Assembly: GCF_020149915.1 (NCBI RefSeq)
Contig: NZ_CP083760.1
Coordinates: 2,232,001-2,296,000 of the forward strand
Length of the DNA stretch: 64,000 bases
Origin: Candidatus Sulfidibacterium hydrothermale
GTDB lineage: Bacteria; Bacteroidota; Bacteroidia; Bacteroidales; F082
Reading direction: 5' to 3'
The notes beneath the pieces were generated by a model, which worked only from the letters and a program-made list of their open reading frames with translations, ran no database searches and was not told the origin of the DNA. Positions 1 through 64,000 of this stretch are shown here, piece by piece. Within the stretch, counting starts at the first letter, position 1. Each line of letters starts with the position of its first letter. The translations under genes and the position numbers were made by a program.

Positions 1-40
1 TGAAAAGTTTATCTCTTCCGAATTTCTCCTTTCCATTTAC

Positions 41-48
41 TACCTTTG
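41..48 (+). promoter_or_regulatory. Bacteroidota -7 promoter box
   Basis: TACCTTTG matches the TAnnTTTG -7 element of the Bacteroidota primary sigma factor and lies 23 nt before the ATG of the GroES-like gene. No clear TTG element is seen at the expected upstream spacing. Confidence 0.45.
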
Positions 49-71
49 CATCCGGAAAAACAACCGAATTT

Positions 72-443
72 ATGGAAAAGACAAACTGGCTGGAAAAGCT
101 GATTGTAGTAGGCGACAGGGTTTTGATACAGCCCAAATCGGAAAGCAGTAAAACCACCAGCGGACTTTATCTGCCGCCGGGATATAAAGAAAAAGAAGAA
201 GTACAAAGTGGTTACGTGGTAAAAACCGGACCGGGATATCCGATTCCGTTACCTTCTGACGGAGCAGACGAACCGTGGAAACCTAAAGAAGAACAAATCA
301 ATTATATCCCGTTACAGGCTCAACCGGGTGATCTGGCTATTTTTTTGAAAAAAGGAGCGGTGGAAATTCACTACCACAACCAAAAATATTATATCGTTCC
401 CCAGCACTCCATTTTGCTTTTGGAAAGGGACGAACTCGACTAA
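72..443 (+). CDS. GroES-like co-chaperonin family protein
   Basis: A 123-residue protein with the GroES beta-barrel pattern: an early DRVLIQP strand (about residues 15-21), a glycine/proline-rich mobile-loop-like stretch (SGLYLPPG, about 31-38), then GYVVKTGPG and a late GDLAIFLKKGAVEIHY segment. Canonical GroES is about 95 residues, so this is longer, with an insertion around residues 60-80. That fits the divergent GroES-like proteins of Bacteroidota rather than the housekeeping copy. No groEL lies next to it. The role is inferred from the fold: a possible co-chaperonin or GroES-fold protein in the cytoplasm. It converges on argS, leaving only about 20 nt between them. Confidence 0.75.
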   Translation: MEKTNWLEKLIVVGDRVLIQPKSESSKTTSGLYLPPGYKEKEEVQSGYVVKTGPGYPIPLPSDGADEPWKPKEEQINYIPLQAQPGDLAIFLKKGAVEIHYHNQKYYIVPQHSILLLERDELD

Positions 444-466
444 GGGAAGCTTTTCCCCCGTTTTTT
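444..466 (+). terminator. Weak hairpin terminator after GroES-like gene
   Basis: GGGAA, a 4-nt loop, TTCCC, then a short spacer and T6 just after the stop codon. The stem is short, so this is a weak call. Confidence 0.3.
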
Positions 467-2249
467 ACATTCTTTCGGGAAGCTGAATTCCAAGCAACCC
501 CATGGCCGATCGTAAAACCTGCGAAGTAAAATCAGACAGCAAAACCCTGAAATCGCGTTTGGCTGCATTTTCTTCTTTCAGGATGGAGTAATCGTGATAA
601 AACTGGTTGTATTCTTTAGCCAATTCGTAACTGTAATTGGCAATTTGAGCCGGGCTATAAGCTTTGGCCGCTGCTTTTACCGTTTGCGGAAAATCATATA
701 ACATCTGTAATAACGATTTTTCCTTTTTGGCCAATTCCAGGTTTTTATCCACTTCCTTTGGCGAAATACCGGATGCTTTGGCTTTCCGGATCACCGAACG
801 AATACGGGCATGGGTATATTGAATAAAAGAGCCCGTATTTCCGTTAAAATCAATGGATTCTTCCGGATTAAAAAGCATGGTCTTTTTCGGATCCACTTTC
901 AGGATAAAATATTTCAGTGCCCCCATTCCGATCATTTCCCACAACTGCCGCGACTCTTCTTCGGTAAAGTCATCAAATTTTCCTAACGTCTCCGAGGTTT
1001 TCTTTGCCGTAGCCGCCATTTCTTCCATCAAATCATCTGCATCCACGACGGTTCCTTCACGTGATTTCATCTTGCCATGCGGCAATTCCACCATTCCGTA
1101 CGACAGATGATAAATTCCGTCGGCCCAGCTTTTCCCCAGCTTTTTCAGAATCTTCTGTAATACTTCAAAGTGATAATTTTGCTCATTCCCCACTACGTAC
1201 ATCAGCGTTTGCGGATGATAATCATCATAACGCAACTGGGCAGTACCCAGGTCCTGGGTCATATAAACCGATGTTCCGTCAGCCCGCAACAGCAGTTTTT
1301 CATCCAGTCCTTCGTCCCGTAAATCACACCATACCGAGCCATCTTCTTTGCGGTAAAAAATTCCTTTTTCCAGGCCATCCTGCACCAGTGCTTTTCCCAA
1401 CAAATAGGTATCCGACTCATAATAGATCTTATCAAAATCGACTCCCATGCGCTTATAGGTAACGTCAAAACCGGTATAAACCCAACGGTTCATCTCTTCC
1501 CACAAACGGCGCACTTCAGGATCGCCTGATTCCCATTTTACCAGCATGGCCTTGGCTTCCTGTATCAGCGGAGCTTTTTGAGCGGCTTCTTTTTCATCCA
1601 TCCCGGCAGCCACCAGTTCGGCAATCTGTTTTTTATATTCTTTGTCAAAAAGCACATAAAAATCGCCTACCAGTTTATCGCCTTTTATCCCCGTATTTTC
1701 CGGTGTTTTTCCGTTACCCCATTTCTGCCAGGCCAGCATGGATTTACAGATATGGATTCCCCGGTCATTCACCAGATTAACTTTATACACTTTCCTTCCG
1801 TTGGCTTTTAAAATTTCGGCCACCGACCAACCCAATAAATTATTCCGCACATGTCCGAGATGCAACGGCTTGTTGGTATTCGGTGACGAATATTCGATAA
1901 CTACCGGAGGTTCATCATTTTCCGGTTGAAAACCAAATCTTTCACTGGAAGATGCTTCTTCAAAAAACTGTAACCAATAACGGTCTGAAACATCCAGATT
2001 CAAAAAACCTTTTATGACATTAAAACCGGTAATTTCATCCATTTCGCTCACCAAACGACTTCCCAATTCTTCGGCAGTAGCTTCCGGTGCTTTATGCGAA
2101 TAACGCAACAAAGGAAAAACTACCACGGTCAGATCGCCGTCAAACTCCGGGCGTGTTTTCTGTATCTGGAAATTTTCCGGTGCAATTTCCTGTCCGTACA
2201 ACGTTTTTACCGTTTGTGCCAGGGCTTCAGCCAGCTTCTTTTCTAACAT
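465..2249 (-). CDS. argS: Arginyl-tRNA synthetase
   Basis: Class I aminoacyl-tRNA synthetase that charges tRNA-Arg with arginine in the cytoplasm. At 594 residues it is the usual length. An N-terminal Add-1-like domain (about 1-100) precedes the catalytic Rossmann domain with SSPNTNKPLHLGH, where HLGH (130-133) is the HIGH motif. The second signature appears as KMKSR near residue 394, followed by EGTVV. The DALR-type anticodon-binding helical domain fills the last ~120 residues. The ATG at the high-coordinate end is preceded by a TAATTTTG promoter box. It is a stand-alone gene, divergent from the DUF3298 gene and convergent with the GroES-like gene. Confidence 0.97.
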   Translation of the reverse strand: MLEKKLAEALAQTVKTLYGQEIAPENFQIQKTRPEFDGDLTVVVFPLLRYSHKAPEATAEELGSRLVSEMDEITGFNVIKGFLNLDVSDRYWLQFFEEASSSERFGFQPENDEPPVVIEYSSPNTNKPLHLGHVRNNLLGWSVAEILKANGRKVYKVNLVNDRGIHICKSMLAWQKWGNGKTPENTGIKGDKLVGDFYVLFDKEYKKQIAELVAAGMDEKEAAQKAPLIQEAKAMLVKWESGDPEVRRLWEEMNRWVYTGFDVTYKRMGVDFDKIYYESDTYLLGKALVQDGLEKGIFYRKEDGSVWCDLRDEGLDEKLLLRADGTSVYMTQDLGTAQLRYDDYHPQTLMYVVGNEQNYHFEVLQKILKKLGKSWADGIYHLSYGMVELPHGKMKSREGTVVDADDLMEEMAATAKKTSETLGKFDDFTEEESRQLWEMIGMGALKYFILKVDPKKTMLFNPEESIDFNGNTGSFIQYTHARIRSVIRKAKASGISPKEVDKNLELAKKEKSLLQMLYDFPQTVKAAAKAYSPAQIANYSYELAKEYNQFYHDYSILKEENAAKRDFRVLLSDFTSQVLRSAMGLLGIQLPERM

Positions 2250-2286
2250 TTTATATCCTTATTAAACCAACGATTTATTGAACCGG

Positions 2287-2294
2287 CAAAATTA
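2287..2294 (-). promoter_or_regulatory. -7 promoter box for argS
   Basis: Read on the minus strand this is TAATTTTG (TAnnTTTG), 37 nt upstream of the argS start codon. No matching TTG element is obvious. Confidence 0.4.
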
Positions 2295-2532
2295 GAAAAA
2301 AAGTTCATCTTTCCGGAAAACAACAGACTGAAAGCCTGTTTCATCAATACGAATAAAAACCAACAAAAAAAAACGGATCCCTTTCTTCCGGCAGGAAATA
2401 TTTTAGCTCCGGCCTTTTTGAAAAAAACAAAACATCTTTTTCCTAAAGCAGAAAATATTTGTGACTGAAAAAAGTACGGCATCACCCGTGTCTCGACACG
2501 CAAAAAAGACAAAAAAACTTCTTTTGTTTCTC

Positions 2533-2562
2533 ATTGGTTCCCGCAATTTATTCCTACCTTTG
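2533..2562 (+). promoter_or_regulatory. Bacteroidota promoter (TTG-N18-TACCTTTG)
   Basis: TTG at 2534-2536 and TACCTTTG at 2555-2562, separated by 18 nt. The predicted transcript begins about 20 nt before the ATG at 2590. This decides the start of the downstream gene, because the upstream in-frame GTG at 2461 would lie outside the transcript. The rest of 2250-2532 shows only AT-rich sequence and the argS promoter. Confidence 0.55.
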
Positions 2563-2589
2563 GCAACGCAAGGTTTCTATTTTAAAACA

Positions 2590-3711
2590 ATGATTATCAA
2601 GAAATTATATTTCATACTTATTCTTTTTATTGCTTTTCCGGCAGGAAGTATAGCCCAACAAAAAACAGGGTACACCCACATGAAAGGAAAAGTGGGAAAT
2701 AACATTCCGGTGAACGGCAATTTTCAGCGTTCAGGTTCGCAGATGGAAGGAAATTATTCGTACAATCTATATGTAGATGACAGCCTGTTGCATTTGTCGC
2801 ATATCATTACGTTATATGGCGATATTGACAAACACAACCACGTTATTTTTAAACAGATTCAGGGCAATGATACCGCTCTATCCGGCCTGTTTACCGACCA
2901 CCGGTTTTCCGGCTCATGGTATGGACCCGACAGTACGGTTTTGCCATTTGACATGACCGAGCAATATGATAGTGGCAGTTTACCCATGCAGGTATATTAT
3001 TTGCATTCGGATAAAGAACTCTTCAGCAAAATACCCGGCAGCCCGACAGCTGAAATAGAGCTCACCCTGCTTTATCCGGAAGAAAACAGGAATATCCCCA
3101 AAGCGATAACCGATTCGGTCGTGAAATGCATTCAACAACAATTCTTTGGGATATTTCAACCGGAACAAACCCCACAGAACTTATTGTTACACAGCGAGAA
3201 AAACTTTTATCAGGAATTTACCGAGTTTAACAAAAACTGGAAAACAAACCGCAAGCAAGGCTTTAACCTGGAAAAAAAATCCCAAATGACCGTCGTTTTT
3301 AATGATTATCATCTGCTTTGTTTGCAATATAAAAAACGGGGCTATGCCGGACGGGGTAATCCGATGATTCATATTACCTACGATATTATTAATCTGAAAA
3401 ACGGCAAAAAACTTACTCCTGCCAATATTTTCTTCCCGGAAGCCGATACCGTCCTGAGGCAGCTTATCAACCAAAAAATCAGAGTGAATAATGGCCTGAG
3501 TGACACCATTTCTTTAAAAAAAGCCGGTTTTTATACCAATACGGTCCCCCTTACTCCAAATATAAAATTTACCGGAAACGGGATTACTTTTGTTTACAAT
3601 GTTTATGACATTGCCCCTCCGTCCTTTGGTATTCAAAAGGTTTTTTTGCCCTTTTCTGTAATCGGGAAATACATCCGTCCTGCATCGATAATGTTTCCAT
3701 TAAGCCGGTAG
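2590..3711 (+). CDS. Secreted DUF3298 (RsiV-like) domain protein
   Basis: A 373-residue exported protein. The N-terminus MIIKKLYFILILFIAFP...SIAQQ is a signal peptide. The C-terminal ~180 residues have the DUF3298/PdaC-type pattern: NDYHLLCLQYKK, then ITYDIINLKNGKKLTPANIFF, then a region ending VYNVYDIAPPSFGIQKVFLPFSVIGKYI, like the conserved end of that family (RsiV, deacetylase-associated domains). A longer frame opens at GTG 2461, but the promoter and signal peptide support ATG 2590. The molecular function is unknown; family members sit in the periplasm or on the cell surface. No operon partner is evident. Confidence 0.65.
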   Translation: MIIKKLYFILILFIAFPAGSIAQQKTGYTHMKGKVGNNIPVNGNFQRSGSQMEGNYSYNLYVDDSLLHLSHIITLYGDIDKHNHVIFKQIQGNDTALSGLFTDHRFSGSWYGPDSTVLPFDMTEQYDSGSLPMQVYYLHSDKELFSKIPGSPTAEIELTLLYPEENRNIPKAITDSVVKCIQQQFFGIFQPEQTPQNLLLHSEKNFYQEFTEFNKNWKTNRKQGFNLEKKSQMTVVFNDYHLLCLQYKKRGYAGRGNPMIHITYDIINLKNGKKLTPANIFFPEADTVLRQLINQKIRVNNGLSDTISLKKAGFYTNTVPLTPNIKFTGNGITFVYNVYDIAPPSFGIQKVFLPFSVIGKYIRPASIMFPLSR

Positions 3712-3724
3712 TTAAAAAGATGCT

Positions 3725-3747
3725 TTTTGTAGGCAGATCCTACAAAA
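3725..3747. other. Perfect stem-loop downstream of DUF3298 gene
   Basis: TTTTGTAGG / CCTACAAAA with a 5-nt loop (CAGAT), 13 nt after the stop codon. It could help terminate transcription, but no long T-tract follows on the + strand. Confidence 0.4.
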
Positions 3748-3863
3748 CACCTGATCATCCCTTTTGTAAATTACCATATTTCAGCTGTTTCCTGATTTTT
3801 TTATTCTATCCGCGAAATAAAAAAAAGCTTGTCTTTGTGTTTTAATTTTTAATCATTTATCCC

Positions 3864-3871
3864 TATCTTTG
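3864..3871 (+). promoter_or_regulatory. -7 promoter box for the 1982-aa gene
   Basis: TATCTTTG (TAnnTTTG). The nearest TTTG upstream is 26 nt away, longer than usual, so only the -7 box is supported. It implies a leader of about 125 nt before ATG 4002. Confidence 0.35.
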
Positions 3872-4001
3872 TGATGGAGTTACGGATTTTTTCGTAAAAA
3901 AAACAGCAAACCCTTTTTTCTTATAAAAGACATAAATCTTTATAAAACAATGAATTGCTCCATTAAGTCATTTCCATTTAATTCAACAAAGCCATATCAT
4001 T

Positions 4002-7000
4002 ATGAAAATAAAACTACTTTTTATTCTATTTATTCTTAGTGCATCTTTTGGAACAACTCAAGCTCAGGAACAAAGCCCAAAATCGCCTCCTACCTTTAAA
4101 CAAACCTATGCTGTTACTTTTGCCAATGGGGAAAAGGCCTTTTTATCCGGTTTCTTGGACAACATCGAACTTCAAAATAACACACCGGATCATTTGCAGC
4201 ATGCCTGGATTACAGGATTACCAAAAGACAGTATTCAAATTCGTTATAATGGCCCAGGAAAATTCAATCTCTATGTTTTAGATACACTGGTCGCACAATT
4301 TGAAATAATAAAAAAAGATGACAAGCTAACCTGTACCCTGCCCGACCGCATCACTTTACCTTTCAACTATGTTGTGTCAGCACCAGCCGGACAAAAAATT
4401 ACAATTTGTTCATTAGACGGGAAACCGGTTGCACATAAAACCGTTAATCAAAAAGGATTTCTGTTTTTCCAACAAGACAGTGCTTATTTTTCCAATAAAT
4501 TTTTATGCACCCATTTTCCCCACGGATTCACGCAAATCAAAGTTTTTGAACAACGAAAGGCTCCGTATGCTTTCCAATTGAAACAACATCTTATTCCGTT
4601 TAAACCAACAGACAAACCGATAAAAGCTGTTCTCCGGCAACACGGCCCGTCACAATACAACGAAAACATTGTTCACAATATCAAAAAAAATACTTTTTAT
4701 GCCATTACGTCCGTTGCTTTTCACCTGAATGGAGAAAAATATCCCTGGCTGCTTATTTATGATGCCGGAGAAGACAAAAGTACCGCTCAGGAAATCCCGG
4801 TTACCGGAAACCGGAAAGCCCTGGCTACCGACATCTTTTTGAATGACAAAGGTAATCCCGTAATTGTCATTTCCCAGCAAGACCCGAAAACTTACGATTA
4901 CTCAAACATCTTCTACCTTTTATCAGAAAATAACACACTGGAAAAAACCCATTATCCGGAATATCCCCGCTACCGGTTCAAAAATTTTGTTGTGGATGGC
5001 GGCAGCTGGATTATTCCTACTTATCATGGTATTGCACTCACCCCGGGAGCACATACTTTTAAAGTACGGTGCACCGACAAAAACGGAACAGTAAAAACTT
5101 CTTTTGAGTCATTTGAGGTACTGTTTCAACCCAAACAAAAATATTTTTACCAGATAGTAAAAACAGGCGATACCAGCCAACATTCCGGCACTTATTATCC
5201 GGACGGGATGGGAACCAAAGCTGCCGAATTTCGAAGCATGAACCTGAAAGAATGTGACTTATCGGTAGACGGTAGTGCACCGATACCTTATTCTTACCAA
5301 GACCCGGACCGATTAAAAAGTATTGGGTATGCCGATTGGGAGAATGAAGCGGAAAAACAAAAAGCACTGGAAAATGTTCCGGTCAGACCCGGCTTAGAAC
5401 CGGATGAAAATCCGTGGGGTAACGTCCTTACATTTTTTCCGTTTCAACACGTAACAGGACCTATTAACCTTTGGGAAGGACCTTTCCAGGAATTGAGATA
5501 CCAGCTCAAACAAATCAGCGGGAAATATCCTAACTGGTCGGAAGCCCGGAAGCACTGCGAAGACCCGGTAAAATACGATGACAAATATGTCTGTTATAAA
5601 GTCAAAATCGTTTCCGTTTGTCCGGAAAAGTATGATTACTCGATGGAGAATGGTAAAGCGGTTACCGACACAGCTGCTCTTTATTGCAAAAAAGGCAAAA
5701 AAGCGGTTTATATGCCCCACGGGCAAAATATTCTGCTGGTCATTTCTGCTCCGGGATACCGCGCTCAAACCATCGAATTAAGCAAAAAAGACTTACAAGT
5801 TTCTGACATCCACCTTAACGGAACCGTTTCCGGTCCTGACCGGAAACCGATAAAAGGAGCCAAAATACTGCTTGTCGGACAACATTCTTCTTTTGTTACT
5901 GACAGCACCGGACATTACACCCTTACCGGCAAAGCCCACGGCAATGAACCATACACCGAAACCATTAATGTATCCCTTGAACCTATAGGAGTTGAAGTTT
6001 TCAACGATACACTTGGAATGGCTGACACAATAAAATATTTTGGTATTGTAGCCGATGGATTCAGCACACTAAAACTCCACATAAAATTAAACGGTATTGA
6101 TCCTGCTACGGTTGTGGTACGCCCACCCGAGCTGGGAAATTTTATTACTTCTGATTCCGGACATCGTGCTTTGGTATTTCAAAACCAACAAGCTACACTT
6201 GAATATGTACCCCCTGCTTACCTTCGTTATTACAATTTAAACAAACAACTTGATATTGATGAGGCTTACAAAGGAAATCACGGAATGTCAGGAAATATTT
6301 GGGGAGCCGAAGTTCCGGTTTCCATTGCTTATGAAGACAAAGACGGAAATCCCGGAACCATGCTTTTCAACATCATGGTAGTTCGCCCCCCGGTGATGCT
6401 CATTCATGGTTTTACCGGAGACGAAAAAACCTGGGAACATCTGGCCGTACAATTACGAAATGACAAATTTGACGCCATCATCCGTGAATATTACAAAGGG
6501 CCTATAGAAACCTCTGCCATTGAAAATCAAGCACAAAAGCTGAATCGCTACATTAGCGAATTACAGCACGTTTATTTTAAAAATCACATTCTGCTCAACC
6601 GGGTGGATATTGTGGCCCACAGTATGGGCGGACTCATCAGCCGATACTACATCAGCAACATGCCTAAATACGGCAAAAAAGCCGGAATTGTCATTCCTTA
6701 TGATGTGAAGCTTTCGCGAAAACAACTGGCTGAAAACCGGTTTAAAGAGCCGGTGATCATCAACGATGTCCGAAAACTGATCATGGTAGGAACCCCCAAT
6801 CACGGGGCTTCGTGGATTGATGAAAAAATCGGGGCGTTGAATGCGCTGTTCTCTCAGGAACATCAGCTGGCTAATGAAGAATTACGTTATGATTCTCCTT
6901 TCCTTGCCCAGCTAAATGCAGGAGAAGCCGAAGGACGACATCTTGACCCCAATGTACAATATGCCGTTTTATACGGGTTACGGCGGCGTTCCCAATTATA

Positions 7001-9950
7001 TCCTTTTGACAACGTTCTGCATCCGGTAGAAACAGCTTTACGCAAACTGGTAAATGATGATGGTGTGGTTTCAAAACAATCAGCACAACTCAATGGGGTA
7101 ATGAGTTATCATTTCCCTGAAAATCTTGAAAAATATTCATACGGCTATCTTCACACACCGCTGCTGGCAAACCTCTGTGAAGGAGATGCGTCAATTACTA
7201 ATGATTCTTTGGTTTTCAGTAAAATAGAAGAATTATTACAGGAAGATATCCCACGTCTTCCTCTCAAAAACAGCCTGTCGGAAATATTCCGGGCCAAAGG
7301 CAGGGTTTATATGCGCTATTATGCGACTCAGCATTGGATTCCGGTTCGTACGCCCCTTTCTCCTGACAACATCAAAACACTTCCCTACAACTTCTGCCGG
7401 ATAAAAACCCTTAACGGAACGGCATCACTGGGATTTTTATTGAACGGACACCATTGGGGCACGCTTAATATCGAGCCAAATACTACAGTTTACTGTGAAA
7501 TGGCATCTCCGGAATTTGTCCGGATTTATTTACAACAGGGAAAAGCACGCTTTTTATCACGGAAACAAAACGGAAACAGCTTTGAAGTGGTCATGGGTGA
7601 TAAAACCGGTGAAAAATGGTATGCTTTTAACCCCAAGGCAAGAGTAAAAGATTTAAATACCGATTTTATTGTAGAGCACGACAGCATAACAGCTGTACAC
7701 TCTCTATCGGGCATCGTAATGATGACGGTGGATACAAACGCAAAAAGCAAACCGGTTTCAAAAACCATTGCTCCCCGTAAAGGATATCTTTATACTTCAT
7801 CCGGAAAACTTAAGGTTGACTTACTGCCCGATACCGGCTGGTGGACCCATATTGACACCACCTTTTTACCGGATGAACAAGCTGATACTCTTTCGTATGC
7901 CCTTCCAAAGAAATTGGTTCACATCCGGTTTACCACTCCTTATCTTCCGGTCGCCGGATTCTCTTCTTTACAAATCAAAATTGACCGGGACACCCTTCAG
8001 AAAGATTCTCTGCTTTCTTATTTCCGAACCATTGTCCGGCTATCCAATGCTTACGCATTACCTTTTGTTTCTATTACTAATCCGGACGGAACAACAGACA
8101 GCACCGGCACATACCAAACAGACATCACTTTACGTGAACCGAAAAATGAAGACATCCCCAATTTTGAAAAACTACCGTTAAAAGCCAAGTTTCACATTCA
8201 GCTGGTGCTTTCCGGTACACATCACGTGGTTTATGAGAAAGACACAGTACTTCCGCTTGGCATGACACTTTTATACGGACAAGTTACCGGTCCTGACGGG
8301 AAGCCACGATATCAACCTTCACCCCCTTATTTTTCCGGAGCCATTTACCATTTGTTAAGCCGTGCCGATACCAATGGACGATTTTACATTTTATTCAATA
8401 CGACCTCTTATCTTAATAATATTAAAAAGCTCTCGGATTATGCTTCATCGCCAGACCACCAACATTCTGTTTCGTTTGAACTTACATGGCCCAAAAACTG
8501 TACTTTTCCGTTGAATTACAAAATACCGGACAGCCTGCAAAAACAGTTTATTCCCGGAATGAAACTAAAAATCGGGAACCATGGTTACGTGGATCTTTTA
8601 ACTCCGGAAGAACAAGAACAACGGGTTAAACAAATGGCGACTTCATTTATCGGGGAAATGCACCTTAAGCCGGAAAACAAACAACAGCTTATTAACAAAC
8701 TTCATGCGTTGGAATGGATTTATAACGCAAAAGTAAAAACACCGGTTTATCTTGAAAAAGAAGGGAAAACACCGACTATGTCCATTCCTTTACCCAAACA
8801 GGTTTTCTGGAACAATGCTTTTTATGATACGACCGGGAATTCTTATGTCGGAATTTTCCAGGCCATCGGACAGTTCCTTGCCCAGGATTTATGCTTTGAC
8901 AAACAGAAAGCAGGTCACTCCATGCAGCATCAAAGCTCTAAACCTGCTCCAGACAGCATGTTAATACCCGGTTTCAACCCGAAAGACTACATCTCTTTTG
9001 AAAAAACAAATAGCCTATTTTTCCAAACGTTGATGGTAAACTTTTTAAAAAAACAAAACCATCCGTTCCTCACAAAATCATTGTATTCTTTCGTTCTTCT
9101 CAAAAAAGATCAGGAGCAGGAGCAAAATACCGGTGTACCCGCTTATTCCAACAGCAACAGGCAACTTCAGTTTTTGATTGCTTATTACCATTCATTTTAC
9201 AAAACCGATCCGGCCAAAGTTTATGCCGACTTTCTTTTAAACAAAAAACTGTATGAAACCTTTTCAGGCAATGGAATGCCGGCCATGACTTTTAAACAAT
9301 GGCTTATTTCTAAAAAAGCTTTTTATACAAATACATACTTTGTCCACACATCCGATCCTTTAACTTTTGCCCGGAAAGAGCATATCCTAACCGGTAATTT
9401 AAAAGCGATTCTTTTCCCCCAGTCAGAATTTTCGCAATGTTCACTGGAAATCAATGGAAAAAACATTACCGGTTTCGAACAGATTCCGGCCTTAACCATT
9501 GACACCGGACAACAGATAACGGTCATCCGTGGGAAATTCAGAATTCAAATACCGGCCCTGGGGGTTTATAAACTTGTGGACATTACCCCTGTTGCCCTGT
9601 CGAAAAAAGGAATCCCGGCCCGGTTTGAGATGAAAAACGATACGTTACTGTTACCTGTTTTAGGAAACTTTCATTTTTTGGCCCCCCTGACATTCAAAAT
9701 TCCGGCTGCTGTCATTCAAGCGCAAAGCAATAATTTTGTCATACGGCTTGACGGAAAACGAGCCGTCATTTCTGTCTATGAAGGTACTGTTACCGTAAAA
9801 AGTATAAAAGAAGAACTAACAGTAGCCAAAGGCCAATACATCTCGGTTGGCAAAACAGGAAATATCAGTAAAATCAAAGAAACCGCAAACCCTGACACTC
9901 AGGATACTGTTTTACTAAAAATACCGCCTGTTCCTTTTGAAACAAGATAA
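4002..9950 (+). CDS. Giant secreted alpha/beta-hydrolase (lipase-like) protein with FecR-like C-terminus
   Basis: A 1982-residue exported protein with signal peptide MKIKLLFILFILSASFGTTQA. Around residues 604-680 is a carboxypeptidase-regulatory-like beta-sandwich (LNGTVSGPDRKPIKGAKILL). A lipase/PGAP1-like alpha/beta-hydrolase core follows: oxyanion strand VMLIHGFTG (about 797-805), nucleophile elbow AHSMGG with Ser874, a probable acid in NDDG (Asp1019/1020) and a probable catalytic histidine in YLHTP (His1051). Long beta-rich segments continue to a FecR-like stretch near 1905-1960 (DGKRAVISVYEGTVTVKS). No T9SS sorting domain is evident at the C-terminus. It probably hydrolyses an ester or acyl bond outside the cytoplasm; the substrate is unknown. 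It ends at a strong bidirectional terminator and looks monocistronic. Confidence 0.7.
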   Translation: MKIKLLFILFILSASFGTTQAQEQSPKSPPTFKQTYAVTFANGEKAFLSGFLDNIELQNNTPDHLQHAWITGLPKDSIQIRYNGPGKFNLYVLDTLVAQFEIIKKDDKLTCTLPDRITLPFNYVVSAPAGQKITICSLDGKPVAHKTVNQKGFLFFQQDSAYFSNKFLCTHFPHGFTQIKVFEQRKAPYAFQLKQHLIPFKPTDKPIKAVLRQHGPSQYNENIVHNIKKNTFYAITSVAFHLNGEKYPWLLIYDAGEDKSTAQEIPVTGNRKALATDIFLNDKGNPVIVISQQDPKTYDYSNIFYLLSENNTLEKTHYPEYPRYRFKNFVVDGGSWIIPTYHGIALTPGAHTFKVRCTDKNGTVKTSFESFEVLFQPKQKYFYQIVKTGDTSQHSGTYYPDGMGTKAAEFRSMNLKECDLSVDGSAPIPYSYQDPDRLKSIGYADWENEAEKQKALENVPVRPGLEPDENPWGNVLTFFPFQHVTGPINLWEGPFQELRYQLKQISGKYPNWSEARKHCEDPVKYDDKYVCYKVKIVSVCPEKYDYSMENGKAVTDTAALYCKKGKKAVYMPHGQNILLVISAPGYRAQTIELSKKDLQVSDIHLNGTVSGPDRKPIKGAKILLVGQHSSFVTDSTGHYTLTGKAHGNEPYTETINVSLEPIGVEVFNDTLGMADTIKYFGIVADGFSTLKLHIKLNGIDPATVVVRPPELGNFITSDSGHRALVFQNQQATLEYVPPAYLRYYNLNKQLDIDEAYKGNHGMSGNIWGAEVPVSIAYEDKDGNPGTMLFNIMVVRPPVMLIHGFTGDEKTWEHLAVQLRNDKFDAIIREYYKGPIETSAIENQAQKLNRYISELQHVYFKNHILLNRVDIVAHSMGGLISRYYISNMPKYGKKAGIVIPYDVKLSRKQLAENRFKEPVIINDVRKLIMVGTPNHGASWIDEKIGALNALFSQEHQLANEELRYDSPFLAQLNAGEAEGRHLDPNVQYAVLYGLRRRSQLYPFDNVLHPVETALRKLVNDDGVVSKQSAQLNGVMSYHFPENLEKYSYGYLHTPLLANLCEGDASITNDSLVFSKIEELLQEDIPRLPLKNSLSEIFRAKGRVYMRYYATQHWIPVRTPLSPDNIKTLPYNFCRIKTLNGTASLGFLLNGHHWGTLNIEPNTTVYCEMASPEFVRIYLQQGKARFLSRKQNGNSFEVVMGDKTGEKWYAFNPKARVKDLNTDFIVEHDSITAVHSLSGIVMMTVDTNAKSKPVSKTIAPRKGYLYTSSGKLKVDLLPDTGWWTHIDTTFLPDEQADTLSYALPKKLVHIRFTTPYLPVAGFSSLQIKIDRDTLQKDSLLSYFRTIVRLSNAYALPFVSITNPDGTTDSTGTYQTDITLREPKNEDIPNFEKLPLKAKFHIQLVLSGTHHVVYEKDTVLPLGMTLLYGQVTGPDGKPRYQPSPPYFSGAIYHLLSRADTNGRFYILFNTTSYLNNIKKLSDYASSPDHQHSVSFELTWPKNCTFPLNYKIPDSLQKQFIPGMKLKIGNHGYVDLLTPEEQEQRVKQMATSFIGEMHLKPENKQQLINKLHALEWIYNAKVKTPVYLEKEGKTPTMSIPLPKQVFWNNAFYDTTGNSYVGIFQAIGQFLAQDLCFDKQKAGHSMQHQSSKPAPDSMLIPGFNPKDYISFEKTNSLFFQTLMVNFLKKQNHPFLTKSLYSFVLLKKDQEQEQNTGVPAYSNSNRQLQFLIAYYHSFYKTDPAKVYADFLLNKKLYETFSGNGMPAMTFKQWLISKKAFYTNTYFVHTSDPLTFARKEHILTGNLKAILFPQSEFSQCSLEINGKNITGFEQIPALTIDTGQQITVIRGKFRIQIPALGVYKLVDITPVALSKKGIPARFEMKNDTLLLPVLGNFHFLAPLTFKIPAAVIQAQSNNFVIRLDGKRAVISVYEGTVTVKSIKEELTVAKGQYISVGKTGNISKIKETANPDTQDTVLLKIPPVPFETR

Positions 9951-9959
9951 CCATAAACC

Positions 9960-9994
9960 AAAAAGCCCCGATTCTTTCCAGATCGGGGCTTTTT
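9960..9994. terminator. Bidirectional rho-independent terminator
   Basis: A perfect 13-bp stem AAAAAGCCCCGAT / ATCGGGGCTTTTT with a 9-nt loop between convergent genes. It has A/T tracts on both sides and can end transcription of both the hydrolase gene and the ilv operon. Confidence 0.9.
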
Positions 9995-10021
9995 GATCAA
10001 AATAATTGGTATAATATTTAA

Positions 10022-11068
10022 CTACCGTTTTTCCGGGCGCAGTTTGCGTACGGCAGCACCGGCCTGCCACATTTCGGAATTGTGGATTTCGTCCAGTTCC
10101 TTTTGTAATTTCTCACGATAGTCGGGCTGGCGGTTGGCTTCGATGGTAATCCGCGCTTCGTTGCCACTGGCCACGCTTTCGTACAACTCATCAAAAACGG
10201 GGGCTACCGCATCACGAAAACGGTTTTTCCAGTCGAGGGCTCCCCGCTGGGCAGTGGTGGAAGTATTGGCATACATCCAGTCCATTCCGTTTTCGCCTAC
10301 CAGCGGCAACAGGCTCTGTGTCAGCTCTTCCACGGTTTCGTTAAACGCTTCAGAAGGAGAATGACCCTTTTCGCGCAACTTATTGTACTGGGCTTCCATA
10401 ATGCCGGCAATGGCACCCATCAGCACCCCGCGTTCGCCGGTTAAATCGCTGTAAACTTCTTTTTTAAAGTCGGTTTCAAAAAGATATCCCGAACCTACGC
10501 CCACGCCGAGTGCCAGCACACGATCTTTGGCTTTGCCGGTGGCATCCTGATAAATGGCATAACTCGAATTGATTCCTTTTCCGGCAACAAAAAGTCTCCG
10601 CAGCGAGGTACCGGAACCTTTGGGCGCTACCAGAATGACATCCACATCTTCAGGCGGAACAATGCCAGTTTGTTCGCTAAAAGTAATGCCAAATCCATGT
10701 GAAAAATAGAGTGCTTTTCCGGGGGTCAGGTGTTTTTTAATCACCGGCCACATGGCAATCTGTCCGGCATCGGAAAGCAGATACTGGATAATGGTTGCTT
10801 TTTCGGCTGCCTCTTCAATGTCGAACAGGTCTTTTCCGGGCACCCAGCCGTCTTTTACCGCTTTGTCCCAGGTAGGTGAGTTTTTCCGCTGTCCGACAAT
10901 CACGTTAAAGCCATTGTCTTTCAGGTTGAGCGACTGGCCCGGTCCCTGTACGCCATAGCCAATCACGGCAATGACTTCGTCTTTTAACACTTCGCGGGCT
11001 TTTTCCAAAGGAAATTCTTCGCGGGTAACGACGTTTTCTTCCACGCCGCCAAAATTAATTTTTGCCAT
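10022..11068 (-). CDS. ilvC: Ketol-acid reductoisomerase
   Basis: Second common enzyme of valine/isoleucine synthesis. It converts 2-acetolactate (or acetohydroxybutyrate) to the 2,3-dihydroxy acid with NAD(P)H and Mg2+. At 348 residues it has class I length. The N-terminal Rossmann motif GYGVQGPGQ (37-45) is followed by the cofactor-specificity loop GQRKNS (59-64). The C-terminal knotted helical domain carries the acidic metal ligands (DLTGERG and following Glu residues). It is the last gene of the minus-strand ilvDBNC operon, 40 nt after ilvN, with the operon terminator just downstream. Confidence 0.97.
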   Translation of the reverse strand: MAKINFGGVEENVVTREEFPLEKAREVLKDEVIAVIGYGVQGPGQSLNLKDNGFNVIVGQRKNSPTWDKAVKDGWVPGKDLFDIEEAAEKATIIQYLLSDAGQIAMWPVIKKHLTPGKALYFSHGFGITFSEQTGIVPPEDVDVILVAPKGSGTSLRRLFVAGKGINSSYAIYQDATGKAKDRVLALGVGVGSGYLFETDFKKEVYSDLTGERGVLMGAIAGIMEAQYNKLREKGHSPSEAFNETVEELTQSLLPLVGENGMDWMYANTSTTAQRGALDWKNRFRDAVAPVFDELYESVASGNEARITIEANRQPDYREKLQKELDEIHNSEMWQAGAAVRKLRPEKR

Positions 11069-11108
11069 AGGTATTCTTTTTTTTTATGGTAAATGAAAAA
11101 GTTATTTA

Positions 11109-11654
11109 TTATTTCTGATTTCTGCCGGCTTCCATCTCTTCGAGATATTGAACCAGCTCTTTTATCTGCCGGGTAACGGCTACACGTCCCGAGCGGGCAA
11201 ACTGCAAAACCCCGTACGGATACAGTTTTTCAAACAGCTCGGTGGTTTCTTTTTTGTGTCCGGTACGTTCAATCACCACATATTCGGGGGTAATCTCCAG
11301 AAAATGGGCATGATTTCGCCGTACAATCTGTTCAATTTTGTTGCTCGCCATCAGTTCGTCGGTACGCACTTTATACAAAGCCACTTCTTCGTGGATGATA
11401 TCCTCGTTGGTGTGCACAAAAACTTTCAGCACATCAATGAGTTTTTCCATCTGTCCGGCTACTTTTTTAACCAGCTCATCGGTTGTAATGACCACCATGG
11501 TTATCAGATGGACCCCTTTTACCGCCGACTCGGAAGCCGTGATACTTTCAATATTGATTTGTCTTCTCGTTAAAATTACGGTAACCTGATTTAAAACCCC
11601 AATATGATTTTCCGTAAAAAGAGAAAGGGTGAATTCTTTTTTTTCTTCGGCCAT
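11109..11654 (-). CDS. ilvN: Acetolactate synthase small (regulatory) subunit
   Basis: Regulatory subunit that stabilises the large subunit and confers valine feedback inhibition. It has 181 residues with an N-terminal ACT domain (FTENHIGVLNQVTVILTRRQINIESI, about residues 9-34) and the ALS small-subunit C-terminal domain (EITPEYVVIERTGH and onwards). Only 3 nt separate it from ilvB upstream, so the two are translationally coupled in effect and probably made in stoichiometric amounts. The symbol ilvH is used equally for this family. Confidence 0.95.
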   Translation of the reverse strand: MAEEKKEFTLSLFTENHIGVLNQVTVILTRRQINIESITASESAVKGVHLITMVVITTDELVKKVAGQMEKLIDVLKVFVHTNEDIIHEEVALYKVRTDELMASNKIEQIVRRNHAHFLEITPEYVVIERTGHKKETTELFEKLYPYGVLQFARSGRVAVTRQIKELVQYLEEMEAGRNQK

Positions 11655-11657
11655 GAT

Positions 11658-13385
11658 TTATTGATTATTAGGTTCGAGAATAATTTCGGAAACCGATTTT
11701 CCCGGTTCAACCATCGGGAAGATATTACCTTCCTTTTCGATGGAAACTTCCAAAAGATAAGCTGTTTTGGATGCCAGCATTTCGTCGATGGCATCATTCA
11801 GTTCGCTGCGGTCACGCACCAGACGGGCCGGCACACCAAAGCCTTCGGCAATTTTTATAAAATCCGGATTGACCATCTCGGTAGACGCATATCTTTTGTT
11901 GTAAAACAAATCCTGCCACTGGCGGACCATTCCCAGGAAATTATTGTTGAGCAGCACCATTTTTACAGGAATCTGGTATTGCATAATCGTTCCCAGTTCC
12001 TGAATGGTCATCTGAAAACCACCGTCGCCGGCAAACAAAACCGTTTGATGCTGCGGATCGCCAATGCCGGTACCTACGGCAGCAGGCAGACCGAAACCCA
12101 TGGTACCCATTCCGCCGGAAGTAATCAGGCTGTTGGGACGGTTAAACTGATAATAACGGGCAGCTGCCATCTGATGCTGTCCTACATCAGTGACCACATT
12201 GGCCTGTCCGTTGGTTTTTTCGGAAACCAGCCGGACCACCTCACCCATTCTGATTTTTCCGTTGGCAGGACGCGTTTCGCGGTTAACCACCTTTTCAATC
12301 TCTTTCTGTTCGAGCTTGCGGAAACTATTGAGCCATTCGGGATAGCTGTTTTCATGAACAAGCGGAAGCAACTGGTTTAAAGCTTCTTTGGCATCGGCAT
12401 GAATTTCTACATCCACCTGCACATTTTTATTGATTTCGGCTTTATCGATTTCAATGTGAATGATCTTTGCTTTTTTGGCATATTCCGAAAGCTTTCCGGT
12501 TACCCGGTCGTCAAAACGCATTCCGACAGCAATCAACAAATCGGCTTCGTTGGTATTGACGTTGGAACTGTAACTGCCGTGCATACCGAGGAATCCTACA
12601 AACTGCGGATGATTTGACGGAAAAGAAGACAACCCGAGCAAAGTGGTAGCCACCGGAATACCTGTTTTTTCGGCCAGCTGCATCAGTTCTTTTTCGGCTT
12701 TGGCAATTAAAACTCCGTGACCGGAAAGAATCATCGGGCGTTGTGCCTGATTTATCAAATCGGCAGCAGCCTGAACCACATCCTTCTGAGGACGGGCCAT
12801 ATTGGGATTATAACTACGAATCCAGGTGCATTTTTCGTAATAAAAATCAACCGTATCCAGCAAAGCATCTTTGGTAATGTCAATCAACACCGGGCCCGGT
12901 CGTCCCGTACCGGCAATGTAAAATGCTTTGGCCATCACTTCAGGAATTTCTTCCGCTTTGCGGATTTGATAATTCCATTTAGTAACGGGTGTGGAAATTC
13001 CCAGGATATCTGTTTCCTGAAAAGCTGCACTTCCAATCAGGTTGGAAACCACCTGTGCCGTAACAAACACTACCGGAACCGAATCAAGATAAGCATTGGC
13101 AATACCGGTAACCAGGTTGGTAGCTCCCGGCCCGGAAGTGGCAAAACACACGGCGGTTTTTTCGGTCACCTGTGCATAAGCCTGGGCAGCATGGGCAGCT
13201 CCCTGTTCGTGCCGGGTAAGAATATGCCTGATGGTTTTATCTTTTTCTTTTTCCATCAGTTCATCATAAATAGGCATGATGGCTCCGCCCGGATAACCGA
13301 AAATGGTATCCACGCCCTCTTCAAGCAGCGACTGCACCACTGCCCGGGCACCTATCATCGATTCTGTTTTTTTCTTTTCTTCCAT
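11658..13385 (-). CDS. ilvB: Acetolactate synthase large (catalytic) subunit
   Basis: ThDP/FAD-dependent enzyme that joins two pyruvates (or pyruvate and 2-ketobutyrate), the first common step to valine, leucine and isoleucine. It has 575 residues in three ThDP-family domains. The catalytic Glu60 lies in [14 protein letters not shown]. The ThDP/Mg-binding motif GDGGFQ...LLNNNFLGM lies in the C-terminal third. The N-terminal [11 protein letters not shown] is typical of acetohydroxyacid synthases rather than pyruvate oxidases. It sits 36 nt after ilvD and 3 nt before ilvN. Confidence 0.96.
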
Positions 13386-13421
13386 AGGAAATTAATTATC
13401 AGGATTAAACTATTTACTTAT

Positions 13422-15248
13422 TTAAATTAACCGGACGGCTCCCTTGTCGGCCGAGCTGACCAAACGGGCATAAGCCTTTAAAGAAGCGGGGATATTCCGG
13501 TTTCTGTGCAACGGGGTATAAGCCGCATCGCCACGGACGAGTTGTTTTTGTTTTCTCTTTTCCAGTTCTTCGTCCGAAACACACAAATGAATCTTCCGGG
13601 CAGCGATATCAAATTCAATAACATCCCCATCTTCGATCAGGGCAATCTCGCCGCCGGCCGCTGCTTCCGGTGAAATGTGGCCTATCGACAGCCCGGATGT
13701 CCCGCCCGAAAACCGGCCATCGGTAATCAGTGCACAATCTTTATCCAGCAACTTCGATTTCAGGTAAGAGGTGGGATAAAGCATCTCCTGCATGCCGGGG
13801 CCGCCTTTGGGACCTTCATAACGAATGACCACCACATCGCCTTTTTCCACTTTTCCGGTAAGAATACCTTCAACAGCTTCTTCCTGCGACTCAAAAACCT
13901 TGGCCTTTCCCGAAAAGGTAAACATGGAAGGAACTACACCTGCCGTTTTCACAATACACCCCGAACGGGCAATGTTTCCAAACAGAACAGCCAGTCCGCC
14001 ATCCTGATTATAAGCATGTTTCACATCGCGGATACATCCGTTTTCGCGATCCAGATCCAGGGTTTTAAAATGATTGTTTTGGGAAGCCATGCGCAGGTTC
14101 CGTACAAAAGCCGGGGCACTCGAATAAATTTCATCGGCTTCGGCAACGTGTGTATCCCGGTTGATATCATATTTTTCAATGGCCGTTTTTACATCGCCGG
14201 TATCCACCCTTTTTACGGAAATATCCAGCAAACCGGCTTTGTCCAACTCGCCCATAATGCCAATTACACCACCGGCACGGTTTACATCCTGCATGTGGTA
14301 ATGCGAACTGGGTGAAACCTTACACAGGTTAGGGATTTTACGCGATAAAGCGTCAATATCTTTCATGGAAAAATCCACCTGGGCTTCATGGGCAATAGCC
14401 AACAAGTGCAATACCGTATTGGTGGAACCGCCCATGGCAATATCCACCGACATGGCATTCACAAAAGCTTCGCGTGTAGCAATGGATCGCGGCAAAACAC
14501 TATCATCGCCGTCGCGGTAATAACGGAAAGTATTTTCCACTATCAGCTTGGCTGCTTTTTTCAGCATCACCTCGCGGTTTACGTGTGTGGCCACTACCGT
14601 TCCGTTACCAGGCAAAGCCAGTCCGAGTGCTTCGTTCAGGCAGTTCATCGAGTTGGCCGTAAACATTCCGGAACAGGAACCGCACGTGGGACAGGCTATT
14701 TTTTCCACCTCCGCCAGTTCTTCGTCGCTGACCGATTCATCAGCCGCCAGCACCATGGCGTCCACTAAATCGTAATTTTTCCCTTTGAGCGAGCCGGCTT
14801 CCATGGGGCCGCCCGAAACAAAAACCGTCGGGATGTTCAGGCGCATGGCAGCCATCATCATACCGGGTGTAATTTTATCGCAGTTGCTGATGCAAATCAT
14901 GGCATCCACGGTATGAGCGTTACACACATATTCCACACTGTCGGCAATCAAATCGCGCGACGGCAAAGAATACAGCATCCCGGAATGTCCCATGGCAATC
15001 CCGTCGTCGATGGCAATGGTGTTAAACTCGGCTGCAAAACATCCCTCGGCTTCAATCAGCTTTTTTATCTGCTGACCGGCCTCATGCAGGTGTACATGCC
15101 CCGGAACAAACTGTGAAAAAGAATTCACAATGGCAATAACAGGTTTTTTAAACTGGCTTTCCTGCATGCCGTTGGCGCGCCAGAGACTTCTTGCTCCAGC
15201 CATGTTTCTTCCCGAAGTGGAAGTTAAACTTCTTAACGGATAGCCCAT
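13422..15248 (-). CDS. ilvD: Dihydroxy-acid dehydratase
   Basis: Iron-sulfur enzyme that dehydrates 2,3-dihydroxy-isovalerate or -methylvalerate to the 2-keto acid. It has 608 residues, within the usual range. Visible ligands are Cys123 in SNCDK and the cluster CPTCGSCSG (Cys186, Cys189, Cys192). Asp82 lies in the IDDG metal site, and GRFSGGTSG occurs near the C-terminus. It is the first structural gene of the operon. Its ATG is only 16 nt past the T-tract of a leader terminator, so readthrough at that terminator governs the whole ilvDBNC operon. Confidence 0.96.
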
Positions 15249-15264
15249 AATTTTTTGTTTTATT

Positions 15265-15300
15265 AAAAAAAAAGCTCCCCGGTTTTATTACCGGAGAGCT
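15265..15300 (-). terminator. Leader (attenuator) terminator of the ilv operon
   Basis: On the minus strand: AGCTCTCCGG, 8-nt loop, CCGGGGAGCT (10 pairs, one G-U), then eight Ts, ending 16 nt before the ilvD ATG. Its position between leader peptide and first gene makes it a regulated rather than an end-of-operon terminator. Confidence 0.85.
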
Positions 15301-15340
15301 TCATACATTTTGTTTTTATTGTGTCGTACGGGTCTCCGGC

Positions 15341-15406
15341 CTATGGTGAAATGACCACAAGCAGAAGGACAATAATAATGTGAATATTACTAAAAACCCG
15401 TTTCAT
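15341..15406 (-). CDS. ilv operon leader peptide
   Basis: A 21-codon open frame (ATG to TAG) of which residues 8-19 read IHIIIVLLLVVI: five Ile, three Val and three Leu out of twelve. This is the composition expected of an attenuator leader peptide sensing charged tRNA-Ile, -Val and -Leu, the end products of the downstream ilvDBNC genes. The stop codon directly precedes the antiterminator segment. No product function is expected beyond ribosome stalling. It is too short for routine gene callers. Confidence 0.8.
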   Translation of the reverse strand: MKRVFSNIHIIIVLLLVVISP

Positions 15407-15429
15407 TTTTTATCATGATTTCAACGGGG

Positions 15430-15459
15430 TAAAAATAGAAACTATTTGAAAAAGTCAAG
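15430..15459 (-). promoter_or_regulatory. Probable promoter of the ilv operon
   Basis: On the minus strand a TTG (15456-15458) is followed after 18 nt by TATTTTTA, one mismatch from TAnnTTTG, 24 nt upstream of the leader-peptide ATG. Confidence 0.4.
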
Positions 15460-15731
15460 CTCTTCGATAAATTTTTTAACAACAAAATAGTTTCAATGGT
15501 TTTTACCAAAAGCAGAACATCCACATACAGCACTAATTATCAACGCCATACGCACAACGTATTAAACCTGAAAAAAAACATCATATTACAGAGAAAAACA
15601 AAATACATCTTTTGTGCAAACGATTGATACGGACAAAAATGGAAGGGAAAAATAAAATTTCCGGCCATAAAATATTTCTTTTTACATTCGTCATAGCAAA
15701 AGGTTAAATTTTCGCGTAAAAAAACGATTCC
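15460..15731. other. Intergenic region between ilv leader and AraC-type gene
   Basis: AT-rich stretch without a convincing open frame, hairpin or RNA gene. It presumably holds the promoter of the AraC-type regulator; TTAAATTTTC near 15705 is only a poor match to the -7 box. Confidence 0.4.
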
Positions 15732-16895
15732 ATGCAGGTATTACAAGACATGATTCATTTTACTCCGTTTTATGTTACCTTTTTCTGGGGAATTGTTTTT
15801 TTACTCAATCCGTATCATAAAAACCGTGCCCGTTACGGATTGGGAATATTTATGCTTGCCGCTGCCGCTGTTTACCTGACCCATGCGGTTTTTTTCACAC
15901 ATAATTATTCCTTTTATCTAAAGATCGACGGTTTGTACATGTTTGCCGATTTGCTGGTTTATCCGTTGTACTACTTTTATATCAGGCTGCTGACAAAAGA
16001 TTTAAAGTTCAGGAAATGTTATATCTGGCACATCCTTCCGGCATTGCTGCTGGCTGTTGCTTTTGAATGGGCAAGCATAAAGACATCTGCAGAAGGACAT
16101 AAAATTTACCTGCACAGCGTTTTGCTGAACCATACTTTCCCGGCAAAGATCACTGAGCCATCCTTAAGGTGGATGGTACGCCTTTATTTTGCCAGTCGCG
16201 TTGTTTTTGGAATACAGTCTCTCGTATATTTAATTTTAAGTATTCGTCTTATCCGAAAATATCACCGGCGGATTGCCAATTTTTACTCCAACCTGCAGGG
16301 CCACAAACTGGCCTGGCTTGAATTATTAACCATTACGCTGATTGTTGCCGCCATATCCAGTTTTCTGTTGAATATTCTCGGCCGCCACTTTTTCGAGCAG
16401 AAAAACCTGGTACTGATCCCGTCGCTTATTTTCAGCACCCTGCTTTTTATTATCGGTTTTCTCGGCAACAAGCAAAACCAGACCATTGCCCATGTCATAC
16501 AAGACGAAAACAGGGATGATCAGCTTTTTGAAAAGCCCGTCAGCAGTATTCTACTGAAAGAAAAGCTGCAGGAACTTATGGAAAACGAAAGGCCCTACCT
16601 GAATCCGCAACTGCGCATTACCGACCTGAGCAACCGGCTTTTTACCAATCGCACCTATCTGTCGAAACTCATCAACTCGGAATTCAAAATGAGCTTCAAC
16701 GATTTTGTTAACCGTTACCGGGTTGAATATGCTAAAGATCTGTTGGCTCAGGATAAAGAAGCGCACTATTCGTTAAACTATTTTTCCGAACAGGCCGGAT
16801 TTGGATCGCTGAGTTCGTTTTTGCGGGCTTTTAAACAACAAGAAGGGGAAACCGCCGGTATGTACCGACGGAAGTTGATAAAAAAAACAGATTAG
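15732..16895 (+). CDS. Membrane-anchored AraC-family transcriptional regulator
   Basis: A 387-residue protein with about seven hydrophobic segments in the first ~245 residues (for example FYVTFFWGIVFLLNP, FMLAAAAVYLTHAVFF, LLTITLIVAAISSFLLNILG), then a cytoplasmic linker and a C-terminal AraC-type double helix-turn-helix at about residues 295-383. Within it, ITDLSNRLFTNRTYLSKLIN is the first HTH and SLNYFSEQAGFGSLSSFLRAFKQ the second. This 7TM-plus-AraC layout is common in Bacteroidota. The signal sensed is unknown. It lies upstream of, and on the same strand as, the two giant T9SS cargo genes, so control of them is possible but only inferred. Confidence 0.85.
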   Translation: MQVLQDMIHFTPFYVTFFWGIVFLLNPYHKNRARYGLGIFMLAAAAVYLTHAVFFTHNYSFYLKIDGLYMFADLLVYPLYYFYIRLLTKDLKFRKCYIWHILPALLLAVAFEWASIKTSAEGHKIYLHSVLLNHTFPAKITEPSLRWMVRLYFASRVVFGIQSLVYLILSIRLIRKYHRRIANFYSNLQGHKLAWLELLTITLIVAAISSFLLNILGRHFFEQKNLVLIPSLIFSTLLFIIGFLGNKQNQTIAHVIQDENRDDQLFEKPVSSILLKEKLQELMENERPYLNPQLRITDLSNRLFTNRTYLSKLINSEFKMSFNDFVNRYRVEYAKDLLAQDKEAHYSLNYFSEQAGFGSLSSFLRAFKQQEGETAGMYRRKLIKKTD

Positions 16896-17016
16896 CAACC
16901 TCTTTCCCAAAAATTTCTTTTTTGTCATAAAAACCCTTTTCTGCTTCATTTCACATGAATTTTACGATATGAATACTATTCGTACAATATGACAATTCCT
17001 TGTACCCATAGTATCT

Positions 17017-17024
17017 TATTTTTG
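17017..17024 (+). promoter_or_regulatory. -7 promoter box
   Basis: TATTTTTG (TAnnTTTG) 40 nt before the ATG of the first propeller-like T9SS gene. The only nearby TTG is spaced 14 nt, too short, so the upstream element is uncertain. Confidence 0.4.
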
Positions 17025-17064
17025 ATAAAAATCCCGGAGAAGTACGAACCAAAAAAATAACCTA

Positions 17065-20000
17065 ATGGAAAACAGACCTTTACACAAAAAAAGAAAACCG
17101 TTTATCCCATTCTCAATTTATTTACTGTTTTTTATACTCGGATTGGGCAATTTTTTCACTGCCAAAGCACAAACGCCCATTGATTCTTTAATTTTTGCCA
17201 CTGACGGAACGGTTGAATCCACAGTTATTTCCGGTGATTATCTCTACCTGGGTGGAGATTTTACCCATATCGGAGAAAAAACCGGACCGATAGCTTTTTT
17301 TCTGAACGGCTCCAATACTCCGGAAAAAGGCATGCCTATTGTAGGTGATATCCGTCCTTACTGGATGTCTGATCAGGTTTATACTGTTTTGCCTGATGAC
17401 AATGGCGGATGGTTTATTGCGGGGAAATTTAGTCTGATCAATAACCGGGAACATAACATTTTCGCCCATATTCTGAAAGACAAAAGCATTGATCCGCTAT
17501 GGGATTTAAAATGGGAATCCGATAAACAGATCAATGTGATGAAATATGATGGTGACTATATATATCTCGCCGGAGACATGTCCATAAAAGACAGCCAGGG
17601 CAACTTACACGAATATGTTTGTCGCATCAACCGGAAAACACGGGAGGTGGACCCCGAATGGAATCCGGACCTGAAAGATGCCGACGAAGTGGAAAAAATG
17701 GAAATCGGAAAAGATTGGGTATATCTTGCCGGCTGGATCGGAAAAGTGGAAGGCTTTTGGCAGGATGCCATGGTAGTAGTGGATAAAAATACCGGAAAAA
17801 GAATCGCTTTTCCCACCGCCAGCTCCATAACCGCTTTAAAACTCATGGGCGATACACTTCTGGCCGGCCAGCCCAATTTATATTGGAGCAAATATCCGGA
17901 TGGATTTGGCTACATTGCCAAAGGCATTGTTGGCTTGGACGAACAAAACGACAAGCCGGTTCAGGCCGACGCCCCGGAAGGATACTTTTACCATTCCATT
18001 CCTGACGGAAACGGTGGTTGGTATGTAGCCGGACGATACAATGAAAATGACGGTTTTTTTCATCTCGATAAAGATTTACAGGAAATTGAAACATTCAAAC
18101 AAGACAACCTGACCTATTCATCTCCTTACACCCGGCTACTTCTTTATAACAATGCTTTATTTATAGGAACTAAAAGCGATATTAGTTTAAATGAAAAAAC
18201 CTATCGTTACTTGTTTAAACTGGATGCTACTACAGGGGAAATGGATACCAGTTTCCGTCCCTTACCCAATGCCCAAATTTATTCTCTGGCACAATGGGGA
18301 GATACCCTGATCGTTGGAGGAAAATTTGATACCATTGCCGGAGAATACCGTCCCGGGCTGGCCGCTATTGACCTGAAAACAGGCGCCCTGCTTCCCTGGA
18401 AACCCGATATTCATCTCAGCAATTTCGATGCAGGATACACCGGAGGAGAAAGAGCTATTCAGGCTATGACCATTAAAAACGATACACTCTACATTGGCGG
18501 AATTTTTCAAATTTCTACTCCTACGCTTGACAGCAATGCCCGTGGCATCTACGGACTGGCACGCTACAACCTAAAAACCGGAGAACTGGATACCACCTTT
18601 CATATTCATACCAGTTATTTTGATCAACCCACCATTACCGGGATGGATTTTCTGAACAATGACCTGTATGTTGTGGGGATTTTCGATATAAAAACACCTT
18701 CCGGAGAAGAAATCGAGAACACAGCCATTTTTAATATTGCCAAAAGGCAATTATCACCCGTAAATACCGGTTTTCTTTTCTCTCATTCAGATTCCTTTTC
18801 TATCCCACAAATTCTTATCCAAAACGGCATCATCTACATGTGGGGAATAAGCGCAACAGACAATTCCACCGGGGAAAAACGATCTTATTTCATTAGTTTG
18901 AAAGCATCGGACCATCAATTTACCTCCTGGAATCCTCTGCCTAATTACCGGGTACACAGTTTTTCCTTCAGCAATGATAAAATCCTGATGTCGGGAAATT
19001 TCTATTTCCTGAAAAGCTATCCGGATAATTTTGTGGGAATTACTATTCCAAACGGCAACTATGTTCAGTTTCCCGATTTGGAATCAGCCTATACCCTCGC
19101 TCTTTCCCCAAAATATATTTTTATCGGGGGTGATTTTAAATGGTATAATGACAGCAGTGTAAACGGACTGGTCCGGCTCAAACGGAAAGACCTGAGCTTC
19201 ACTTCCTTTCCACATCATATTTTGTCTGATCAAAAACCCATCGCAATAAACAGCATAGTACTGGGTGACAGCGGATTATATGTTACAGGATATTCTGCGT
19301 TTAATCTTGTAAATGGTAATTACCGACAAAATATTTGTCTGCTGGACCCGGAAACTGCCGAACTAAAGAACTGGCAGCCACCGACAGCCGATGACAAACC
19401 GGAACGTGTTTTCTGTTTCGGTAACAATGTAGTAGTTGCCGGAGGATTTGGTCTCATGCCTTCATGGGAACGTAACGGAGCCGCTAAAATCAATCTGAAG
19501 ACCTCTTCGGTAACCGACTGGAATATGAACATTCCAGGTTATATTCACATATATAAAATTATCGTGGCCGGTGATACCGTGTATGTAGGAGGTGATGACA
19601 TTGACGAAATCAACGGAAAAGATGCCAGCGAATTGTCAGCCGTCAGCGCATCATCCGCCACCCTGATTTCCGGTTTCAAACCATCCATCCTTACGGACGG
19701 ATACGGAGACAGCGAAATCACCGCCATGGCCAAATACGGAAATGCCTTATATGCTGCCGGTGAATTCTTTTCTGTAAACGGGAAAACCCATCATTGTATC
19801 GTAAAACTCGACGCATCCACCGGTGAAGTACAAAATTGGGATCCCAAACTTTATGAAGGGTGGAATCCGATATACTGCATTCTTCCTACCGACACCGCAG
19901 TCTACATTGGCGGAAAAGAAATTAACACGGAAAACAACAACGATGTAAAAAGCTGGCTAATTAAAGTAGACACTGACAGCGGAAATCTAAAGAAGATCTA

Positions 20001-22599
20001 TCCCTCTTCGTACAATCAAAAGATCCGGGCACTGGCCCTAAACAAAGACGGCGTGCTGGCAGCAGCATCCAATGATTATAAAGGGCTGTTAATTCTTGAT
20101 AAAACCAAAGACACCTTACTGCCAGTAGAAAGCCAGCCCGAATTTTATTGGGGACTGTATCAGGTTACTGCAATTGACAATGGTTTTATCGCTTTGGGCA
20201 ATAAAATAAAAGAATTCAATAGTTATACCGAAAAACCGGGGCTGTTTATTTACGACCTGAATCTGGATACCGTGGCCAACATTATCAGTATCCCTGTAAT
20301 ACAAGGACATCCCTATCATTTTGCGCTAAACGGAACACTACTGACCTTAGGAGGTGATTTTGACGGGATAAATGAACAAATCACCAACAGCAATATTGAC
20401 TTCCTAACCATGCCAACCCAAATTATGCTCGAACCGGGAGTTTACTCCTGGAGTCCCAAAAGAGCCAACAACACGGATCCGTTTGCCCTGACTATCAATG
20501 GGTACGGATTTTCAGACAGTACCATCGTGAGGCTTTACGGTTACCAAAACTGGTATCCGGACAGCATGTCCGTAACACCGGAAAAAATCATTGCCTGGTT
20601 TGATGGCAAAAAGATCTTCACACCACAATATCTTAATCTTGCTGTAAAACTCAATAATAACAGCGATGAAGAAATCTTCACTAAAGCGGTTACCCTTACA
20701 ACAACACTTCCCTCCGATGTATGGGCCGACTGGGTAGGACCATCAAAGGTTCTGGCAGGAAAACCCACCACCTTTTATCTCTTGTACGGAAACCGCTCAA
20801 CGGCAAATGCATATGGCGTATTTCTCTATTTGGCCGTGGAGGACAAGCAGAGTATAATACTTCCCAATGACATTCAACCTCCGGCAACCGATGGCATCAA
20901 CTGGGATACCATTCCTTCTTATGTGGAATCCGATTATTTTCTTGGCGAACCTTTCAAGGGAAAAGTTTACACCATTTCTCTGCCTTATTTACCGGCAGAA
21001 TATGAAGGCGCTATTAAACTTACCGTAAATTCTGCCACTTCATCCAACCCTATTCGCGTAGGGATCTCACGGCCTATTTACAACAGTTATGAAGAGTTAA
21101 CCAGTACAGGAACAAAATCAGCCAACGGAATAGGTTATAGTTTCTTTAGTTGTATGTATTCGATAGCCGATTTCTTTGCAGACTTAACTCCCGGTATAAG
21201 CTGTATGAAAGCGGCTTTCGATAATACCGTTTTGATGGCTATTGACAAACATGTACAAAATGAGTCTGTTCAGGCAGAAGACATTGCCAACGCCTTAGGC
21301 ATGACCATATTAGGATGCATTCCGGGAGAAGCAGCTGTTTCTAAAGGTTTTGCCATAGCAAAAGGCATGGCCAGCATGTACAGTAATGCCTCCGGAGTGT
21401 CAAGTGCCCTTGGAGCCTGCGGCGGCTTTATTGACGGACTGAAAAAAGAAGCCTTTGATGTAGAAGGATACGTCACACACGACCCCAATGCCAAATTTGG
21501 CCCGGAAGGAATGAATACCTCTCCTTACATCCGCTCTGACCATCCGTATAACTATATAGTGACATTTGAAAATGATTCCGGTGCCACCGCTCCGGTGCAA
21601 CGGGTAATCATTACCGACACACTGGACAAGAACGTTTTCGATTTGAATACCTTCAAAGCCATTGGATTCGGATTTGGAGATACTTCTTATATGTTCCGGC
21701 CAACTGACGGTGACACGGTATATATTGACCTGCGCCCGGAAAAAAACACCATTGTCAGGGTTTTTTACCAACTCGATAAAAATTCCGGGATTTTAACCTG
21801 GAATTTTATGGCACTGGATCCGGAAACATATCAACTTGTTGACAATATTGATGATGGATTCCTGCCACCCAACCGCAAAGCTCCGGAAGGCGAAGGAAAC
21901 ATTCTCTATGCCGTAACTCCTTTGTCCGGATTGCCGGAGGGAACCCAAATCAAGAACGCTGCTCACATTGTCTTTGACTGGAATGATGAAATCCCCACGA
22001 ATACCTGGAACAACACCACCGACAATATTGCTCCGGAAAGTGCCGTGAATGCACTTCCGGACAAAACCGTGGAAACCAGTTTCAAAGTTTCCTGGAAAGG
22101 TTCAGATGAAGGTAGTGGTATTTATGCTTACACTGTCTTCGTTTCTGAAAACGACAGTGCTTATTATCCCTGGTTGGTGGATACCCACGACACTTCGGCT
22201 GTTTTTTCCGGACAACCGGGCGTAACCTATAAATTTTACTCGATAGCCGTGGACAGTGCAGGAAATAAAGAACCCGTTCCGTCCATTTACGACGCCAAAA
22301 TTACCGTGAGCGGAACGGGTATTGAAACTTTCGGAACAGGAAACCAAATGCAGTTCCGGATCTATCCCAATCCGGCCAAAGAACACTTCAACGTAGATTA
22401 CTACCTGCCCGAAAGCAGTTCCGTGAGAATTGACGTGCTTAACGCCTGTGGTCATCTGGTGCAGCTGCCGGTAAAAACAACCGCTTTACGTGGCACATCG
22501 CACGTATCATTGGACATCTCACACCTGCCGGCCGGTTATTATTTTGTTCGTATTCTCACCAAATACGGCGTACAAGTCCGTAAAATCATTAAACAATAA
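17065..22599 (+). CDS. T9SS-exported giant propeller-like protein (paralogue 1)
   Basis: 1844 residues. An N-terminal signal peptide (hydrophobic IYLLFFILGLGNFF, cleavage near AKAQ) is followed by roughly 1100 residues of repeats of the type YLYLGGDFTHIG / WYVAGRY / LFKLDATTGEMD, resembling delta-60/kelch-like propeller blades. An IPT-like segment follows (SWSPKRANNTDPFALTINGYGF), then a beta-rich DUF11/DUF7619-like region (about 1475-1650: DPNAKFGPEG, VTFENDSGATAPVQRVIITDTLD). The last ~80 residues (from IYPNPAKEHF, about 1765, to VRKIIKQ) form a type IX secretion sorting domain. It is expected on the surface or secreted; ligand unknown. The next gene is a full-length paralogue with an identical C-terminus. 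Confidence 0.8.
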   Translation: MENRPLHKKRKPFIPFSIYLLFFILGLGNFFTAKAQTPIDSLIFATDGTVESTVISGDYLYLGGDFTHIGEKTGPIAFFLNGSNTPEKGMPIVGDIRPYWMSDQVYTVLPDDNGGWFIAGKFSLINNREHNIFAHILKDKSIDPLWDLKWESDKQINVMKYDGDYIYLAGDMSIKDSQGNLHEYVCRINRKTREVDPEWNPDLKDADEVEKMEIGKDWVYLAGWIGKVEGFWQDAMVVVDKNTGKRIAFPTASSITALKLMGDTLLAGQPNLYWSKYPDGFGYIAKGIVGLDEQNDKPVQADAPEGYFYHSIPDGNGGWYVAGRYNENDGFFHLDKDLQEIETFKQDNLTYSSPYTRLLLYNNALFIGTKSDISLNEKTYRYLFKLDATTGEMDTSFRPLPNAQIYSLAQWGDTLIVGGKFDTIAGEYRPGLAAIDLKTGALLPWKPDIHLSNFDAGYTGGERAIQAMTIKNDTLYIGGIFQISTPTLDSNARGIYGLARYNLKTGELDTTFHIHTSYFDQPTITGMDFLNNDLYVVGIFDIKTPSGEEIENTAIFNIAKRQLSPVNTGFLFSHSDSFSIPQILIQNGIIYMWGISATDNSTGEKRSYFISLKASDHQFTSWNPLPNYRVHSFSFSNDKILMSGNFYFLKSYPDNFVGITIPNGNYVQFPDLESAYTLALSPKYIFIGGDFKWYNDSSVNGLVRLKRKDLSFTSFPHHILSDQKPIAINSIVLGDSGLYVTGYSAFNLVNGNYRQNICLLDPETAELKNWQPPTADDKPERVFCFGNNVVVAGGFGLMPSWERNGAAKINLKTSSVTDWNMNIPGYIHIYKIIVAGDTVYVGGDDIDEINGKDASELSAVSASSATLISGFKPSILTDGYGDSEITAMAKYGNALYAAGEFFSVNGKTHHCIVKLDASTGEVQNWDPKLYEGWNPIYCILPTDTAVYIGGKEINTENNNDVKSWLIKVDTDSGNLKKIYPSSYNQKIRALALNKDGVLAAASNDYKGLLILDKTKDTLLPVESQPEFYWGLYQVTAIDNGFIALGNKIKEFNSYTEKPGLFIYDLNLDTVANIISIPVIQGHPYHFALNGTLLTLGGDFDGINEQITNSNIDFLTMPTQIMLEPGVYSWSPKRANNTDPFALTINGYGFSDSTIVRLYGYQNWYPDSMSVTPEKIIAWFDGKKIFTPQYLNLAVKLNNNSDEEIFTKAVTLTTTLPSDVWADWVGPSKVLAGKPTTFYLLYGNRSTANAYGVFLYLAVEDKQSIILPNDIQPPATDGINWDTIPSYVESDYFLGEPFKGKVYTISLPYLPAEYEGAIKLTVNSATSSNPIRVGISRPIYNSYEELTSTGTKSANGIGYSFFSCMYSIADFFADLTPGISCMKAAFDNTVLMAIDKHVQNESVQAEDIANALGMTILGCIPGEAAVSKGFAIAKGMASMYSNASGVSSALGACGGFIDGLKKEAFDVEGYVTHDPNAKFGPEGMNTSPYIRSDHPYNYIVTFENDSGATAPVQRVIITDTLDKNVFDLNTFKAIGFGFGDTSYMFRPTDGDTVYIDLRPEKNTIVRVFYQLDKNSGILTWNFMALDPETYQLVDNIDDGFLPPNRKAPEGEGNILYAVTPLSGLPEGTQIKNAAHIVFDWNDEIPTNTWNNTTDNIAPESAVNALPDKTVETSFKVSWKGSDEGSGIYAYTVFVSENDSAYYPWLVDTHDTSAVFSGQPGVTYKFYSIAVDSAGNKEPVPSIYDAKITVSGTGIETFGTGNQMQFRIYPNPAKEHFNVDYYLPESSSVRIDVLNACGHLVQLPVKTTALRGTSHVSLDISHLPAGYYFVRILTKYGVQVRKIIKQ

Positions 22600-22673
22600 C
22601 GCTAATTACTTCCCTCTCTCTTTTTACTCATCCTTACTATCAAAAAGCAGCCTCCGGGGAGGCTGCTTTTTTG
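22001..22673 (+). repeat. Long direct repeat, copy 1 (3' end of T9SS gene plus terminator)
   Basis: About 673 bp matching 27813-28485 at constant offset 5812 with no indels. By eye there are about a dozen substitutions outside the terminator loop; those in the coding part are synonymous, leaving the last ~199 residues of both proteins identical. Upstream of 22001 similarity drops sharply to paralogue level. Confidence 0.9.
22642..22672 (+). terminator. Rho-independent terminator
   Basis: AAAAAGCAGCCTC / GAGGCTGCTTTTTT with a CGGG loop, 42 nt after the stop of the first T9SS gene. A near copy follows the second gene. Confidence 0.9.
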
Positions 22674-22704
22674 TTGACATTTAAAAAATTTTTCACTATA
22701 TTTG
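22673..22704 (+). promoter_or_regulatory. Promoter of second T9SS gene
   Basis: TTG (22674-22676), 20-nt spacer, TATATTTG (22697-22704): a good Bacteroidota promoter directly behind the terminator, implying independent transcription and a leader of about 125 nt. Confidence 0.55.
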
Positions 22705-22837
22705 TCCGTACAACAAGCAGTTAAGTCATTCACGCATATTTTCACACTGTATAAAAAACTTTTAGGAAAAAGGGAAATATTGGGCCAAAGAATCATGCCA
22801 TCACTATAATTATTAACCAACAAAACAGGTATGCATT

Positions 22838-25800
22838 ATGAAACATTTATTACTTTTAAGAAAAAGGGAACATTTTCTTTTTCGGTGTTTGTTATCCTTA
22901 TTACTTTTTATAATGTCACCACCGATACAATCACAAAAACTGATTGATTCGTTAAACTGGTCTGTTAACAGCATACAGCCTACAATGGCATCTGATCAAC
23001 AGTACCTTTATATCGGAAATATTAATACCATTGGGAAAAAATCTCCGGGATGGGCTCTTTTCCAAAACGGTTCATCACAACCAACAGACAGTCTCCCTGC
23101 TTTAACAGGAAATCCGACTTATGGCCAATGCCAAATCCGGTATATTTATGCTGCCGTTACCGATGGAAATGGCGGCTGGTACATTGGCGGAGATTTTTTT
23201 ACCGTCAACGGGGAAAAAACCGGTCCACTTGCTCATATCCGGGCAGATAAAACCGTTGAAAATTTCGCTTTAAAGGGATTGTCTTTTAATGAAACCGGAA
23301 GTGCTGAAGTCTTTACCTTAAAAAAAGACGGAAACTTTTTATATGTTGGAGGACGCTTTATAGCTAAAGACAATAAAGGCAATTATTACAACAGTATTTT
23401 TAAGCTCAACCTGAACACTGGAGAAGTTGATCCGGAATTCAATCCATTCCCCGGGAAAAAAGACTTCAATAATAACCAGATTGATCAAATCGAAACGGGA
23501 AACAATAAAGTATTTATTACCGGACACTTTGAAAACCAAACAAAAGGTTTTCTGGTTTTCGACCAAACTACCGGAAAACAAATTCATACTCCTTCAACTA
23601 TTTCTTCTCCTACCATAGTTCTACTCCATGACACTTTACTTATTTCTGCCAATTCATCGTTTGGCTATCCTTTAAATACAGGCAGAAATGGACTTGCCTT
23701 ACTGGATGTTAATACAGACACTTCCATTCTTCCTCACCCTCTTTTCAAAGATTATCAGGAAGACATTACATCAGTCATTGGCGATGGGGAAGGCGGCTGG
23801 TATATTTCCACTTTCCAAGGAATTTACCATTTCACCCCGGATCTGGAGCAGGACACCGTCTTTAAACAGAAACTTCTTAACAAAGCATCACAACTTTTGC
23901 TAAATGGGGATAACCTTTTTGTTTGTTCTGACCAATCGGTTGAGGTAAACGGAAAAACCATCTCCAAGTTATTTAAACTGGATGCCCGAACAGGAACCAT
24001 TGACACCCTTTTCAACCCCAACCCCGATTTACCGGTTTATGGTCTTACTGCAAATGGAGATACCCTTTTTGCCGGCGGACCTTTTTACCAGATTGCCGGA
24101 CAAAAACAACAAAAATTGGCTGCACTGAATATTGCTGATGGGAAACTCATCAATTGGAATCCAGAAACAGAAGGAATTCCATTTCCATTTGGCAATTACT
24201 GGGACGGTGTAAAACAATTAATCATACACGACGGGAAACTCTATATTTCAGGAAAATTCACTCTTAAAAATCACACAAATATTGTCAGTTTGGCCCGTTT
24301 TGACCTCCAGACAGGAAAAGTGGATACAACATTTTTCATTGACGATTTCAAACAAACGGCTCCGGACATTACCGGAATGGCTCTTTATCAAAACAAACTT
24401 TTCGTCACATCCAAAAATGATTTAATCTCAACCACCAAAGATGTGGATAATTTTGCCGTTATTGATTCGGACAAAAAAACCATCAGACTAATCAACGGCA
24501 GTTACAAGATTTCTTTTTCCGGCTGGTATGATCAGTCACCGAAAATTAGAGAATATCAGGGAAAAATTTATTGCTGGCACCTTGCTGCTACAGATACAGT
24601 CACCCGGTTATCCAGAACGCATTTCTTCAGCATGGATGCTCAAAGCGAAAAACTCACTTCCTGGAATCCCAATCCGGACAACACCGTAAATATATTTGCG
24701 GCTTCAGGAGACCGAATGCTGATTTATGGTTCTTTTAGCACACTAAAAACTTTATTTGTCAACAATACAAACGCTTCAAGTCTTTTTGCTTTGAACACCA
24801 ACAATTTCCAATATATTCCGATTTATTATCCGGGGAAAAGCTTTGGCAGTTCTTATTTTGTAAAACAGTTTGTTTCCAACAATAAATACATCTTTGCAAG
24901 TACAGATAGTTATAAATATGGAGACAGCACGGTTTATGGTCTTATCCGGCTAAGCCGAAAAAATTTAAGTTTCGCTCCTTATCATCCCGGACTAAAGTGG
25001 ATTAATTCGTATGTCAGCATCTATAATATTGCTTTGGGAAAACAAGGTTTATTCGTTATGGGAAATTTTGACAAAGTAGGGAATGCCGAACGAAAAGGAC
25101 TTTGTTTATTGGATTCCGAAACTGCAGAACTAAAAGCATGGAACCCACCGCCATTTAATTTAACAGGGCCAAATAAACGAATTTTTGCATCGGAGAACGA
25201 CTCAAACGTAATTGTAAGTACCGATTATAACACATTATTATACCCGTTTTGGTCCCGGGACGGGCTGGCCAAAATCGACCTTAGCACAGGAAAACTATCA
25301 AGCTGGAATCCCCACAGTAAGTCATTACGATTAAATGCTCCGGGCAATGTCCAAAAAATTAAGATTTATGGTGACACTGTTGTCGTTTCGTTCCAGGAAC
25401 CCGTGGTGATGAACGGGAAAGACACCGGAAGTTTATTTTTACTCAACCGGGTTACCGGTCAGGTTATCCCCGGCTTCCATCCGCCTGTATGCGACTATTC
25501 TTACTTTTCATCTTTTTTTACGGTTACTTTTGCCCGTCAGGGAAATGATTTGTTTTTAGCCGGTGATTTTAAAAATGTCAACGGAATAAACCATCCCAAC
25601 CTGGTAAAAATCGATTTCAGTACAGGTAAAATAGATGACAAATGGGGAACTCCTTCTTTCACATCTAACACAGAAATCAATGGAGTTGTCGTCTTTCGTG
25701 ATACGATATATGTCTACGGAAATATCTATCTGGCAAACGACACATATGTTCACCCATTGATAAGCATAGATGCCAAAACCGGAAATATCATCAAAGCTTA

Positions 25801-28411
25801 CCCGCTTGGCAATGGCAATTATCAGAATATCACGAACATGGCGGTTAATAAAGAGGGAACAATTATGTTTTTCAATAAGTATCTCCCTGGCATTTATGTC
25901 CTTGAACCGGAAAACCGGGATACCATAATAAAAGAAGTAAAATTGAGTACAATGGCCAGCTCATTCACAGCTATCCGGACTTACGAAAACCGTTTTATTC
26001 TGGCAGCCAAAAACATGAGCGAAAAGAATCTGACAACAACTAAATCCGGAATGATTTTTTATGACCCAGACAATGATACTGTTTTACATGCTTTTACCCT
26101 CCCATCTGCTAATACTGGAGCAGAGATTTCATCATTTTCCTGTTCCAATGATATTTTAGCAATTGGAGGCTATTTGTGCAATGTTTACGGCCAACAAAAT
26201 ACTAATCTGGCTTTCCTGACCATGCCCGATCTTCACTTAAAACCTGGAATTACTTCCTGGACTCCTCATAAAGCCGATAACAGAAACCCTTTTGCTTTGA
26301 TGATCTACGGAACAGGATTTGGAGAAAACTCGTCTGTTTCCCTTTTCAACAACGACACCACCCTGTCACCTGACAGTCTGTTTGTAAAAACAAATAAAAT
26401 CACGGCTTGGTTTGACGGAACCCGTTTTATTCCAGGAGAATGGAATATGAAAGTGGCCATTTCCGACACCCTGACGAAAACCTTTACCGGAGCCATAAAA
26501 ATTGATGAAGGCAGTTATACCGAGATGTGGGCAAAACTTACCGGGCCCAACGTGGTACTTATTCACAAACCAGAAACCTATTACGTTTCTTTTGGGAATA
26601 AAGGAAATACAGCAGCTTTCGGGACTTTTCTTTACATTGGCGTAGGAAAAGATCAGGAGGTTACTTTCCCCAACAGTGAAATACAGGTACCCGATATTCA
26701 TTACAATAACTTTGATATCAACATGGATACTGTAACCATGTACACTAACGTGGATTACTTTTTCGGACAACCTTTTGACGGAAAAGTATACGCCTTATTT
26801 ATTCCGTACATCCCGGCTCATTTTGAATATGATTTGAAAATATACATTCGGTCGGATGTTCACGGGCAAAAACCGGTTATGCGTGTGGCCATCAGTCAGC
26901 CTTTGTATGAAAGTTATGATGAAATATCCGAAAACCTGAAATCAACTGAAGGATTTTTCTCCAGTTTCTTTCATTGTGCTTATGATATCGCAAGTACGGT
27001 GGCCAGCCTGACACCCGGAATCTCCTGCATTAAATCGGTTTTTGATAATTTTATTTATGAAGGATACAAGCGCTACGTAACCAATCAAACTTTTGATGCT
27101 CTTTCGGTAACCAAATCCACCGGGCTGGTAGCATTGGATTGTTCCGGCGCAGGAACTGTGGGAAAAGCTTACACCATTGCGACAAAAATTGTTCAGACCG
27201 GTAACGGATTACTAAGTATCTCAGGGAGCTGTGATCATTTTTTCAAAAACCTGTTTCAAGACAATACTCAGTCACAAATAGAAGCTTCTGTGGATCCTAA
27301 TGCCAAATTTGGCCCGACGGGATTAAGTTCTTCCCATTTCGTAACATCCAAACACCCGTATCAATACCTCATTACTTTCGAAAACGATTCGGCAGCTACA
27401 GCTCCGGCACAACGGGTAATCATTATTGACACACTGGACAAAAATGTCTTTGACCTGAATACTTTCCGTCCGCTGGGCTTCGGCTTCGGCGATACGAATT
27501 ACCTGTACCGGGAAAATGATGGAGATACGGTATATATCGATTTACGACCGGAAAAAAATGCTCTTGTCAGGATATTCTATCAATTGGATAAAGGAACCGG
27601 CATACTCAAATGGACGTTTCAGACACTGGATCCAAATACTTATGCGTATGTAACCAATGTCAATGACGGATTTTTACCTCCCAACCGTAAATCGCCCGAA
27701 GGCGATGGTAACGTTTTCTATTCCATCGAACCACTGGCCGGTCTTCCGGAAGGAACCACTATTCATAACCAGGCACATATCATTTTCGACTGGAACGAAG
27801 AAATGGCTACCGATACCTGGAACAACACCACCGACAATATTGCTCCGGAAAGTGCCGTGAATGCACTTCCGGACAAAACCGTGGAAACCAGTTTCAAAGT
27901 TTCCTGGAAAGGCTCAGATGAAGGTAGTGGCATTTATGCCTATACTGTCTTTGTTTCCGAAAACGATAGTGCTTATTATCCCTGGTTGGTGGATACCCAC
28001 GACACTTCGGCTGTTTTTTCCGGACAACCGGGCGTAACCTATAAATTTTACTCGATAGCTGTGGACAGTGCAGGAAATAAAGAACCCGTTCCGTCCATTT
28101 ACGACGCCAAAATTACCGTGAGTGGAACGGGTATTGAAACTTTCGGAACAGGAAACCAAATGCAGTTCCGGATCTATCCCAATCCGGCCAAAGAACACTT
28201 CAACGTAGATTACTACCTGCCCGAAAGCAGTTCTGTGAGAATTGACGTGCTTAACGCCTGTGGTCATCTGGTGCAGCTGCCGGTAAAAACAACCGCTTTA
28301 CGTGGCACATCGCACGTATCATTGGACATCTCACACCTGCCGGCCGGTTATTATTTTGTTCGTATTCTCACCAAATACGGCGTACAAGTCCGTAAAATCA
28401 TTAAACAATAA
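22838..28411 (+). CDS. T9SS-exported giant propeller-like protein (paralogue 2)
   Basis: 1857 residues with the same architecture as its upstream neighbour: signal peptide (FRCLLSLLLFIMSPPIQSQ), long propeller-like repeats (YLYIGNINTIGKK, WYIGGDFFTVNGEKTGPLAHI, LFKLDARTGTIDTLF), an IPT-like segment (SWTPHKADNRNPFALMIYGTGFG), a DUF11/DUF7619-like region (DPNAKFGPTG, ITFENDSAATAPAQRVIIIDTLD) and a T9SS sorting domain from about residue 1778. The N-terminal ~1500 residues are clearly diverged, but the last ~199 residues equal paralogue 1 exactly. It has its own promoter and terminator. The function is unknown; surface adhesion or polymer binding is a guess from the propeller-like repeats. Confidence 0.8.
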   Translation: MKHLLLLRKREHFLFRCLLSLLLFIMSPPIQSQKLIDSLNWSVNSIQPTMASDQQYLYIGNINTIGKKSPGWALFQNGSSQPTDSLPALTGNPTYGQCQIRYIYAAVTDGNGGWYIGGDFFTVNGEKTGPLAHIRADKTVENFALKGLSFNETGSAEVFTLKKDGNFLYVGGRFIAKDNKGNYYNSIFKLNLNTGEVDPEFNPFPGKKDFNNNQIDQIETGNNKVFITGHFENQTKGFLVFDQTTGKQIHTPSTISSPTIVLLHDTLLISANSSFGYPLNTGRNGLALLDVNTDTSILPHPLFKDYQEDITSVIGDGEGGWYISTFQGIYHFTPDLEQDTVFKQKLLNKASQLLLNGDNLFVCSDQSVEVNGKTISKLFKLDARTGTIDTLFNPNPDLPVYGLTANGDTLFAGGPFYQIAGQKQQKLAALNIADGKLINWNPETEGIPFPFGNYWDGVKQLIIHDGKLYISGKFTLKNHTNIVSLARFDLQTGKVDTTFFIDDFKQTAPDITGMALYQNKLFVTSKNDLISTTKDVDNFAVIDSDKKTIRLINGSYKISFSGWYDQSPKIREYQGKIYCWHLAATDTVTRLSRTHFFSMDAQSEKLTSWNPNPDNTVNIFAASGDRMLIYGSFSTLKTLFVNNTNASSLFALNTNNFQYIPIYYPGKSFGSSYFVKQFVSNNKYIFASTDSYKYGDSTVYGLIRLSRKNLSFAPYHPGLKWINSYVSIYNIALGKQGLFVMGNFDKVGNAERKGLCLLDSETAELKAWNPPPFNLTGPNKRIFASENDSNVIVSTDYNTLLYPFWSRDGLAKIDLSTGKLSSWNPHSKSLRLNAPGNVQKIKIYGDTVVVSFQEPVVMNGKDTGSLFLLNRVTGQVIPGFHPPVCDYSYFSSFFTVTFARQGNDLFLAGDFKNVNGINHPNLVKIDFSTGKIDDKWGTPSFTSNTEINGVVVFRDTIYVYGNIYLANDTYVHPLISIDAKTGNIIKAYPLGNGNYQNITNMAVNKEGTIMFFNKYLPGIYVLEPENRDTIIKEVKLSTMASSFTAIRTYENRFILAAKNMSEKNLTTTKSGMIFYDPDNDTVLHAFTLPSANTGAEISSFSCSNDILAIGGYLCNVYGQQNTNLAFLTMPDLHLKPGITSWTPHKADNRNPFALMIYGTGFGENSSVSLFNNDTTLSPDSLFVKTNKITAWFDGTRFIPGEWNMKVAISDTLTKTFTGAIKIDEGSYTEMWAKLTGPNVVLIHKPETYYVSFGNKGNTAAFGTFLYIGVGKDQEVTFPNSEIQVPDIHYNNFDINMDTVTMYTNVDYFFGQPFDGKVYALFIPYIPAHFEYDLKIYIRSDVHGQKPVMRVAISQPLYESYDEISENLKSTEGFFSSFFHCAYDIASTVASLTPGISCIKSVFDNFIYEGYKRYVTNQTFDALSVTKSTGLVALDCSGAGTVGKAYTIATKIVQTGNGLLSISGSCDHFFKNLFQDNTQSQIEASVDPNAKFGPTGLSSSHFVTSKHPYQYLITFENDSAATAPAQRVIIIDTLDKNVFDLNTFRPLGFGFGDTNYLYRENDGDTVYIDLRPEKNALVRIFYQLDKGTGILKWTFQTLDPNTYAYVTNVNDGFLPPNRKSPEGDGNVFYSIEPLAGLPEGTTIHNQAHIIFDWNEEMATDTWNNTTDNIAPESAVNALPDKTVETSFKVSWKGSDEGSGIYAYTVFVSENDSAYYPWLVDTHDTSAVFSGQPGVTYKFYSIAVDSAGNKEPVPSIYDAKITVSGTGIETFGTGNQMQFRIYPNPAKEHFNVDYYLPESSSVRIDVLNACGHLVQLPVKTTALRGTSHVSLDISHLPAGYYFVRILTKYGVQVRKIIKQ

Positions 28412-28485
28412 CGCTAACTACTTCCCTCTCTCTTTTTACTCATCCTTACTATCAAAAAGCAGCCTCTCCGGAGGCTGCTTTTTTG
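27813..28485 (+). repeat. Long direct repeat, copy 2
   Basis: Second copy of the 673-bp segment at 22001-22673, in the same orientation. It covers the C-terminal coding part, stop codon, 3' untranslated stretch and terminator. Confidence 0.9.
28454..28484 (+). terminator. Rho-independent terminator
   Basis: AAAAAGCAGCCTC / GAGGCTGCTTTTTT with a TCCG loop. The stem is identical to the terminator at 22642, and the loop is the main difference. Confidence 0.9.
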
Positions 28486-28509
28486 CTTCCGGCGTTATCC
28501 GAAAAATTT

Positions 28510-28517
28510 TACTTTTG
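28510..28517 (+). promoter_or_regulatory. -7 promoter box
   Basis: TACTTTTG (TAnnTTTG) 20 nt before the TTG start of the glycosyltransferase gene. An upstream TTTG at 28482-28485 is 24 nt away, slightly long. Confidence 0.4.
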
Positions 28518-28537
28518 TCAAAAAACAAAAAAACATC

Positions 28538-29662
28538 TTGAAAATAGCGGTTAATACGCGGTTATTACTCAAAAACAAACTGGAGGGGATCGGCTGGTTC
28601 ACTTATGAAATTTTCAGTCGTATGGTAAGATCCCACCCAGAGCACCAGTTTTATTTCTTATTTGACAGGCCTTACGATCAACGATTTATTTTTTCGGAGA
28701 ATGTTATCCCGGTAGTTGTTTCTCCGCCTGCACGGCATCCTGTTTTGCACTATTGGTGGTTTGAACATGCCCTCCCGAAAGCATTAAAAAAAATTAATCC
28801 CGATCTGTTTATTTCACCCGACGCATATAATTCTCTTTCTTCGCCTTACCGCAACATCATGGTTATTCATGACTTAAACTTTGTTCATCATCCGGAAATG
28901 ATGCCTTGGCTTCCCCGAAAATATTACAACTATTACACGCCGCTTTACGCATGGAAAGCCAGCCGAATTGTTACCGTTTCCGGATTTACCAAAAACGATA
29001 TCGTTGACCAATATAAAATTCCTGCGAATAGAATTGATGTTGTTTATAACGGAGCCAACACGCTGTATCAGCCTATTTTACCGGAAGTACAGGAATTCAC
29101 AAAGAGAAAATTCACCAATGGGCATGCTTATTTTCTTTTTGTGGGCGCATTGAATCCCAGGAAAAATATTGCCGGACTTTTCCAGGCTTTCGACTTATTT
29201 GCCGAAGAAACCCAATCAGAAACCCGCCTTGTTGTTGTAGGTGAAAAAATGTTTGGGGGTCGTGAGATAAAAAAAGCTTTTTCAGCAATGAAACACCGAG
29301 AGAAAGTAATCTTCACCGGCCGGCTTGAACCAGAAATTCTGAAAAATATTATGGGTTCAGCACTTGCTCTTACGCTTGTTTCCTTTTTTGAAGGATTTGG
29401 AATTCCGGTAATTGAAGCTTTCAATGCCGGCATTCCGGTAATTACATCCAATACCAGTGCGCTTCCGGAAATAACCGGCGAAGCCGCACTCCTGGTCAAC
29501 CCTTTTGACACAAAAGAAATTGCCGATGCCATGAAAAAGATTACTTTTGTGCCGGATTTGAGGAAAAAACTGGTAAGGAAAGGCTTCCAAAGAAGTCGTC
29601 TGTTCAGTTGGGATAAAGCCGCCGAACAGTTTTGGGAAGCTGTTGAGAAAACCGTGCGTTAA
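28538..29662 (+). CDS. Glycosyltransferase family 4 (GT-B fold)
   Basis: A 374-residue cytoplasmic glycosyltransferase that moves a sugar from a nucleotide donor to an unknown acceptor. The N-terminal GT-B half begins MKIAVNTRLLLKNKLEGIG, the usual start of this subfamily. The C-terminal half has FVGALNPRKNIAGLFQAF and the donor-binding EX7E motif in FEGFGIPVIEAF (about residues 284-296), then the TSNTSALPEI stretch. Translation begins at TTG: the family's N-terminal motif starts exactly there and no ATG is better placed. It lies 15 nt before purD and probably shares its transcript, although the functions are unrelated. Confidence 0.88.
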   Translation: MKIAVNTRLLLKNKLEGIGWFTYEIFSRMVRSHPEHQFYFLFDRPYDQRFIFSENVIPVVVSPPARHPVLHYWWFEHALPKALKKINPDLFISPDAYNSLSSPYRNIMVIHDLNFVHHPEMMPWLPRKYYNYYTPLYAWKASRIVTVSGFTKNDIVDQYKIPANRIDVVYNGANTLYQPILPEVQEFTKRKFTNGHAYFLFVGALNPRKNIAGLFQAFDLFAEETQSETRLVVVGEKMFGGREIKKAFSAMKHREKVIFTGRLEPEILKNIMGSALALTLVSFFEGFGIPVIEAFNAGIPVITSNTSALPEITGEAALLVNPFDTKEIADAMKKITFVPDLRKKLVRKGFQRSRLFSWDKAAEQFWEAVEKTVR

Positions 29663-29677
29663 CCTAAAAACTTAAAA

Positions 29678-30958
29678 ATGAACATCCTGATATTGGGTTC
29701 TGGAGGACGTGAGCATGCGCTGGCATGGAAGCTGGCACAGAGTCCTGAGGCAAAACAAATTTTTATTGCCCCCGGAAATGCGGGAACAGCTTTAACAGGA
29801 ACTAATGTTCCCATCAATCCCACCGACTTTGAAGCATTAAAGACCTTCGTCATAGAAAAAGAAGTGGAGATGGTAGTCGTGGGGCCTGAAATTCCCCTCA
29901 TCAACGGCATTTCAGACTTTTTTAAACAAGACAAACTATTGCATGATATTCGTGTGGTAGGTCCCGGGAGCAAGGGGGCTCAGCTGGAAGGCAGTAAAGA
30001 TTTTGCCAAACACTTCATGAAAAAATACGGTATTCCCACAGCCGCTTATGCTACCTTTACTGCGGAAACAGTAAAAGAAGGCGAAAAATTCCTGGAAACC
30101 CTCCATCCGCCTTATGTTTTAAAAGCAGATGGTCCGGCTGCAGGAAAAGGGGTACTTATTCTGGACAATCTGGATGCTGCCAAAACCGAACTGCAAAATA
30201 TGCTGTTAAAAGCTAAATTCGGAAAAGCCTCCGGAAAAGTAGTCATCGAAGAATATTTAAATGGCATAGAGCTTTCCGTCTTTATTTTAACGGATGGCAA
30301 AGACTATTTACTTTTACCCGAAGCCAAAGATTACAAACGAATTGGTATGGGAGATACCGGACCAAATACCGGCGGAATGGGATCTGTTTCTCCGGTTCCG
30401 TTTGCCAATGAAATCTTTATGCAGAAGGTAAAAGAACAAATTATTGAACCTACCCTTCAGGGACTTCAGGAAGAAAACATTCCGTACACCGGCTTTATTT
30501 TCTTCGGACTGATGAACGTAAACGACAATCCGTATGTCATTGAATACAATTGCCGGATGGGAGATCCTGAAGCCGAATCGGTCATTCCGCGAATAAAAAA
30601 CGATCTGTTGGAAGTATTTGATAATCTGACACAGGGCAAACTAAGCGAAAGCAATCTGGAAATTGACGAACGATATGCCGCTTCGGTAATGCTTGTATCC
30701 GAAGGTTATCCCGGAAAATACCAAACAGGAAAAGTCATCAAAGGATTGGATAATTTGAACAATTGTATTGTTTATTATGCCGGCACCAGCCGGGATGTAG
30801 AACACGACCAGATGAAAACCAGCGGAGGACGGGTTTTGGCCATTACTGCTTTTGGAGACACCCTGAAAGAAGCTTTGCAAAATGCATATTCCAATGTAGA
30901 ACAGATTAATTTTGAAGGGAAATATTATCGGCAGGATTTAGGATTTGACCTTCAGTAA
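29678..30958 (+). CDS. purD: Phosphoribosylamine--glycine ligase
   Basis: Second step of purine synthesis: ATP-dependent joining of glycine to 5-phosphoribosylamine. It has 426 residues, the usual length. An N-terminal domain (MNILILGSGGREHALAWKL) is followed by an ATP-grasp domain with KADGPAAGKGV (about 148-158), VIEEYLNGIELS, GDTGPNTGGMG and the Mg-binding EYNCRMGDPE. The gene follows the glycosyltransferase by 15 nt and precedes a membrane protein gene by 14 nt, so it sits in a small operon without other pur genes. Confidence 0.97.
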   Translation: MNILILGSGGREHALAWKLAQSPEAKQIFIAPGNAGTALTGTNVPINPTDFEALKTFVIEKEVEMVVVGPEIPLINGISDFFKQDKLLHDIRVVGPGSKGAQLEGSKDFAKHFMKKYGIPTAAYATFTAETVKEGEKFLETLHPPYVLKADGPAAGKGVLILDNLDAAKTELQNMLLKAKFGKASGKVVIEEYLNGIELSVFILTDGKDYLLLPEAKDYKRIGMGDTGPNTGGMGSVSPVPFANEIFMQKVKEQIIEPTLQGLQEENIPYTGFIFFGLMNVNDNPYVIEYNCRMGDPEAESVIPRIKNDLLEVFDNLTQGKLSESNLEIDERYAASVMLVSEGYPGKYQTGKVIKGLDNLNNCIVYYAGTSRDVEHDQMKTSGGRVLAITAFGDTLKEALQNAYSNVEQINFEGKYYRQDLGFDLQ

Positions 30959-30972
30959 TGAAATGATTGAAA

Positions 30973-31944
30973 ATGATCATTCGCTTTTTTAAAAAGTCTT
31001 TTTTTCCACAACTCATTACACTCATTGTACTCACAATACTTTGGTGGATTCCTTCTGTTTTTGTCGATTCAAAAGTACTGGCTTTCCCAATTTTTCAACC
31101 CTCTTCTCTTTCACAAAAATGGCTTTTACAAACAGCTGCTGTTTTTATCTTTATCATTACCGCATTCTTTGTCAATTATTTGTCAATATACAGCCGGTTA
31201 AGCAATCGCAACAGTTATCTTAGTGCATTCTTTTTCATTCTTTTGGGGAGTGCTCTGACAGAATTCACTCATCTCACACCGGTTTTACTGGCAACCTTTT
31301 TTTTGGTTCTCTTTTATCAAAAGGTTTTTCAAATACAAAAGAGCAATAAAGTCATTCTTACGGCATTTGACGCAGGATTATGGCTGGGAATATCCGGACT
31401 TTTCTACCCTCCTGTTTTACTCTTTTTTCTGATGGGATGGTTTGCCCTTATCATTTACCAATCCGATCAGTGGCAAGCCTATATTACTTTTCTCACCGGT
31501 ATTTTTTTACCTTGGTTTTTCATTTTTACCGGTTTATTCTGGTTAAATAACACCGGAGAACTCACACAATGGATTACCCGTTTTTTTCATCTCCGCAGCC
31601 AATGGTATCCTTTTCATAATTCGTTAGATTTCAGCTTATTTGTTTTATTCTTTCTCACTCTTCTGGTCTCTGTTCTCCGCATCACCGGAAATCTTTCGTC
31701 GTTGAATATTAACCAACGGCAAAACGCTACGGTTGTTTTATGGGGCTTACTTTTTTCGGTGTTACTTGTTGCCCTTACGAATACGACACTTCAGGCATTA
31801 TTGTTCGTGAACATTCCGGCCGCTTTGCTGATGGGAAGTTTTTTTTCGGAAATAAAAAAGCTGCGTCTTGCCAATATTTGGGTTTTCCTTCTGATTATCC
31901 TCATTTTTATCAACCATTACTTATTCTTTTTTTATGCTTCTTAA
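30973..31944 (+). CDS. Polytopic membrane protein, DUF6427-like
   Basis: About 323 residues with eight or nine hydrophobic segments, starting [20 protein letters not shown]. This N-terminus and the overall layout resemble the DUF6427 family, which often neighbours purD-type genes in Bacteroidota. A TTG six bases upstream is in frame, but ATG 30973 is preferred. It overlaps rnhB by 11 nt. The function is unknown. Confidence 0.65.
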
Positions 31945-32533
31945 ACATTACTCAAAAAAGCATCAAAGAGAAGCCGGTTGCGATGAAGCAGGCAGAGGCT
32001 GCCTGGCCGGACCGGTATTTGCCGCGGCAGTTATTCTTCCTGCCGATTTTGAAAATGAACTACTCAACGACTCCAAAAAACTCAGTGAGAAAAACCGGAA
32101 TATTCTGCGCAAGATCATTGAAAAAGAAGCGCTGAGTTGGGCTGTAGCTTCTGTTTCTCCGGAAAAAATTGACGAAATCAATATCCTGAATGCTTCTATT
32201 CTGGCCATGCATCTTGCCATTGAGCAACTAAAAACAAAACCTGATTTTTTGCTGATTGACGGTAACCGGTTTAAAAAATACAAAGACATTCCACATTTGA
32301 CCGTTGTAAAAGGAGACGGAAAATACATGTCGATTGCGGCGGCATCGATTTTGGCTAAAACCCACCGCGATGAATACATGCTCCGCATTCATCAGGAATT
32401 TCCGCAATACGATTGGGAACACAACAAAGGATATCCTACGCTGAAACACAAACTTTCCATTCAACAATTCGGATTATCTCCGCATCACCGGAAAAGTTTC
32501 CGGACAGCCATTCAAACCCGGCTTGAATTTTAA
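31934..32533 (+). CDS. rnhB: Ribonuclease HII
   Basis: Removes ribonucleotides from DNA and degrades RNA-DNA hybrids. It has 199 residues. The signature [21 protein letters not shown] (Asp17, Glu18) is at the N-terminus, LLIDGNRF carries a further active-site Asp, and [14 protein letters not shown] is the conserved helix with its Asp. It overlaps the upstream membrane protein gene by 11 nt, implying translational coupling. A small inverted repeat (TTAACAA/TTGTTAA at 32546-32563) follows the stop but lacks a T-tract. Confidence 0.96.
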
Positions 32534-32605
32534 TCGCTACATTTCTTAACAATATCTTGTTAAAGAAGAGTATTTCTGCCACTATTTAAAGGCAGAAAGT
32601 TTTCG

Positions 32606-32613
32606 TATTTTTG
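32606..32613 (+). promoter_or_regulatory. -7 promoter box
   Basis: TATTTTTG (TAnnTTTG) 22 nt upstream of ATG 32636; no TTG at proper spacing. Confidence 0.35.
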
Positions 32614-32635
32614 GTTTTTCAACAGGTGGTCTGGT

Positions 32636-35299
32636 ATGCATAAAAGGTTTTACATTTATTTGTTTATTTTGCTCCTTGGAGTAGTTTCTGCCATTACGTG
32701 GTTGCTCAATACCCGTGAAGTACATCAGGGAAATCTTTGGCAGATGTTACCCAACACACCGGCTTTAATAATTCAAACTGACCATGCCGGAGAGTTTACA
32801 GACAAAATTTCTAAAAGCAAAATAAGCCAGGGACTCATTCAAACAAAAGGCTTTCAACCTGTTTTTAAGCAACTTCAATTTGCTGATTCTATCCTGAACA
32901 TCAACAAAAAATGGAGCAACACATTCCGTAACGGCGAATTTTTTATGGCTTTGTACCCGGGCAAGAACCAACTTTTGTTTTTGCTCCAGTCGGCCCACCT
33001 GCCCCACATTGAAACGCTGAAGAATTTTCTGGAATTACATCTCGGGAAAAAATATGTTGTTCTTTACAATCACCGGGGAAATATTCCGGTCACGGTGGTA
33101 AAAATTTTCAACACAGTGACTGAAAAATCATATTGGCTTTGGAAAATGGATAAAGCCTTGTTATTTACCTCCAGTGAAAAATTGATGGAAGCTTCCATTG
33201 CGGGTTATGCCATGCGCGAAATGCACTTCAGCGACAGTAAAAGTTTTAAAGCCGTGGCAAAAACAAGCGGCAAACGGGTAGATGCCCGCCTCTTTGTTTA
33301 TTATCCGGTACTGGGACAATTTTTATCTCCTTTTATTCAACAAAAACACCCGTCTGTTGTCCGGGAAATCTCCCGTTTTGCCGGATGGAGCGAAACCGAC
33401 CTGTTAATACAATCTGAAGATATCGTTTTTAGTGGTTACACCCAGGCGGATAAAAACACTTTGTTATCCCGTTTTTCCAGTCAACAACCGGCTTTATTTT
33501 CAGCATACCGGCTCTTCCCTTTCAACACCACCTACTCTGTTACCAAGGGTTTTTCGAATTTTGCCCAATATGCCTCCGGAAAGACAGCCGACCAGTTTAA
33601 ACCCGCATATGCTGCCGATATCAAAAAGCTGATCCAATTAACAGGGAAAAATGTTTCTCTGGTTTCCAATGCCCTGAACGATAAAGAACTTGCGCAAAAA
33701 ACATGGGCACTGATTCAGTTGAAAGATATTCCTTCTGCCACGCGTATTTTAAACAAGCTGGCCTTAAAAAGCGGAAGTTCAAAAGTTTACCGTATTGGCA
33801 ACCATCTTGCAAGGAGAATTCGCATTAAAAACTTTCTGTCACGGATTTACGGGCAATCTTTTTCGACAATCAGCGAAAACTATTTTTGTGTAATAAACGG
33901 ATATGCCGTTTTCGCCAATTCTATCACAGCATTGTCCAACTTTATCCGCTATGGAGAAACCGGAAAAACCCTTGATTTGGATGAAAACTACAAATCATTT
34001 TCCAATAACCTGGCCAACCAATCAAACTGGCTCGTTCAGTTTCAGCCAAGAACACTAACCGGATTCCTAAATGATTTCTTCACCCCGGCAACAGCAAAAA
34101 ACCTTTTGCTTTACCTGCCGTTTATTAAAAATATTCAGGGAGTTGCTTTTCAATACAGTCATGACAATCCATTGTACTACACAAATTTCTATATCAAATA
34201 CAACAACCGCTATCGTGATGAAAATTTATCCCTTTGGAAAGTCAAGTTAAACGATGTCATTACCGGAAAACCGTTTTTAATCAAAGATCATAACACCAAC
34301 AAATATGATATCATTGTATTTGACCGGGCCAACCGTATGTATTTGATCTCGCCCAGCGGAAAAATAATCTGGACTTTGCAGCTCCCCGAGTCGCCTGTCA
34401 GCGCCATCTATCCGGTCGATTATTACAAAAACGGAAAAATCCAGTTTCTTTTTAACACGCAGAACAACATTTTTCTGATTGACAGAAAAGGCCGGTTTGT
34501 GGCAAATTATCCTATAGCCTTGCATCCGCCGGCTACCAACGGTTTAAGTTTATTTGATTATAACAACCGGAAAAACTACCGCATCCTGATTGCTCAAGCG
34601 GATAAACATATTTACAATTATAAAATAAACGGTGATGCCGTAAACGGATGGCACCGTCCGCAAATGCCGGATAAAGTTTCCCAGAAAGTAGTCCGCTTAC
34701 TGGCCCGCCATAAAGATTATATTATCATCAACGATGATGGCAATCATGTTAAGATCGTTAATCGTCGCGGGCAACAACGTATTTATCTAAAAGCCCCGGT
34801 AAATAAAGCACAACATTCATCTTACTTTGTTAACAAAACCAATAACAAAGGGATTATCCTCACCACCAATACCTCCGGAAAACTGGTTTATATTTCTACC
34901 AACGGAAAACTGAGATATACCAACTTTGGGCATTTCTCACCTGAACATTATTTCCTTTATGATGATTTCAATGGTGATGGACACAAAGATTTTATCTTTG
35001 TGGATAAAAACAAACTAAAGGTCTTCGACCGTTTTAAAAAGCTGCTGTTTTCATACACATTTAACGAAAACATCACCATCCAACCCGAATTTTTCTCTCT
35101 GGGTGACCGCCAAAAAGTGTTGGGAATCGTCGCTTCCAAAGAAAAAACCATTTATTTATTCGACAATAAAGGCAATATTATCATTAATCATGGATTAACC
35201 GGAGAAATACCGTTTACCGTAGGAAGTTTAAATAACAACAACGAAGTAAATATTATAACCGCTACAGGGAATATTTTATACAACTACAAAATAAATTAA
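32636..35299 (+). CDS. Large membrane-anchored protein of unknown function with FG-GAP-like C-terminus
   Basis: 887 residues. One N-terminal transmembrane segment (YIYLFILLLGVVSAITWLL) makes the rest extracytoplasmic. Residues up to about 550 alternate strands and helices in a way that resembles DUF3352-type proteins, but I do not recognise the family with confidence. The C-terminal ~330 residues look like a beta-propeller of short blades, such as FDRANRMYLISPSGKIIWTL, FLIDRKGRFVANYP and one clear FG-GAP-like loop DDFNGDGHKDFIFVD. The next gene is a sensor kinase whose extracytoplasmic part carries the same D-x-D-x-DG loops, so the two may work together; that is inference. Confidence 0.5.
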   Translation: MHKRFYIYLFILLLGVVSAITWLLNTREVHQGNLWQMLPNTPALIIQTDHAGEFTDKISKSKISQGLIQTKGFQPVFKQLQFADSILNINKKWSNTFRNGEFFMALYPGKNQLLFLLQSAHLPHIETLKNFLELHLGKKYVVLYNHRGNIPVTVVKIFNTVTEKSYWLWKMDKALLFTSSEKLMEASIAGYAMREMHFSDSKSFKAVAKTSGKRVDARLFVYYPVLGQFLSPFIQQKHPSVVREISRFAGWSETDLLIQSEDIVFSGYTQADKNTLLSRFSSQQPALFSAYRLFPFNTTYSVTKGFSNFAQYASGKTADQFKPAYAADIKKLIQLTGKNVSLVSNALNDKELAQKTWALIQLKDIPSATRILNKLALKSGSSKVYRIGNHLARRIRIKNFLSRIYGQSFSTISENYFCVINGYAVFANSITALSNFIRYGETGKTLDLDENYKSFSNNLANQSNWLVQFQPRTLTGFLNDFFTPATAKNLLLYLPFIKNIQGVAFQYSHDNPLYYTNFYIKYNNRYRDENLSLWKVKLNDVITGKPFLIKDHNTNKYDIIVFDRANRMYLISPSGKIIWTLQLPESPVSAIYPVDYYKNGKIQFLFNTQNNIFLIDRKGRFVANYPIALHPPATNGLSLFDYNNRKNYRILIAQADKHIYNYKINGDAVNGWHRPQMPDKVSQKVVRLLARHKDYIIINDDGNHVKIVNRRGQQRIYLKAPVNKAQHSSYFVNKTNNKGIILTTNTSGKLVYISTNGKLRYTNFGHFSPEHYFLYDDFNGDGHKDFIFVDKNKLKVFDRFKKLLFSYTFNENITIQPEFFSLGDRQKVLGIVASKEKTIYLFDNKGNIIINHGLTGEIPFTVGSLNNNNEVNIITATGNILYNYKIN

Positions 35300-35452
35300 G
35301 CTAGCACAACTTTTTCCGTACCGACTGTAATCGACTCATTTTCTTTTAGTTTTAAAACACTTCGCAAAATTTATTTTCAACTATCCTTAAAAGCGGGATA
35401 ATATCCTTTACAAGACAACCCAAAACTATTTTAAATTTTCATAAAAAATTTT

Positions 35453-35460
35453 TAAATTTG
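35453..35460 (+). promoter_or_regulatory. -7 promoter box for the sensor kinase
   Basis: TAAATTTG (TAnnTTTG) 16 nt before ATG 35477. It implies that the kinase gene is transcribed independently of the 887-aa gene. Confidence 0.45.
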
Positions 35461-35476
35461 GCATAATAAAAAAACC

Positions 35477-37606
35477 ATGCAACGAAAACTCCTTAATCTG
35501 ATTACCCACCCTGTCTTTATTGCAGCATTACTTTCGTTGCTGGTCATTCCGTTTTTGCCTATTCAATATACTCCTTACGTTTTCAAATCCGATACTGCTG
35601 GCCTTACCAAATATAGTTTTCTTCCTTCCCAGATGATTATTTTTTCTGACCTAAACAGCGACGGAAATAGCGAGATCATCCGGTTTAAAAACAATACTAA
35701 AGGCAATGCTGCTTTTGTTATATACAAACCGACAGGAGAAATAATTGACCAGTATAATCTTCCCCACATGAAATTAAATACACAAACAGGAAAATTATTT
35801 CCGAATATTTATGTGGGTGATTATGACGGCAATGGGAAAAAGGAGATATACATCTTTGCCACTTCGCATGATAGCATTTTTTTGCATGTGGAAGAACCGT
35901 TGAACCATGATAAAATTATCATCAATAGAATGTTTATAACGACAATAGGAGTAAATACACACAAACAACCTTCATATGGCATCAAAATAAATGGTCTTGA
36001 AAAGATGAGTAACCAAGCTTCTTTCAAAAGCTTGATTTTCACAATTAATGGTTTTTTTGATTACAACACCCGTTTTTCCGCCCAAATAGACATTAAGAAT
36101 AAGCGTATAATAAAAACAGAGGGGCTTCATTTTCCCCCATACATTTCTGCTATCTGCGACGTGGACAATGACGGGAGAAAAGAGGCCTTTATCTGGGGAG
36201 AAGTTCCAAGTAATACTTTTGACACCGTCCCTTTTTCAGACAGTAAAGCCTGGTTCATGATTTTAAACAATAAGATGAAATTTAAATACCCTCCGATTTC
36301 ATTTCCCTCCCATTACGGAATATCTTTTAGCTTTCCCGTCGGATCACCGGGTAATTATAAAATTTATTTTTTCTATTCAAAAACAAGAAATTCTCTCTCA
36401 ACACTATATCTATATGATACTTCAAAACACCAATTAAAAGATACCCACATAAAACTAAAAGTAAGCGCTAAAAGTCTAATAAAAACCGGACAAAATAGAA
36501 CTTTAATTATCCGAACAAAAAAACGAAAGTTTTATTTACTATCAGAAACAGGAAAACTCAAAAAATTACCCAATTGCCCAAGTATTGTATTTCCGTATAC
36601 AAAACGTTCTTTTCTATGCACTTTCAGGGGAAAACAAAGCTACTTTTTTCCCACGAAAAATCCATTGGGTTATATGCTACTTAATGATCACTTTGAAAAA
36701 CTGGCTTTTTTAAAGTTAAACAATTCTTTCAACTATCACTATCATATTACTTTTTGGCGCATAATGCATGGTAAAAAGGTACAACTTCTTGTTTACAACG
36801 ACGATAAACCTTTTCTGTTCAATATCTCACGAAATCCATATTATTACATTTGGCCGCTCATCTATCTTGCTGTATTCGGATTCTTTCTTGCCTTTGTATA
36901 CGCCATCTCGTATTCTCAAAAACAGCGATTAAAGAAAAAAGAAGAACTGGAAAAGCGGATTCTCTCATTGCAATTAATTACCCTTAAAGGCCAGATACGT
37001 CCCCATTTTATTTTCAATGCGCTTAATGCCATTATGGCTAACATTAACCTGGGACAATATGATTTGGCTTACAAATATCTCGGAAAATTCAGCCGGCTGT
37101 TGCGCATGCTTTACGCCGAAGAAAATAAACTGGTGGTTTCCCTTCACCGGGAAATGGATTTCGTAAGAAATTATCTGGAAATTGAACATTTCCGTTTTAA
37201 AGAGAACCTAATATTTTCCATTACTATTGACGATGATATTAACCAAGACATACTCATTCCCAGAATGCTCATACAAATATTTGTAGAAAATGCGATCAAA
37301 CACGGCATCAAGAATCTGAACAAACCAGGAAAAATAAATATCCACATTTATCAGGATAAAAAAAGTATCATCATAGAAATAGAAGACAATGGGATAGGCC
37401 GTAAAGCAGCTGCGAAAAAACCGGCAAACCAAAAAAGTGGCTATGGTCTGAAGGTTGTGAATGATATGATTGCTATTCATAAAAAGCAAACAGGTATTCA
37501 AGTGAACTATCATTATATAGACTTGTATTCACCTGACGGGAAAGCTGAGGGGACAAAAGTAGTCGTTCAAATTCTGAAACAAAGACACAAAAGACAAAAA
37601 AAATAA
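35477..37606 (+). CDS. LytS-type sensor histidine kinase with FG-GAP-like extracytoplasmic domain
   Basis: 709 residues. A transmembrane segment near the N-terminus (FIAALLSLLVIPFLPI) and another at about residues 455-480 (WPLIYLAVFGFFLAFVYAIS) enclose a ~430-residue extracytoplasmic region. That region has integrin-like calcium loops: SDLNSDGNSEI, GDYDGNGKKEI, CDVDNDGRKEA. The cytoplasmic part is the His_kinase/LytS type: phospho-acceptor His510 in RPHFIFNALNAI, then a HATPase domain with N-box VENAIKHGI and G-box DNGIGR. It should phosphorylate the LytTR regulator encoded about 100 nt downstream. Such an FG-GAP-like sensor region is unusual; the ligand is unknown. Confidence 0.85.
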   Translation: MQRKLLNLITHPVFIAALLSLLVIPFLPIQYTPYVFKSDTAGLTKYSFLPSQMIIFSDLNSDGNSEIIRFKNNTKGNAAFVIYKPTGEIIDQYNLPHMKLNTQTGKLFPNIYVGDYDGNGKKEIYIFATSHDSIFLHVEEPLNHDKIIINRMFITTIGVNTHKQPSYGIKINGLEKMSNQASFKSLIFTINGFFDYNTRFSAQIDIKNKRIIKTEGLHFPPYISAICDVDNDGRKEAFIWGEVPSNTFDTVPFSDSKAWFMILNNKMKFKYPPISFPSHYGISFSFPVGSPGNYKIYFFYSKTRNSLSTLYLYDTSKHQLKDTHIKLKVSAKSLIKTGQNRTLIIRTKKRKFYLLSETGKLKKLPNCPSIVFPYTKRSFLCTFRGKQSYFFPTKNPLGYMLLNDHFEKLAFLKLNNSFNYHYHITFWRIMHGKKVQLLVYNDDKPFLFNISRNPYYYIWPLIYLAVFGFFLAFVYAISYSQKQRLKKKEELEKRILSLQLITLKGQIRPHFIFNALNAIMANINLGQYDLAYKYLGKFSRLLRMLYAEENKLVVSLHREMDFVRNYLEIEHFRFKENLIFSITIDDDINQDILIPRMLIQIFVENAIKHGIKNLNKPGKINIHIYQDKKSIIIEIEDNGIGRKAAAKKPANQKSGYGLKVVNDMIAIHKKQTGIQVNYHYIDLYSPDGKAEGTKVVVQILKQRHKRQKK

Positions 37607-37650
37607 GCTCAGGCTATTTCTTTTTCTCTTTTTTACATAAAAAGAGAAAA

Positions 37651-37682
37651 ATTGGAAAATAATGAATTTCTTCTTATATTTG
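37651..37682 (+). promoter_or_regulatory. Promoter of the LytTR regulator gene
   Basis: TTG (37652-37654), 20-nt spacer, TATATTTG (37675-37682), 20 nt before ATG 37703. The TTG could be misread as a start codon of a longer frame, but it fits as the -33 element. Confidence 0.55.
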
Positions 37683-37702
37683 GACAATCAACAAAAGAAA
37701 AC

Positions 37703-38440
37703 ATGCGACAAATAAAAGCAATTGTTGTCGATGATGAACCCGATGCTCGACGTAGTTTAAAAAAAGACATTCAACAAAACTTTCCGGAGATAAATGTTGT
37801 TTCTCTTGCCGAAAACTCAGAAAAAGCATTAGAAGCCATCGAGAAACATCAACCGGATGTGGTCTTTCTCGATGTGGAAATGCCGGGGAAGAACGGACTG
37901 GAGGTAGCCCGTAGTCTGAAAACACAGAACATAAAAACCACCATTATTTTTACTACCGCTTTTGACCATTATGCCATTGAAGCCATCCGGTATGCGGCTT
38001 TCGATTATCTGCTTAAACCGGTGGATATGGAAGAGCTGGGCGCTGTTCTTGAGCGGTATAAAACGGAACGGAACGGACACAGCCTGGAACACAAATTAGA
38101 ACGTCTGGCAACCTGGCTCAGCCCCGACCGTATCCATTTTGATACCCCTAACGGTTTTATCTATATTCGTCCCACTGATATTATCTATTGCGAAAGCAAT
38201 AAGAAGAAAGAAACCACCATCGCACTGGCAAACGGCCGTACCGAAAGGGTAAATATGAAACTTAAACAAATTGAAGCACTTTTACCGCCCCGTTTATTTG
38301 CACGGGTAAGTTCCTCGGTGATTATTGGACTGAATTACCTCGTCAAAGTGGATGACCAAACGAAAACGGTGTACCTGGAAAATATGCTGGTGGAATATGA
38401 ATTTAAAATCGACTCAAAACACTTAAAAAAACTAATCTGA
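37703..38440 (+). CDS. LytTR-family response regulator
   Basis: About 245 residues. The N-terminal receiver domain has the acidic pocket VVDDEPDA, the phospho-acceptor Asp57 in VFLDVEMPG, and Lys in DYLLKPVD. The C-terminal LytTR DNA-binding domain spans about residues 145-245 (GFIYIRPTDIIYCESNKKKETTI, RLFARVSSSVIIGLNYLVKV). It is the cognate partner of the LytS-type kinase just upstream. The start at ATG 37703 is supported by the promoter; an in-frame TTG 51 nt upstream belongs to the promoter. The regulon is unknown. Confidence 0.93.
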   Translation: MRQIKAIVVDDEPDARRSLKKDIQQNFPEINVVSLAENSEKALEAIEKHQPDVVFLDVEMPGKNGLEVARSLKTQNIKTTIIFTTAFDHYAIEAIRYAAFDYLLKPVDMEELGAVLERYKTERNGHSLEHKLERLATWLSPDRIHFDTPNGFIYIRPTDIIYCESNKKKETTIALANGRTERVNMKLKQIEALLPPRLFARVSSSVIIGLNYLVKVDDQTKTVYLENMLVEYEFKIDSKHLKKLI

Positions 38441-38461
38441 TTTCCCACCCCAAAAAAACGG

Positions 38462-40036
38462 CTATTTTTTCGGGTAATTGATAATATCCCGGATATCGTT
38501 ATACAACGGCTTTAACTTACGGTACATGCGACGATAAACGCGATTGAAAAGCTGATCGTAAACCTTTACATTTTCGGGAATCGGCTCAAAAGTTTCCCCG
38601 ATATGACTCATGTTTTTAATGGCGGTTTCAAAATCGGGATACAGTTTTAATCCCACAAAAGCATTGATGGCAGCGCCGAGAGCCGAAGTTTCAAACGTGT
38701 GGGGTTTTTCCACTTTCATATTAAAAATATCAGCTGTCAGTTGCAGGGCATTTCGGCTTTGTGAGCCGCCTCCCGACACGCGGATTTTCTCAATTTTTAC
38801 ACCGGTCTTCCGTTCGGTGCGCAAAGCACCGTCTTTCAGGGCATAAGCAATACCTTCCAGAATCGACCGGTACAAATGGGCCCGCGTATGCACATCGCCA
38901 AAACCAATCACGGCGCCTTTGGCTTCAATGCCCGGCAGTTTGACACCCGGCGACCAGTAAGGCTGCAGGGTGAGTCCCATGGAACCCGGCGGGATGTCGG
39001 TAATCATCTCATCAAACAAGGCTTCAGGTTCCACATCCAGTTCCCGGGCACGTTCCACTTCACGGTAACCAAATTCGTTTTTAAACCATTTGATCATCCA
39101 AAAACCGCGGTAGATCATCACCTCGGTATTGAAATAATGCGGGATAGCGCTGGGATAAGCCGGAAACATGCGCACCACCTCCAGATAATGGTCGTTCACC
39201 GTCTGAATCGTAGCCGTGGTTCCGTAACTCAGGCAAGCCGTTTCGGGTGACAGGGCACCAGAACCCAGCACTTCGCAAGCCTTGTCGGAAGCCGCTGCAA
39301 TAATGGGAAGTCCGGCCGGAATACCAGTCTGTACCGAAGCTTCCGGGGTAACCTCTCCTATCCGGTCAGAAGGAAAAACCAGGTCGGCCAGCTTTTCCCT
39401 TTCCACTGGGAACATCCGGGCATTGGGTTCGCGGCGTTTGGAATACCGATGTTTTTTGTAATCGAAAGGCAAAAAACCCACCATATTTCCCACCGAATCC
39501 ACAAATTTTCCGGAAAGCCGGTAAGTGAGGAATCCCGAGAGCAATAAAAACTTATCGGTTTTTCCCCATATTTCCGGCTGGTTTTGCCGTATCCAGTTGG
39601 CTTCGCTTTCTTTTATCGCGTAAGTTACCGACTCGTACACCCCGGCAAGTTTCAGTGCTGCTTTGGTGATGCCTTTGGGCCAGTTTTCCACACGGGCTTT
39701 GCGCTGGTCGAGCCAAATGATGGCCGGCCGCAACGGTTTACCCTTTTTATCCAAATTAACCAATGTACCACGTTGGGTGGTCAGCGCCATGCCTTTGATA
39801 TTTTCAACAGGAATGCGGCTGTTTTGAAACAAACGGCGGGTGGTTTCACAAAGTTTTTCCCAAAAATATTCCGGGTCCTGCTCGGCATAGCCGGGTTGCG
39901 TGGAAAAGTAAGCCTCAATGGGTGTTTTTTCAATTTCGCAAATGTTTCCGTTCCGGTCAATGAAAGAGGCCCGGATAGACTGGGTTCCTACATCAATCAC
40001 CAACACGACTTTTTCACCAACTCCGGTATTTTCCAT
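38462..40036 (-). CDS. FGGY-family carbohydrate kinase
   Basis: Phosphorylates a sugar or polyol with ATP. It has 524 residues from ATG 40036. The N-terminal ATPase fold motif VLVIDVGTQSIRASFID is the FGGY phosphate-1 site, and GYAEQDPEYFW is typical of xylulokinase/glycerol kinase relatives. The C-terminal FGGY_C domain carries RVSGGGSQSRNALQLTADIF and the ALGAAINAFVG stretch. The substrate cannot be assigned from sequence. A longer in-frame ORF extends upstream, but those 28 residues lack family likeness and cross the promoter-like box. It is convergent with the LytTR gene. Confidence 0.85.
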   Translation of the reverse strand: MENTGVGEKVVLVIDVGTQSIRASFIDRNGNICEIEKTPIEAYFSTQPGYAEQDPEYFWEKLCETTRRLFQNSRIPVENIKGMALTTQRGTLVNLDKKGKPLRPAIIWLDQRKARVENWPKGITKAALKLAGVYESVTYAIKESEANWIRQNQPEIWGKTDKFLLLSGFLTYRLSGKFVDSVGNMVGFLPFDYKKHRYSKRREPNARMFPVEREKLADLVFPSDRIGEVTPEASVQTGIPAGLPIIAAASDKACEVLGSGALSPETACLSYGTTATIQTVNDHYLEVVRMFPAYPSAIPHYFNTEVMIYRGFWMIKWFKNEFGYREVERARELDVEPEALFDEMITDIPPGSMGLTLQPYWSPGVKLPGIEAKGAVIGFGDVHTRAHLYRSILEGIAYALKDGALRTERKTGVKIEKIRVSGGGSQSRNALQLTADIFNMKVEKPHTFETSALGAAINAFVGLKLYPDFETAIKNMSHIGETFEPIPENVKVYDQLFNRVYRRMYRKLKPLYNDIRDIINYPKK

Positions 40037-40040
40037 AAAA

Positions 40041-40048
40041 CAAAAATA
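40041..40048 (-). promoter_or_regulatory. -7 box directly before the FGGY kinase start
   Basis: Minus-strand TATTTTTG ends 4 nt before the ATG, so transcription would begin at or next to the start codon, suggesting a leaderless mRNA. Confidence 0.35.
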
Positions 40049-40211
40049 CGTTTTTCCTGCCAAAAGCAAAAAGGAAAACCTTTCTCTTCCGGCACCACCA
40101 ACACCAATACAAAAAAACACATCCAGCAGAAGGCCTTATGTAAAAAATCCTTTCCTTTGCAAAAAGAACCCAAAATAACGGAAATACTGTTTTTTTAATA
40201 AACAAAAACTT

Positions 40212-40667
40212 ATGATTAACACCATTGCGCTTGTAGCACACGATAACCGGAAAAAAGACCTGATAGAATGGGTGGAATACAATTACGGCCGGCTGATGGA
40301 CAAAAAACTGGTTTGCACCGGAACCACAGGCCGGCTGGTAAAAGAAACCCTTGAAAAACATTTGGAAGGCAAAAAGAAGAAAAAAATCAAGCTGCTAAAA
40401 TCAGGGCCGCTGGGCGGTGACCAGCAACTGGGTGCCATGATTGCGGAAGGGAAAATTGACATGCTGATTTTTTTGTGGGATCCGATGGAACCCCAACCGC
40501 ATGACGTGGACGTAAAAGCCCTGCTGCGCATTGCCGTGATGTACAACGTGCCCACAGCCAACAACCGCTCCACCGCCGACTTCTTAATTACTTCCGAGCT
40601 GTTCAATGCTGATTACAAACCGCTTTTAAAAGATTATTCGGCTTATATAAAACGGAATTTGAAATGA
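40212..40667 (+). CDS. mgsA: Methylglyoxal synthase
   Basis: Converts dihydroxyacetone phosphate to methylglyoxal and phosphate, a bypass that relieves sugar-phosphate stress. It has 151 residues, the usual length. Conserved features are the phosphate-binding GTTGRL (37-42), GPLGGDQQLG with catalytic Asp70, FLWDPM (Asp90) and PHDVDVKALLR with His97. It overlaps the next gene by 4 nt (ATGA), indicating coupled translation. Confidence 0.96.
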   Translation: MINTIALVAHDNRKKDLIEWVEYNYGRLMDKKLVCTGTTGRLVKETLEKHLEGKKKKKIKLLKSGPLGGDQQLGAMIAEGKIDMLIFLWDPMEPQPHDVDVKALLRIAVMYNVPTANNRSTADFLITSELFNADYKPLLKDYSAYIKRNLK

Positions 40668-41047
40668 AAAACTACAAACAATACATCAAAATAGATGCAG
40701 AACCGGAAGATGTGTATGCCTGCCTGACCAATCCGTTTACCATTGAATTGTGGTCGGATATGAAAGCCAAAATGGAAGCCCGTGAAGGCACCGAATTTGA
40801 GCTGTTTGACGGCGACATCGCCGGAAAAATTCTGGAACTGGAACCCAACAAAAAGGTGGTGCAACAATGGTACTTCGGCGACCAGGAAACGCCTTCCATC
40901 GTCACTTTCAAAATCCATCCCGACAAGGGAAAAGTTTCCCTGGAACTTACCCACACCAACATCCCGGATGAAGTTTACGAAGAAATGGCCGAAGGATGGA
41001 AGAAATACTATCTTGGAAGAATCAAAGAATTCTTAGAATTAGATTAA
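40664..41047 (+). CDS. SRPBCC/START-like domain protein (AHSA1-like)
   Basis: A 127-residue single-domain protein. The pattern MKNYKQYIKIDAEPEDVYACLTNPFTIELWS, then GTEFELFDGDIAGKILELEPNKKVVQQWYFGD, and a C-terminal helix EMAEGWKKYYLGRIKEFLELD is that of the SRPBCC (Bet v1/START) fold, close to the AHSA1-type group. Such proteins bind hydrophobic ligands or act as small chaperone partners; this one's role is unknown. It is translationally coupled to mgsA through a 4-nt overlap. Confidence 0.85.
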   Translation: MKNYKQYIKIDAEPEDVYACLTNPFTIELWSDMKAKMEAREGTEFELFDGDIAGKILELEPNKKVVQQWYFGDQETPSIVTFKIHPDKGKVSLELTHTNIPDEVYEEMAEGWKKYYLGRIKEFLELD

Positions 41048-41061
41048 CCATCAAAAAGTTA

Positions 41062-41115
41062 TACCAATTGTATTTTAAAATGCGCTAAAAGGGCATTTTA
41101 AAAACTACAATGGTA
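41062..41115. repeat. Imperfect palindrome between convergent genes
   Basis: Arms TACCAATTGTATTTTAAAAT and its near complement ending ACAATGGTA flank a GCGCTAAAAGGGC centre. It may act as a terminator or as a mobile palindromic unit. Confidence 0.5.
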
Positions 41116-41123
41116 AGATATTA

Positions 41124-41171
41124 AATCAAAGCGCTTTTGGGATTAAAATGAACCAAAAGCGCATTTTGATT
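41124..41171. repeat. Second palindrome with GCGCTTTTGG/CCAAAAGCGC arms
   Basis: AATCAAAGCGCTTTTGG and CCAAAAGCGCATTTTGATT form a long imperfect stem. It lies 12 nt before the stop end of the DUF4294 gene and may terminate it. Confidence 0.5.
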
Positions 41172-41182
41172 TTCAATCGGTA

Positions 41183-41770
41183 TTACAGTTTTCCTTTTTC
41201 GATTAAACGGACAATCGCTTCGATTTGGGCATCTTTTCCGTGCGGGTCGTATCGTGTTTTCAGATTATATCCCCACAACCGGGCAAACGCCTGATAAAAA
41301 AAAGCAGTAAACTTCCCGCGCAGTTGCTGTAACAAACCGTACGAGGTGTTGCCGGTTTCCCTGTCAATCAGCTTAATTAAAATAATGCCCTGGGTAAAGG
41401 TCAATCGTTTTAACGAATTGCTGTACCGCGTTTTTATTTCCTGCTCAGCCTGTTTCATGATGCGTTTTCTTTCCGCATCATTTTTTGCCTTTTCCAGCCG
41501 GGCATCATAAATTTTCAGCAAAGCACCGGCCGTCTTGGCATAAGGATAAGCCACTTTCACATTATGAATCAAGCGGTTTAAACGCCAACGTCTCCAGGCC
41601 GAAATGCTGTTACGGCGTGAAATAATTTCGATTTCCTGAAGACTCACCGACGGGATGGTATCGGCTTTCTTTTGAATGAGCACCGTATCCTGCATAAAAA
41701 CATAGCCGGCAGAAGCCTTTACGGAAAAAGCAGCCAACACAAACGTTATGACAAGCCACAGTTGTTTCAT
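41183..41770 (-). CDS. Exported DUF4294-family protein
   Basis: 195 residues from ATG 41770: signal peptide MKQLWLVITFVLAAFSVKASA, then a basic, helix-rich domain (ISRRNSISAWRRWRLNRLIHNVKVAYPYAKTA, FTQGIILIKLIDRETGNTSYGLLQQLRGKF, YNLKTRYDPHGKDAQIEAIVRLIEKGKL). This matches the DUF4294 family found in Bacteroidota. The function is unknown. A longer ORF starts 48 nt upstream, but the TATCTTTG box at 41785-41792 and the signal peptide favour this start. Confidence 0.8.
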   Translation of the reverse strand: MKQLWLVITFVLAAFSVKASAGYVFMQDTVLIQKKADTIPSVSLQEIEIISRRNSISAWRRWRLNRLIHNVKVAYPYAKTAGALLKIYDARLEKAKNDAERKRIMKQAEQEIKTRYSNSLKRLTFTQGIILIKLIDRETGNTSYGLLQQLRGKFTAFFYQAFARLWGYNLKTRYDPHGKDAQIEAIVRLIEKGKL

Positions 41771-41784
41771 GGGATTGTAAAGCA

Positions 41785-41819
41785 CAAAGATAATACCCAA
41801 AAAGGCAACAGCAGTCAAA
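41785..41819 (-). promoter_or_regulatory. Promoter of the DUF4294 gene
   Basis: Minus strand: TTTG (41816-41819), 23-nt spacer, TATCTTTG (41785-41792), 14 nt before the ATG at 41770. Confidence 0.45.
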
Positions 41820-41902
41820 AAAATCTTAAAAGAAAACCGGACCGTGGTTTTATACCGACCTATTTGTATTTAAAATGGGGTAATGCCGATACGAAATCGA
41901 TA

Positions 41903-42799
41903 TTACTTAAATCCGCGTTCTTTTTTTATGGCTTCGTAAGCTTCGTTAACTTTCAGGAATTTCTCTTCAGCCGCTTTTTTCACCTCTTCACCAAGATGGC
42001 TTACTTTATCAGGATGATATTTTTTGGCCATTTCGCGATAAGCGGTTTTCACTTCTTCGTCGGTAGCCGACGGACTGATTCCCAAAATCTTATATGCGCT
42101 TTCGGTATCTTTTACAAACATGGCTTTAATCGACTGGAAATCAGCCGCGCTCAGCCCCATTGCCATGGCAATTTGCTCAATCAGCTGCACTTCCGAATCG
42201 TCCACTCTGCCGTCAGCCATTGCCACTCCAAACAGATAATGCATCAGCTGCAAACGGGCCGAATAGTCCATAAACCGGCCTATCTGCCGGCTTACTTCCT
42301 GAACATCAAAATCTTTTTTAATGATTTCGCCGAGAATTTTGATATAATGGCGGGCCCCGTCAACGCCGAAATTGGCGATATAAAATTTCTTTACATATTC
42401 CAGTTCCGATTTTTTAACCGTCCCGTCGGCTTTCATAATGGCAGCCGTAAGCACCAGCAGGCTCACATTAAAATCACCGGTCATGGTGGGCATGCCCGGG
42501 CCGTAGTTAGGACCGCGTCGTGAAGCCTGTCCCTGAAACATCGAGCCCAGCGCATAGCCGAGGATGGCCCCTATCGGTCCACCAAAAGCCCAGCCGAGGC
42601 CGCCGCCTACCCATTTGGCATAATTTCCTCCGCCTCCCGTACCGGGACGACGGGCTGCGCCGCCCGCAGCATACGGTCCGGTGTCAAAATCCGCTGCAGA
42701 AGAAGCATCTCCGCCGCGGGATGTTCCCGGCGAGCGGCTCCATTTCATGACCAAATAAAAAGCAACCGACAGCAAAATAAACAGCAGGATAAAACTCAT
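41903..42799 (-). CDS. DjlA-like protein: TerB domain plus C-terminal J domain
   Basis: 298 residues in the DjlA layout: an N-terminal transmembrane helix (FILLFILLSVAFYLVMKW), a Gly/Ala-rich linker with GWAFGGPIGAILGYALGSMF, a TerB/DjlA-type helical domain (about 105-215: FNVSLLVLTAAIMKADGTVKKSE, GVAMADGRVDDSE), and a C-terminal J domain from about 232 with the HPD tripeptide in AKKYHPDKV. It should stimulate DnaK at the membrane. It starts 9 nt after the saccharopine dehydrogenase gene on the same strand, so is probably cotranscribed, although the functional link is unclear. Confidence 0.88.
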   Translation of the reverse strand: MSFILLFILLSVAFYLVMKWSRSPGTSRGGDASSAADFDTGPYAAGGAARRPGTGGGGNYAKWVGGGLGWAFGGPIGAILGYALGSMFQGQASRRGPNYGPGMPTMTGDFNVSLLVLTAAIMKADGTVKKSELEYVKKFYIANFGVDGARHYIKILGEIIKKDFDVQEVSRQIGRFMDYSARLQLMHYLFGVAMADGRVDDSEVQLIEQIAMAMGLSAADFQSIKAMFVKDTESAYKILGISPSATDEEVKTAYREMAKKYHPDKVSHLGEEVKKAAEEKFLKVNEAYEAIKKERGFK

Positions 42800-42808
42800 A
42801 GCAAAAAA

Positions 42809-44152
42809 TTAAGACTGGTCTATCATATACTCTTTTTCGTCGAAAGAAATACCAAATTGTTTCAGTTCTTCCAAAATAGGTTCATACATATCTTTGTCCA
42901 CCGGACGGTGAATCCCCGTTTTTTTGATTTTTCCGGTAGCCAGCAGTTTGGTGGCAATGGCCAGTGGCAGTCCCACCGTTTTCGCCATGGCCGTCCGCTC
43001 GCGGTTTTCGCCTTCCACCGCCATGGCCGAAATAATCATTTTTCGTTCATTACCCAGTTGATACTTAAATTCGTGCTGCATAATGAGCAGGTCCTTATCG
43101 TCGGGATCCATGGCCCATTTTTCCTGTATCAGTTTCTGTAAAATCTGCGCCGGCGTAGCATTTTTTAATCCAATTTTCCGGCGGTCGAAAATTCCCAGCC
43201 ATTTAAGCTTCTCAAAAACCACCGGGTCGGCTGCATTTTCGCAATAATCCTGCAATTTTACTTCCACCGGCACATTGGGCTCGTACCGCATAAATGAATT
43301 GATAAAATCACGATAAGTCATGTTTTCCGAATCTTCCATGACAAACGTGTCGTCGGTGGCTCCCAGTTTGACAAACACATCCCATGCTTTGGCAAATCCC
43401 GGCCGGCGGATGGTTCCGCGAAACATGGAAGGAATATCTTTTAGTCCGTAAATTTCGCGATACGACAACGAATCGCGGTTGGCATAAATTTCAAACTCAC
43501 CGTAGTCCAGTATTTTACGCGTCATCATCCGGTCGAACAGCCTGAAATAAGGAATGTATTTATAGCGTCCCTGCTGGATAAACTGCGAAACACCGTGTCC
43601 GGCCAAAACCACATTGCGCGGGTTCCAGGTGAGCTTGTAGTTCCAGGGATTGTTATCGCTTTCGGGGGCTACCAGTCCGCCGGTAAACGAGTTAAACGAT
43701 AATATTTTGCCACCGGCTTTTTTTATCCGGTTAATGACTTTCATGGCCGACATATGGTCGATACCCGGATCGACGCCGAGTTCCATCAGAATAGGCACTC
43801 CGGCTTTTTTGGCCAACTCATCATATTCTTTTATCTCTTTGGTAACATACGAAGCCGTAAGCATGGGCTTACGCAAATCGATACACTTTTTAGCCACGAG
43901 ATGATGCATAAAAGCCGGCAACATGGAAATGACGATATCGGCTTTTGCAATGGTCCGCCAGCTTTCCATATCGTCGTGAATGTCAAAAGTAATGGCTTTC
44001 CCGCGGGGATTTCCGTTTATTTTTTTCTGGGCCAGTTCTTCGTTGATGTCAGCAACAGTAATGTGCCAGTCATACTGTTCGGCATTTCCCAACAGGTATT
44101 CAATCAGACTCTGTGTGGATAAACCGGCTCCTAAAATAAGAATGTCTTTCAT
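42809..44152 (-). CDS. Saccharopine dehydrogenase (LYS9/SDH-type)
   Basis: 447 residues. The N-terminal Rossmann motif DILILGAGLSTQSLIEYLL and DIVISMLPAFMHHLVAKKCID are typical of the saccharopine dehydrogenase family, as is the catalytic-region motif ELGVDPGIDHMSAMKVI followed by FTGGLVAPESDNNPWNYKLTWNPRNVV. In the lysine-degrading version the enzyme splits saccharopine into glutamate and 2-aminoadipate semialdehyde. The upstream gene encodes the lysine-ketoglutarate reductase half, so together they mirror the two halves of eukaryotic AASS. They are 44 nt apart on one strand. Direction (degradation rather than synthesis) is inferred from this pairing. Confidence 0.88.
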   Translation of the reverse strand: MKDILILGAGLSTQSLIEYLLGNAEQYDWHITVADINEELAQKKINGNPRGKAITFDIHDDMESWRTIAKADIVISMLPAFMHHLVAKKCIDLRKPMLTASYVTKEIKEYDELAKKAGVPILMELGVDPGIDHMSAMKVINRIKKAGGKILSFNSFTGGLVAPESDNNPWNYKLTWNPRNVVLAGHGVSQFIQQGRYKYIPYFRLFDRMMTRKILDYGEFEIYANRDSLSYREIYGLKDIPSMFRGTIRRPGFAKAWDVFVKLGATDDTFVMEDSENMTYRDFINSFMRYEPNVPVEVKLQDYCENAADPVVFEKLKWLGIFDRRKIGLKNATPAQILQKLIQEKWAMDPDDKDLLIMQHEFKYQLGNERKMIISAMAVEGENRERTAMAKTVGLPLAIATKLLATGKIKKTGIHRPVDKDMYEPILEELKQFGISFDEKEYMIDQS

Positions 44153-44196
44153 TTTTTATAAAATTTATAATTGTCCAAAACGAACAACAACCCGGG

Positions 44197-45507
44197 TTAA
44201 CTTTTCAGGTATTGTTTTAAATATTGATAATCAGGCGTAAGCTCACCGTGATAAAGGATCATGGCCTTTTTCAGCGGGGCGGGAACCTGTAATTTTTCAA
44301 ACGGCACTTCAAAATCGGCTTCTAACAGTCCGGGCAAAAACCGGATAAGTGCATCACTGAAAGCCTGCGAAGCTTCGCGCGGCAACTCGCTGGGCAAAAT
44401 ATCCACCGCCATCACCAGCACCCCTTCGCCGTCGAAACCCATCACCGGTTTTCGCGTTTCCGGATGATACACAAACACCGGATCTTCGATGGCGGTTCCT
44501 TTGTGGGTAATCTCCACCGAGCCGTCCGGATCGCAGGTAACATCTCCAATAACTTCCAGCTTTAAATCGTTATTTTTCCACAGGACTTCAAGATAATCTT
44601 TGGTAACGATCCGCGGATAACGGTCATCCCAGTACATGCAGTTCATCAGCACCGTTAAATGCGGAAGATACTGTTCAAAAATACCTTCAAACCGTTCGGG
44701 ATGATGATAATATTCCTGCAGGTCAAATTCCATTCCCGCTTCTTTCGGACGGGCAAGGTGTTTCTCTTCAAACACCACTTTGTATAGCACGTTAGACGGC
44801 AGGTTTTTCTGTTTATGTAAGGTCAGCAAATCAGCCGGCGAAATTTCAATAACAGGCAACAGGTTCAAAATTTCCTGGGCACCTTTCGACACATTGCCGT
44901 AACCGGTAATACCGATGGCAATGGGTAACGTCAGTCCGGGTAAACCGTTTCGGGCTATTTCCTGACCCGCTGCCGACACAGCCGCTTTGGCTTCTTCCAG
45001 CGAATCGTAATGATGGGTTTGTTTTAATTTCGAAAGCGGTGTTTCCACTCCTTTCCGTTTAAGCCGTTCGCCCAGCGACCATAATGAGTTAATCATTCCG
45101 GCCAAACCGGCAAACCGGCCGAAAAAAATCAGTCTTCGTCCCTGCTCATCCACAATCCGCTCATAATCAATCAAATTGATTTTACTGTCTATCATATTTT
45201 GCAACAACGGCATATTGTAAGCCTGCCCTTTGATGGTATGGCTGAAAAAGATATAGGTTTTATGTGCTTTGAAATAGCCCAGAGGCATCTCTTTCACACC
45301 GAGAATCACATCGGCATCCAACGGTTCGTTCTTCAGTATGGCACCTGCTTTTTTGTATTCTTCGTCCTTAAAAACACGCTTTTCCGAAGGCACCACCTGC
45401 ACTTCTACGCCCTTGTCAACCAGTTGTTTTACATGAGCCGGAACCAACGGAACCCGCCGTTCCATTTTATACTTGTCCTCGTAACGAATACCGATTTTGT
45501 GTTTCAT
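44197..45507 (-). CDS. Lysine-ketoglutarate reductase-like protein (AlaDH/PNT family)
   Basis: 436 residues. The N-terminal AlaDH/PNT-type domain (IGIRYEDKYKMERRVPLVPAHV, ILGVKEMPLGYFKAHKTYIFFSHTIKGQAYN) is the one found at the N-terminus of bifunctional AASS (lysine-ketoglutarate reductase). DYERIVDEQGRRLIFFGRFAGLAGMI and the nucleotide-binding IGITGYGNVSKGAQEIL support this. It should condense lysine with 2-oxoglutarate to saccharopine using NAD(P)H. It is first in an operon with the saccharopine dehydrogenase and DjlA-like genes. A TAAGTTTG promoter box lies 23 nt upstream. Confidence 0.88.
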   Translation of the reverse strand: MKHKIGIRYEDKYKMERRVPLVPAHVKQLVDKGVEVQVVPSEKRVFKDEEYKKAGAILKNEPLDADVILGVKEMPLGYFKAHKTYIFFSHTIKGQAYNMPLLQNMIDSKINLIDYERIVDEQGRRLIFFGRFAGLAGMINSLWSLGERLKRKGVETPLSKLKQTHHYDSLEEAKAAVSAAGQEIARNGLPGLTLPIAIGITGYGNVSKGAQEILNLLPVIEISPADLLTLHKQKNLPSNVLYKVVFEEKHLARPKEAGMEFDLQEYYHHPERFEGIFEQYLPHLTVLMNCMYWDDRYPRIVTKDYLEVLWKNNDLKLEVIGDVTCDPDGSVEITHKGTAIEDPVFVYHPETRKPVMGFDGEGVLVMAVDILPSELPREASQAFSDALIRFLPGLLEADFEVPFEKLQVPAPLKKAMILYHGELTPDYQYLKQYLKS

Positions 45508-45530
45508 TTTTTTACCTTTTTTATTGTTGG

Positions 45531-45538
45531 CAAACTTA
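45531..45538 (-). promoter_or_regulatory. -7 promoter box of the lysine-degradation operon
   Basis: Minus strand TAAGTTTG, an exact TAnnTTTG, 23 nt before the ATG of the reductase gene. No TTG at the proper distance. Confidence 0.45.
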
Positions 45539-45810
45539 TAAAATAATGTGGGGATATGGAAATAAGGGTTTTACTGAATATGCCTCCTTTCAGAAAAAAT
45601 AACATTTCTTTTCCGATTGCCAAAAAATTCAACAAACCGCGGTTTTTTTCTCCGTTTTCCGGCACGAAAAATTTGCTTCAAAAAGCAGGAATCTGCATTT
45701 TGCAAACGATTGAAAAGGCAACTTTTGCTTTTCTCTGTATTCGGTTTAAAATTTGACATTCGTTAACACGATAACGCTCCCCGAAACAAAAAAAAGAACG
45801 GTTTTTTTCG

Positions 45811-45818
45811 TATTTTTG
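45811..45818 (+). promoter_or_regulatory. -7 promoter box of ppdK
   Basis: TATTTTTG, 48 nt before ATG 45867. The rest of the 359-nt gap between the divergent genes (45508-45866) shows no ORF or hairpin of note. Confidence 0.4.
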
Positions 45819-45866
45819 TCATTCAAAATTTTGAACATAAATTTTTTATAACAAATTCTGATAAAA

Positions 45867-48617
45867 ATGTCTAAAGCAAAGTATGTTTATCTTTTCGGCA
45901 ATAAAGAAGCCGAAGGTAATGCAAAAATGAAAAACCTTTTGGGTGGCAAAGGTGCCAACCTCGCTGAAATGAACCTGATTGGTGTTCCGGTTCCTCCCGG
46001 ATTTACCATCACCACTGAAATTTGTACCCTTTATAACGAAAAAGGCCGCGACTACGCTATTAACCTTATTAAAGACGATGTAGTTAAAGCGGTAGCTCAT
46101 GTGGAAAACATCATGGGTATGAAATTCGGCGATAAAGAAAATCCGTTGCTGGTGTCGGTTCGTTCGGGGGCCCGTGCTTCCATGCCGGGAATGATGGATA
46201 CCGTACTGAACCTCGGCCTGAACGACCTCGCCGTGGAAGGAATTGCTGCCAAATCAGGTAACCCGCGCTTTGCCTGGGATTCGTACCGTCGTTTTGTACA
46301 AATGTATGGCGATGTGGTACTCGGCATGAAACCCGAATCCAAAGAATCGGAAGATCCTTTCGAAATCATCATTGACGACATCAAGAAAAAACGCGGCGTG
46401 AAACTCGATACCGAACTCACCGCCGACGATATGAAAGAACTGGTAAAAGAATTTAAAGCCGCTGTTAAAAAACAAACCGGCAAAGATTTCCCGGACGACC
46501 CGTGGGAACAGCTCTGGGGCGCTATTATGGCCGTTTTCGACAGCTGGATGAACGAACGTGCCATTCTTTACCGTAAACTCAACAAAATTCCCGATGAGTG
46601 GGGTACTGCTGTCAACGTGCAGGCCATGGTATTCGGAAACATGGGCGAAGATTCTGCTACCGGTGTAGCTTTCACCCGCGATGCCGCCACCGGCGAAAAC
46701 ATCTTCAATGGCGAATACCTCATCAACGCACAGGGCGAAGATGTGGTAGCCGGTATCCGTACACCGCAACAAATCACCCTCGAAGGTTCGCGTCGTTGGG
46801 CTAAACTGGCCAACATTTCCGAAGAAGAAAGAAAAGAAAAATATCCTTCGCTGGAAGAAGCCATGCCGGAAGTGTACAAAGAACTGTACGAAGTACAGGA
46901 CAAACTGGAAAAACACTACCGCGACATGCAGGATATGGAATTCACCATTCAGGACAGGAAACTGTGGCTGCTGCAAACCCGTAACGGGAAACGTACCGGT
47001 GCTGCCATGGTAAAAATTGCCATGGACATGCTGAAAGAAGGGCTGATTGATAAAGACGAAGCCATTATGCGCGTTGAGCCCAACAAGCTGGACGAACTGC
47101 TGCACCCGGTATTCGATAAAGATGCCGTGGCCAAAGCCAAAGTAGTGGCCAAAGGACTGCCGGCTTCACCCGGTGCTGCTGCCGGACAGGTTGTTTTCCA
47201 TGCCGACGACGCCGAAAAATGGGCTGCTGAAGGTAAAAAAGTAGTTCTCGTTCGTATCGAAACTTCCCCCGAAGACCTCAAAGGGATGAACTCAGCCGAA
47301 GGTATCCTGACTGCCCGCGGCGGAATGACCTCGCATGCTGCTGTTGTAGCCCGCGGAATGGGTAAATGCTGCGTTTCCGGTGCCGGAAGTATCAAAGTTG
47401 ATTACAAAGCCCGAACCCTCGAAATGGGTGGCCACAAATATAAAGAAGGAGATTACATTTCGTTGAACGGTTCCACCGGCGAAGTTTATGACGGACTGAT
47501 CAAAACCGTTGATCCTGAGTTGAGTGGATATTTTGGACAACTCATGAAACTGGCCGACAAAAAAGCACGGCTCTACGTTCGCACCAATGCCGATACCCCG
47601 CACGATGCCCAGGTGGCCCGCGATTTCGGCGCAAAAGGTATCGGTCTCTGCCGTACCGAACACATGTTCTTCGGTGGCGATAAAATCATCGCCATGCGCG
47701 AAATGATTTTGGCCGAAGATGAAAAAGGCCGTCGTAAAGCACTCGAAAAACTGCTGCCCATGCAGCGTACCGACTTCGAAGGTATTTTCGAAGCCATGCA
47801 GGGACTACCTGTAACTGTTCGTCTGCTTGACCCGCCGTTGCACGAATTTGTTCCTCACGACGAAAAAGGTCAAAAAGAAATGGCCAAAGTTATGGGCGTT
47901 TCGGTAAGCACCATCAAAGCCAAAGTGGAAGAGCTCAGCGAGTTCAACCCCATGCTGGGTCACCGTGGCTGCCGTCTTGGAAACACTTACCCCGAGATTA
48001 CCGAAATGCAAACCCGCGCCATCATCGAAGCGGCCATGAACCTTCGCGACAAAAAAATCGATGCCCGTCCCGAAATCATGATTCCGCTCACCGGCACACT
48101 GGCCGAGATGAAAATGCAGGAAAACATCGTTCGCGAAACGGCCGAAAAAGTATTCGAAGAAAGAGGCAAACGCATCGACTACCTCGTAGGAACCATGATT
48201 GAAGTTCCGCGTGCGGCCCTTACCGCCGACCAAATTGCCCAGTCGGCCGAGTTCTTCTCATTCGGCACCAACGACCTCACGCAGATGACCTTCGGCTACT
48301 CACGCGATGACGCTGGCAAATTCCTGCCGATCTACATCGAAAAAGGCATCCTGAAAAACGATCCGTTCCAGGTGCTCGACCAGGAAGGCGTTGGTCAACT
48401 GGTAGAAATGGCTGTGAAAAAAGGCCGCAAAACCCGCAAGAAAATCAAACTCGGTATCTGTGGCGAACACGGCGGCGAACCCAGTTCTATCGAATTTTGC
48501 CACCGCGTCGGCCTCGACTACGTCAGTTGCTCGCCTTACCGCGTGCCGATTGCCCGTCTGGCAGCCGCTCAGGCAAACATCATGAACAAACGAAGCTGGA
48601 AAAAGAAAAACAAATAA
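45867..48617 (+). CDS. ppdK: Pyruvate, phosphate dikinase
   Basis: Interconverts pyruvate + ATP + Pi and phosphoenolpyruvate + AMP + PPi; it links glycolysis and gluconeogenesis. 916 residues, slightly longer than the usual ~875-900. An N-terminal ATP-grasp domain ([46 protein letters not shown]) is followed by the swivelling domain with phospho-accepting His490 in [13 protein letters not shown]. The C-terminal PEP/pyruvate TIM barrel includes [13 protein letters not shown] (Cys865) and [18 protein letters not shown]. Higher-GC codons than its neighbours suggest high expression. A strong terminator follows the stop. Confidence 0.98.
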
Positions 48618-48634
48618 TCCCGCTTCCCAAACAT

Positions 48635-48668
48635 AAAAACCGGTTGAAAATCTTCAACCGGTTTTTTT
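48635..48668 (+). terminator. Rho-independent terminator of ppdK
   Basis: AAAAACCGGTTGAA / TTCAACCGGTTTTTTT with a 3- or 4-nt loop, about 18 nt after the stop codon. Confidence 0.9.
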
Positions 48669-48686
48669 ATGTCCGTTACTTTTTTA

Positions 48687-48860
48687 GGGCGGGGCGGGCC
48701 TGCCCCACAGGCCGTCACGGGCTGTCCACTATAGTTGCGTTGCGGACAGCGGTGTTTCGTAAAGGCTTTCCACGAGTTTCCTTCGGTCGCTGTGGCCCGC
48801 CTACGGCACATCCGCTGCCGCTGCCGCAAGCTGCCGTTCCCATCCCTGCCGCAAAGTTCA
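48687..48860. other. GC-rich non-coding element
   Basis: An abrupt GC-rich block in an otherwise AT-rich island, with internal inverted repeats (GGCGGGCCTGCCCCACAGGCC; GCTGTCC ... GGACAGC). ORFs across it are short and show no protein family likeness. It directly abuts the first palindromic REP-like repeat. It could be a structured RNA, a repeat-family member or transferred DNA. Confidence 0.4.
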
Positions 48861-48866
48861 TCACCC

Positions 48867-48907
48867 CCAACCACTGGCGCTCGTTTCCAACGAGTGCCAG
48901 TGGTTGG
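48867..48907. repeat. REP-like palindrome, copy 1
   Basis: 19-nt arms CCAACCACTGGCGCTCGTT and AACGAGTGCCAGTGGTTGG around a TCC loop, one G-T mismatch. Related palindromes recur at 49326, 51978 and 55943 (inverted). It is followed by TTGGTTTCAAA and an AACATGAATAAAA tail also seen at 49613. Confidence 0.8.
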
Positions 48908-48947
48908 TTTCAAACCATTCACGTTCAAAACATGAATAAAATCCATG

Positions 48948-49301
48948 CTATGCAAAAAATATGGATGCAATTGTTATGATCACATATAAGATAACCAAAA
49001 AGTTCCCTGTCCGTTTACTTCTCAATGATTCGTTTTTATACCGGTTTAATATACTTTGGGTCCTCTTTTTATTGAGAAACAAAACAGAATTTATAATAAA
49101 AAGAGTTGCATAGATTAGTATAATACCCATTTTATAACCATGATTAAAATTGCTTTTTGTTACAGGCAATACATTAACATAAGCCACTGATACATTCAAG
49201 CCAATCAGAAGAGATAATGCGTATATTACCCCCCAATCATTCTTTCCTTTTTTATTTAAAACTGCTGACAGCTTATAAAACAAATAATAATAAATATTCA
49301 T
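48948..49301 (-). CDS. Small four-helix membrane protein (array member 1)
   Basis: 117 residues with about four hydrophobic helices. The start MNIYYYLFYKLSAVLNKKGKNDWG resembles that of the IS-split gene downstream (MKNIYYMIWADAILSFKK). The third helix leads into FLNKKRTQSILNRYKNE, like NNRYEKITQKYKD in that gene. I do not know a function; many such small membrane proteins occur in Bacteroidota accessory regions. It lies alone between two REP-like palindromes, on the minus strand like its relatives. No close promoter match was found. Confidence 0.6.
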   Translation of the reverse strand: MNIYYYLFYKLSAVLNKKGKNDWGVIYALSLLIGLNVSVAYVNVLPVTKSNFNHGYKMGIILIYATLFIINSVLFLNKKRTQSILNRYKNESLRSKRTGNFLVILYVIITIASIFFA

Positions 49302-49325
49302 AAGTGATAATGTAAGCTTTCACAC

Positions 49326-49612
49326 ACTGGTGCTCGTTTGCAACGAGTGCCAGTCAACTTTACTTATCCGCATTGCAAATCTCAGCGGGTTGTGGAAAAG
49401 GTAACCGTTGCCGTTTGGGGCGTTCATAATTTCAAAAGTAAAAAACTCTTCTCAATTTTTGATGCTTTAGCTGATTTTCAATTTCTTTCAAGACACACGA
49501 AATATTTATGTACCAGTAGGAGATTTAACCGGAAAAATATTTTGGGTTGTTTTTGTACAGCCCAAGTCTCGCTGACGCACAAGCCAATCCCGAAGACTTG
49601 CGCCAGATGAGG
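49326..49612. repeat. 286-bp direct repeat, copy A
   Basis: Begins with a REP-like palindrome (ACTGGTGCTCGTT ... AACGAGTGCCAGT, 49326-49354) and ends with a second inverted element (CCCAAGTCTCGCTGACGC ... GACTTGCGCCAG, 49561-49612). Nearly identical to 51978-52263, with several substitutions and one 1-nt indel (GCAAATCTCAG versus GCAAATTCAG). The ~200 bp between the two palindromes is AT-rich. After this copy a half palindrome GAGTGCCAGTGTTTGG follows. Confidence 0.85.
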
Positions 49613-49681
49613 AGTGCCAGTGTTTGGTTCAAAACATGAATAAAACACTCATTATAAATCAAGCCTTTGAGCATACTGACA

Positions 49682-50083
49682 TCAAATAATGTGATGTAAA
49701 ATTAATGCTGTAAAAAACAGAACAACCAAAGGCAAAAAGAAAATAACGATTGCTATTATCTCTCCTACTTTGTCAGTAACCCCAAATTTCGGATCAGCCA
49801 TTTCCAAAAGTTTCTGATACCTTCCTCTCTTTATATAAATCCTTTTTAACCAAAAATATTGAAATATTGTAACTGCTAAAAAAACGACCAAAGGTATTTT
49901 CGATACAAAACTATCAAACATATAATACTCAATAATCCCATCAAATATTACAATCCAAACTGCAGAACTAATAGAAATAGCATAGGACACCTGATCAGGA
50001 TAAGATACCGTTTTCTTTTTTCGTCTGTCACTAATTTCAAGCCAATGTGCCAAATAATAAAATAAAAAGTCCAGCGCTTTCAT
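49682..50083 (-). CDS. Small four-helix membrane protein (array member 2)
   Basis: 133 residues: MKALDFLFYYLAHWLEISD, then helices around AISISSAVWIVIFDGIIEYY, KIPLVVFLAVTIFQYFWL and IIAIVIFFLPLVVLFFTALILHH. Between helices 3 and 4 a basic loop KRGRYQKLLEMADPKF corresponds in place to NNRYEKITQKYKD of the neighbouring split gene. Length and layout match the reconstructed split gene (about 134 residues). The function is unknown. It sits between the 286-bp repeat and the IS-disrupted relative. Confidence 0.6.
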   Translation of the reverse strand: MKALDFLFYYLAHWLEISDRRKKKTVSYPDQVSYAISISSAVWIVIFDGIIEYYMFDSFVSKIPLVVFLAVTIFQYFWLKRIYIKRGRYQKLLEMADPKFGVTDKVGEIIAIVIFFLPLVVLFFTALILHHII

Positions 50084-50237
50084 GGATATTCTTGTTTATA
50101 TTTTCCCAATGACATAGCATTGCCCGGATAAATACATCCGAGTTATTCCGAAAAAATGCATCACAGGCATTTATAAACCTCTGGCACAAAGGCGGATGAG
50201 ACCGGATTTGTTTCAAGGGTCAATAGTCATTTCGTTC

Positions 50238-50462
50238 TCAAGCCAATGTACCATATAAAATAGCTGAAACAAACGCTAATATTACAATTGTAAAAGAATA
50301 AACCAGAACATATTTAAATTTAACATCCTTATATTTTTGTGTGATCTTCTCATATCTGTTATTATAAAAAATCAGATAGTAATTTAATATTCCAAATGGT
50401 AAAGCAAATTCAATTGTAAAAGCAAAAAAATCATTTAATAATTCACCCGGGAACACATTAAT
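50238..50462 (-). pseudogene. C-terminal half of four-helix membrane protein split by IS3-family element (array member 3)
   Basis: Reads NVFPGELLNDFFAFTIEF, two hydrophobic helices and the basic loop NNRYEKITQKYKD. When the IS (50463-51719) and one copy of the AAT target duplication are removed, it joins in frame to the N-terminal half at 51720-51902 (junction INI|NVFPG) to give a protein of about 134 residues. Confidence 0.7.
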
Positions 50463-50524
50463 TATAATACACCCCAAAAACTGGACAACGAGTTAAGTTA
50501 GAAAAATTGATTAAACTTGTTGTT

Positions 50525-50800
50525 ATGAAAAAGAGAAAAAAGTACACATCAAGGTTCAAAACGAAAGTAGTATTGGAAGCCCTGCAGGAAAGAGAAACGA
50601 TTCAGGAACTGGGGAGGAAATACGGATTACACCCGAATCAGATTTCTACCTGGAAGAGCCAGTTTTTATCATCAGCATCATCGGTATTTGAAAAGGGTAC
50701 TAAGAAAGAAGATGTTGAAAAAGAGAAAGAAGCCCTGTTTAAGAAAGTAGGCCAACTGCAAATGGAAGTTGACTTCTTAAAAAAAGTGTTGGGGAAATAG
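50525..50800 (+). CDS. IS3-family transposase OrfA (helix-turn-helix)
   Basis: 91 residues from ATG 50525. An HTH region (FKTKVVLEALQERETIQELGRKYGLHPNQISTWKSQF) binds the IS ends, followed by a leucine-zipper-like helix (EKEKEALFKKVGQLQMEVDFLKKVLG). It overlaps functionally with orfB through a probable -1 frameshift at an A7 run near its end. An in-frame TTG 18 nt upstream is less likely as start. Confidence 0.9.
   Translation: MKKRKKYTSRFKTKVVLEALQERETIQELGRKYGLHPNQISTWKSQFLSSASSVFEKGTKKEDVEKEKEALFKKVGQLQMEVDFLKKVLGK
50778..50786 (+). other. Probable -1 ribosomal frameshift site in the IS
   Basis: T-AAAAAAA-G: reading TTA AAA AAA in orfA allows a slip on A AAA AAA. The -1 frame then runs without a stop (AGT GTT GGG GAA ATA GCC ...) into orfB, giving the OrfAB fusion transposase usual for IS3 elements. 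Confidence 0.6.
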
Positions 50801-50823
50801 CCGGAAAAGCGAAACTTCAAAAA

Positions 50824-51636
50824 GTGAACAGGAAAGAAGAAATAAGCGTCAAACGGCAATGCGAACTTTTAGAAGTAAACCGCAGCAGCTTCTACTATGT
50901 TCCCCGACAAGAGGGTTCTTACAATCAGGAACTGATGAAGCTGATAGACAAGCAATACATGAAAACACCTTTTTATGGAGTCATGCGCATGACCACCTAT
51001 CTGCGAAACATAGGGTATCCGGTCAATGCCAAACGCGTACGACGATTGTACCGGCTTATGGATTTGCAAGCCATCGGCCCACGTCCAAATACGAGCAAGC
51101 CCCATAAGGGGGAAGGCCATACGGTATTTCCCTATTTGTTGCGGAATTTAGAAATAACCCATTCCAACCAGGTCTGGGCGATGGATATTACCTATGTTCC
51201 CGTTGGCAACGGTTATATGTACCTTTTTGCCATCATAGACCTTTACAGCAGGTATATCGTAGGGTGGTCATTGTCGAATACCATGACAACCCAATGGTGC
51301 AAACAGACTTTGGAGCAAGCCATAAAGGATCATGGCAAACCTAAAATGATTAATACCGATCAGGGAAGCCAGTTTACAGCAACAGAATTTACGGAGTTTG
51401 TAACCGGTAAGGGGATTACTTTCAGTATGGATGGTAAAGGTCGAGCCATAGATAATATTTTTATAGAGAGGTTTTGGAGAAACATAAAATACGAAAAGTT
51501 ATATTTGGAACCATCGGAAGACGGACTGGAATTATATGAGAAAATTAAAGATTACATAGAGTTCTACAACACGCAAAGACCCCATCAGTCATTAGCGTAT
51601 AAAATGCCTGTAAAAGTGTTCAAACAGGCTGCTTAG
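50824..51636 (+). CDS. IS3-family transposase OrfB (DDE integrase core)
   Basis: 270 residues with an HTH_21-like N-terminus (RSSFYYVPRQEGSYNQELMKLIDKQYMKTPFYG) and an rve core. The catalytic triad is Asp121 (WAMDITY), Asp179 (NTDQGSQF) and Glu215 (FIERFWRNIKYE), with 35 residues between the second Asp and Glu, as in IS3. The C-terminal YNTQRPHQSLAYKMP is the usual ending. It starts at GTG as an isolated frame but is probably translated mostly as an OrfAB fusion. It appears intact, so the element may be active. Confidence 0.95.
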   Translation: MNRKEEISVKRQCELLEVNRSSFYYVPRQEGSYNQELMKLIDKQYMKTPFYGVMRMTTYLRNIGYPVNAKRVRRLYRLMDLQAIGPRPNTSKPHKGEGHTVFPYLLRNLEITHSNQVWAMDITYVPVGNGYMYLFAIIDLYSRYIVGWSLSNTMTTQWCKQTLEQAIKDHGKPKMINTDQGSQFTATEFTEFVTGKGITFSMDGKGRAIDNIFIERFWRNIKYEKLYLEPSEDGLELYEKIKDYIEFYNTQRPHQSLAYKMPVKVFKQAA

Positions 51637-51719
51637 GTTTTCTTTTAATATGATTAAACGAAGAAAGAAAATCTAATTTATTTTTGTAAAAGAGTTGTCT
51701 AAAGATGGGGAGTAGTTAA

Positions 51720-51902
51720 AATGTTGATTAGAGGAATATTAAGTATATCAAAGAACTTTAACCAAATAAAAATTATCCAAAAATTTAAAGCATGTATCCA
51801 AGTTACATGCATAAATAATTTAAATTTCCACTCTTTATTTGGATGATGCTTTTTGAAACTTAATATTGCATCAGCCCATATCATATAATATATATTCTTC
51901 AT
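51720..51902 (-). pseudogene. N-terminal half of the IS3-split membrane protein
   Basis: Starts MKNIYYMIWADAILSFKK and contains helices around WIHALNFWIIFIWLKFF; the frame then runs into the IS end. See 50238-50462 for the other half and the in-frame junction. No obvious decay besides the insertion, suggesting a recent event. Confidence 0.7.
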
Positions 51903-51977
51903 TAATACCACAATTTATTCAAACCATTTATAATCATTCTTGCCATACCATGTATATGGTCCATAAGTTTGTCCACC

Positions 51978-52263
51978 ACTGGTGCTCGTTTCCAACGAGT
52001 GCCAGTCAACTTTACTTATCCGCATTGCAAATTCAGCGGGTTGTGGAAAAGGTAACCGTTGCTGTTTGGGGCATTCATAATTTCAAAAGTAAAAAACTCT
52101 TTTCAATTTTTGATGCTTTAGCTGATTTTCAATTTCTTTCAAGACACACGAAATATTTATGTACCAGTAGGAGATTTAACCGGAAAAATATTTTGGATTG
52201 TTTTTGTACAGCCCAAGTCTCGCTGACGCACAAGCCAATCCGGAAGGCTTGCGCCAGATGAGG
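51978..52263. repeat. 286-bp direct repeat, copy B
   Basis: Same orientation as copy A at 49326-49612. It starts with a REP-like palindrome (51978-52006) and ends with the CCCAAGTCT...GGCTTGCGCCAG element (52212-52263). The two copies bracket about 2.4 kb holding array members 2 and 3 and the IS3 element. The 52007-52311 stretch has no gene. Confidence 0.85.
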
Positions 52264-52311
52264 GTGATACAAACGCCAAATATTTTTTTTAACAAATCTT
52301 TTCAATTTAAT

Positions 52312-52602
52312 TTAGGGTTTCAATTTGTATTTTCTGAAAAAATAATAGGTTCCATTATTTCCTTTACGATAAACTTCAAAGACATACGATTTAGGTTTCT
52401 TTACTATGGAGTCCCCTATGCTTAAATCAAAGTTTTTCATTTCAGAACCTGATAAATCTATTTTTATTTTATTGTTCAAAATAAATGTTGTTACTCTCAT
52501 TTGCCAATTGTTTCGTTTTACAATAATATTTTTTAATCCACTATTATAAAAATTATTTATTCTCTTTTCACCTTCCATTCGGGAATATAAAACGAAGCTA
52601 AG
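52312..52602 (-). pseudogene. C-terminal part of a small protein gene cut by the IS4-family element
   Basis: The readable protein (YSRMEGEKRINNFYNSGLKN, then IKIDLSGSEMKNFDLSIGDSIVKKP, ending YYFFRKYKLKP) is a small beta-rich domain of unknown function. Its upstream part lies beyond the IS at 53793-53874. The frame in this strand that continues into the IS is not the gene. Joining the halves at the CTTAG duplication gives a one-base frame mismatch, so the gene has also acquired an indel or the start differs. Confidence 0.5.
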
Positions 52603-53740
52603 TACATGACAAAAATTGGAAGATATTGAACTCAGGAGTATAACTATCATTAAGAAAGCATTTTGTAATAAAGTCGAGACCTGTTTTAAAGATTGTTTTT
52701 GCTTTTCTACCGTGTTTTTTAATTTTAATCGGTTTGATATTTTGATGGATATGAATACCCACTTTGTAAACCCAGACAAAAGCAACCATAATCAACAAGA
52801 CGAGTTTTTCAATTCTTTTGATATCTGAAAGGTGTGTTTTTTCAATATCGAAACCGCTTGATTTCATGGCTTTAAAGGTCATTTCTATTTGCCATCGTTG
52901 TTTATAGTAATCATCAGCCTTTTCCGGTTTGGTAAATGATACCAGAATTAGATATTCTCCGTTATGTAATTTGCTTCCGGACAAATAGCACAACTGTCCG
53001 TTTACTTCTACAATGTTGGGGTAATATACAAACTCATTTATCCTGAATGCATTGAATAACCAAAATGCCTTAATGGTTTTATTCTTTCTGGGAACAAAAA
53101 CTTTAAAATTATTTCTGATACGAATATAATAGTGCAGGTTATTATTGTTAAGATACTTAAGCCATTTTTCACCAACAAATTCCCGGTCTGCAACAATACA
53201 TTCTATCGTACCTTTTCCAAAAAGGTTGATGTATCGTTCAATCAGGTTTATCCTTTCCTGCGAATTGGAATTACCCCGTTTTTTTAACATACTGAACAAT
53301 AATGGAAAGGCTACTCCCTGATACACTATGCCAAGCATAAAGATGTTTATGTCTGTTTTGCCAAACTTCCAATTGGTTCTGTCAATAGAAAGTGTTAATC
53401 GTTCTTTGTGGGGCAATAAACTGAAAATTAATTTTGCGATTAAATCAGAATCAAGAGAATAGGATGAGATAAATCGTTGGATACGGCGCAAGGAAGAACT
53501 TTCTTCTGCCTGAGTATCAAATCCCCTTGCCAGGCTCTCAAAATGAACAGTCCTTACTTTTGTTAAAGCAATAATGAATAATGATATGAATTTTATCCGG
53601 GCTAAATTCAGCCTGCCTTCAAAATGTTCCTTTAAAACTGAAACTAAATGACTATCTTTACTGCTGACATTGGTATTCTTCATCTGACAAATACTTGGTA
53701 AATATTCGTCTAAGATACTGAATACCAATGTTTTATCCAA
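52598..53740 (-). CDS. IS4-family transposase
   Basis: 380 residues with the DDE residues Asp120 (LSIDRTNW), Asp185 (IVADREF) and Glu286, and the IS4 signature Y-(2)-R-(3)-E-(6)-K at Tyr279, Arg282, Glu286 and Lys293 (DYYKQRWQIEMTFKAMK). The ORF runs through the terminal inverted repeat and its stop codon TAG (52598-52600) lies in the 5-bp target duplication outside the element, so the stop is supplied by the insertion site. It is otherwise intact. Confidence 0.95.
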   Translation of the reverse strand: MDKTLVFSILDEYLPSICQMKNTNVSSKDSHLVSVLKEHFEGRLNLARIKFISLFIIALTKVRTVHFESLARGFDTQAEESSSLRRIQRFISSYSLDSDLIAKLIFSLLPHKERLTLSIDRTNWKFGKTDINIFMLGIVYQGVAFPLLFSMLKKRGNSNSQERINLIERYINLFGKGTIECIVADREFVGEKWLKYLNNNNLHYYIRIRNNFKVFVPRKNKTIKAFWLFNAFRINEFVYYPNIVEVNGQLCYLSGSKLHNGEYLILVSFTKPEKADDYYKQRWQIEMTFKAMKSSGFDIEKTHLSDIKRIEKLVLLIMVAFVWVYKVGIHIHQNIKPIKIKKHGRKAKTIFKTGLDFITKCFLNDSYTPEFNIFQFLSCT

Positions 53741-53792
53741 ACTTTTTAAGGGTTATTTTGCTGATTATCAGTGATTTATTTTTTGTCATGTA
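52603..53792 (-). mobile_element. IS4-family insertion sequence
   Basis: 1190 bp bounded by terminal inverted repeats TACATGACAAAAA (left, 52603) and TTTTTGTCATGTA (right, ending 53792), flanked by the direct repeat CTAAG at 52598-52602 and 53793-53797. It carries a single transposase gene. It interrupts a small gene of the accessory array. Confidence 0.92.
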
Positions 53793-53874
53793 CTAAGAAA
53801 ACGAAGAATAAAAAAACTGAAACCATAAGCAACGGCAAAATATAACGAATATTATTTTTAATAAATCTTTTCAT
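53793..53874 (-). pseudogene. N-terminal part of the IS4-split small gene
   Basis: Minus-strand ATG 53874 opens a hydrophobic helix: MKRFIKNNIRYILPLLMVSV, then FLFFVFL, reaching the CTTAG duplication. It is likely the membrane anchor or signal of the protein whose remainder is at 52312-52602. The T7 run in this segment is a possible site of the frame error. Confidence 0.45.
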
Positions 53875-53880
53875 TTGTAT

Positions 53881-54087
53881 TTAAGGTTTGTAAATAGTTA
53901 AAACAGAAGGAGTCCAGTGTACATTCATTTGGGTATTTGTTATTGTTGCACCACCTTCAATACCAATACCAATCATTTCGTTAAAATAAATAATCCCCCC
54001 TAGACGCAAGTCTTGTGCGCAAGCTCCGTGTGCAGCTGACTTGGGCCACTCATTAACCTCAAAACTACATAAATACATAAAACCCAA
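53881..54087 (-). pseudogene. ORF remnant (C-terminal scrap) crossing a palindromic repeat
   Basis: A 68-codon frame whose middle is only the translation of the repeat at 53995-54047. The last ~35 codons (YFNEMIGIGIEGGATITNTQ ...) may be the end of a degraded gene. I see no family likeness and doubt that it is expressed. Confidence 0.2.
53995..54047. repeat. CCCAAGTC/GACTTGCG inverted element, inverted copy
   Basis: Read on the minus strand: CCCAAGTCAGCTGCACAC ... ACAAGACTTGCG followed by a G-run. It is a diverged copy of the element ending the 286-bp repeats. Confidence 0.5.
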
Positions 54088-54639
54088 TTATAGAATAATC
54101 TCAACATCAATCAACCCTTTTTCTCCGGTATAATTTGTCATACTACTCCATGGATAATCTTCCGGCCTGTTAACAAAACCCTACTCAACCGGATTGTTAT
54201 GCACATAATCCAGTTTTTGATCCATCATTTTGTTTGATATCAGTTCAATAGGATGATTATCTTGCCTCCAGAACTGGTAATATTTATTATTCGGGTTTTC
54301 CCTTCCTTCAGTTTCAAAAATCTCAAGCATCCATTCTTTTCTGCTTTCGTAAGGATTTTCTTTTATTGCCTTAATCAGAGCAGATGAAGTAAACTTTTTA
54401 AAGTCCCGCAGAATATTTTCCAAAAGATTTTTTCCTTCCCTCGAAATGATCAAGTGAAGATGATTGGTCATAATAACATAAGCATGTAACCGTAATCCTT
54501 TTTCTTTTTGGCAGTATTTTAAACTGTCAAGTATGATCTCACGATAAATATCTCTTGTGAACACATCAACCCATCTGACAACGGCAAATGTTACAAAATA
54601 AATTCCGTCTGGATTATGGAATTTGTACTTGCTGCTCAT
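54088..54639 (-). pseudogene. REP-associated tyrosine transposase (RAYT/Y1_Tnp), amber-interrupted
   Basis: Y1-type transposase of the TnpA-REP group: IYFVTFAVVRWVDVF, the HUH motif His60-Leu-His62 in MTNHLHLIIS, and catalytic Tyr145 in LDYVHNNP. Residue 153 is an in-frame TAG (54181-54183). Past it the frame continues with the conserved RAYT ending GFVNRPEDYPWSS...GLIDVEIIL to TAA at 54088-54090, so about 30 residues would be lost. All catalytic residues lie before the stop. The enzyme family mobilises REP palindromes, and REP-like palindromes occur on both sides within a few kb. Confidence 0.85.
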
Positions 54640-54710
54640 GTTTCAAAGATAAAGAAATTTTGCCGGCTTTGGTTTTACCTCTTTAATATAAATCGGATTG
54701 TTAAGTTCGG

Positions 54711-54766
54711 CCCAAGTCTCGCCTGCGCTTTGGCCGGGCGGGAAGACCTGAGCCAGTTGGGGGAGG
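54711..54766. repeat. CCCAAGTCT inverted element, third copy
   Basis: CCCAAGTCTCGCCTGCGCTT ... GGAAGACCTGAGCCAGTTGG: a diverged relative of the element at 49561-49612 and 52212-52263, located 72 nt upstream of the RAYT gene start. Confidence 0.5.
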
Positions 54767-54784
54767 GTAAAATAATGAACTATA

Positions 54785-55264
54785 TCAATTTAACAGGTTC
54801 TTTTTTATATAATCAAAATCACTTTCTGAAAAAAAATCTTTAACTAAATAAAAGATTTTGTCGGGTCCGGCTTTTATTGTATATCCTTCCTTTACTTCGT
54901 TTCTTCCGTACCATGGAAATTTGGATTTCACAACTTTAATAGCATTTTTAGGGAACTTATATTCGTTAGATTTCATCCATAGTGCAGAAAATACTTCTAT
55001 TACAACATATCCTTCTCCAAAAGAAATCCTTTTTATTGTCTTATTATGCCTTTTGAGCATAACAATGGGAGCTATGATAATGAAAAATATCATCATTAGA
55101 ATAAAAAAAGGAACCACAGCATAGAAAAAAGCTATCCATTTGGACATACTTAAATATGTGAGGAAAATCATAACAATAGAGTAAACAGGACCGATAATAA
55201 ATATCTTCATGGCTTCCCGTTTTACATATTTGTCTCTTAAAATCCCTTTATTGTTTACTTTCAT
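54785..55264 (-). CDS. Two-helix membrane protein with PH-like C-terminal domain
   Basis: 159 residues. A short basic N-terminus is followed by two adjacent transmembrane helices (about 20-70: IFIIGPVYSIVMIFLTYL, AFFYAVVPFFILMMIFFIIIAP). A soluble C-terminal domain of about 85 residues (ISFGEGYVVIEVFSALWM, YKFPKNAIKVVKSKFPWYGR, IFYLVKDFFSESDFDYIKKNL) has a bacterial PH/YcxB-like look. The function is unknown; this layout is common among accessory or immunity-type membrane proteins. It stands alone between the RAYT region and the toxin-antitoxin-like pair. Confidence 0.6.
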   Translation of the reverse strand: MKVNNKGILRDKYVKREAMKIFIIGPVYSIVMIFLTYLSMSKWIAFFYAVVPFFILMMIFFIIIAPIVMLKRHNKTIKRISFGEGYVVIEVFSALWMKSNEYKFPKNAIKVVKSKFPWYGRNEVKEGYTIKAGPDKIFYLVKDFFSESDFDYIKKNLLN

Positions 55265-55348
55265 GGATTAGCTTTTTTCAAAGGATAAAAATCAAAAACC
55301 AGTCTAACTTAGTCAATTTAAGCTTAGTTTCAAAAGTACCCGTTTAAA

Positions 55349-55681
55349 CTACCCCATTATCTCAAGACATCCATAATCTTCAGAAAGAAAAATCCGGATT
55401 AAATCCTGTTTATTCCGAAATAATCGCTCTAATTCATTTGTCGTTCTATTACCGGTCTTTAACCAGATTATTTTAGGCGGGAATCCTTTAACAATATTTA
55501 AATCACAGAAATCCGAATCAAAAGTCACAATAGCATAATCCTTCTTTTTCGCATAATTAAAAATCTCGAGGTCCGTCGCATTCTCGAGTCCTAATTCCCT
55601 GACTTGTTTAGATCCCGGAAACAAATCTGTAATTCGTTTTACCAGTCTGAAAGAGATATTTTGATCAAATAAAAGTTTCAT
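55349..55681 (-). CDS. DUF5615 PIN-like protein (putative toxin)
   Basis: 110 residues with the DUF5615 pattern: LLFDQNIS with Asp6, REFGL-like RELGLENATDLEIFNYAKKKDYAIVTFDSDF carrying Asp55 and Asp57, then PPKIIWLKTGN. These acidic residues correspond to a PIN-like nuclease centre. It overlaps the upstream DUF433 gene by 4 nt, the standard arrangement of DUF433/DUF5615 pairs, which are regarded as toxin-antitoxin modules. Nuclease activity is inferred from the fold. Confidence 0.85.
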   Translation of the reverse strand: MKLLFDQNISFRLVKRITDLFPGSKQVRELGLENATDLEIFNYAKKKDYAIVTFDSDFCDLNIVKGFPPKIIWLKTGNRTTNELERLFRNKQDLIRIFLSEDYGCLEIMG

Positions 55682-55902
55682 GTGGCATACAATTGCCCTT
55701 GTTCTTTTTTAGCAGCAAAAGATAAACAGGCATTTATTTTTTCTATGGTCAATTCCGGATATTCACGAATAATATCTTCCCGCGTCATGCCATTAGATAA
55801 CCACGACAATACGTCGTAAACAGAAATCCGTGTACCTTTAATAATCGGTTTTCCAAATCTTTTTTCAGGATTAATTTCAATATATTTATCAAACTGTACC
55901 AT
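55678..55902 (-). CDS. DUF433 protein (putative antitoxin)
   Basis: 74 residues of the DUF433 family: IEINPEKRFGKPIIKGTRISVYDVLSWLSNGMTREDIIREYPELTIEKINACLSFAA. The GKPxIxGTRI motif and helical wing are characteristic and DNA-binding-like. It is the upstream gene of the pair and overlaps the DUF5615 gene by 4 nt, so it is made first, as usual for antitoxins; autoregulation is likely but not visible. Confidence 0.88.
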   Translation of the reverse strand: MVQFDKYIEINPEKRFGKPIIKGTRISVYDVLSWLSNGMTREDIIREYPELTIEKINACLSFAAKKEQGQLYAT

Positions 55903-55942
55903 AGTTACAAAGGTAAAGATTTATTTTATTCCAAATACTAAA

Positions 55943-55971
55943 CTCCGGCACTCGTTGGAAATGAGCGCCAG
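55943..55971. repeat. REP-like palindrome, inverted copy
   Basis: CTCCGGCACTCGTT, GGA loop, AATGAGCGCCAGAA. Its reverse complement matches the core of copy 1 (GGCGCTCGTTTCCAACGAGTGCC with one change). It marks the right edge of the accessory island, facing the opposite way to the palindromes at the left edge. Confidence 0.65.
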
Positions 55972-56045
55972 AATTTGGTTTCAAAGTATGCAAAACATTC
56001 ACACGCCAATAGGAAAGAAAATAAAAACGGTCGGAGAAAGGTTCG

Positions 56046-56053
56046 TATCTTTG
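56046..56053 (+). promoter_or_regulatory. -7 promoter box
   Basis: TATCTTTG (TAnnTTTG) 19 nt before ATG 56073. Confidence 0.45.
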
Positions 56054-56072
56054 CCCGTCAAGCATACTTTCC

Positions 56073-57605
56073 ATGGGATACAAACAAATTAACCTTAAAC
56101 TGCCGCCGGATTACACACCGGAACAACTTCGCCATAAAATAGCCCAAACGCTGCACATCAACGAATTTTCGTTCCAAATTACACACAAAAGCCTCGATGC
56201 CCGCAAAAAAAACTTTATCCACTGGGAAATCCGGCTGCTGGTTCGTTCGCCCGAAATAAAAGGCGGCGAACCGGAAAAACAACCCGCTTTGGAAATCCCG
56301 TACAAAAAAAGAAAACAAAAAGCCATTGTGGTTGGCAGCGGCCCGGCCGGATTTTTTGCAGCCTTTGTCCTGCAAAAAGCCGGTCTGCAAACCACCCTTA
56401 TCGAACGCGGCACCGAAATAGAAAAGCGGAGCCGCGAGATTGAACACTTCGAGAAAACGGCCACTTTTCACCCCAAAAGCAATTACGCTTTTGGCGAAGG
56501 CGGTGCCGGTACTTTTTCTGACGGCAAACTCACCTCACGCAGCAAACGCATCTCGCTCGAAAGACAGTTCATCCTGAAAAGCTATGTAGATGCCGGCGCG
56601 CCTGAAGAAATACTATACCTTGCCCACCCCCATCTCGGAACCGACAAGCTGAGAAAGATTGTCAAAAATCTGCGGCATTCGTTCGAAAATCTTGGCGGGC
56701 AACTGCTTTTCGAAACCCAAATGACCGACCTAAATATAAAAGATGGACGCGTTTTGGCCATTGAAACAGAAACAGGAACATTGGATGCCGACTACTTTAT
56801 TCTTGCCACCGGACATTCCGCTTTCGAAACGTACCGCCTGCTCATTCGCAAAGGCGTTGGTTTCCATACCAAAAATTTCGCTATTGGCAGTCGCATGGAA
56901 CATCCGCAAGAACTTATCAACCGGGCGCAGTGGGGCGTAAAACAACTCAAAGGAGTCAAAGCAGCCGAATACCGGCTTACTTCACCGGGCATCGAAGGAC
57001 ATCCGGTGTATAGCTTTTGCATGTGTCCGGGCGGCGTGGTAGTCCCGGCCACCGCATACGAAAATACCAACATTGTCAACGGCATGAGCCGGTACCTGCG
57101 CAACGGAAATTTTGCCAACGCCGCCTGCGTGGCCGCCCTTAACCTGAATCAGATGCTTCGACGGGAAGTGTCGGCACCGGAGGCCCTCGACTGGCTTGAA
57201 AAACTGGAGCAAAATTTCTACCGTTACACTTCGGGATATGCCGCCCCTTTTTGCAGCATCAAAGATTTTATCAGCCAAAAAATTACTTCGGCAAACAACC
57301 AAACAAGTTACCCCATGGGAATTGTACAGGCCCCTCTGTGGGAACTGCTTCCATCCGAAATAAGCCGTGCCATGCGAAAAGGGCTTACCGACTTTATCCG
57401 GAAAATGAAAGGTTTTGAAGAAGGTAACCTGCTGGGACTCGAAAGCAAAACCTCCGCTCCCATTCAGGCCGACCGCGACAAAAACGGACGCTGTTCCGGT
57501 TTCGAAAACCTATATATCGTCGGCGAAGGCAGCGGTTATGCCGGCGGTATTGTTTCCAGCGCTGCCGATGGGATCAAAGCCGCCATGAATATCCTATCCC
57601 GATGA
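56073..57605 (+). CDS. NAD(P)/FAD-dependent oxidoreductase (COG2509-like)
   Basis: 510 residues. A short N-terminal domain (about 1-80: INLKLPPDYTPEQLRHKIAQ) precedes the FAD-binding Rossmann motif VVGSGPAGFFAAFVLQKAG (about 86-104) and its partner Glu in TLIERG. FGEGGAGTFSDGKLTSRSK is a signature of this uncharacterised FAD-dehydrogenase group, and the C-terminal GEGSGYAGGIVSSAADGIKAA closes the FAD site. It is cytosolic with unknown substrate. It is monocistronic, between the accessory island and a repeat-rich gap. Its base composition is more GC-rich than the island, so it is probably core genome. Confidence 0.88.
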   Translation: MGYKQINLKLPPDYTPEQLRHKIAQTLHINEFSFQITHKSLDARKKNFIHWEIRLLVRSPEIKGGEPEKQPALEIPYKKRKQKAIVVGSGPAGFFAAFVLQKAGLQTTLIERGTEIEKRSREIEHFEKTATFHPKSNYAFGEGGAGTFSDGKLTSRSKRISLERQFILKSYVDAGAPEEILYLAHPHLGTDKLRKIVKNLRHSFENLGGQLLFETQMTDLNIKDGRVLAIETETGTLDADYFILATGHSAFETYRLLIRKGVGFHTKNFAIGSRMEHPQELINRAQWGVKQLKGVKAAEYRLTSPGIEGHPVYSFCMCPGGVVVPATAYENTNIVNGMSRYLRNGNFANAACVAALNLNQMLRREVSAPEALDWLEKLEQNFYRYTSGYAAPFCSIKDFISQKITSANNQTSYPMGIVQAPLWELLPSEISRAMRKGLTDFIRKMKGFEEGNLLGLESKTSAPIQADRDKNGRCSGFENLYIVGEGSGYAGGIVSSAADGIKAAMNILSR

Positions 57606-57671
57606 CATTCATTTTTATTCTATTAAAATTTATGACACAAAAACTGATAATAAGCGATTCATAACAACATC

Positions 57672-57720
57672 TGTCTTGTACAACCACTGTCTTGTACAAC
57701 CACTGTCTTGTACAACCACT
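57672..57720. repeat. Tandem repeat, three copies of a 16-bp unit
   Basis: TGTCTTGTACAACCAC repeated three times without change, plus one T. It includes the palindrome TTGTACAA in every unit. It lies 67 nt after the FAD gene. Confidence 0.9.
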
Positions 57721-57837
57721 TAAACAACAAAAACATGAAACTTTTGATGTACTGAAAGTATCTTTGTTTTATTGCCCATTTCCACTGCATTCATGATGTG
57801 TCAATTACTTTGTGAAAAAAAAGATAGTGTTCGGAAA

Positions 57838-58070
57838 AACACCCATTGCGGGCGGGCTTCCCGAAACGGGCCGGCCGGCGCAGGCGTGAATGCCGGAAAT
57901 CTTACAGCACCGTGCAAAAGCGCTTGCGTTTCGGTTGATAAACCGACTCTTTTGCCGGTGATGTTGATTTCCAGCAGAGCGGGCAGAAGCATACGTTTCG
58001 GGTCGCCTTCTTTGGTTCCCTGCCCGACAATGGTCAGGCGGGCTTTCTTGGCGGGACAAGAAAGGAACAA
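57838..58070. other. GC-rich non-coding element
   Basis: GC-rich block (GGGCGGGCTTCCCGAAACGGGCC-type inverted segments, later TCGGGTCGCCTTCTTTGGTTCC) inside AT-rich sequence. Frames on both strands are open for 60-130 codons but lack family likeness and overlap each other. It is similar in character to 48687-48860, though not an obvious copy. Part of the 792-nt gap between the FAD and ATPase genes. Confidence 0.35.
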
Positions 58071-58159
58071 GAAAATAAAAAAACAAAATGGTATATATCT
58101 GACAATTAAGAACCTGAAAATATTTTTGTTGGATAGAACGTTTTCCGGTTTAAATCATT

Positions 58160-58243
58160 GAACCCCTTCGGGGTTCTGCTTCCCGTTATTTTTATCCCAC
58201 GGGTGAAACCCGTGGTTAATCCCATTGAATCCCTTCGGGATTC
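58160..58243. repeat. Cluster of three perfect short hairpins
   Basis: GAACCCC-TTCG-GGGTTC-type hairpin (58160-58176), CCACGGGT-GAA-ACCCGTGG (58197-58215) and GAATCCC-TTCG-GGATTC-type hairpin (58227-58243). The outer two share the same design with UUCG loops closed by C-G. Not followed by T-tracts, so not ordinary terminators. Confidence 0.75.
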
Positions 58244-58397
58244 CGTAAAACCATTTTGAAAAAAGGGGAAAAACCATAGCAAAAGCCTTTTTCTTCATCA
58301 AAACCTGATGGTATCGCATCAAAATAGGAATTAGCCCATGAAACATCCCGATAAATGGCAATAGTTATCTGTCCGGAACAACCTCCATGTATAATTA

Positions 58398-59615
58398 TCA
58401 ATACAAAAAGCCGAAAAGCCACAACGGGATTTTATTAAACACGCCATATTCAATATCGTCCGCAACAACAAACGCATTTTTAGAGTTTCCGATTTGTTTC
58501 CGGCTTTTTCTTTTACCACCTACTTCAAAAACATATTGATTATTTAGCAAAAAATCACCATTTTTTGGCAAAGTTATGACATGATTAATAGCTGTCTGAC
58601 TAAAAAAGAAAATTTCGCGCAACGTTCCTTTGTCTATTCGTTCAGGTTCCAAAGCAAAAACAAAATTAGTATTCGAAATATAAAGTTTTTCAGGTTTGCG
58701 CAGAATAGTATTTCCTATTGCTTTTTGGCTAAGACTTCGCAACAATGTTGCTTTTTCCAGATAATCCAAATATCTCAATAGAGTCCGATGATCAGCAACC
58801 CCGATTTTTTCACCAAGAGCAGTCAGATTGGGAGTATATGGAGAAGATGTTGCCAGTACATGAAGTAATTTTTTCATTTTGTTCACGCTTACAAAAGGAA
58901 TGTCCACCACGGAAGGGATATCAGATTCCAGAATAACGGCAATGATATTTTTCAACTTTTCAGAATATTTTTCTTTGTCTTCGTAAGAAAAAGCATAATA
59001 TCCATACTTCAAATAATTCTGAAAAGCCCGAAGGATAATAATTCTTGACGAAATATCTTTGGCAATGGATTCATGACGACGAACAATATCTTCTATTTTA
59101 ATGACATCATACCGGAAGTGTTGATCAAATTGAAGGAATTCTCTGAACGATAATCCGGGAAGAAAATAAGAACTAACCCGGCGACTCAAATCACCAATAC
59201 CTTTATGCAGCCGAATAACCGAAGAGCCTGAAAATACAATTTTCAATCCCGGGTATCTGTCATAAATAGCTTTTATTTCACCGGACCAATCCGTATTTTT
59301 ATACTTGGGTATATATTTATGCACCTCATCAATAAAAATATGACGTCCGCCATATTTAACAAACTTGTCAACAGTATCAACCATACTGTTCATATAAAAA
59401 TAAGGATCATCAGCAGAAAAATAAAGTACAGAATGGTCATTTCTTTTGAAATTCAATTTTATATATTGTAACATCAATGTGGTTTTTCCCACCCCTCTCG
59501 GCCCGTTGATTTCAATAAGACGCGCATCCCAGTTCATTTTTTCAAAAAGCGAACGTTTAAATTCAACAGGTGTATTTTCTATCAGCCTGTTGTGTATCTC
59601 AAATAAAATGTCCAT
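58398..59615 (-). CDS. AAA ATPase (AAA_14/DUF4143 type)
   Basis: 405 residues from ATG 59615. Walker A GPRGVGKTT (38-46), Walker B HIFIDEVHKY (about residues 93-102), sensor-like IVFSGSSV, and further on LSRRVSSYFLPGLSFREFLQF. A C-terminal winged-helix/DUF4143 region has LRYLDYLEKATLLRSL and KLYISNTNFVFAL, ending in a nuclease-like core (FLLNNQYVFEVGGKRKSRKQI). Such ATPases are abundant in Bacteroidota and often mobile or accessory; their role is unclear. A longer ORF starts 51 nt upstream, but the promoter box at 59642-59649 argues for this ATG. Confidence 0.88.
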   Translation of the reverse strand: MDILFEIHNRLIENTPVEFKRSLFEKMNWDARLIEINGPRGVGKTTLMLQYIKLNFKRNDHSVLYFSADDPYFYMNSMVDTVDKFVKYGGRHIFIDEVHKYIPKYKNTDWSGEIKAIYDRYPGLKIVFSGSSVIRLHKGIGDLSRRVSSYFLPGLSFREFLQFDQHFRYDVIKIEDIVRRHESIAKDISSRIIILRAFQNYLKYGYYAFSYEDKEKYSEKLKNIIAVILESDIPSVVDIPFVSVNKMKKLLHVLATSSPYTPNLTALGEKIGVADHRTLLRYLDYLEKATLLRSLSQKAIGNTILRKPEKLYISNTNFVFALEPERIDKGTLREIFFFSQTAINHVITLPKNGDFLLNNQYVFEVGGKRKSRKQIGNSKNAFVVADDIEYGVFNKIPLWLFGFLY

Positions 59616-59641
59616 TCCAAAATCATTTTTAAAGTTTAAAG

Positions 59642-59722
59642 CAAAAATACAAAAATTGTAACGCATTACATTATTTTGCAGTAATATTTAGTAATACATT
59701 ACATATTATTACAAACAAGCCT
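59642..59722 (-). promoter_or_regulatory. Promoter box and GTAAT/ATTAC repeat cluster before the ATPase gene
   Basis: Minus-strand TATTTTTG (59642-59649) is immediately preceded by the inverted repeat TGTAACGCATTACA (59657-59670) and several more GTAAT/ATTAC half-sites up to 59722, including GTAATACATTAC. This spacing would suit a regulator binding over the -33 region. The regulator is unknown. Confidence 0.45.
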
Positions 59723-59825
59723 TGTAATTAACTACAATACAATTAACAAACGGTCAACTTTACACTCCCTATTTTCACCACTTTATTAAACACAAAATAA
59801 ATAACCCAATATTTTTGAAATTTCT

Positions 59826-59855
59826 TTTGCAATATCAATTATTGAAATAAATTTG
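59826..59855 (+). promoter_or_regulatory. Promoter of the FMN-riboswitch transcript
   Basis: TTTG (59826-59829), 18-nt spacer, TAAATTTG (59848-59855), an exact TAnnTTTG, ending 7 nt before the riboswitch. Confidence 0.6.
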
Positions 59856-59862
59856 TGCCGTC

Positions 59863-59982
59863 ATTCTTCAGGGCAGGGTGAAATTCCCGACCGGCGGTGA
59901 AAGTCCGCGACTCCCGATGAGAATCGGGACTGATTCCGTGAAATCCGGAAACCGACAGTATAGTCTGGATGGGAGAAGAAAC
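59863..59982 (+). promoter_or_regulatory. FMN riboswitch (RFN element)
   Basis: All conserved RFN blocks are present in order: CTTCAGGGCAGGGTGAAATT, CCCGACCGGCGGTGAAAG, CCGCGACTCC, a variable hairpin CCCGAT/ATCGGG, GATTCCGTGAAATCCGGAAA, CCGACAGTATAGTCTGGATG and the closing GGGAGAAGAAACG that pairs with the 5' end. It binds flavin mononucleotide. It lies in the 5' leader of a TonB-dependent receptor gene, with a hairpin terminator between the two, so FMN should shut the gene off by premature termination. Confidence 0.96.
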
Positions 59983-60077
59983 GACAAACGGAAACACATG
60001 CTATGCATGCAAGTGCACTATGGAGTAGTGTGAAATGTTGTGTGTGGTGTTTTCTTTTATTACCTCTCTCCTTTTAT

Positions 60078-60104
60078 GCCCTGATGAATACGGGCTTTTT
60101 TTTT
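60078..60104 (+). terminator. Riboswitch expression-platform terminator
   Basis: GCCC, a 10-nt loop, GGGC, then nine Ts, about 25 nt before the receptor ATG. The stem is short but the T-tract is long. Upstream CTATGCATGC- and TGGTGT-type segments may form the alternative structure. Confidence 0.65.
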
Positions 60105-60129
60105 ACGTATTCATAAAATTAATTAAAGC

Positions 60130-62706
60130 ATGAAAGGAAAATTTCTTTTTATTTTTTGGGTGAGTTTGTTTTCTTTTGTTCAATTACAAGCACAAACCTG
60201 GATCACTGGACGCATTATCAACGCAAATAACCAGAAACCTGTCAGCAATGCCCACATTATTTTAAATAAGGGAAAAACGGGACAGATCAGCGGGGCCAAT
60301 GGCACCTTCCGGTTCTTTTTTAAAAAGAAAAAAGGGGCTTTTATGGTAGAACACCTTGGTTTTAAAAAACAAACGGTTTTCTTTAAAGCGAACGGCGACA
60401 CCACCCGCCTACCCGACATTCAGCTTCAGCCGGAAATTTACGCACTCAATGAAATTAATGTCAAAGCAGAAATTATTACCGATAAAAAAACACCGGTAAA
60501 TGTAACTACCCTGTCGGCCCGGACCATCGAAAGCCGTATCGGCGACCAACCTCTTCCTTTGATTTTCAATTCAATACCCGGTGTTTTTAGTGTTCGCGAG
60601 GGAGGCGGCAGCGGCGATGCCCGTTTGTCTATCCGCGGCTTCCAACAAGATAATGTCGCCCTGCTGTTAAATGGTATTCCGATCAACGGCGGAGAAAACG
60701 GCTTGATCTACTGGAGTAACTGGCTGGGACTTTCAGAAGCAGCAGCAAACATTCAGGTTCAAAAAGGCCCCGGATTTTCTAACCTTACATCCAATGCCGT
60801 AGGAGGAAGTATTAATATTATCACCCGGACCAATCATCGGCCTAAAGGCGGAAGCATCACTTTTCAAATGACCGATTATGGCAATCAAAAAATAACACTT
60901 AACCTGAACAGTGGAAAGCTAAGCAACGGATGGAATTTTTCATTTCTTGGCTCCTATTACAGTGGAGATGGATATGTCGATGCCACTTACGTTCATGGAT
61001 TTTCCTATTTCTTCAGCGCCAACAAACAAATTAATAAACGGAATCATTTGAATATTACCCTGCTTGGAGCCCCACAACATCATGGGCAACGGACACAACG
61101 CCTGACAAATCAGGAAGAAAACGAATATGGGAACAAATACAATAAAGACTGGGGCGGACTGGACGGAAAAATACTCAACGCTTCAGAAAACTTCTATCAT
61201 AAACCGTTTTTAACCATAACCCACGACTTCAAAATTAATGCCACCAGCAAATGGTCTAATACGATTTTTGTAACTTATGGCTACGGAGGCGGGAAATGGT
61301 CCGAAGGATTTCATTATGCCCCATCAATCTTCACTTACCGAACTCCATCTGGTCAAATCGACTGGCAGACGATCTACGAACAAAATGCCACCAACCAGCA
61401 AAAATACGTACTGGCCAATGGGGATACCGTTACCGGATATTCGCTTCATGTTCTCACCGATTTTCTGGCCAGCCACATTCATACCGGTTTCACGAGTACC
61501 TATGAAAAACAATTTAGCCACAAATGGAAACTCACTACCGGTTTATATTACAGTTATCTCAATTCCTACCTGAGAGAAAAAATTACCGACCTAATGGGAG
61601 GAGACTTTTTTATTGAAGATTATGCCTGGTCGCTGAGCGGGGTAGCCGGCAGAAATCAAATTAAACATGTAGGAGATATTATTAAGGTAGATAACAACTC
61701 CATCATCCACCGCTTATCGGCTTATAGCCGGTTACTTTTTACAGATAAATCATGGCAAGGCTATCTGGCCGTCAATGGCAATAATCAATGGTACAGCCGC
61801 ATAGACCGGTTTAATTACATTTCAAATACGAAAAGTCCGGTGGTCAGCCGCACAGGATTTGACTTACGGAGCGGATTAAGCTTTACGCCGTTTTTTCAAC
61901 ATAATTTTTATGTCAATGGAGCATTCATTTCGCGGGTACCTTATTTTAAATACGTTTTTGGAAATTTCAACAACACCCCCGTACAAGGACTCGAGAATGA
62001 ACACATAAAAACCATTGAAACCGGATACCGATATCAAAATACGGCTTTTAAATCTTCAATTACACTTTTTTACACCCGATGGGAAAACGTATCGATGCTA
62101 AGTAATGAATATGTGCAGTTATCGGATAATTCACAATCGAGGGCAATGATTCACGGGTTAAACAGTGTACACAAAGGCATAGAAGTTTCTTTCCGGTATA
62201 AAGCCGGGAACAACGTCACACTAGGCGGAATAGCTTCTTTCGGAGATTACCGCTGGCAAAATGATGTCTCAGCAACATTAATTAATGATAACAACGTAGT
62301 GGTGGATACCGTTCATGTATATGCACGTAATTTATATGTGGGAGGTACGGCCCAACAACAGCTCCGGGCCTTTGCTGATTTCAAAATAGGGAAAACCTTT
62401 TCTGTTCATATCGACTGGAACTGGTATGACAAAATATTTGCTGATTTTGATCCGATAAACCGTACCGATCCTGCCGACCGTCAACAGCCATACGCATTTC
62501 CGGCATATCAGATAGTTAATGCGTCACTCTCTTTACCTTTCCGAATCGGAGAACTTCCCGCTTTATTCCGGCTGAACGGCTATAACCTGTTTAATCGGAT
62601 ACATATAGAAACCGGACAAGATGGTCTGCAACATGATTTAGATACTTTTACCGGCTTTTGGTCTTATGGAATTCACTTTAATTTAACATTGAAAATATAT
62701 CTGTAA
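60130..62706 (+). CDS. TonB-dependent receptor under FMN riboswitch control (candidate flavin transporter)
   Basis: 858 residues. Signal peptide MKGKFLFIFWVSLFSFVQLQA. An N-terminal carboxypeptidase-regulatory-like domain (about 24-110: WITGRIINANNQKPVSNAHIIL) is followed by the plug domain (about 125-235: LSIRGFQQDNVALLLNGIPING, QVQKGPGFSNLTSNAVGGSINIITR) and a 22-strand-type beta-barrel to the C-terminal aromatic end (FNLTLKIYL). It imports a substrate across the outer membrane with TonB energy. Because the only gene visible after the FMN riboswitch is this one, riboflavin or FMN uptake is the natural inference. The barrel shares motifs with the following receptor (LLGAPQHHGQR), so specificity needs testing. 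Confidence 0.85.
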   Translation: MKGKFLFIFWVSLFSFVQLQAQTWITGRIINANNQKPVSNAHIILNKGKTGQISGANGTFRFFFKKKKGAFMVEHLGFKKQTVFFKANGDTTRLPDIQLQPEIYALNEINVKAEIITDKKTPVNVTTLSARTIESRIGDQPLPLIFNSIPGVFSVREGGGSGDARLSIRGFQQDNVALLLNGIPINGGENGLIYWSNWLGLSEAAANIQVQKGPGFSNLTSNAVGGSINIITRTNHRPKGGSITFQMTDYGNQKITLNLNSGKLSNGWNFSFLGSYYSGDGYVDATYVHGFSYFFSANKQINKRNHLNITLLGAPQHHGQRTQRLTNQEENEYGNKYNKDWGGLDGKILNASENFYHKPFLTITHDFKINATSKWSNTIFVTYGYGGGKWSEGFHYAPSIFTYRTPSGQIDWQTIYEQNATNQQKYVLANGDTVTGYSLHVLTDFLASHIHTGFTSTYEKQFSHKWKLTTGLYYSYLNSYLREKITDLMGGDFFIEDYAWSLSGVAGRNQIKHVGDIIKVDNNSIIHRLSAYSRLLFTDKSWQGYLAVNGNNQWYSRIDRFNYISNTKSPVVSRTGFDLRSGLSFTPFFQHNFYVNGAFISRVPYFKYVFGNFNNTPVQGLENEHIKTIETGYRYQNTAFKSSITLFYTRWENVSMLSNEYVQLSDNSQSRAMIHGLNSVHKGIEVSFRYKAGNNVTLGGIASFGDYRWQNDVSATLINDNNVVVDTVHVYARNLYVGGTAQQQLRAFADFKIGKTFSVHIDWNWYDKIFADFDPINRTDPADRQQPYAFPAYQIVNASLSLPFRIGELPALFRLNGYNLFNRIHIETGQDGLQHDLDTFTGFWSYGIHFNLTLKIYL

Positions 62707-62935
62707 CCACTTGCATCTCAAGTATTAGTAATTTTTTTAACCATTTCAGTACTTTTTTTTAACATTTTTTACAAATATAACTTATTGTTTCACATCTAAT
62801 TACACCTGCAAGCAAGGCCAGACGGCTATTTCAGAATGTTTCTTAATTAAAAATTCATCAGAACGAGTCAAATAATTCCATATTTTCGCCCCATAAAATT
62901 TTTGGAACCTAATTTTAATTTAAAATTTTTGTTTT

Positions 62936-64000
62936 ATGAAACGTACAAATTTACTATTAACCCTGCTGGTCAGCCTTGTTTTTGCAGGTGCTACCTTTGC
63001 CCAGGGTGTTGTACAGGGCATCGTGATGGATGCCAACAGCCATGAAACGCTTGTAGGCGCTACCGTGGTTGTTGAAGGAACGACGGCTGGTATTACGACC
63101 AACCTGGATGGAAGTTTTACGCTGATTGCCCCCGCCGGGAATCAGAAAATCAAGGTCAGCTATGTGGGTTATGAACCCAAAGAAATCAGCCTGACCATCA
63201 AAAACGGAGCTACCTACAATTTAGGTAAAATCAACCTGAAAAGCAGCTCCATCGGTTTGCAACAGGTAAACGTTCTGGCTTCTGTAGCTGTTGACAGAAA
63301 AACACCTGTAGCTGTATCCACCATCAATTCGAAAACCATTAGCAACAATTTAGGAACAAGAGATTTACCGGCTGTAATGGTAAATACTCCTAACGTCTAT
63401 GTTACACCTACCGGCGGCGGTTATGGTGACTCTCGTATTAACGTTCGTGGTTTCGACCAGAGAAACGTTGCTGTATTAATTAACGGTATTCCGGTAAACG
63501 ACATGGAAAATGGTTGGGTTTACTGGTCAAACTGGGCAGGTTTGGGTGATGCTACCCGTACCATTCAGATTCAGCGTGGTTTAGGTGCTTCTAAACTGGC
63601 TATCAACTCTGTAGGAGGTACTATCAACATCATTACCAAAACCTCTGACATGAACAAAGGTGGTTCCATTTACATGTCCACCACTGATTATGGTTTGACA
63701 AAAGAAATGTTGACCCTTTCTACTGGTAAACTGAAAAGCGGAACCTCCATTACTTTCGTGGGTTCACATACTTCAGGAACCAGCTACATTGACGCTACCT
63801 GGGTAAAAGCCTGGTCTTATTTCTTGTCGGTTTCACAGGAAATCAACAAAAACAACCAGTTGGTATTTACTTTGATTGGTGCTCCGCAGGAACACGGTCA
63901 ACGTAACAGTTACTACATGCTGACTCAGGAAATGTATGACAAATACGGCCCCAAATACAACGAAAACTGGGGATGGCGTGGTGGCGAACTGTTGAACGAA
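62936..64000 (+). CDS. TonB-dependent receptor (partial, runs off the right end)
   Basis: The first 355 codons of a receptor related to its neighbour. Signal peptide MKRTNLLLTLLVSLVFAGATFA; carboxypeptidase-regulatory domain (GVVQGIVMDANSHETLVGATVVV, then TNLDGSFTL); plug with RINVRGFDQRNVAVLINGIP, YWSNWAGLGDATRTIQIQRG and SVGGTINIITKTS; and early barrel strands with LIGAPQEHGQR. The frame is open to the last base. Codon use suggests good expression. It has a separate 229-nt upstream gap and no riboswitch, so it is probably regulated differently. The substrate is unknown. Confidence 0.88.
   Translation, partial: MKRTNLLLTLLVSLVFAGATFAQGVVQGIVMDANSHETLVGATVVVEGTTAGITTNLDGSFTLIAPAGNQKIKVSYVGYEPKEISLTIKNGATYNLGKINLKSSSIGLQQVNVLASVAVDRKTPVAVSTINSKTISNNLGTRDLPAVMVNTPNVYVTPTGGGYGDSRINVRGFDQRNVAVLINGIPVNDMENGWVYWSNWAGLGDATRTIQIQRGLGASKLAINSVGGTINIITKTSDMNKGGSIYMSTTDYGLTKEMLTLSTGKLKSGTSITFVGSHTSGTSYIDATWVKAWSYFLSVSQEINKNNQLVFTLIGAPQEHGQRNSYYMLTQEMYDKYGPKYNENWGWRGGELLNE

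Follow-up and report, generated by a model that had tools for sequence, protein, structure and literature searches.

A predicted leader-peptide attenuator before the ilv operon of Candidatus Sulfidibacterium hydrothermale, and related leaders in Bacteroidales

Architecture of the ilv leader

The question of whether the ilvDBNC operon of Candidatus Sulfidibacterium hydrothermale is controlled by a ribosome-mediated transcription attenuator, and whether such a device would stand alone in its phylum, is raised by a short stretch of minus-strand DNA (15265-15459) in the window, by which we mean the whole 64,000 nucleotides analyzed here. Attenuators of the Escherichia coli type consist of a micro-ORF with control codons and mutually exclusive antiterminator and terminator structures, with a biosynthetic operon downstream. 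At this locus we find a micro-ORF rich in codons of the pathway, a terminator before the first gene, and an antiterminator that excludes the terminator and is matched to it from locus to locus. An attenuator of this kind very probably controls the operon, and its best reading is as part of an order-wide system. The basis is computed throughout, and comprises the parts themselves, their conservation, the matched changes of antiterminator and terminator, the composition of the peptides and a folding threshold; from it we infer that the micro-ORF is translated, that termination occurs in vivo and that the leader responds to starvation.

The operon lies on the minus strand, and all four products score above the cut-offs of their families: ilvD, the first structural gene, encodes dihydroxy-acid dehydratase (13422-15248; NCBIfam NF009103 and TIGR00110), and is followed by ilvB and ilvN for the large and small subunits of acetolactate synthase (11658-13385, TIGR00118; 11109-11654, TIGR00119) and by ilvC for ketol-acid reductoisomerase (10022-11068, TIGR00465). 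Elsewhere in the window there is an FMN riboswitch (59860-59984, plus strand; 112.6 bits), and two adjacent, very large plus-strand ORFs (17065-22599 and 22838-28411; 1844 and 1857 aa) are identical in their last 198 residues and in 177 bases at the 3' end, which suggests a recent duplication or gene conversion.

The micro-ORF (15341-15406, minus strand) has 21 codons followed by TAG (MKRVFSNIHIIIVLLLVVISP), with the control codons at 8-19; residues 8-19 (IHIIIVLLLVVI) are Ile, Leu or Val at 11 of 12 positions. A first-pass annotation of this DNA had described the same 21-codon frame. In an untranslated leader, segment 1 (CGGGTTTTT, codons 3-6; 15392-15400) may pair with GGAGACCCG (15337-15329). 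Segment 2 (GCCGGAGA; 15333-15340), the 5' strand of the antiterminator, lies directly 3' of the stop codon and pairs with TCTCCGGT, at z 4.6 relative to shuffles; the annotation had CCGGAGACC following the stop at once, which is right in position except that one G separates it from TAG. The heptamer CCGGAGA (15339-15333) is, as was claimed, the exact complement of TCTCCGG (15297-15291) in the first arm of the terminator, from which a spacer of 30 nt separates it, and an extra short helix, CGTAC (15330-15326) with GTATG (15306-15302), is predicted by RNA folding to lengthen the antiterminator (15302-15330). The intrinsic terminator (15271-15302), made of segment 3 (GAAGCTCTCCGGT), the loop AATAAA and segment 4 (ACCGGGGAGCTTT), has 13 pairs and a run of nine T (15265-15273), the first three of them paired within the stem. 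The 10 pairs and eight T originally given were thus too few, although the end of the run does lie 16 nt before the ATG of ilvD (15248). The whole leader has a much stronger fold than shuffled sequence (z -5.4), with none of 200 shuffles equaling it, and once the second arm of the terminator is removed it does no better than they do (z -0.01), so its strong fold is mainly that of the terminator.

In the proposed mechanism, RNA polymerase would transcribe the leader with a ribosome following along the micro-ORF. Were charged Ile-, Val- or Leu-tRNA scarce, the ribosome would stall among codons 8-18 and leave segment 2 free to pair with segment 3; no terminator hairpin would form and the operon would be read. 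Were all three plentiful, the ribosome would reach the stop and cover segment 2, segments 3 and 4 would form the terminator, and transcription would end ahead of ilvD. In part of the genus, pairing of segments 1 and 2 may also cause termination in the absence of translation.

Fold energies of the nascent RNA were computed over the stretch that runs from the leading edge of the ribosome, assumed to lie 15 nt past the first base of the A-site codon, through segment 3. In the window leader they range from -22.4 to -18.9 kcal/mol for a ribosome at codons 8-12, where a separate upstream hairpin contributes, and are -15.0 at codons 13-17, -14.6 at 18, -8.6 at Ile19 and -2.1 at Ser20/Pro21; in this model the switch point would fall right behind the last Ile codon. 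Across 63 leaders the mean is -14.7 in mid-run versus -1.7 at the stop, a difference that is in part the trivial effect of a shortening RNA; compared with shuffled upstream sequence, the median z is -2.5, and 36 of the 63 leaders reach z ≤ -2. Since the full terminator of the window leader (-25) is more stable than its antiterminator (-15), the switch must be kinetic. The pairing of segments 1 and 2 has a z of 2.2 in this leader and its pairs are retained in four of eight aligned loci of the genus; a general hairpin of this type was sought and not found, with z ≥ 2 in 11 of 63 leaders (four in the genus, seven outside). Six loci (L105, L115, L120, L122, L128 and L142) were dropped before the 63-leader analyses of folding, promoters, codon usage and segment 1:2 pairing.

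Conservation upstream of ilvD

An IlvD search of relatives found the protein in 20 of 40 genomes, the window's own included, and a search of named genomes supplied the best 80 loci among the matches listed, divided by record title into 61 from Bacteroidota and 19 others, or 60 and 16 once those with less than 200 nt upstream were left out. The scan of the 420 nt upstream required a micro-ORF 8-45 codons long that has seven or more Ile, Leu or Val within ten residues and ends no more than 80 nt before a terminator. Among the matches listed, 40 of the 60 named Bacteroidota loci have both parts before ilvD, as do none of the 16 non-Bacteroidota loci; as a background, the scan accepts 1 of 259 control regions taken before other genes on those contigs, and 2 of 300 shuffles. 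The expectation that relatives keep the micro-ORF is thereby borne out, and of the two possibilities offered at first pass, independent use or wide spread in Bacteroidota, wide spread is favored over isolated use. The remaining 20 of these 60 named Bacteroidota loci, again among the matches listed, fail the scan, and they include a Prevotella-type clade of nine; a few failures reflect a contig end, Ns or the thresholds (L014, L005, L049, L061).

On an IlvD tree with 58 rows with a leader, 36 without and five too short, the trait requires 13 changes compared with a shuffled mean of 31.7, loci with less than 200 nt upstream being excluded from these counts; the tree was built with FastTree and has many weak forks, 35 of its 96 inner branches being open. 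The position of the window among the named loci of this tree points to Bacteroidales. The clustering of the leader, and its absence from the nine rows of the Prevotella-type clade, suggest an old trait of the order that has been lost in places. The enzyme itself is unevenly distributed: an IlvD match is missing in 11 of 12 genomes of other genera of the same family and present in 9 of 11 other genomes of the same genus, and branched-chain synthesis seems patchy within the window's family.

Farther afield, the upstream sequences of 20 distant IlvD genes were chosen from 218 matching genomes, and a convincing set of parts is seen in three of them (L133, L139, L148); a fourth, L142, passed the threshold and appears to be a chance hit. 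In another class of Bacteroidota (26 loci, L105-L130) the region before ilvD often holds an Ile/Leu/Val micro-ORF together with a conserved hairpin of another kind (GGCTTCGGGA...); eleven of the 26 were inspected by eye, and L119 and L122 deviate. Five of these loci entered the antiterminator test described below, all with unremarkable results (z -0.5 to 0.4). In Labilibaculum, Marinifilum and a Marinifilaceae MAG (L032, L039, L043), two full units of micro-ORF and terminator stand in tandem in the 600 nt before ilvD, the first peptide containing Ile, Val and Leu and the second nearly only Ile and Val. An apparent second unit at L048 has a weak upstream hairpin (-8.5) and appears to be due to chance.

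The pairing of antiterminator and terminator was compared between loci by finding, in 69 leaders, the contiguous helix that scores best between the sequence surrounding the stop codon and the first arm of the terminator. The mean score is 18.45 within loci as opposed to 14.14 between loci, and none of 10,000 permutations reached the observed value (p ≤ 1e-4; highest 15.72). Taken singly, 33 of the 69 leaders have z ≥ 3 over shuffles and 36 fall below, several of them near or under 0. The matched pairs are of very different sequence, as in CCGGAGA/TCTCCGG of the window, GAGAATGGTTT/AAACCATTCTC (L015), GTGAGAAAGG/CCTTTCTCAC in Bacteroides (L029) and GAAGAAAGGT/ACCTTTCTTC (L023), and in L029, L037 and L052 the UGA stop is itself within the antiterminator strand. 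One partial locus, L100, whose leader resembles that of L084, was dropped before this test and before the codon and segment 1:2, promoter, fold and composition counts.

Within the genus (eight aligned loci; L085 left out) the helix of segments 2 and 3 is nearly constant. A change on both sides is seen at one of its seven pairs (C-G to T-A, L087), and this same pair is broken in three of the eight loci; L086 breaks three pairs, and in the helix of segments 3 and 4 both sides change at two of 11 pairs. Covariation inside the genus being thin, the case for matched pairing rests on the comparison between genera. There, the compensatory changes anticipated in the two arms do appear as matched differences between loci, and this matching, together with the folding of the nascent RNA, agrees with the earlier proposal that antiterminator and terminator are mutually exclusive.

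The coding run points to selection on what the ribosome reads, because in the same eight loci all of codons 10-17 have T in second position and none of their first and third positions is constant; Ile, Leu, Val and in places Phe interchange across these codons. Judged from sequence, the pattern supports translation of the micro-ORF. Codon choice in the run is also skewed relative to the ilvD genes, with CTA at 19% of Leu codons against 3%, GTC at 48% of Val codons against 15%, and ATT at 78% of Ile codons against 47%, figures that are given without a p-value because related sequences are not independent.

Leaders for other amino acids and the role of the peptide

Eight further places in the window's own genome, found through five families, were examined. 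Micro-ORFs stand before hisG, trpE, leuA, pheA and a thrA-like gene (L151, L152, L153, L166, L167), and at four of these a pathway-rich micro-ORF is combined with a terminator: leuA (MIMDSRSNIWWIILSILIIDRC), hisG (MRTTRRHHHHLHFHPLR), trpE (MNLNNNWWWLLFVRN) and pheA (MSNNFFYTFYYFYFKSDTGLYVV). The leuA and hisG assignments are above NCBIfam cut-offs, trpE is a best match below it (424.8 of 517.7 bits), and the names pheA and thrA come from Pfam domains only. The leuA leader is rich in Ile and Leu and contains Trp-Trp. The micro-ORF before the thrA-like gene is rich in Thr (Thr5) and ends VVTGTTTTTP, and it fails the standard scan, its hairpin overlapping the stop codon and its T tract being poor. 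The citramalate-synthase-like gene (L154), L155 and the second homoserine dehydrogenase gene (L164) of this genome yielded no leader. Antiterminators as good as those of hisG and leuA arise in 4 and 7 of 200 shuffles, respectively. The helix test finds none in the trpE leader (178 of 200 shuffles as good), which was accepted because of its near match to the Rfam family RF01692 and its WWW run.

Across the order (hisG and pheA loci L168-L226), a His-rich leader with a terminator precedes hisG in 25 of 30 loci, the 30 being the best among matches from 36 of 60 genomes, and a Phe/Tyr-rich leader with a terminator precedes pheA in 28 of 30, the window's own included; the two pheA loci that lack one align with the family no earlier than position 20 and may have a wrongly placed start. 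The thresholds of 3 in 10 for His and 6 in 10 for Phe/Tyr were chosen after the distribution had been seen; in shuffles the highest counts are 0 His and 3 Phe/Tyr. When loci with less than 200 nt upstream are excluded, 58 of 78 ilvD loci have a leader of Ile/Leu/Val type, none has one of Phe/Tyr type and one has one of His type; at hisG, 25 of 30 loci have a leader of His type and none one of Ile/Leu/Val type; and at pheA, 28 of 29 have a leader of Phe/Tyr type and one has a leader of Ile/Leu/Val type. The one His leader among the 78 ilvD loci and the one Ile/Leu/Val leader among the 29 pheA loci are the only two off-diagonal entries. The antiterminators are also matched within loci, with p ≤ 2e-4 each for the 25 hisG and 28 pheA leaders. 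That the composition of the peptide follows the pathway downstream is strong evidence that the leader would sense the pathway's own product, and against its encoding a hydrophobic peptide with a function of its own.

This bears on the possibility that the ilv micro-ORF encodes a functional small membrane peptide, the hairpin merely ending its own transcript. Peptides like type I toxins are short and very hydrophobic, the leader peptide is both, and a terminator does follow it. Such a peptide would, however, leave unexplained why the hisG and pheA peptides of the same order switch to His and to Phe/Tyr, and against it stand the variable sequence outside the hydrophobic run, the conserved position before ilvD, and the presence of a strand complementary to the terminator arm and matched to it within loci. 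We consider this reading highly improbable.

Still less probable is a plain terminator with an accidental micro-ORF, the ilvD promoter lying after the T run. In its favor, the evidence is of sequence only and promoters are predicted, yet the 16 nt from the T run to the ATG are too short for a promoter, both parts are rare in shuffles and control regions, and the micro-ORF is itself preceded by a conserved promoter-like block. In the window this likely promoter (15430-15458, minus strand), recognized by motif, has a -33-like TTG (15458-15456) and a -7-like TATTTTTA (15437-15430), and predicts a transcription start near 15424. The Bacteroidota -7 box, TAnnTTTG, is present in the 110 nt preceding the coding run of 39 of 63 leaders, compared with 11% of shuffles, and a variant (TTG near -33 with TA(T/C)TTTTA) is kept in all nine scored loci of the window's genus; on account of this enrichment and this conservation upstream of the run, a start downstream of the micro-ORF appears unlikely. 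The upstream neighbor is divergent (15732-16895, plus strand), so no known upstream transcript ends at the ilv terminator.

Returning to attenuation by leader peptides, the results taken jointly lead us to favor, by a little, the view that it is the Bacteroidales default for amino-acid biosynthesis: that one genome carries Ile/Val/Leu, Leu/Ile, His, Trp and Phe/Tyr leaders, possibly with one for Thr; that the leaders of ilv, his and phe date back to the ancestor of the order and originated independently of those of Proteobacteria; and that in Marinifilaceae two ilv attenuators stand in series and differ in specificity, the first for Ile/Val/Leu and the second almost only for Ile/Val. Such leaders would show that ribosome and polymerase are coupled in Bacteroidales tightly enough for attenuation at several operons, gut genera such as Bacteroides and Phocaeicola included. 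They would be ready reporters of transcription-translation coupling in Bacteroidota, and they point to peptides overlooked by annotation.

Relation to known attenuators and RNA families

Operons of this kind are under T-box control in some other phyla, and sensing by means other than the ribosome (a T-box and tRNA, a riboswitch or an RNA-binding protein) was considered for the ilv leader; its conserved features are codons and an antiterminator, not an aptamer, and no Rfam family reaches its gathering score there, which makes this explanation too a most improbable one. The Rfam search, at gathering and relaxed thresholds, gave as best sub-threshold match in the ilv leader His_leader (RF00514; 25 bits versus 49); there was no T-box match in the leader at the gathering threshold and none among 21 matches at E ≤ 10, no match to Bacteroid-trp (RF01692), and, in the ilv loci of 11 relatives, one tRNA only.

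Among the papers listed in our literature search, none was recognizable as a description of ilv attenuation in Bacteroidota. The abstract of Vitreschak et al. (2004) reportedly mentions candidate attenuators in Bacteroidetes/Chlorobi, and the ilv case may for that reason already be in print. The transcriptome of B. thetaiotaomicron is described as containing small ORFs in 5'-UTRs that are reminiscent of leader peptides (PMC7366714).

The order of parts is like that of the ilv, leu, his, phe and thr attenuators of Proteobacteria (E. coli type). The ilv leader differs from these in having no Rfam match over cut-off, in that the segment 1:2 hairpin is confined to some of the leaders (11 of 63), and in that the antiterminator strand comes directly after the stop codon. 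For the four Rfam attenuator motifs existing in 2013, a study of that year proposes a possible gammaproteobacterial origin with very few transfers (PMC3766115).

The statement of the first-pass annotation that ilv attenuation is established mainly in Proteobacteria was too narrow, given Corynebacterium, leucine attenuation in Staphylococcus aureus and RF01692. Branched-chain leader-peptide attenuation is described in Corynebacterium (the ilvB-II motif, or ilvBNC attenuator; PMC10272879), where a branched-chain leader peptide likewise precedes an ilv operon with a terminator and a putative antiterminator; that system belongs to Actinobacteria and has ilvB first, whereas ilvD is first here, and the two are likened here by description. 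For S. aureus, leader-peptide attenuation by leucine is reported (PMC5794164). Closest in phylum and kind of leader is Bacteroid-trp (RF01692, the Bacteroidete tryptophan peptide leader RNA), which belongs to another operon and another amino acid; the window's own genome has a trpE leader that scores 48.5 bits against it, 0.5 below the gathering score of 49, and under stricter filters the family exceeds its cut-off in 9 of the 197 genomes scored from the class. The mechanism is thus already known, Rfam itself holding a trp leader from Bacteroidota, and what is unexpected is the breadth of its distribution.
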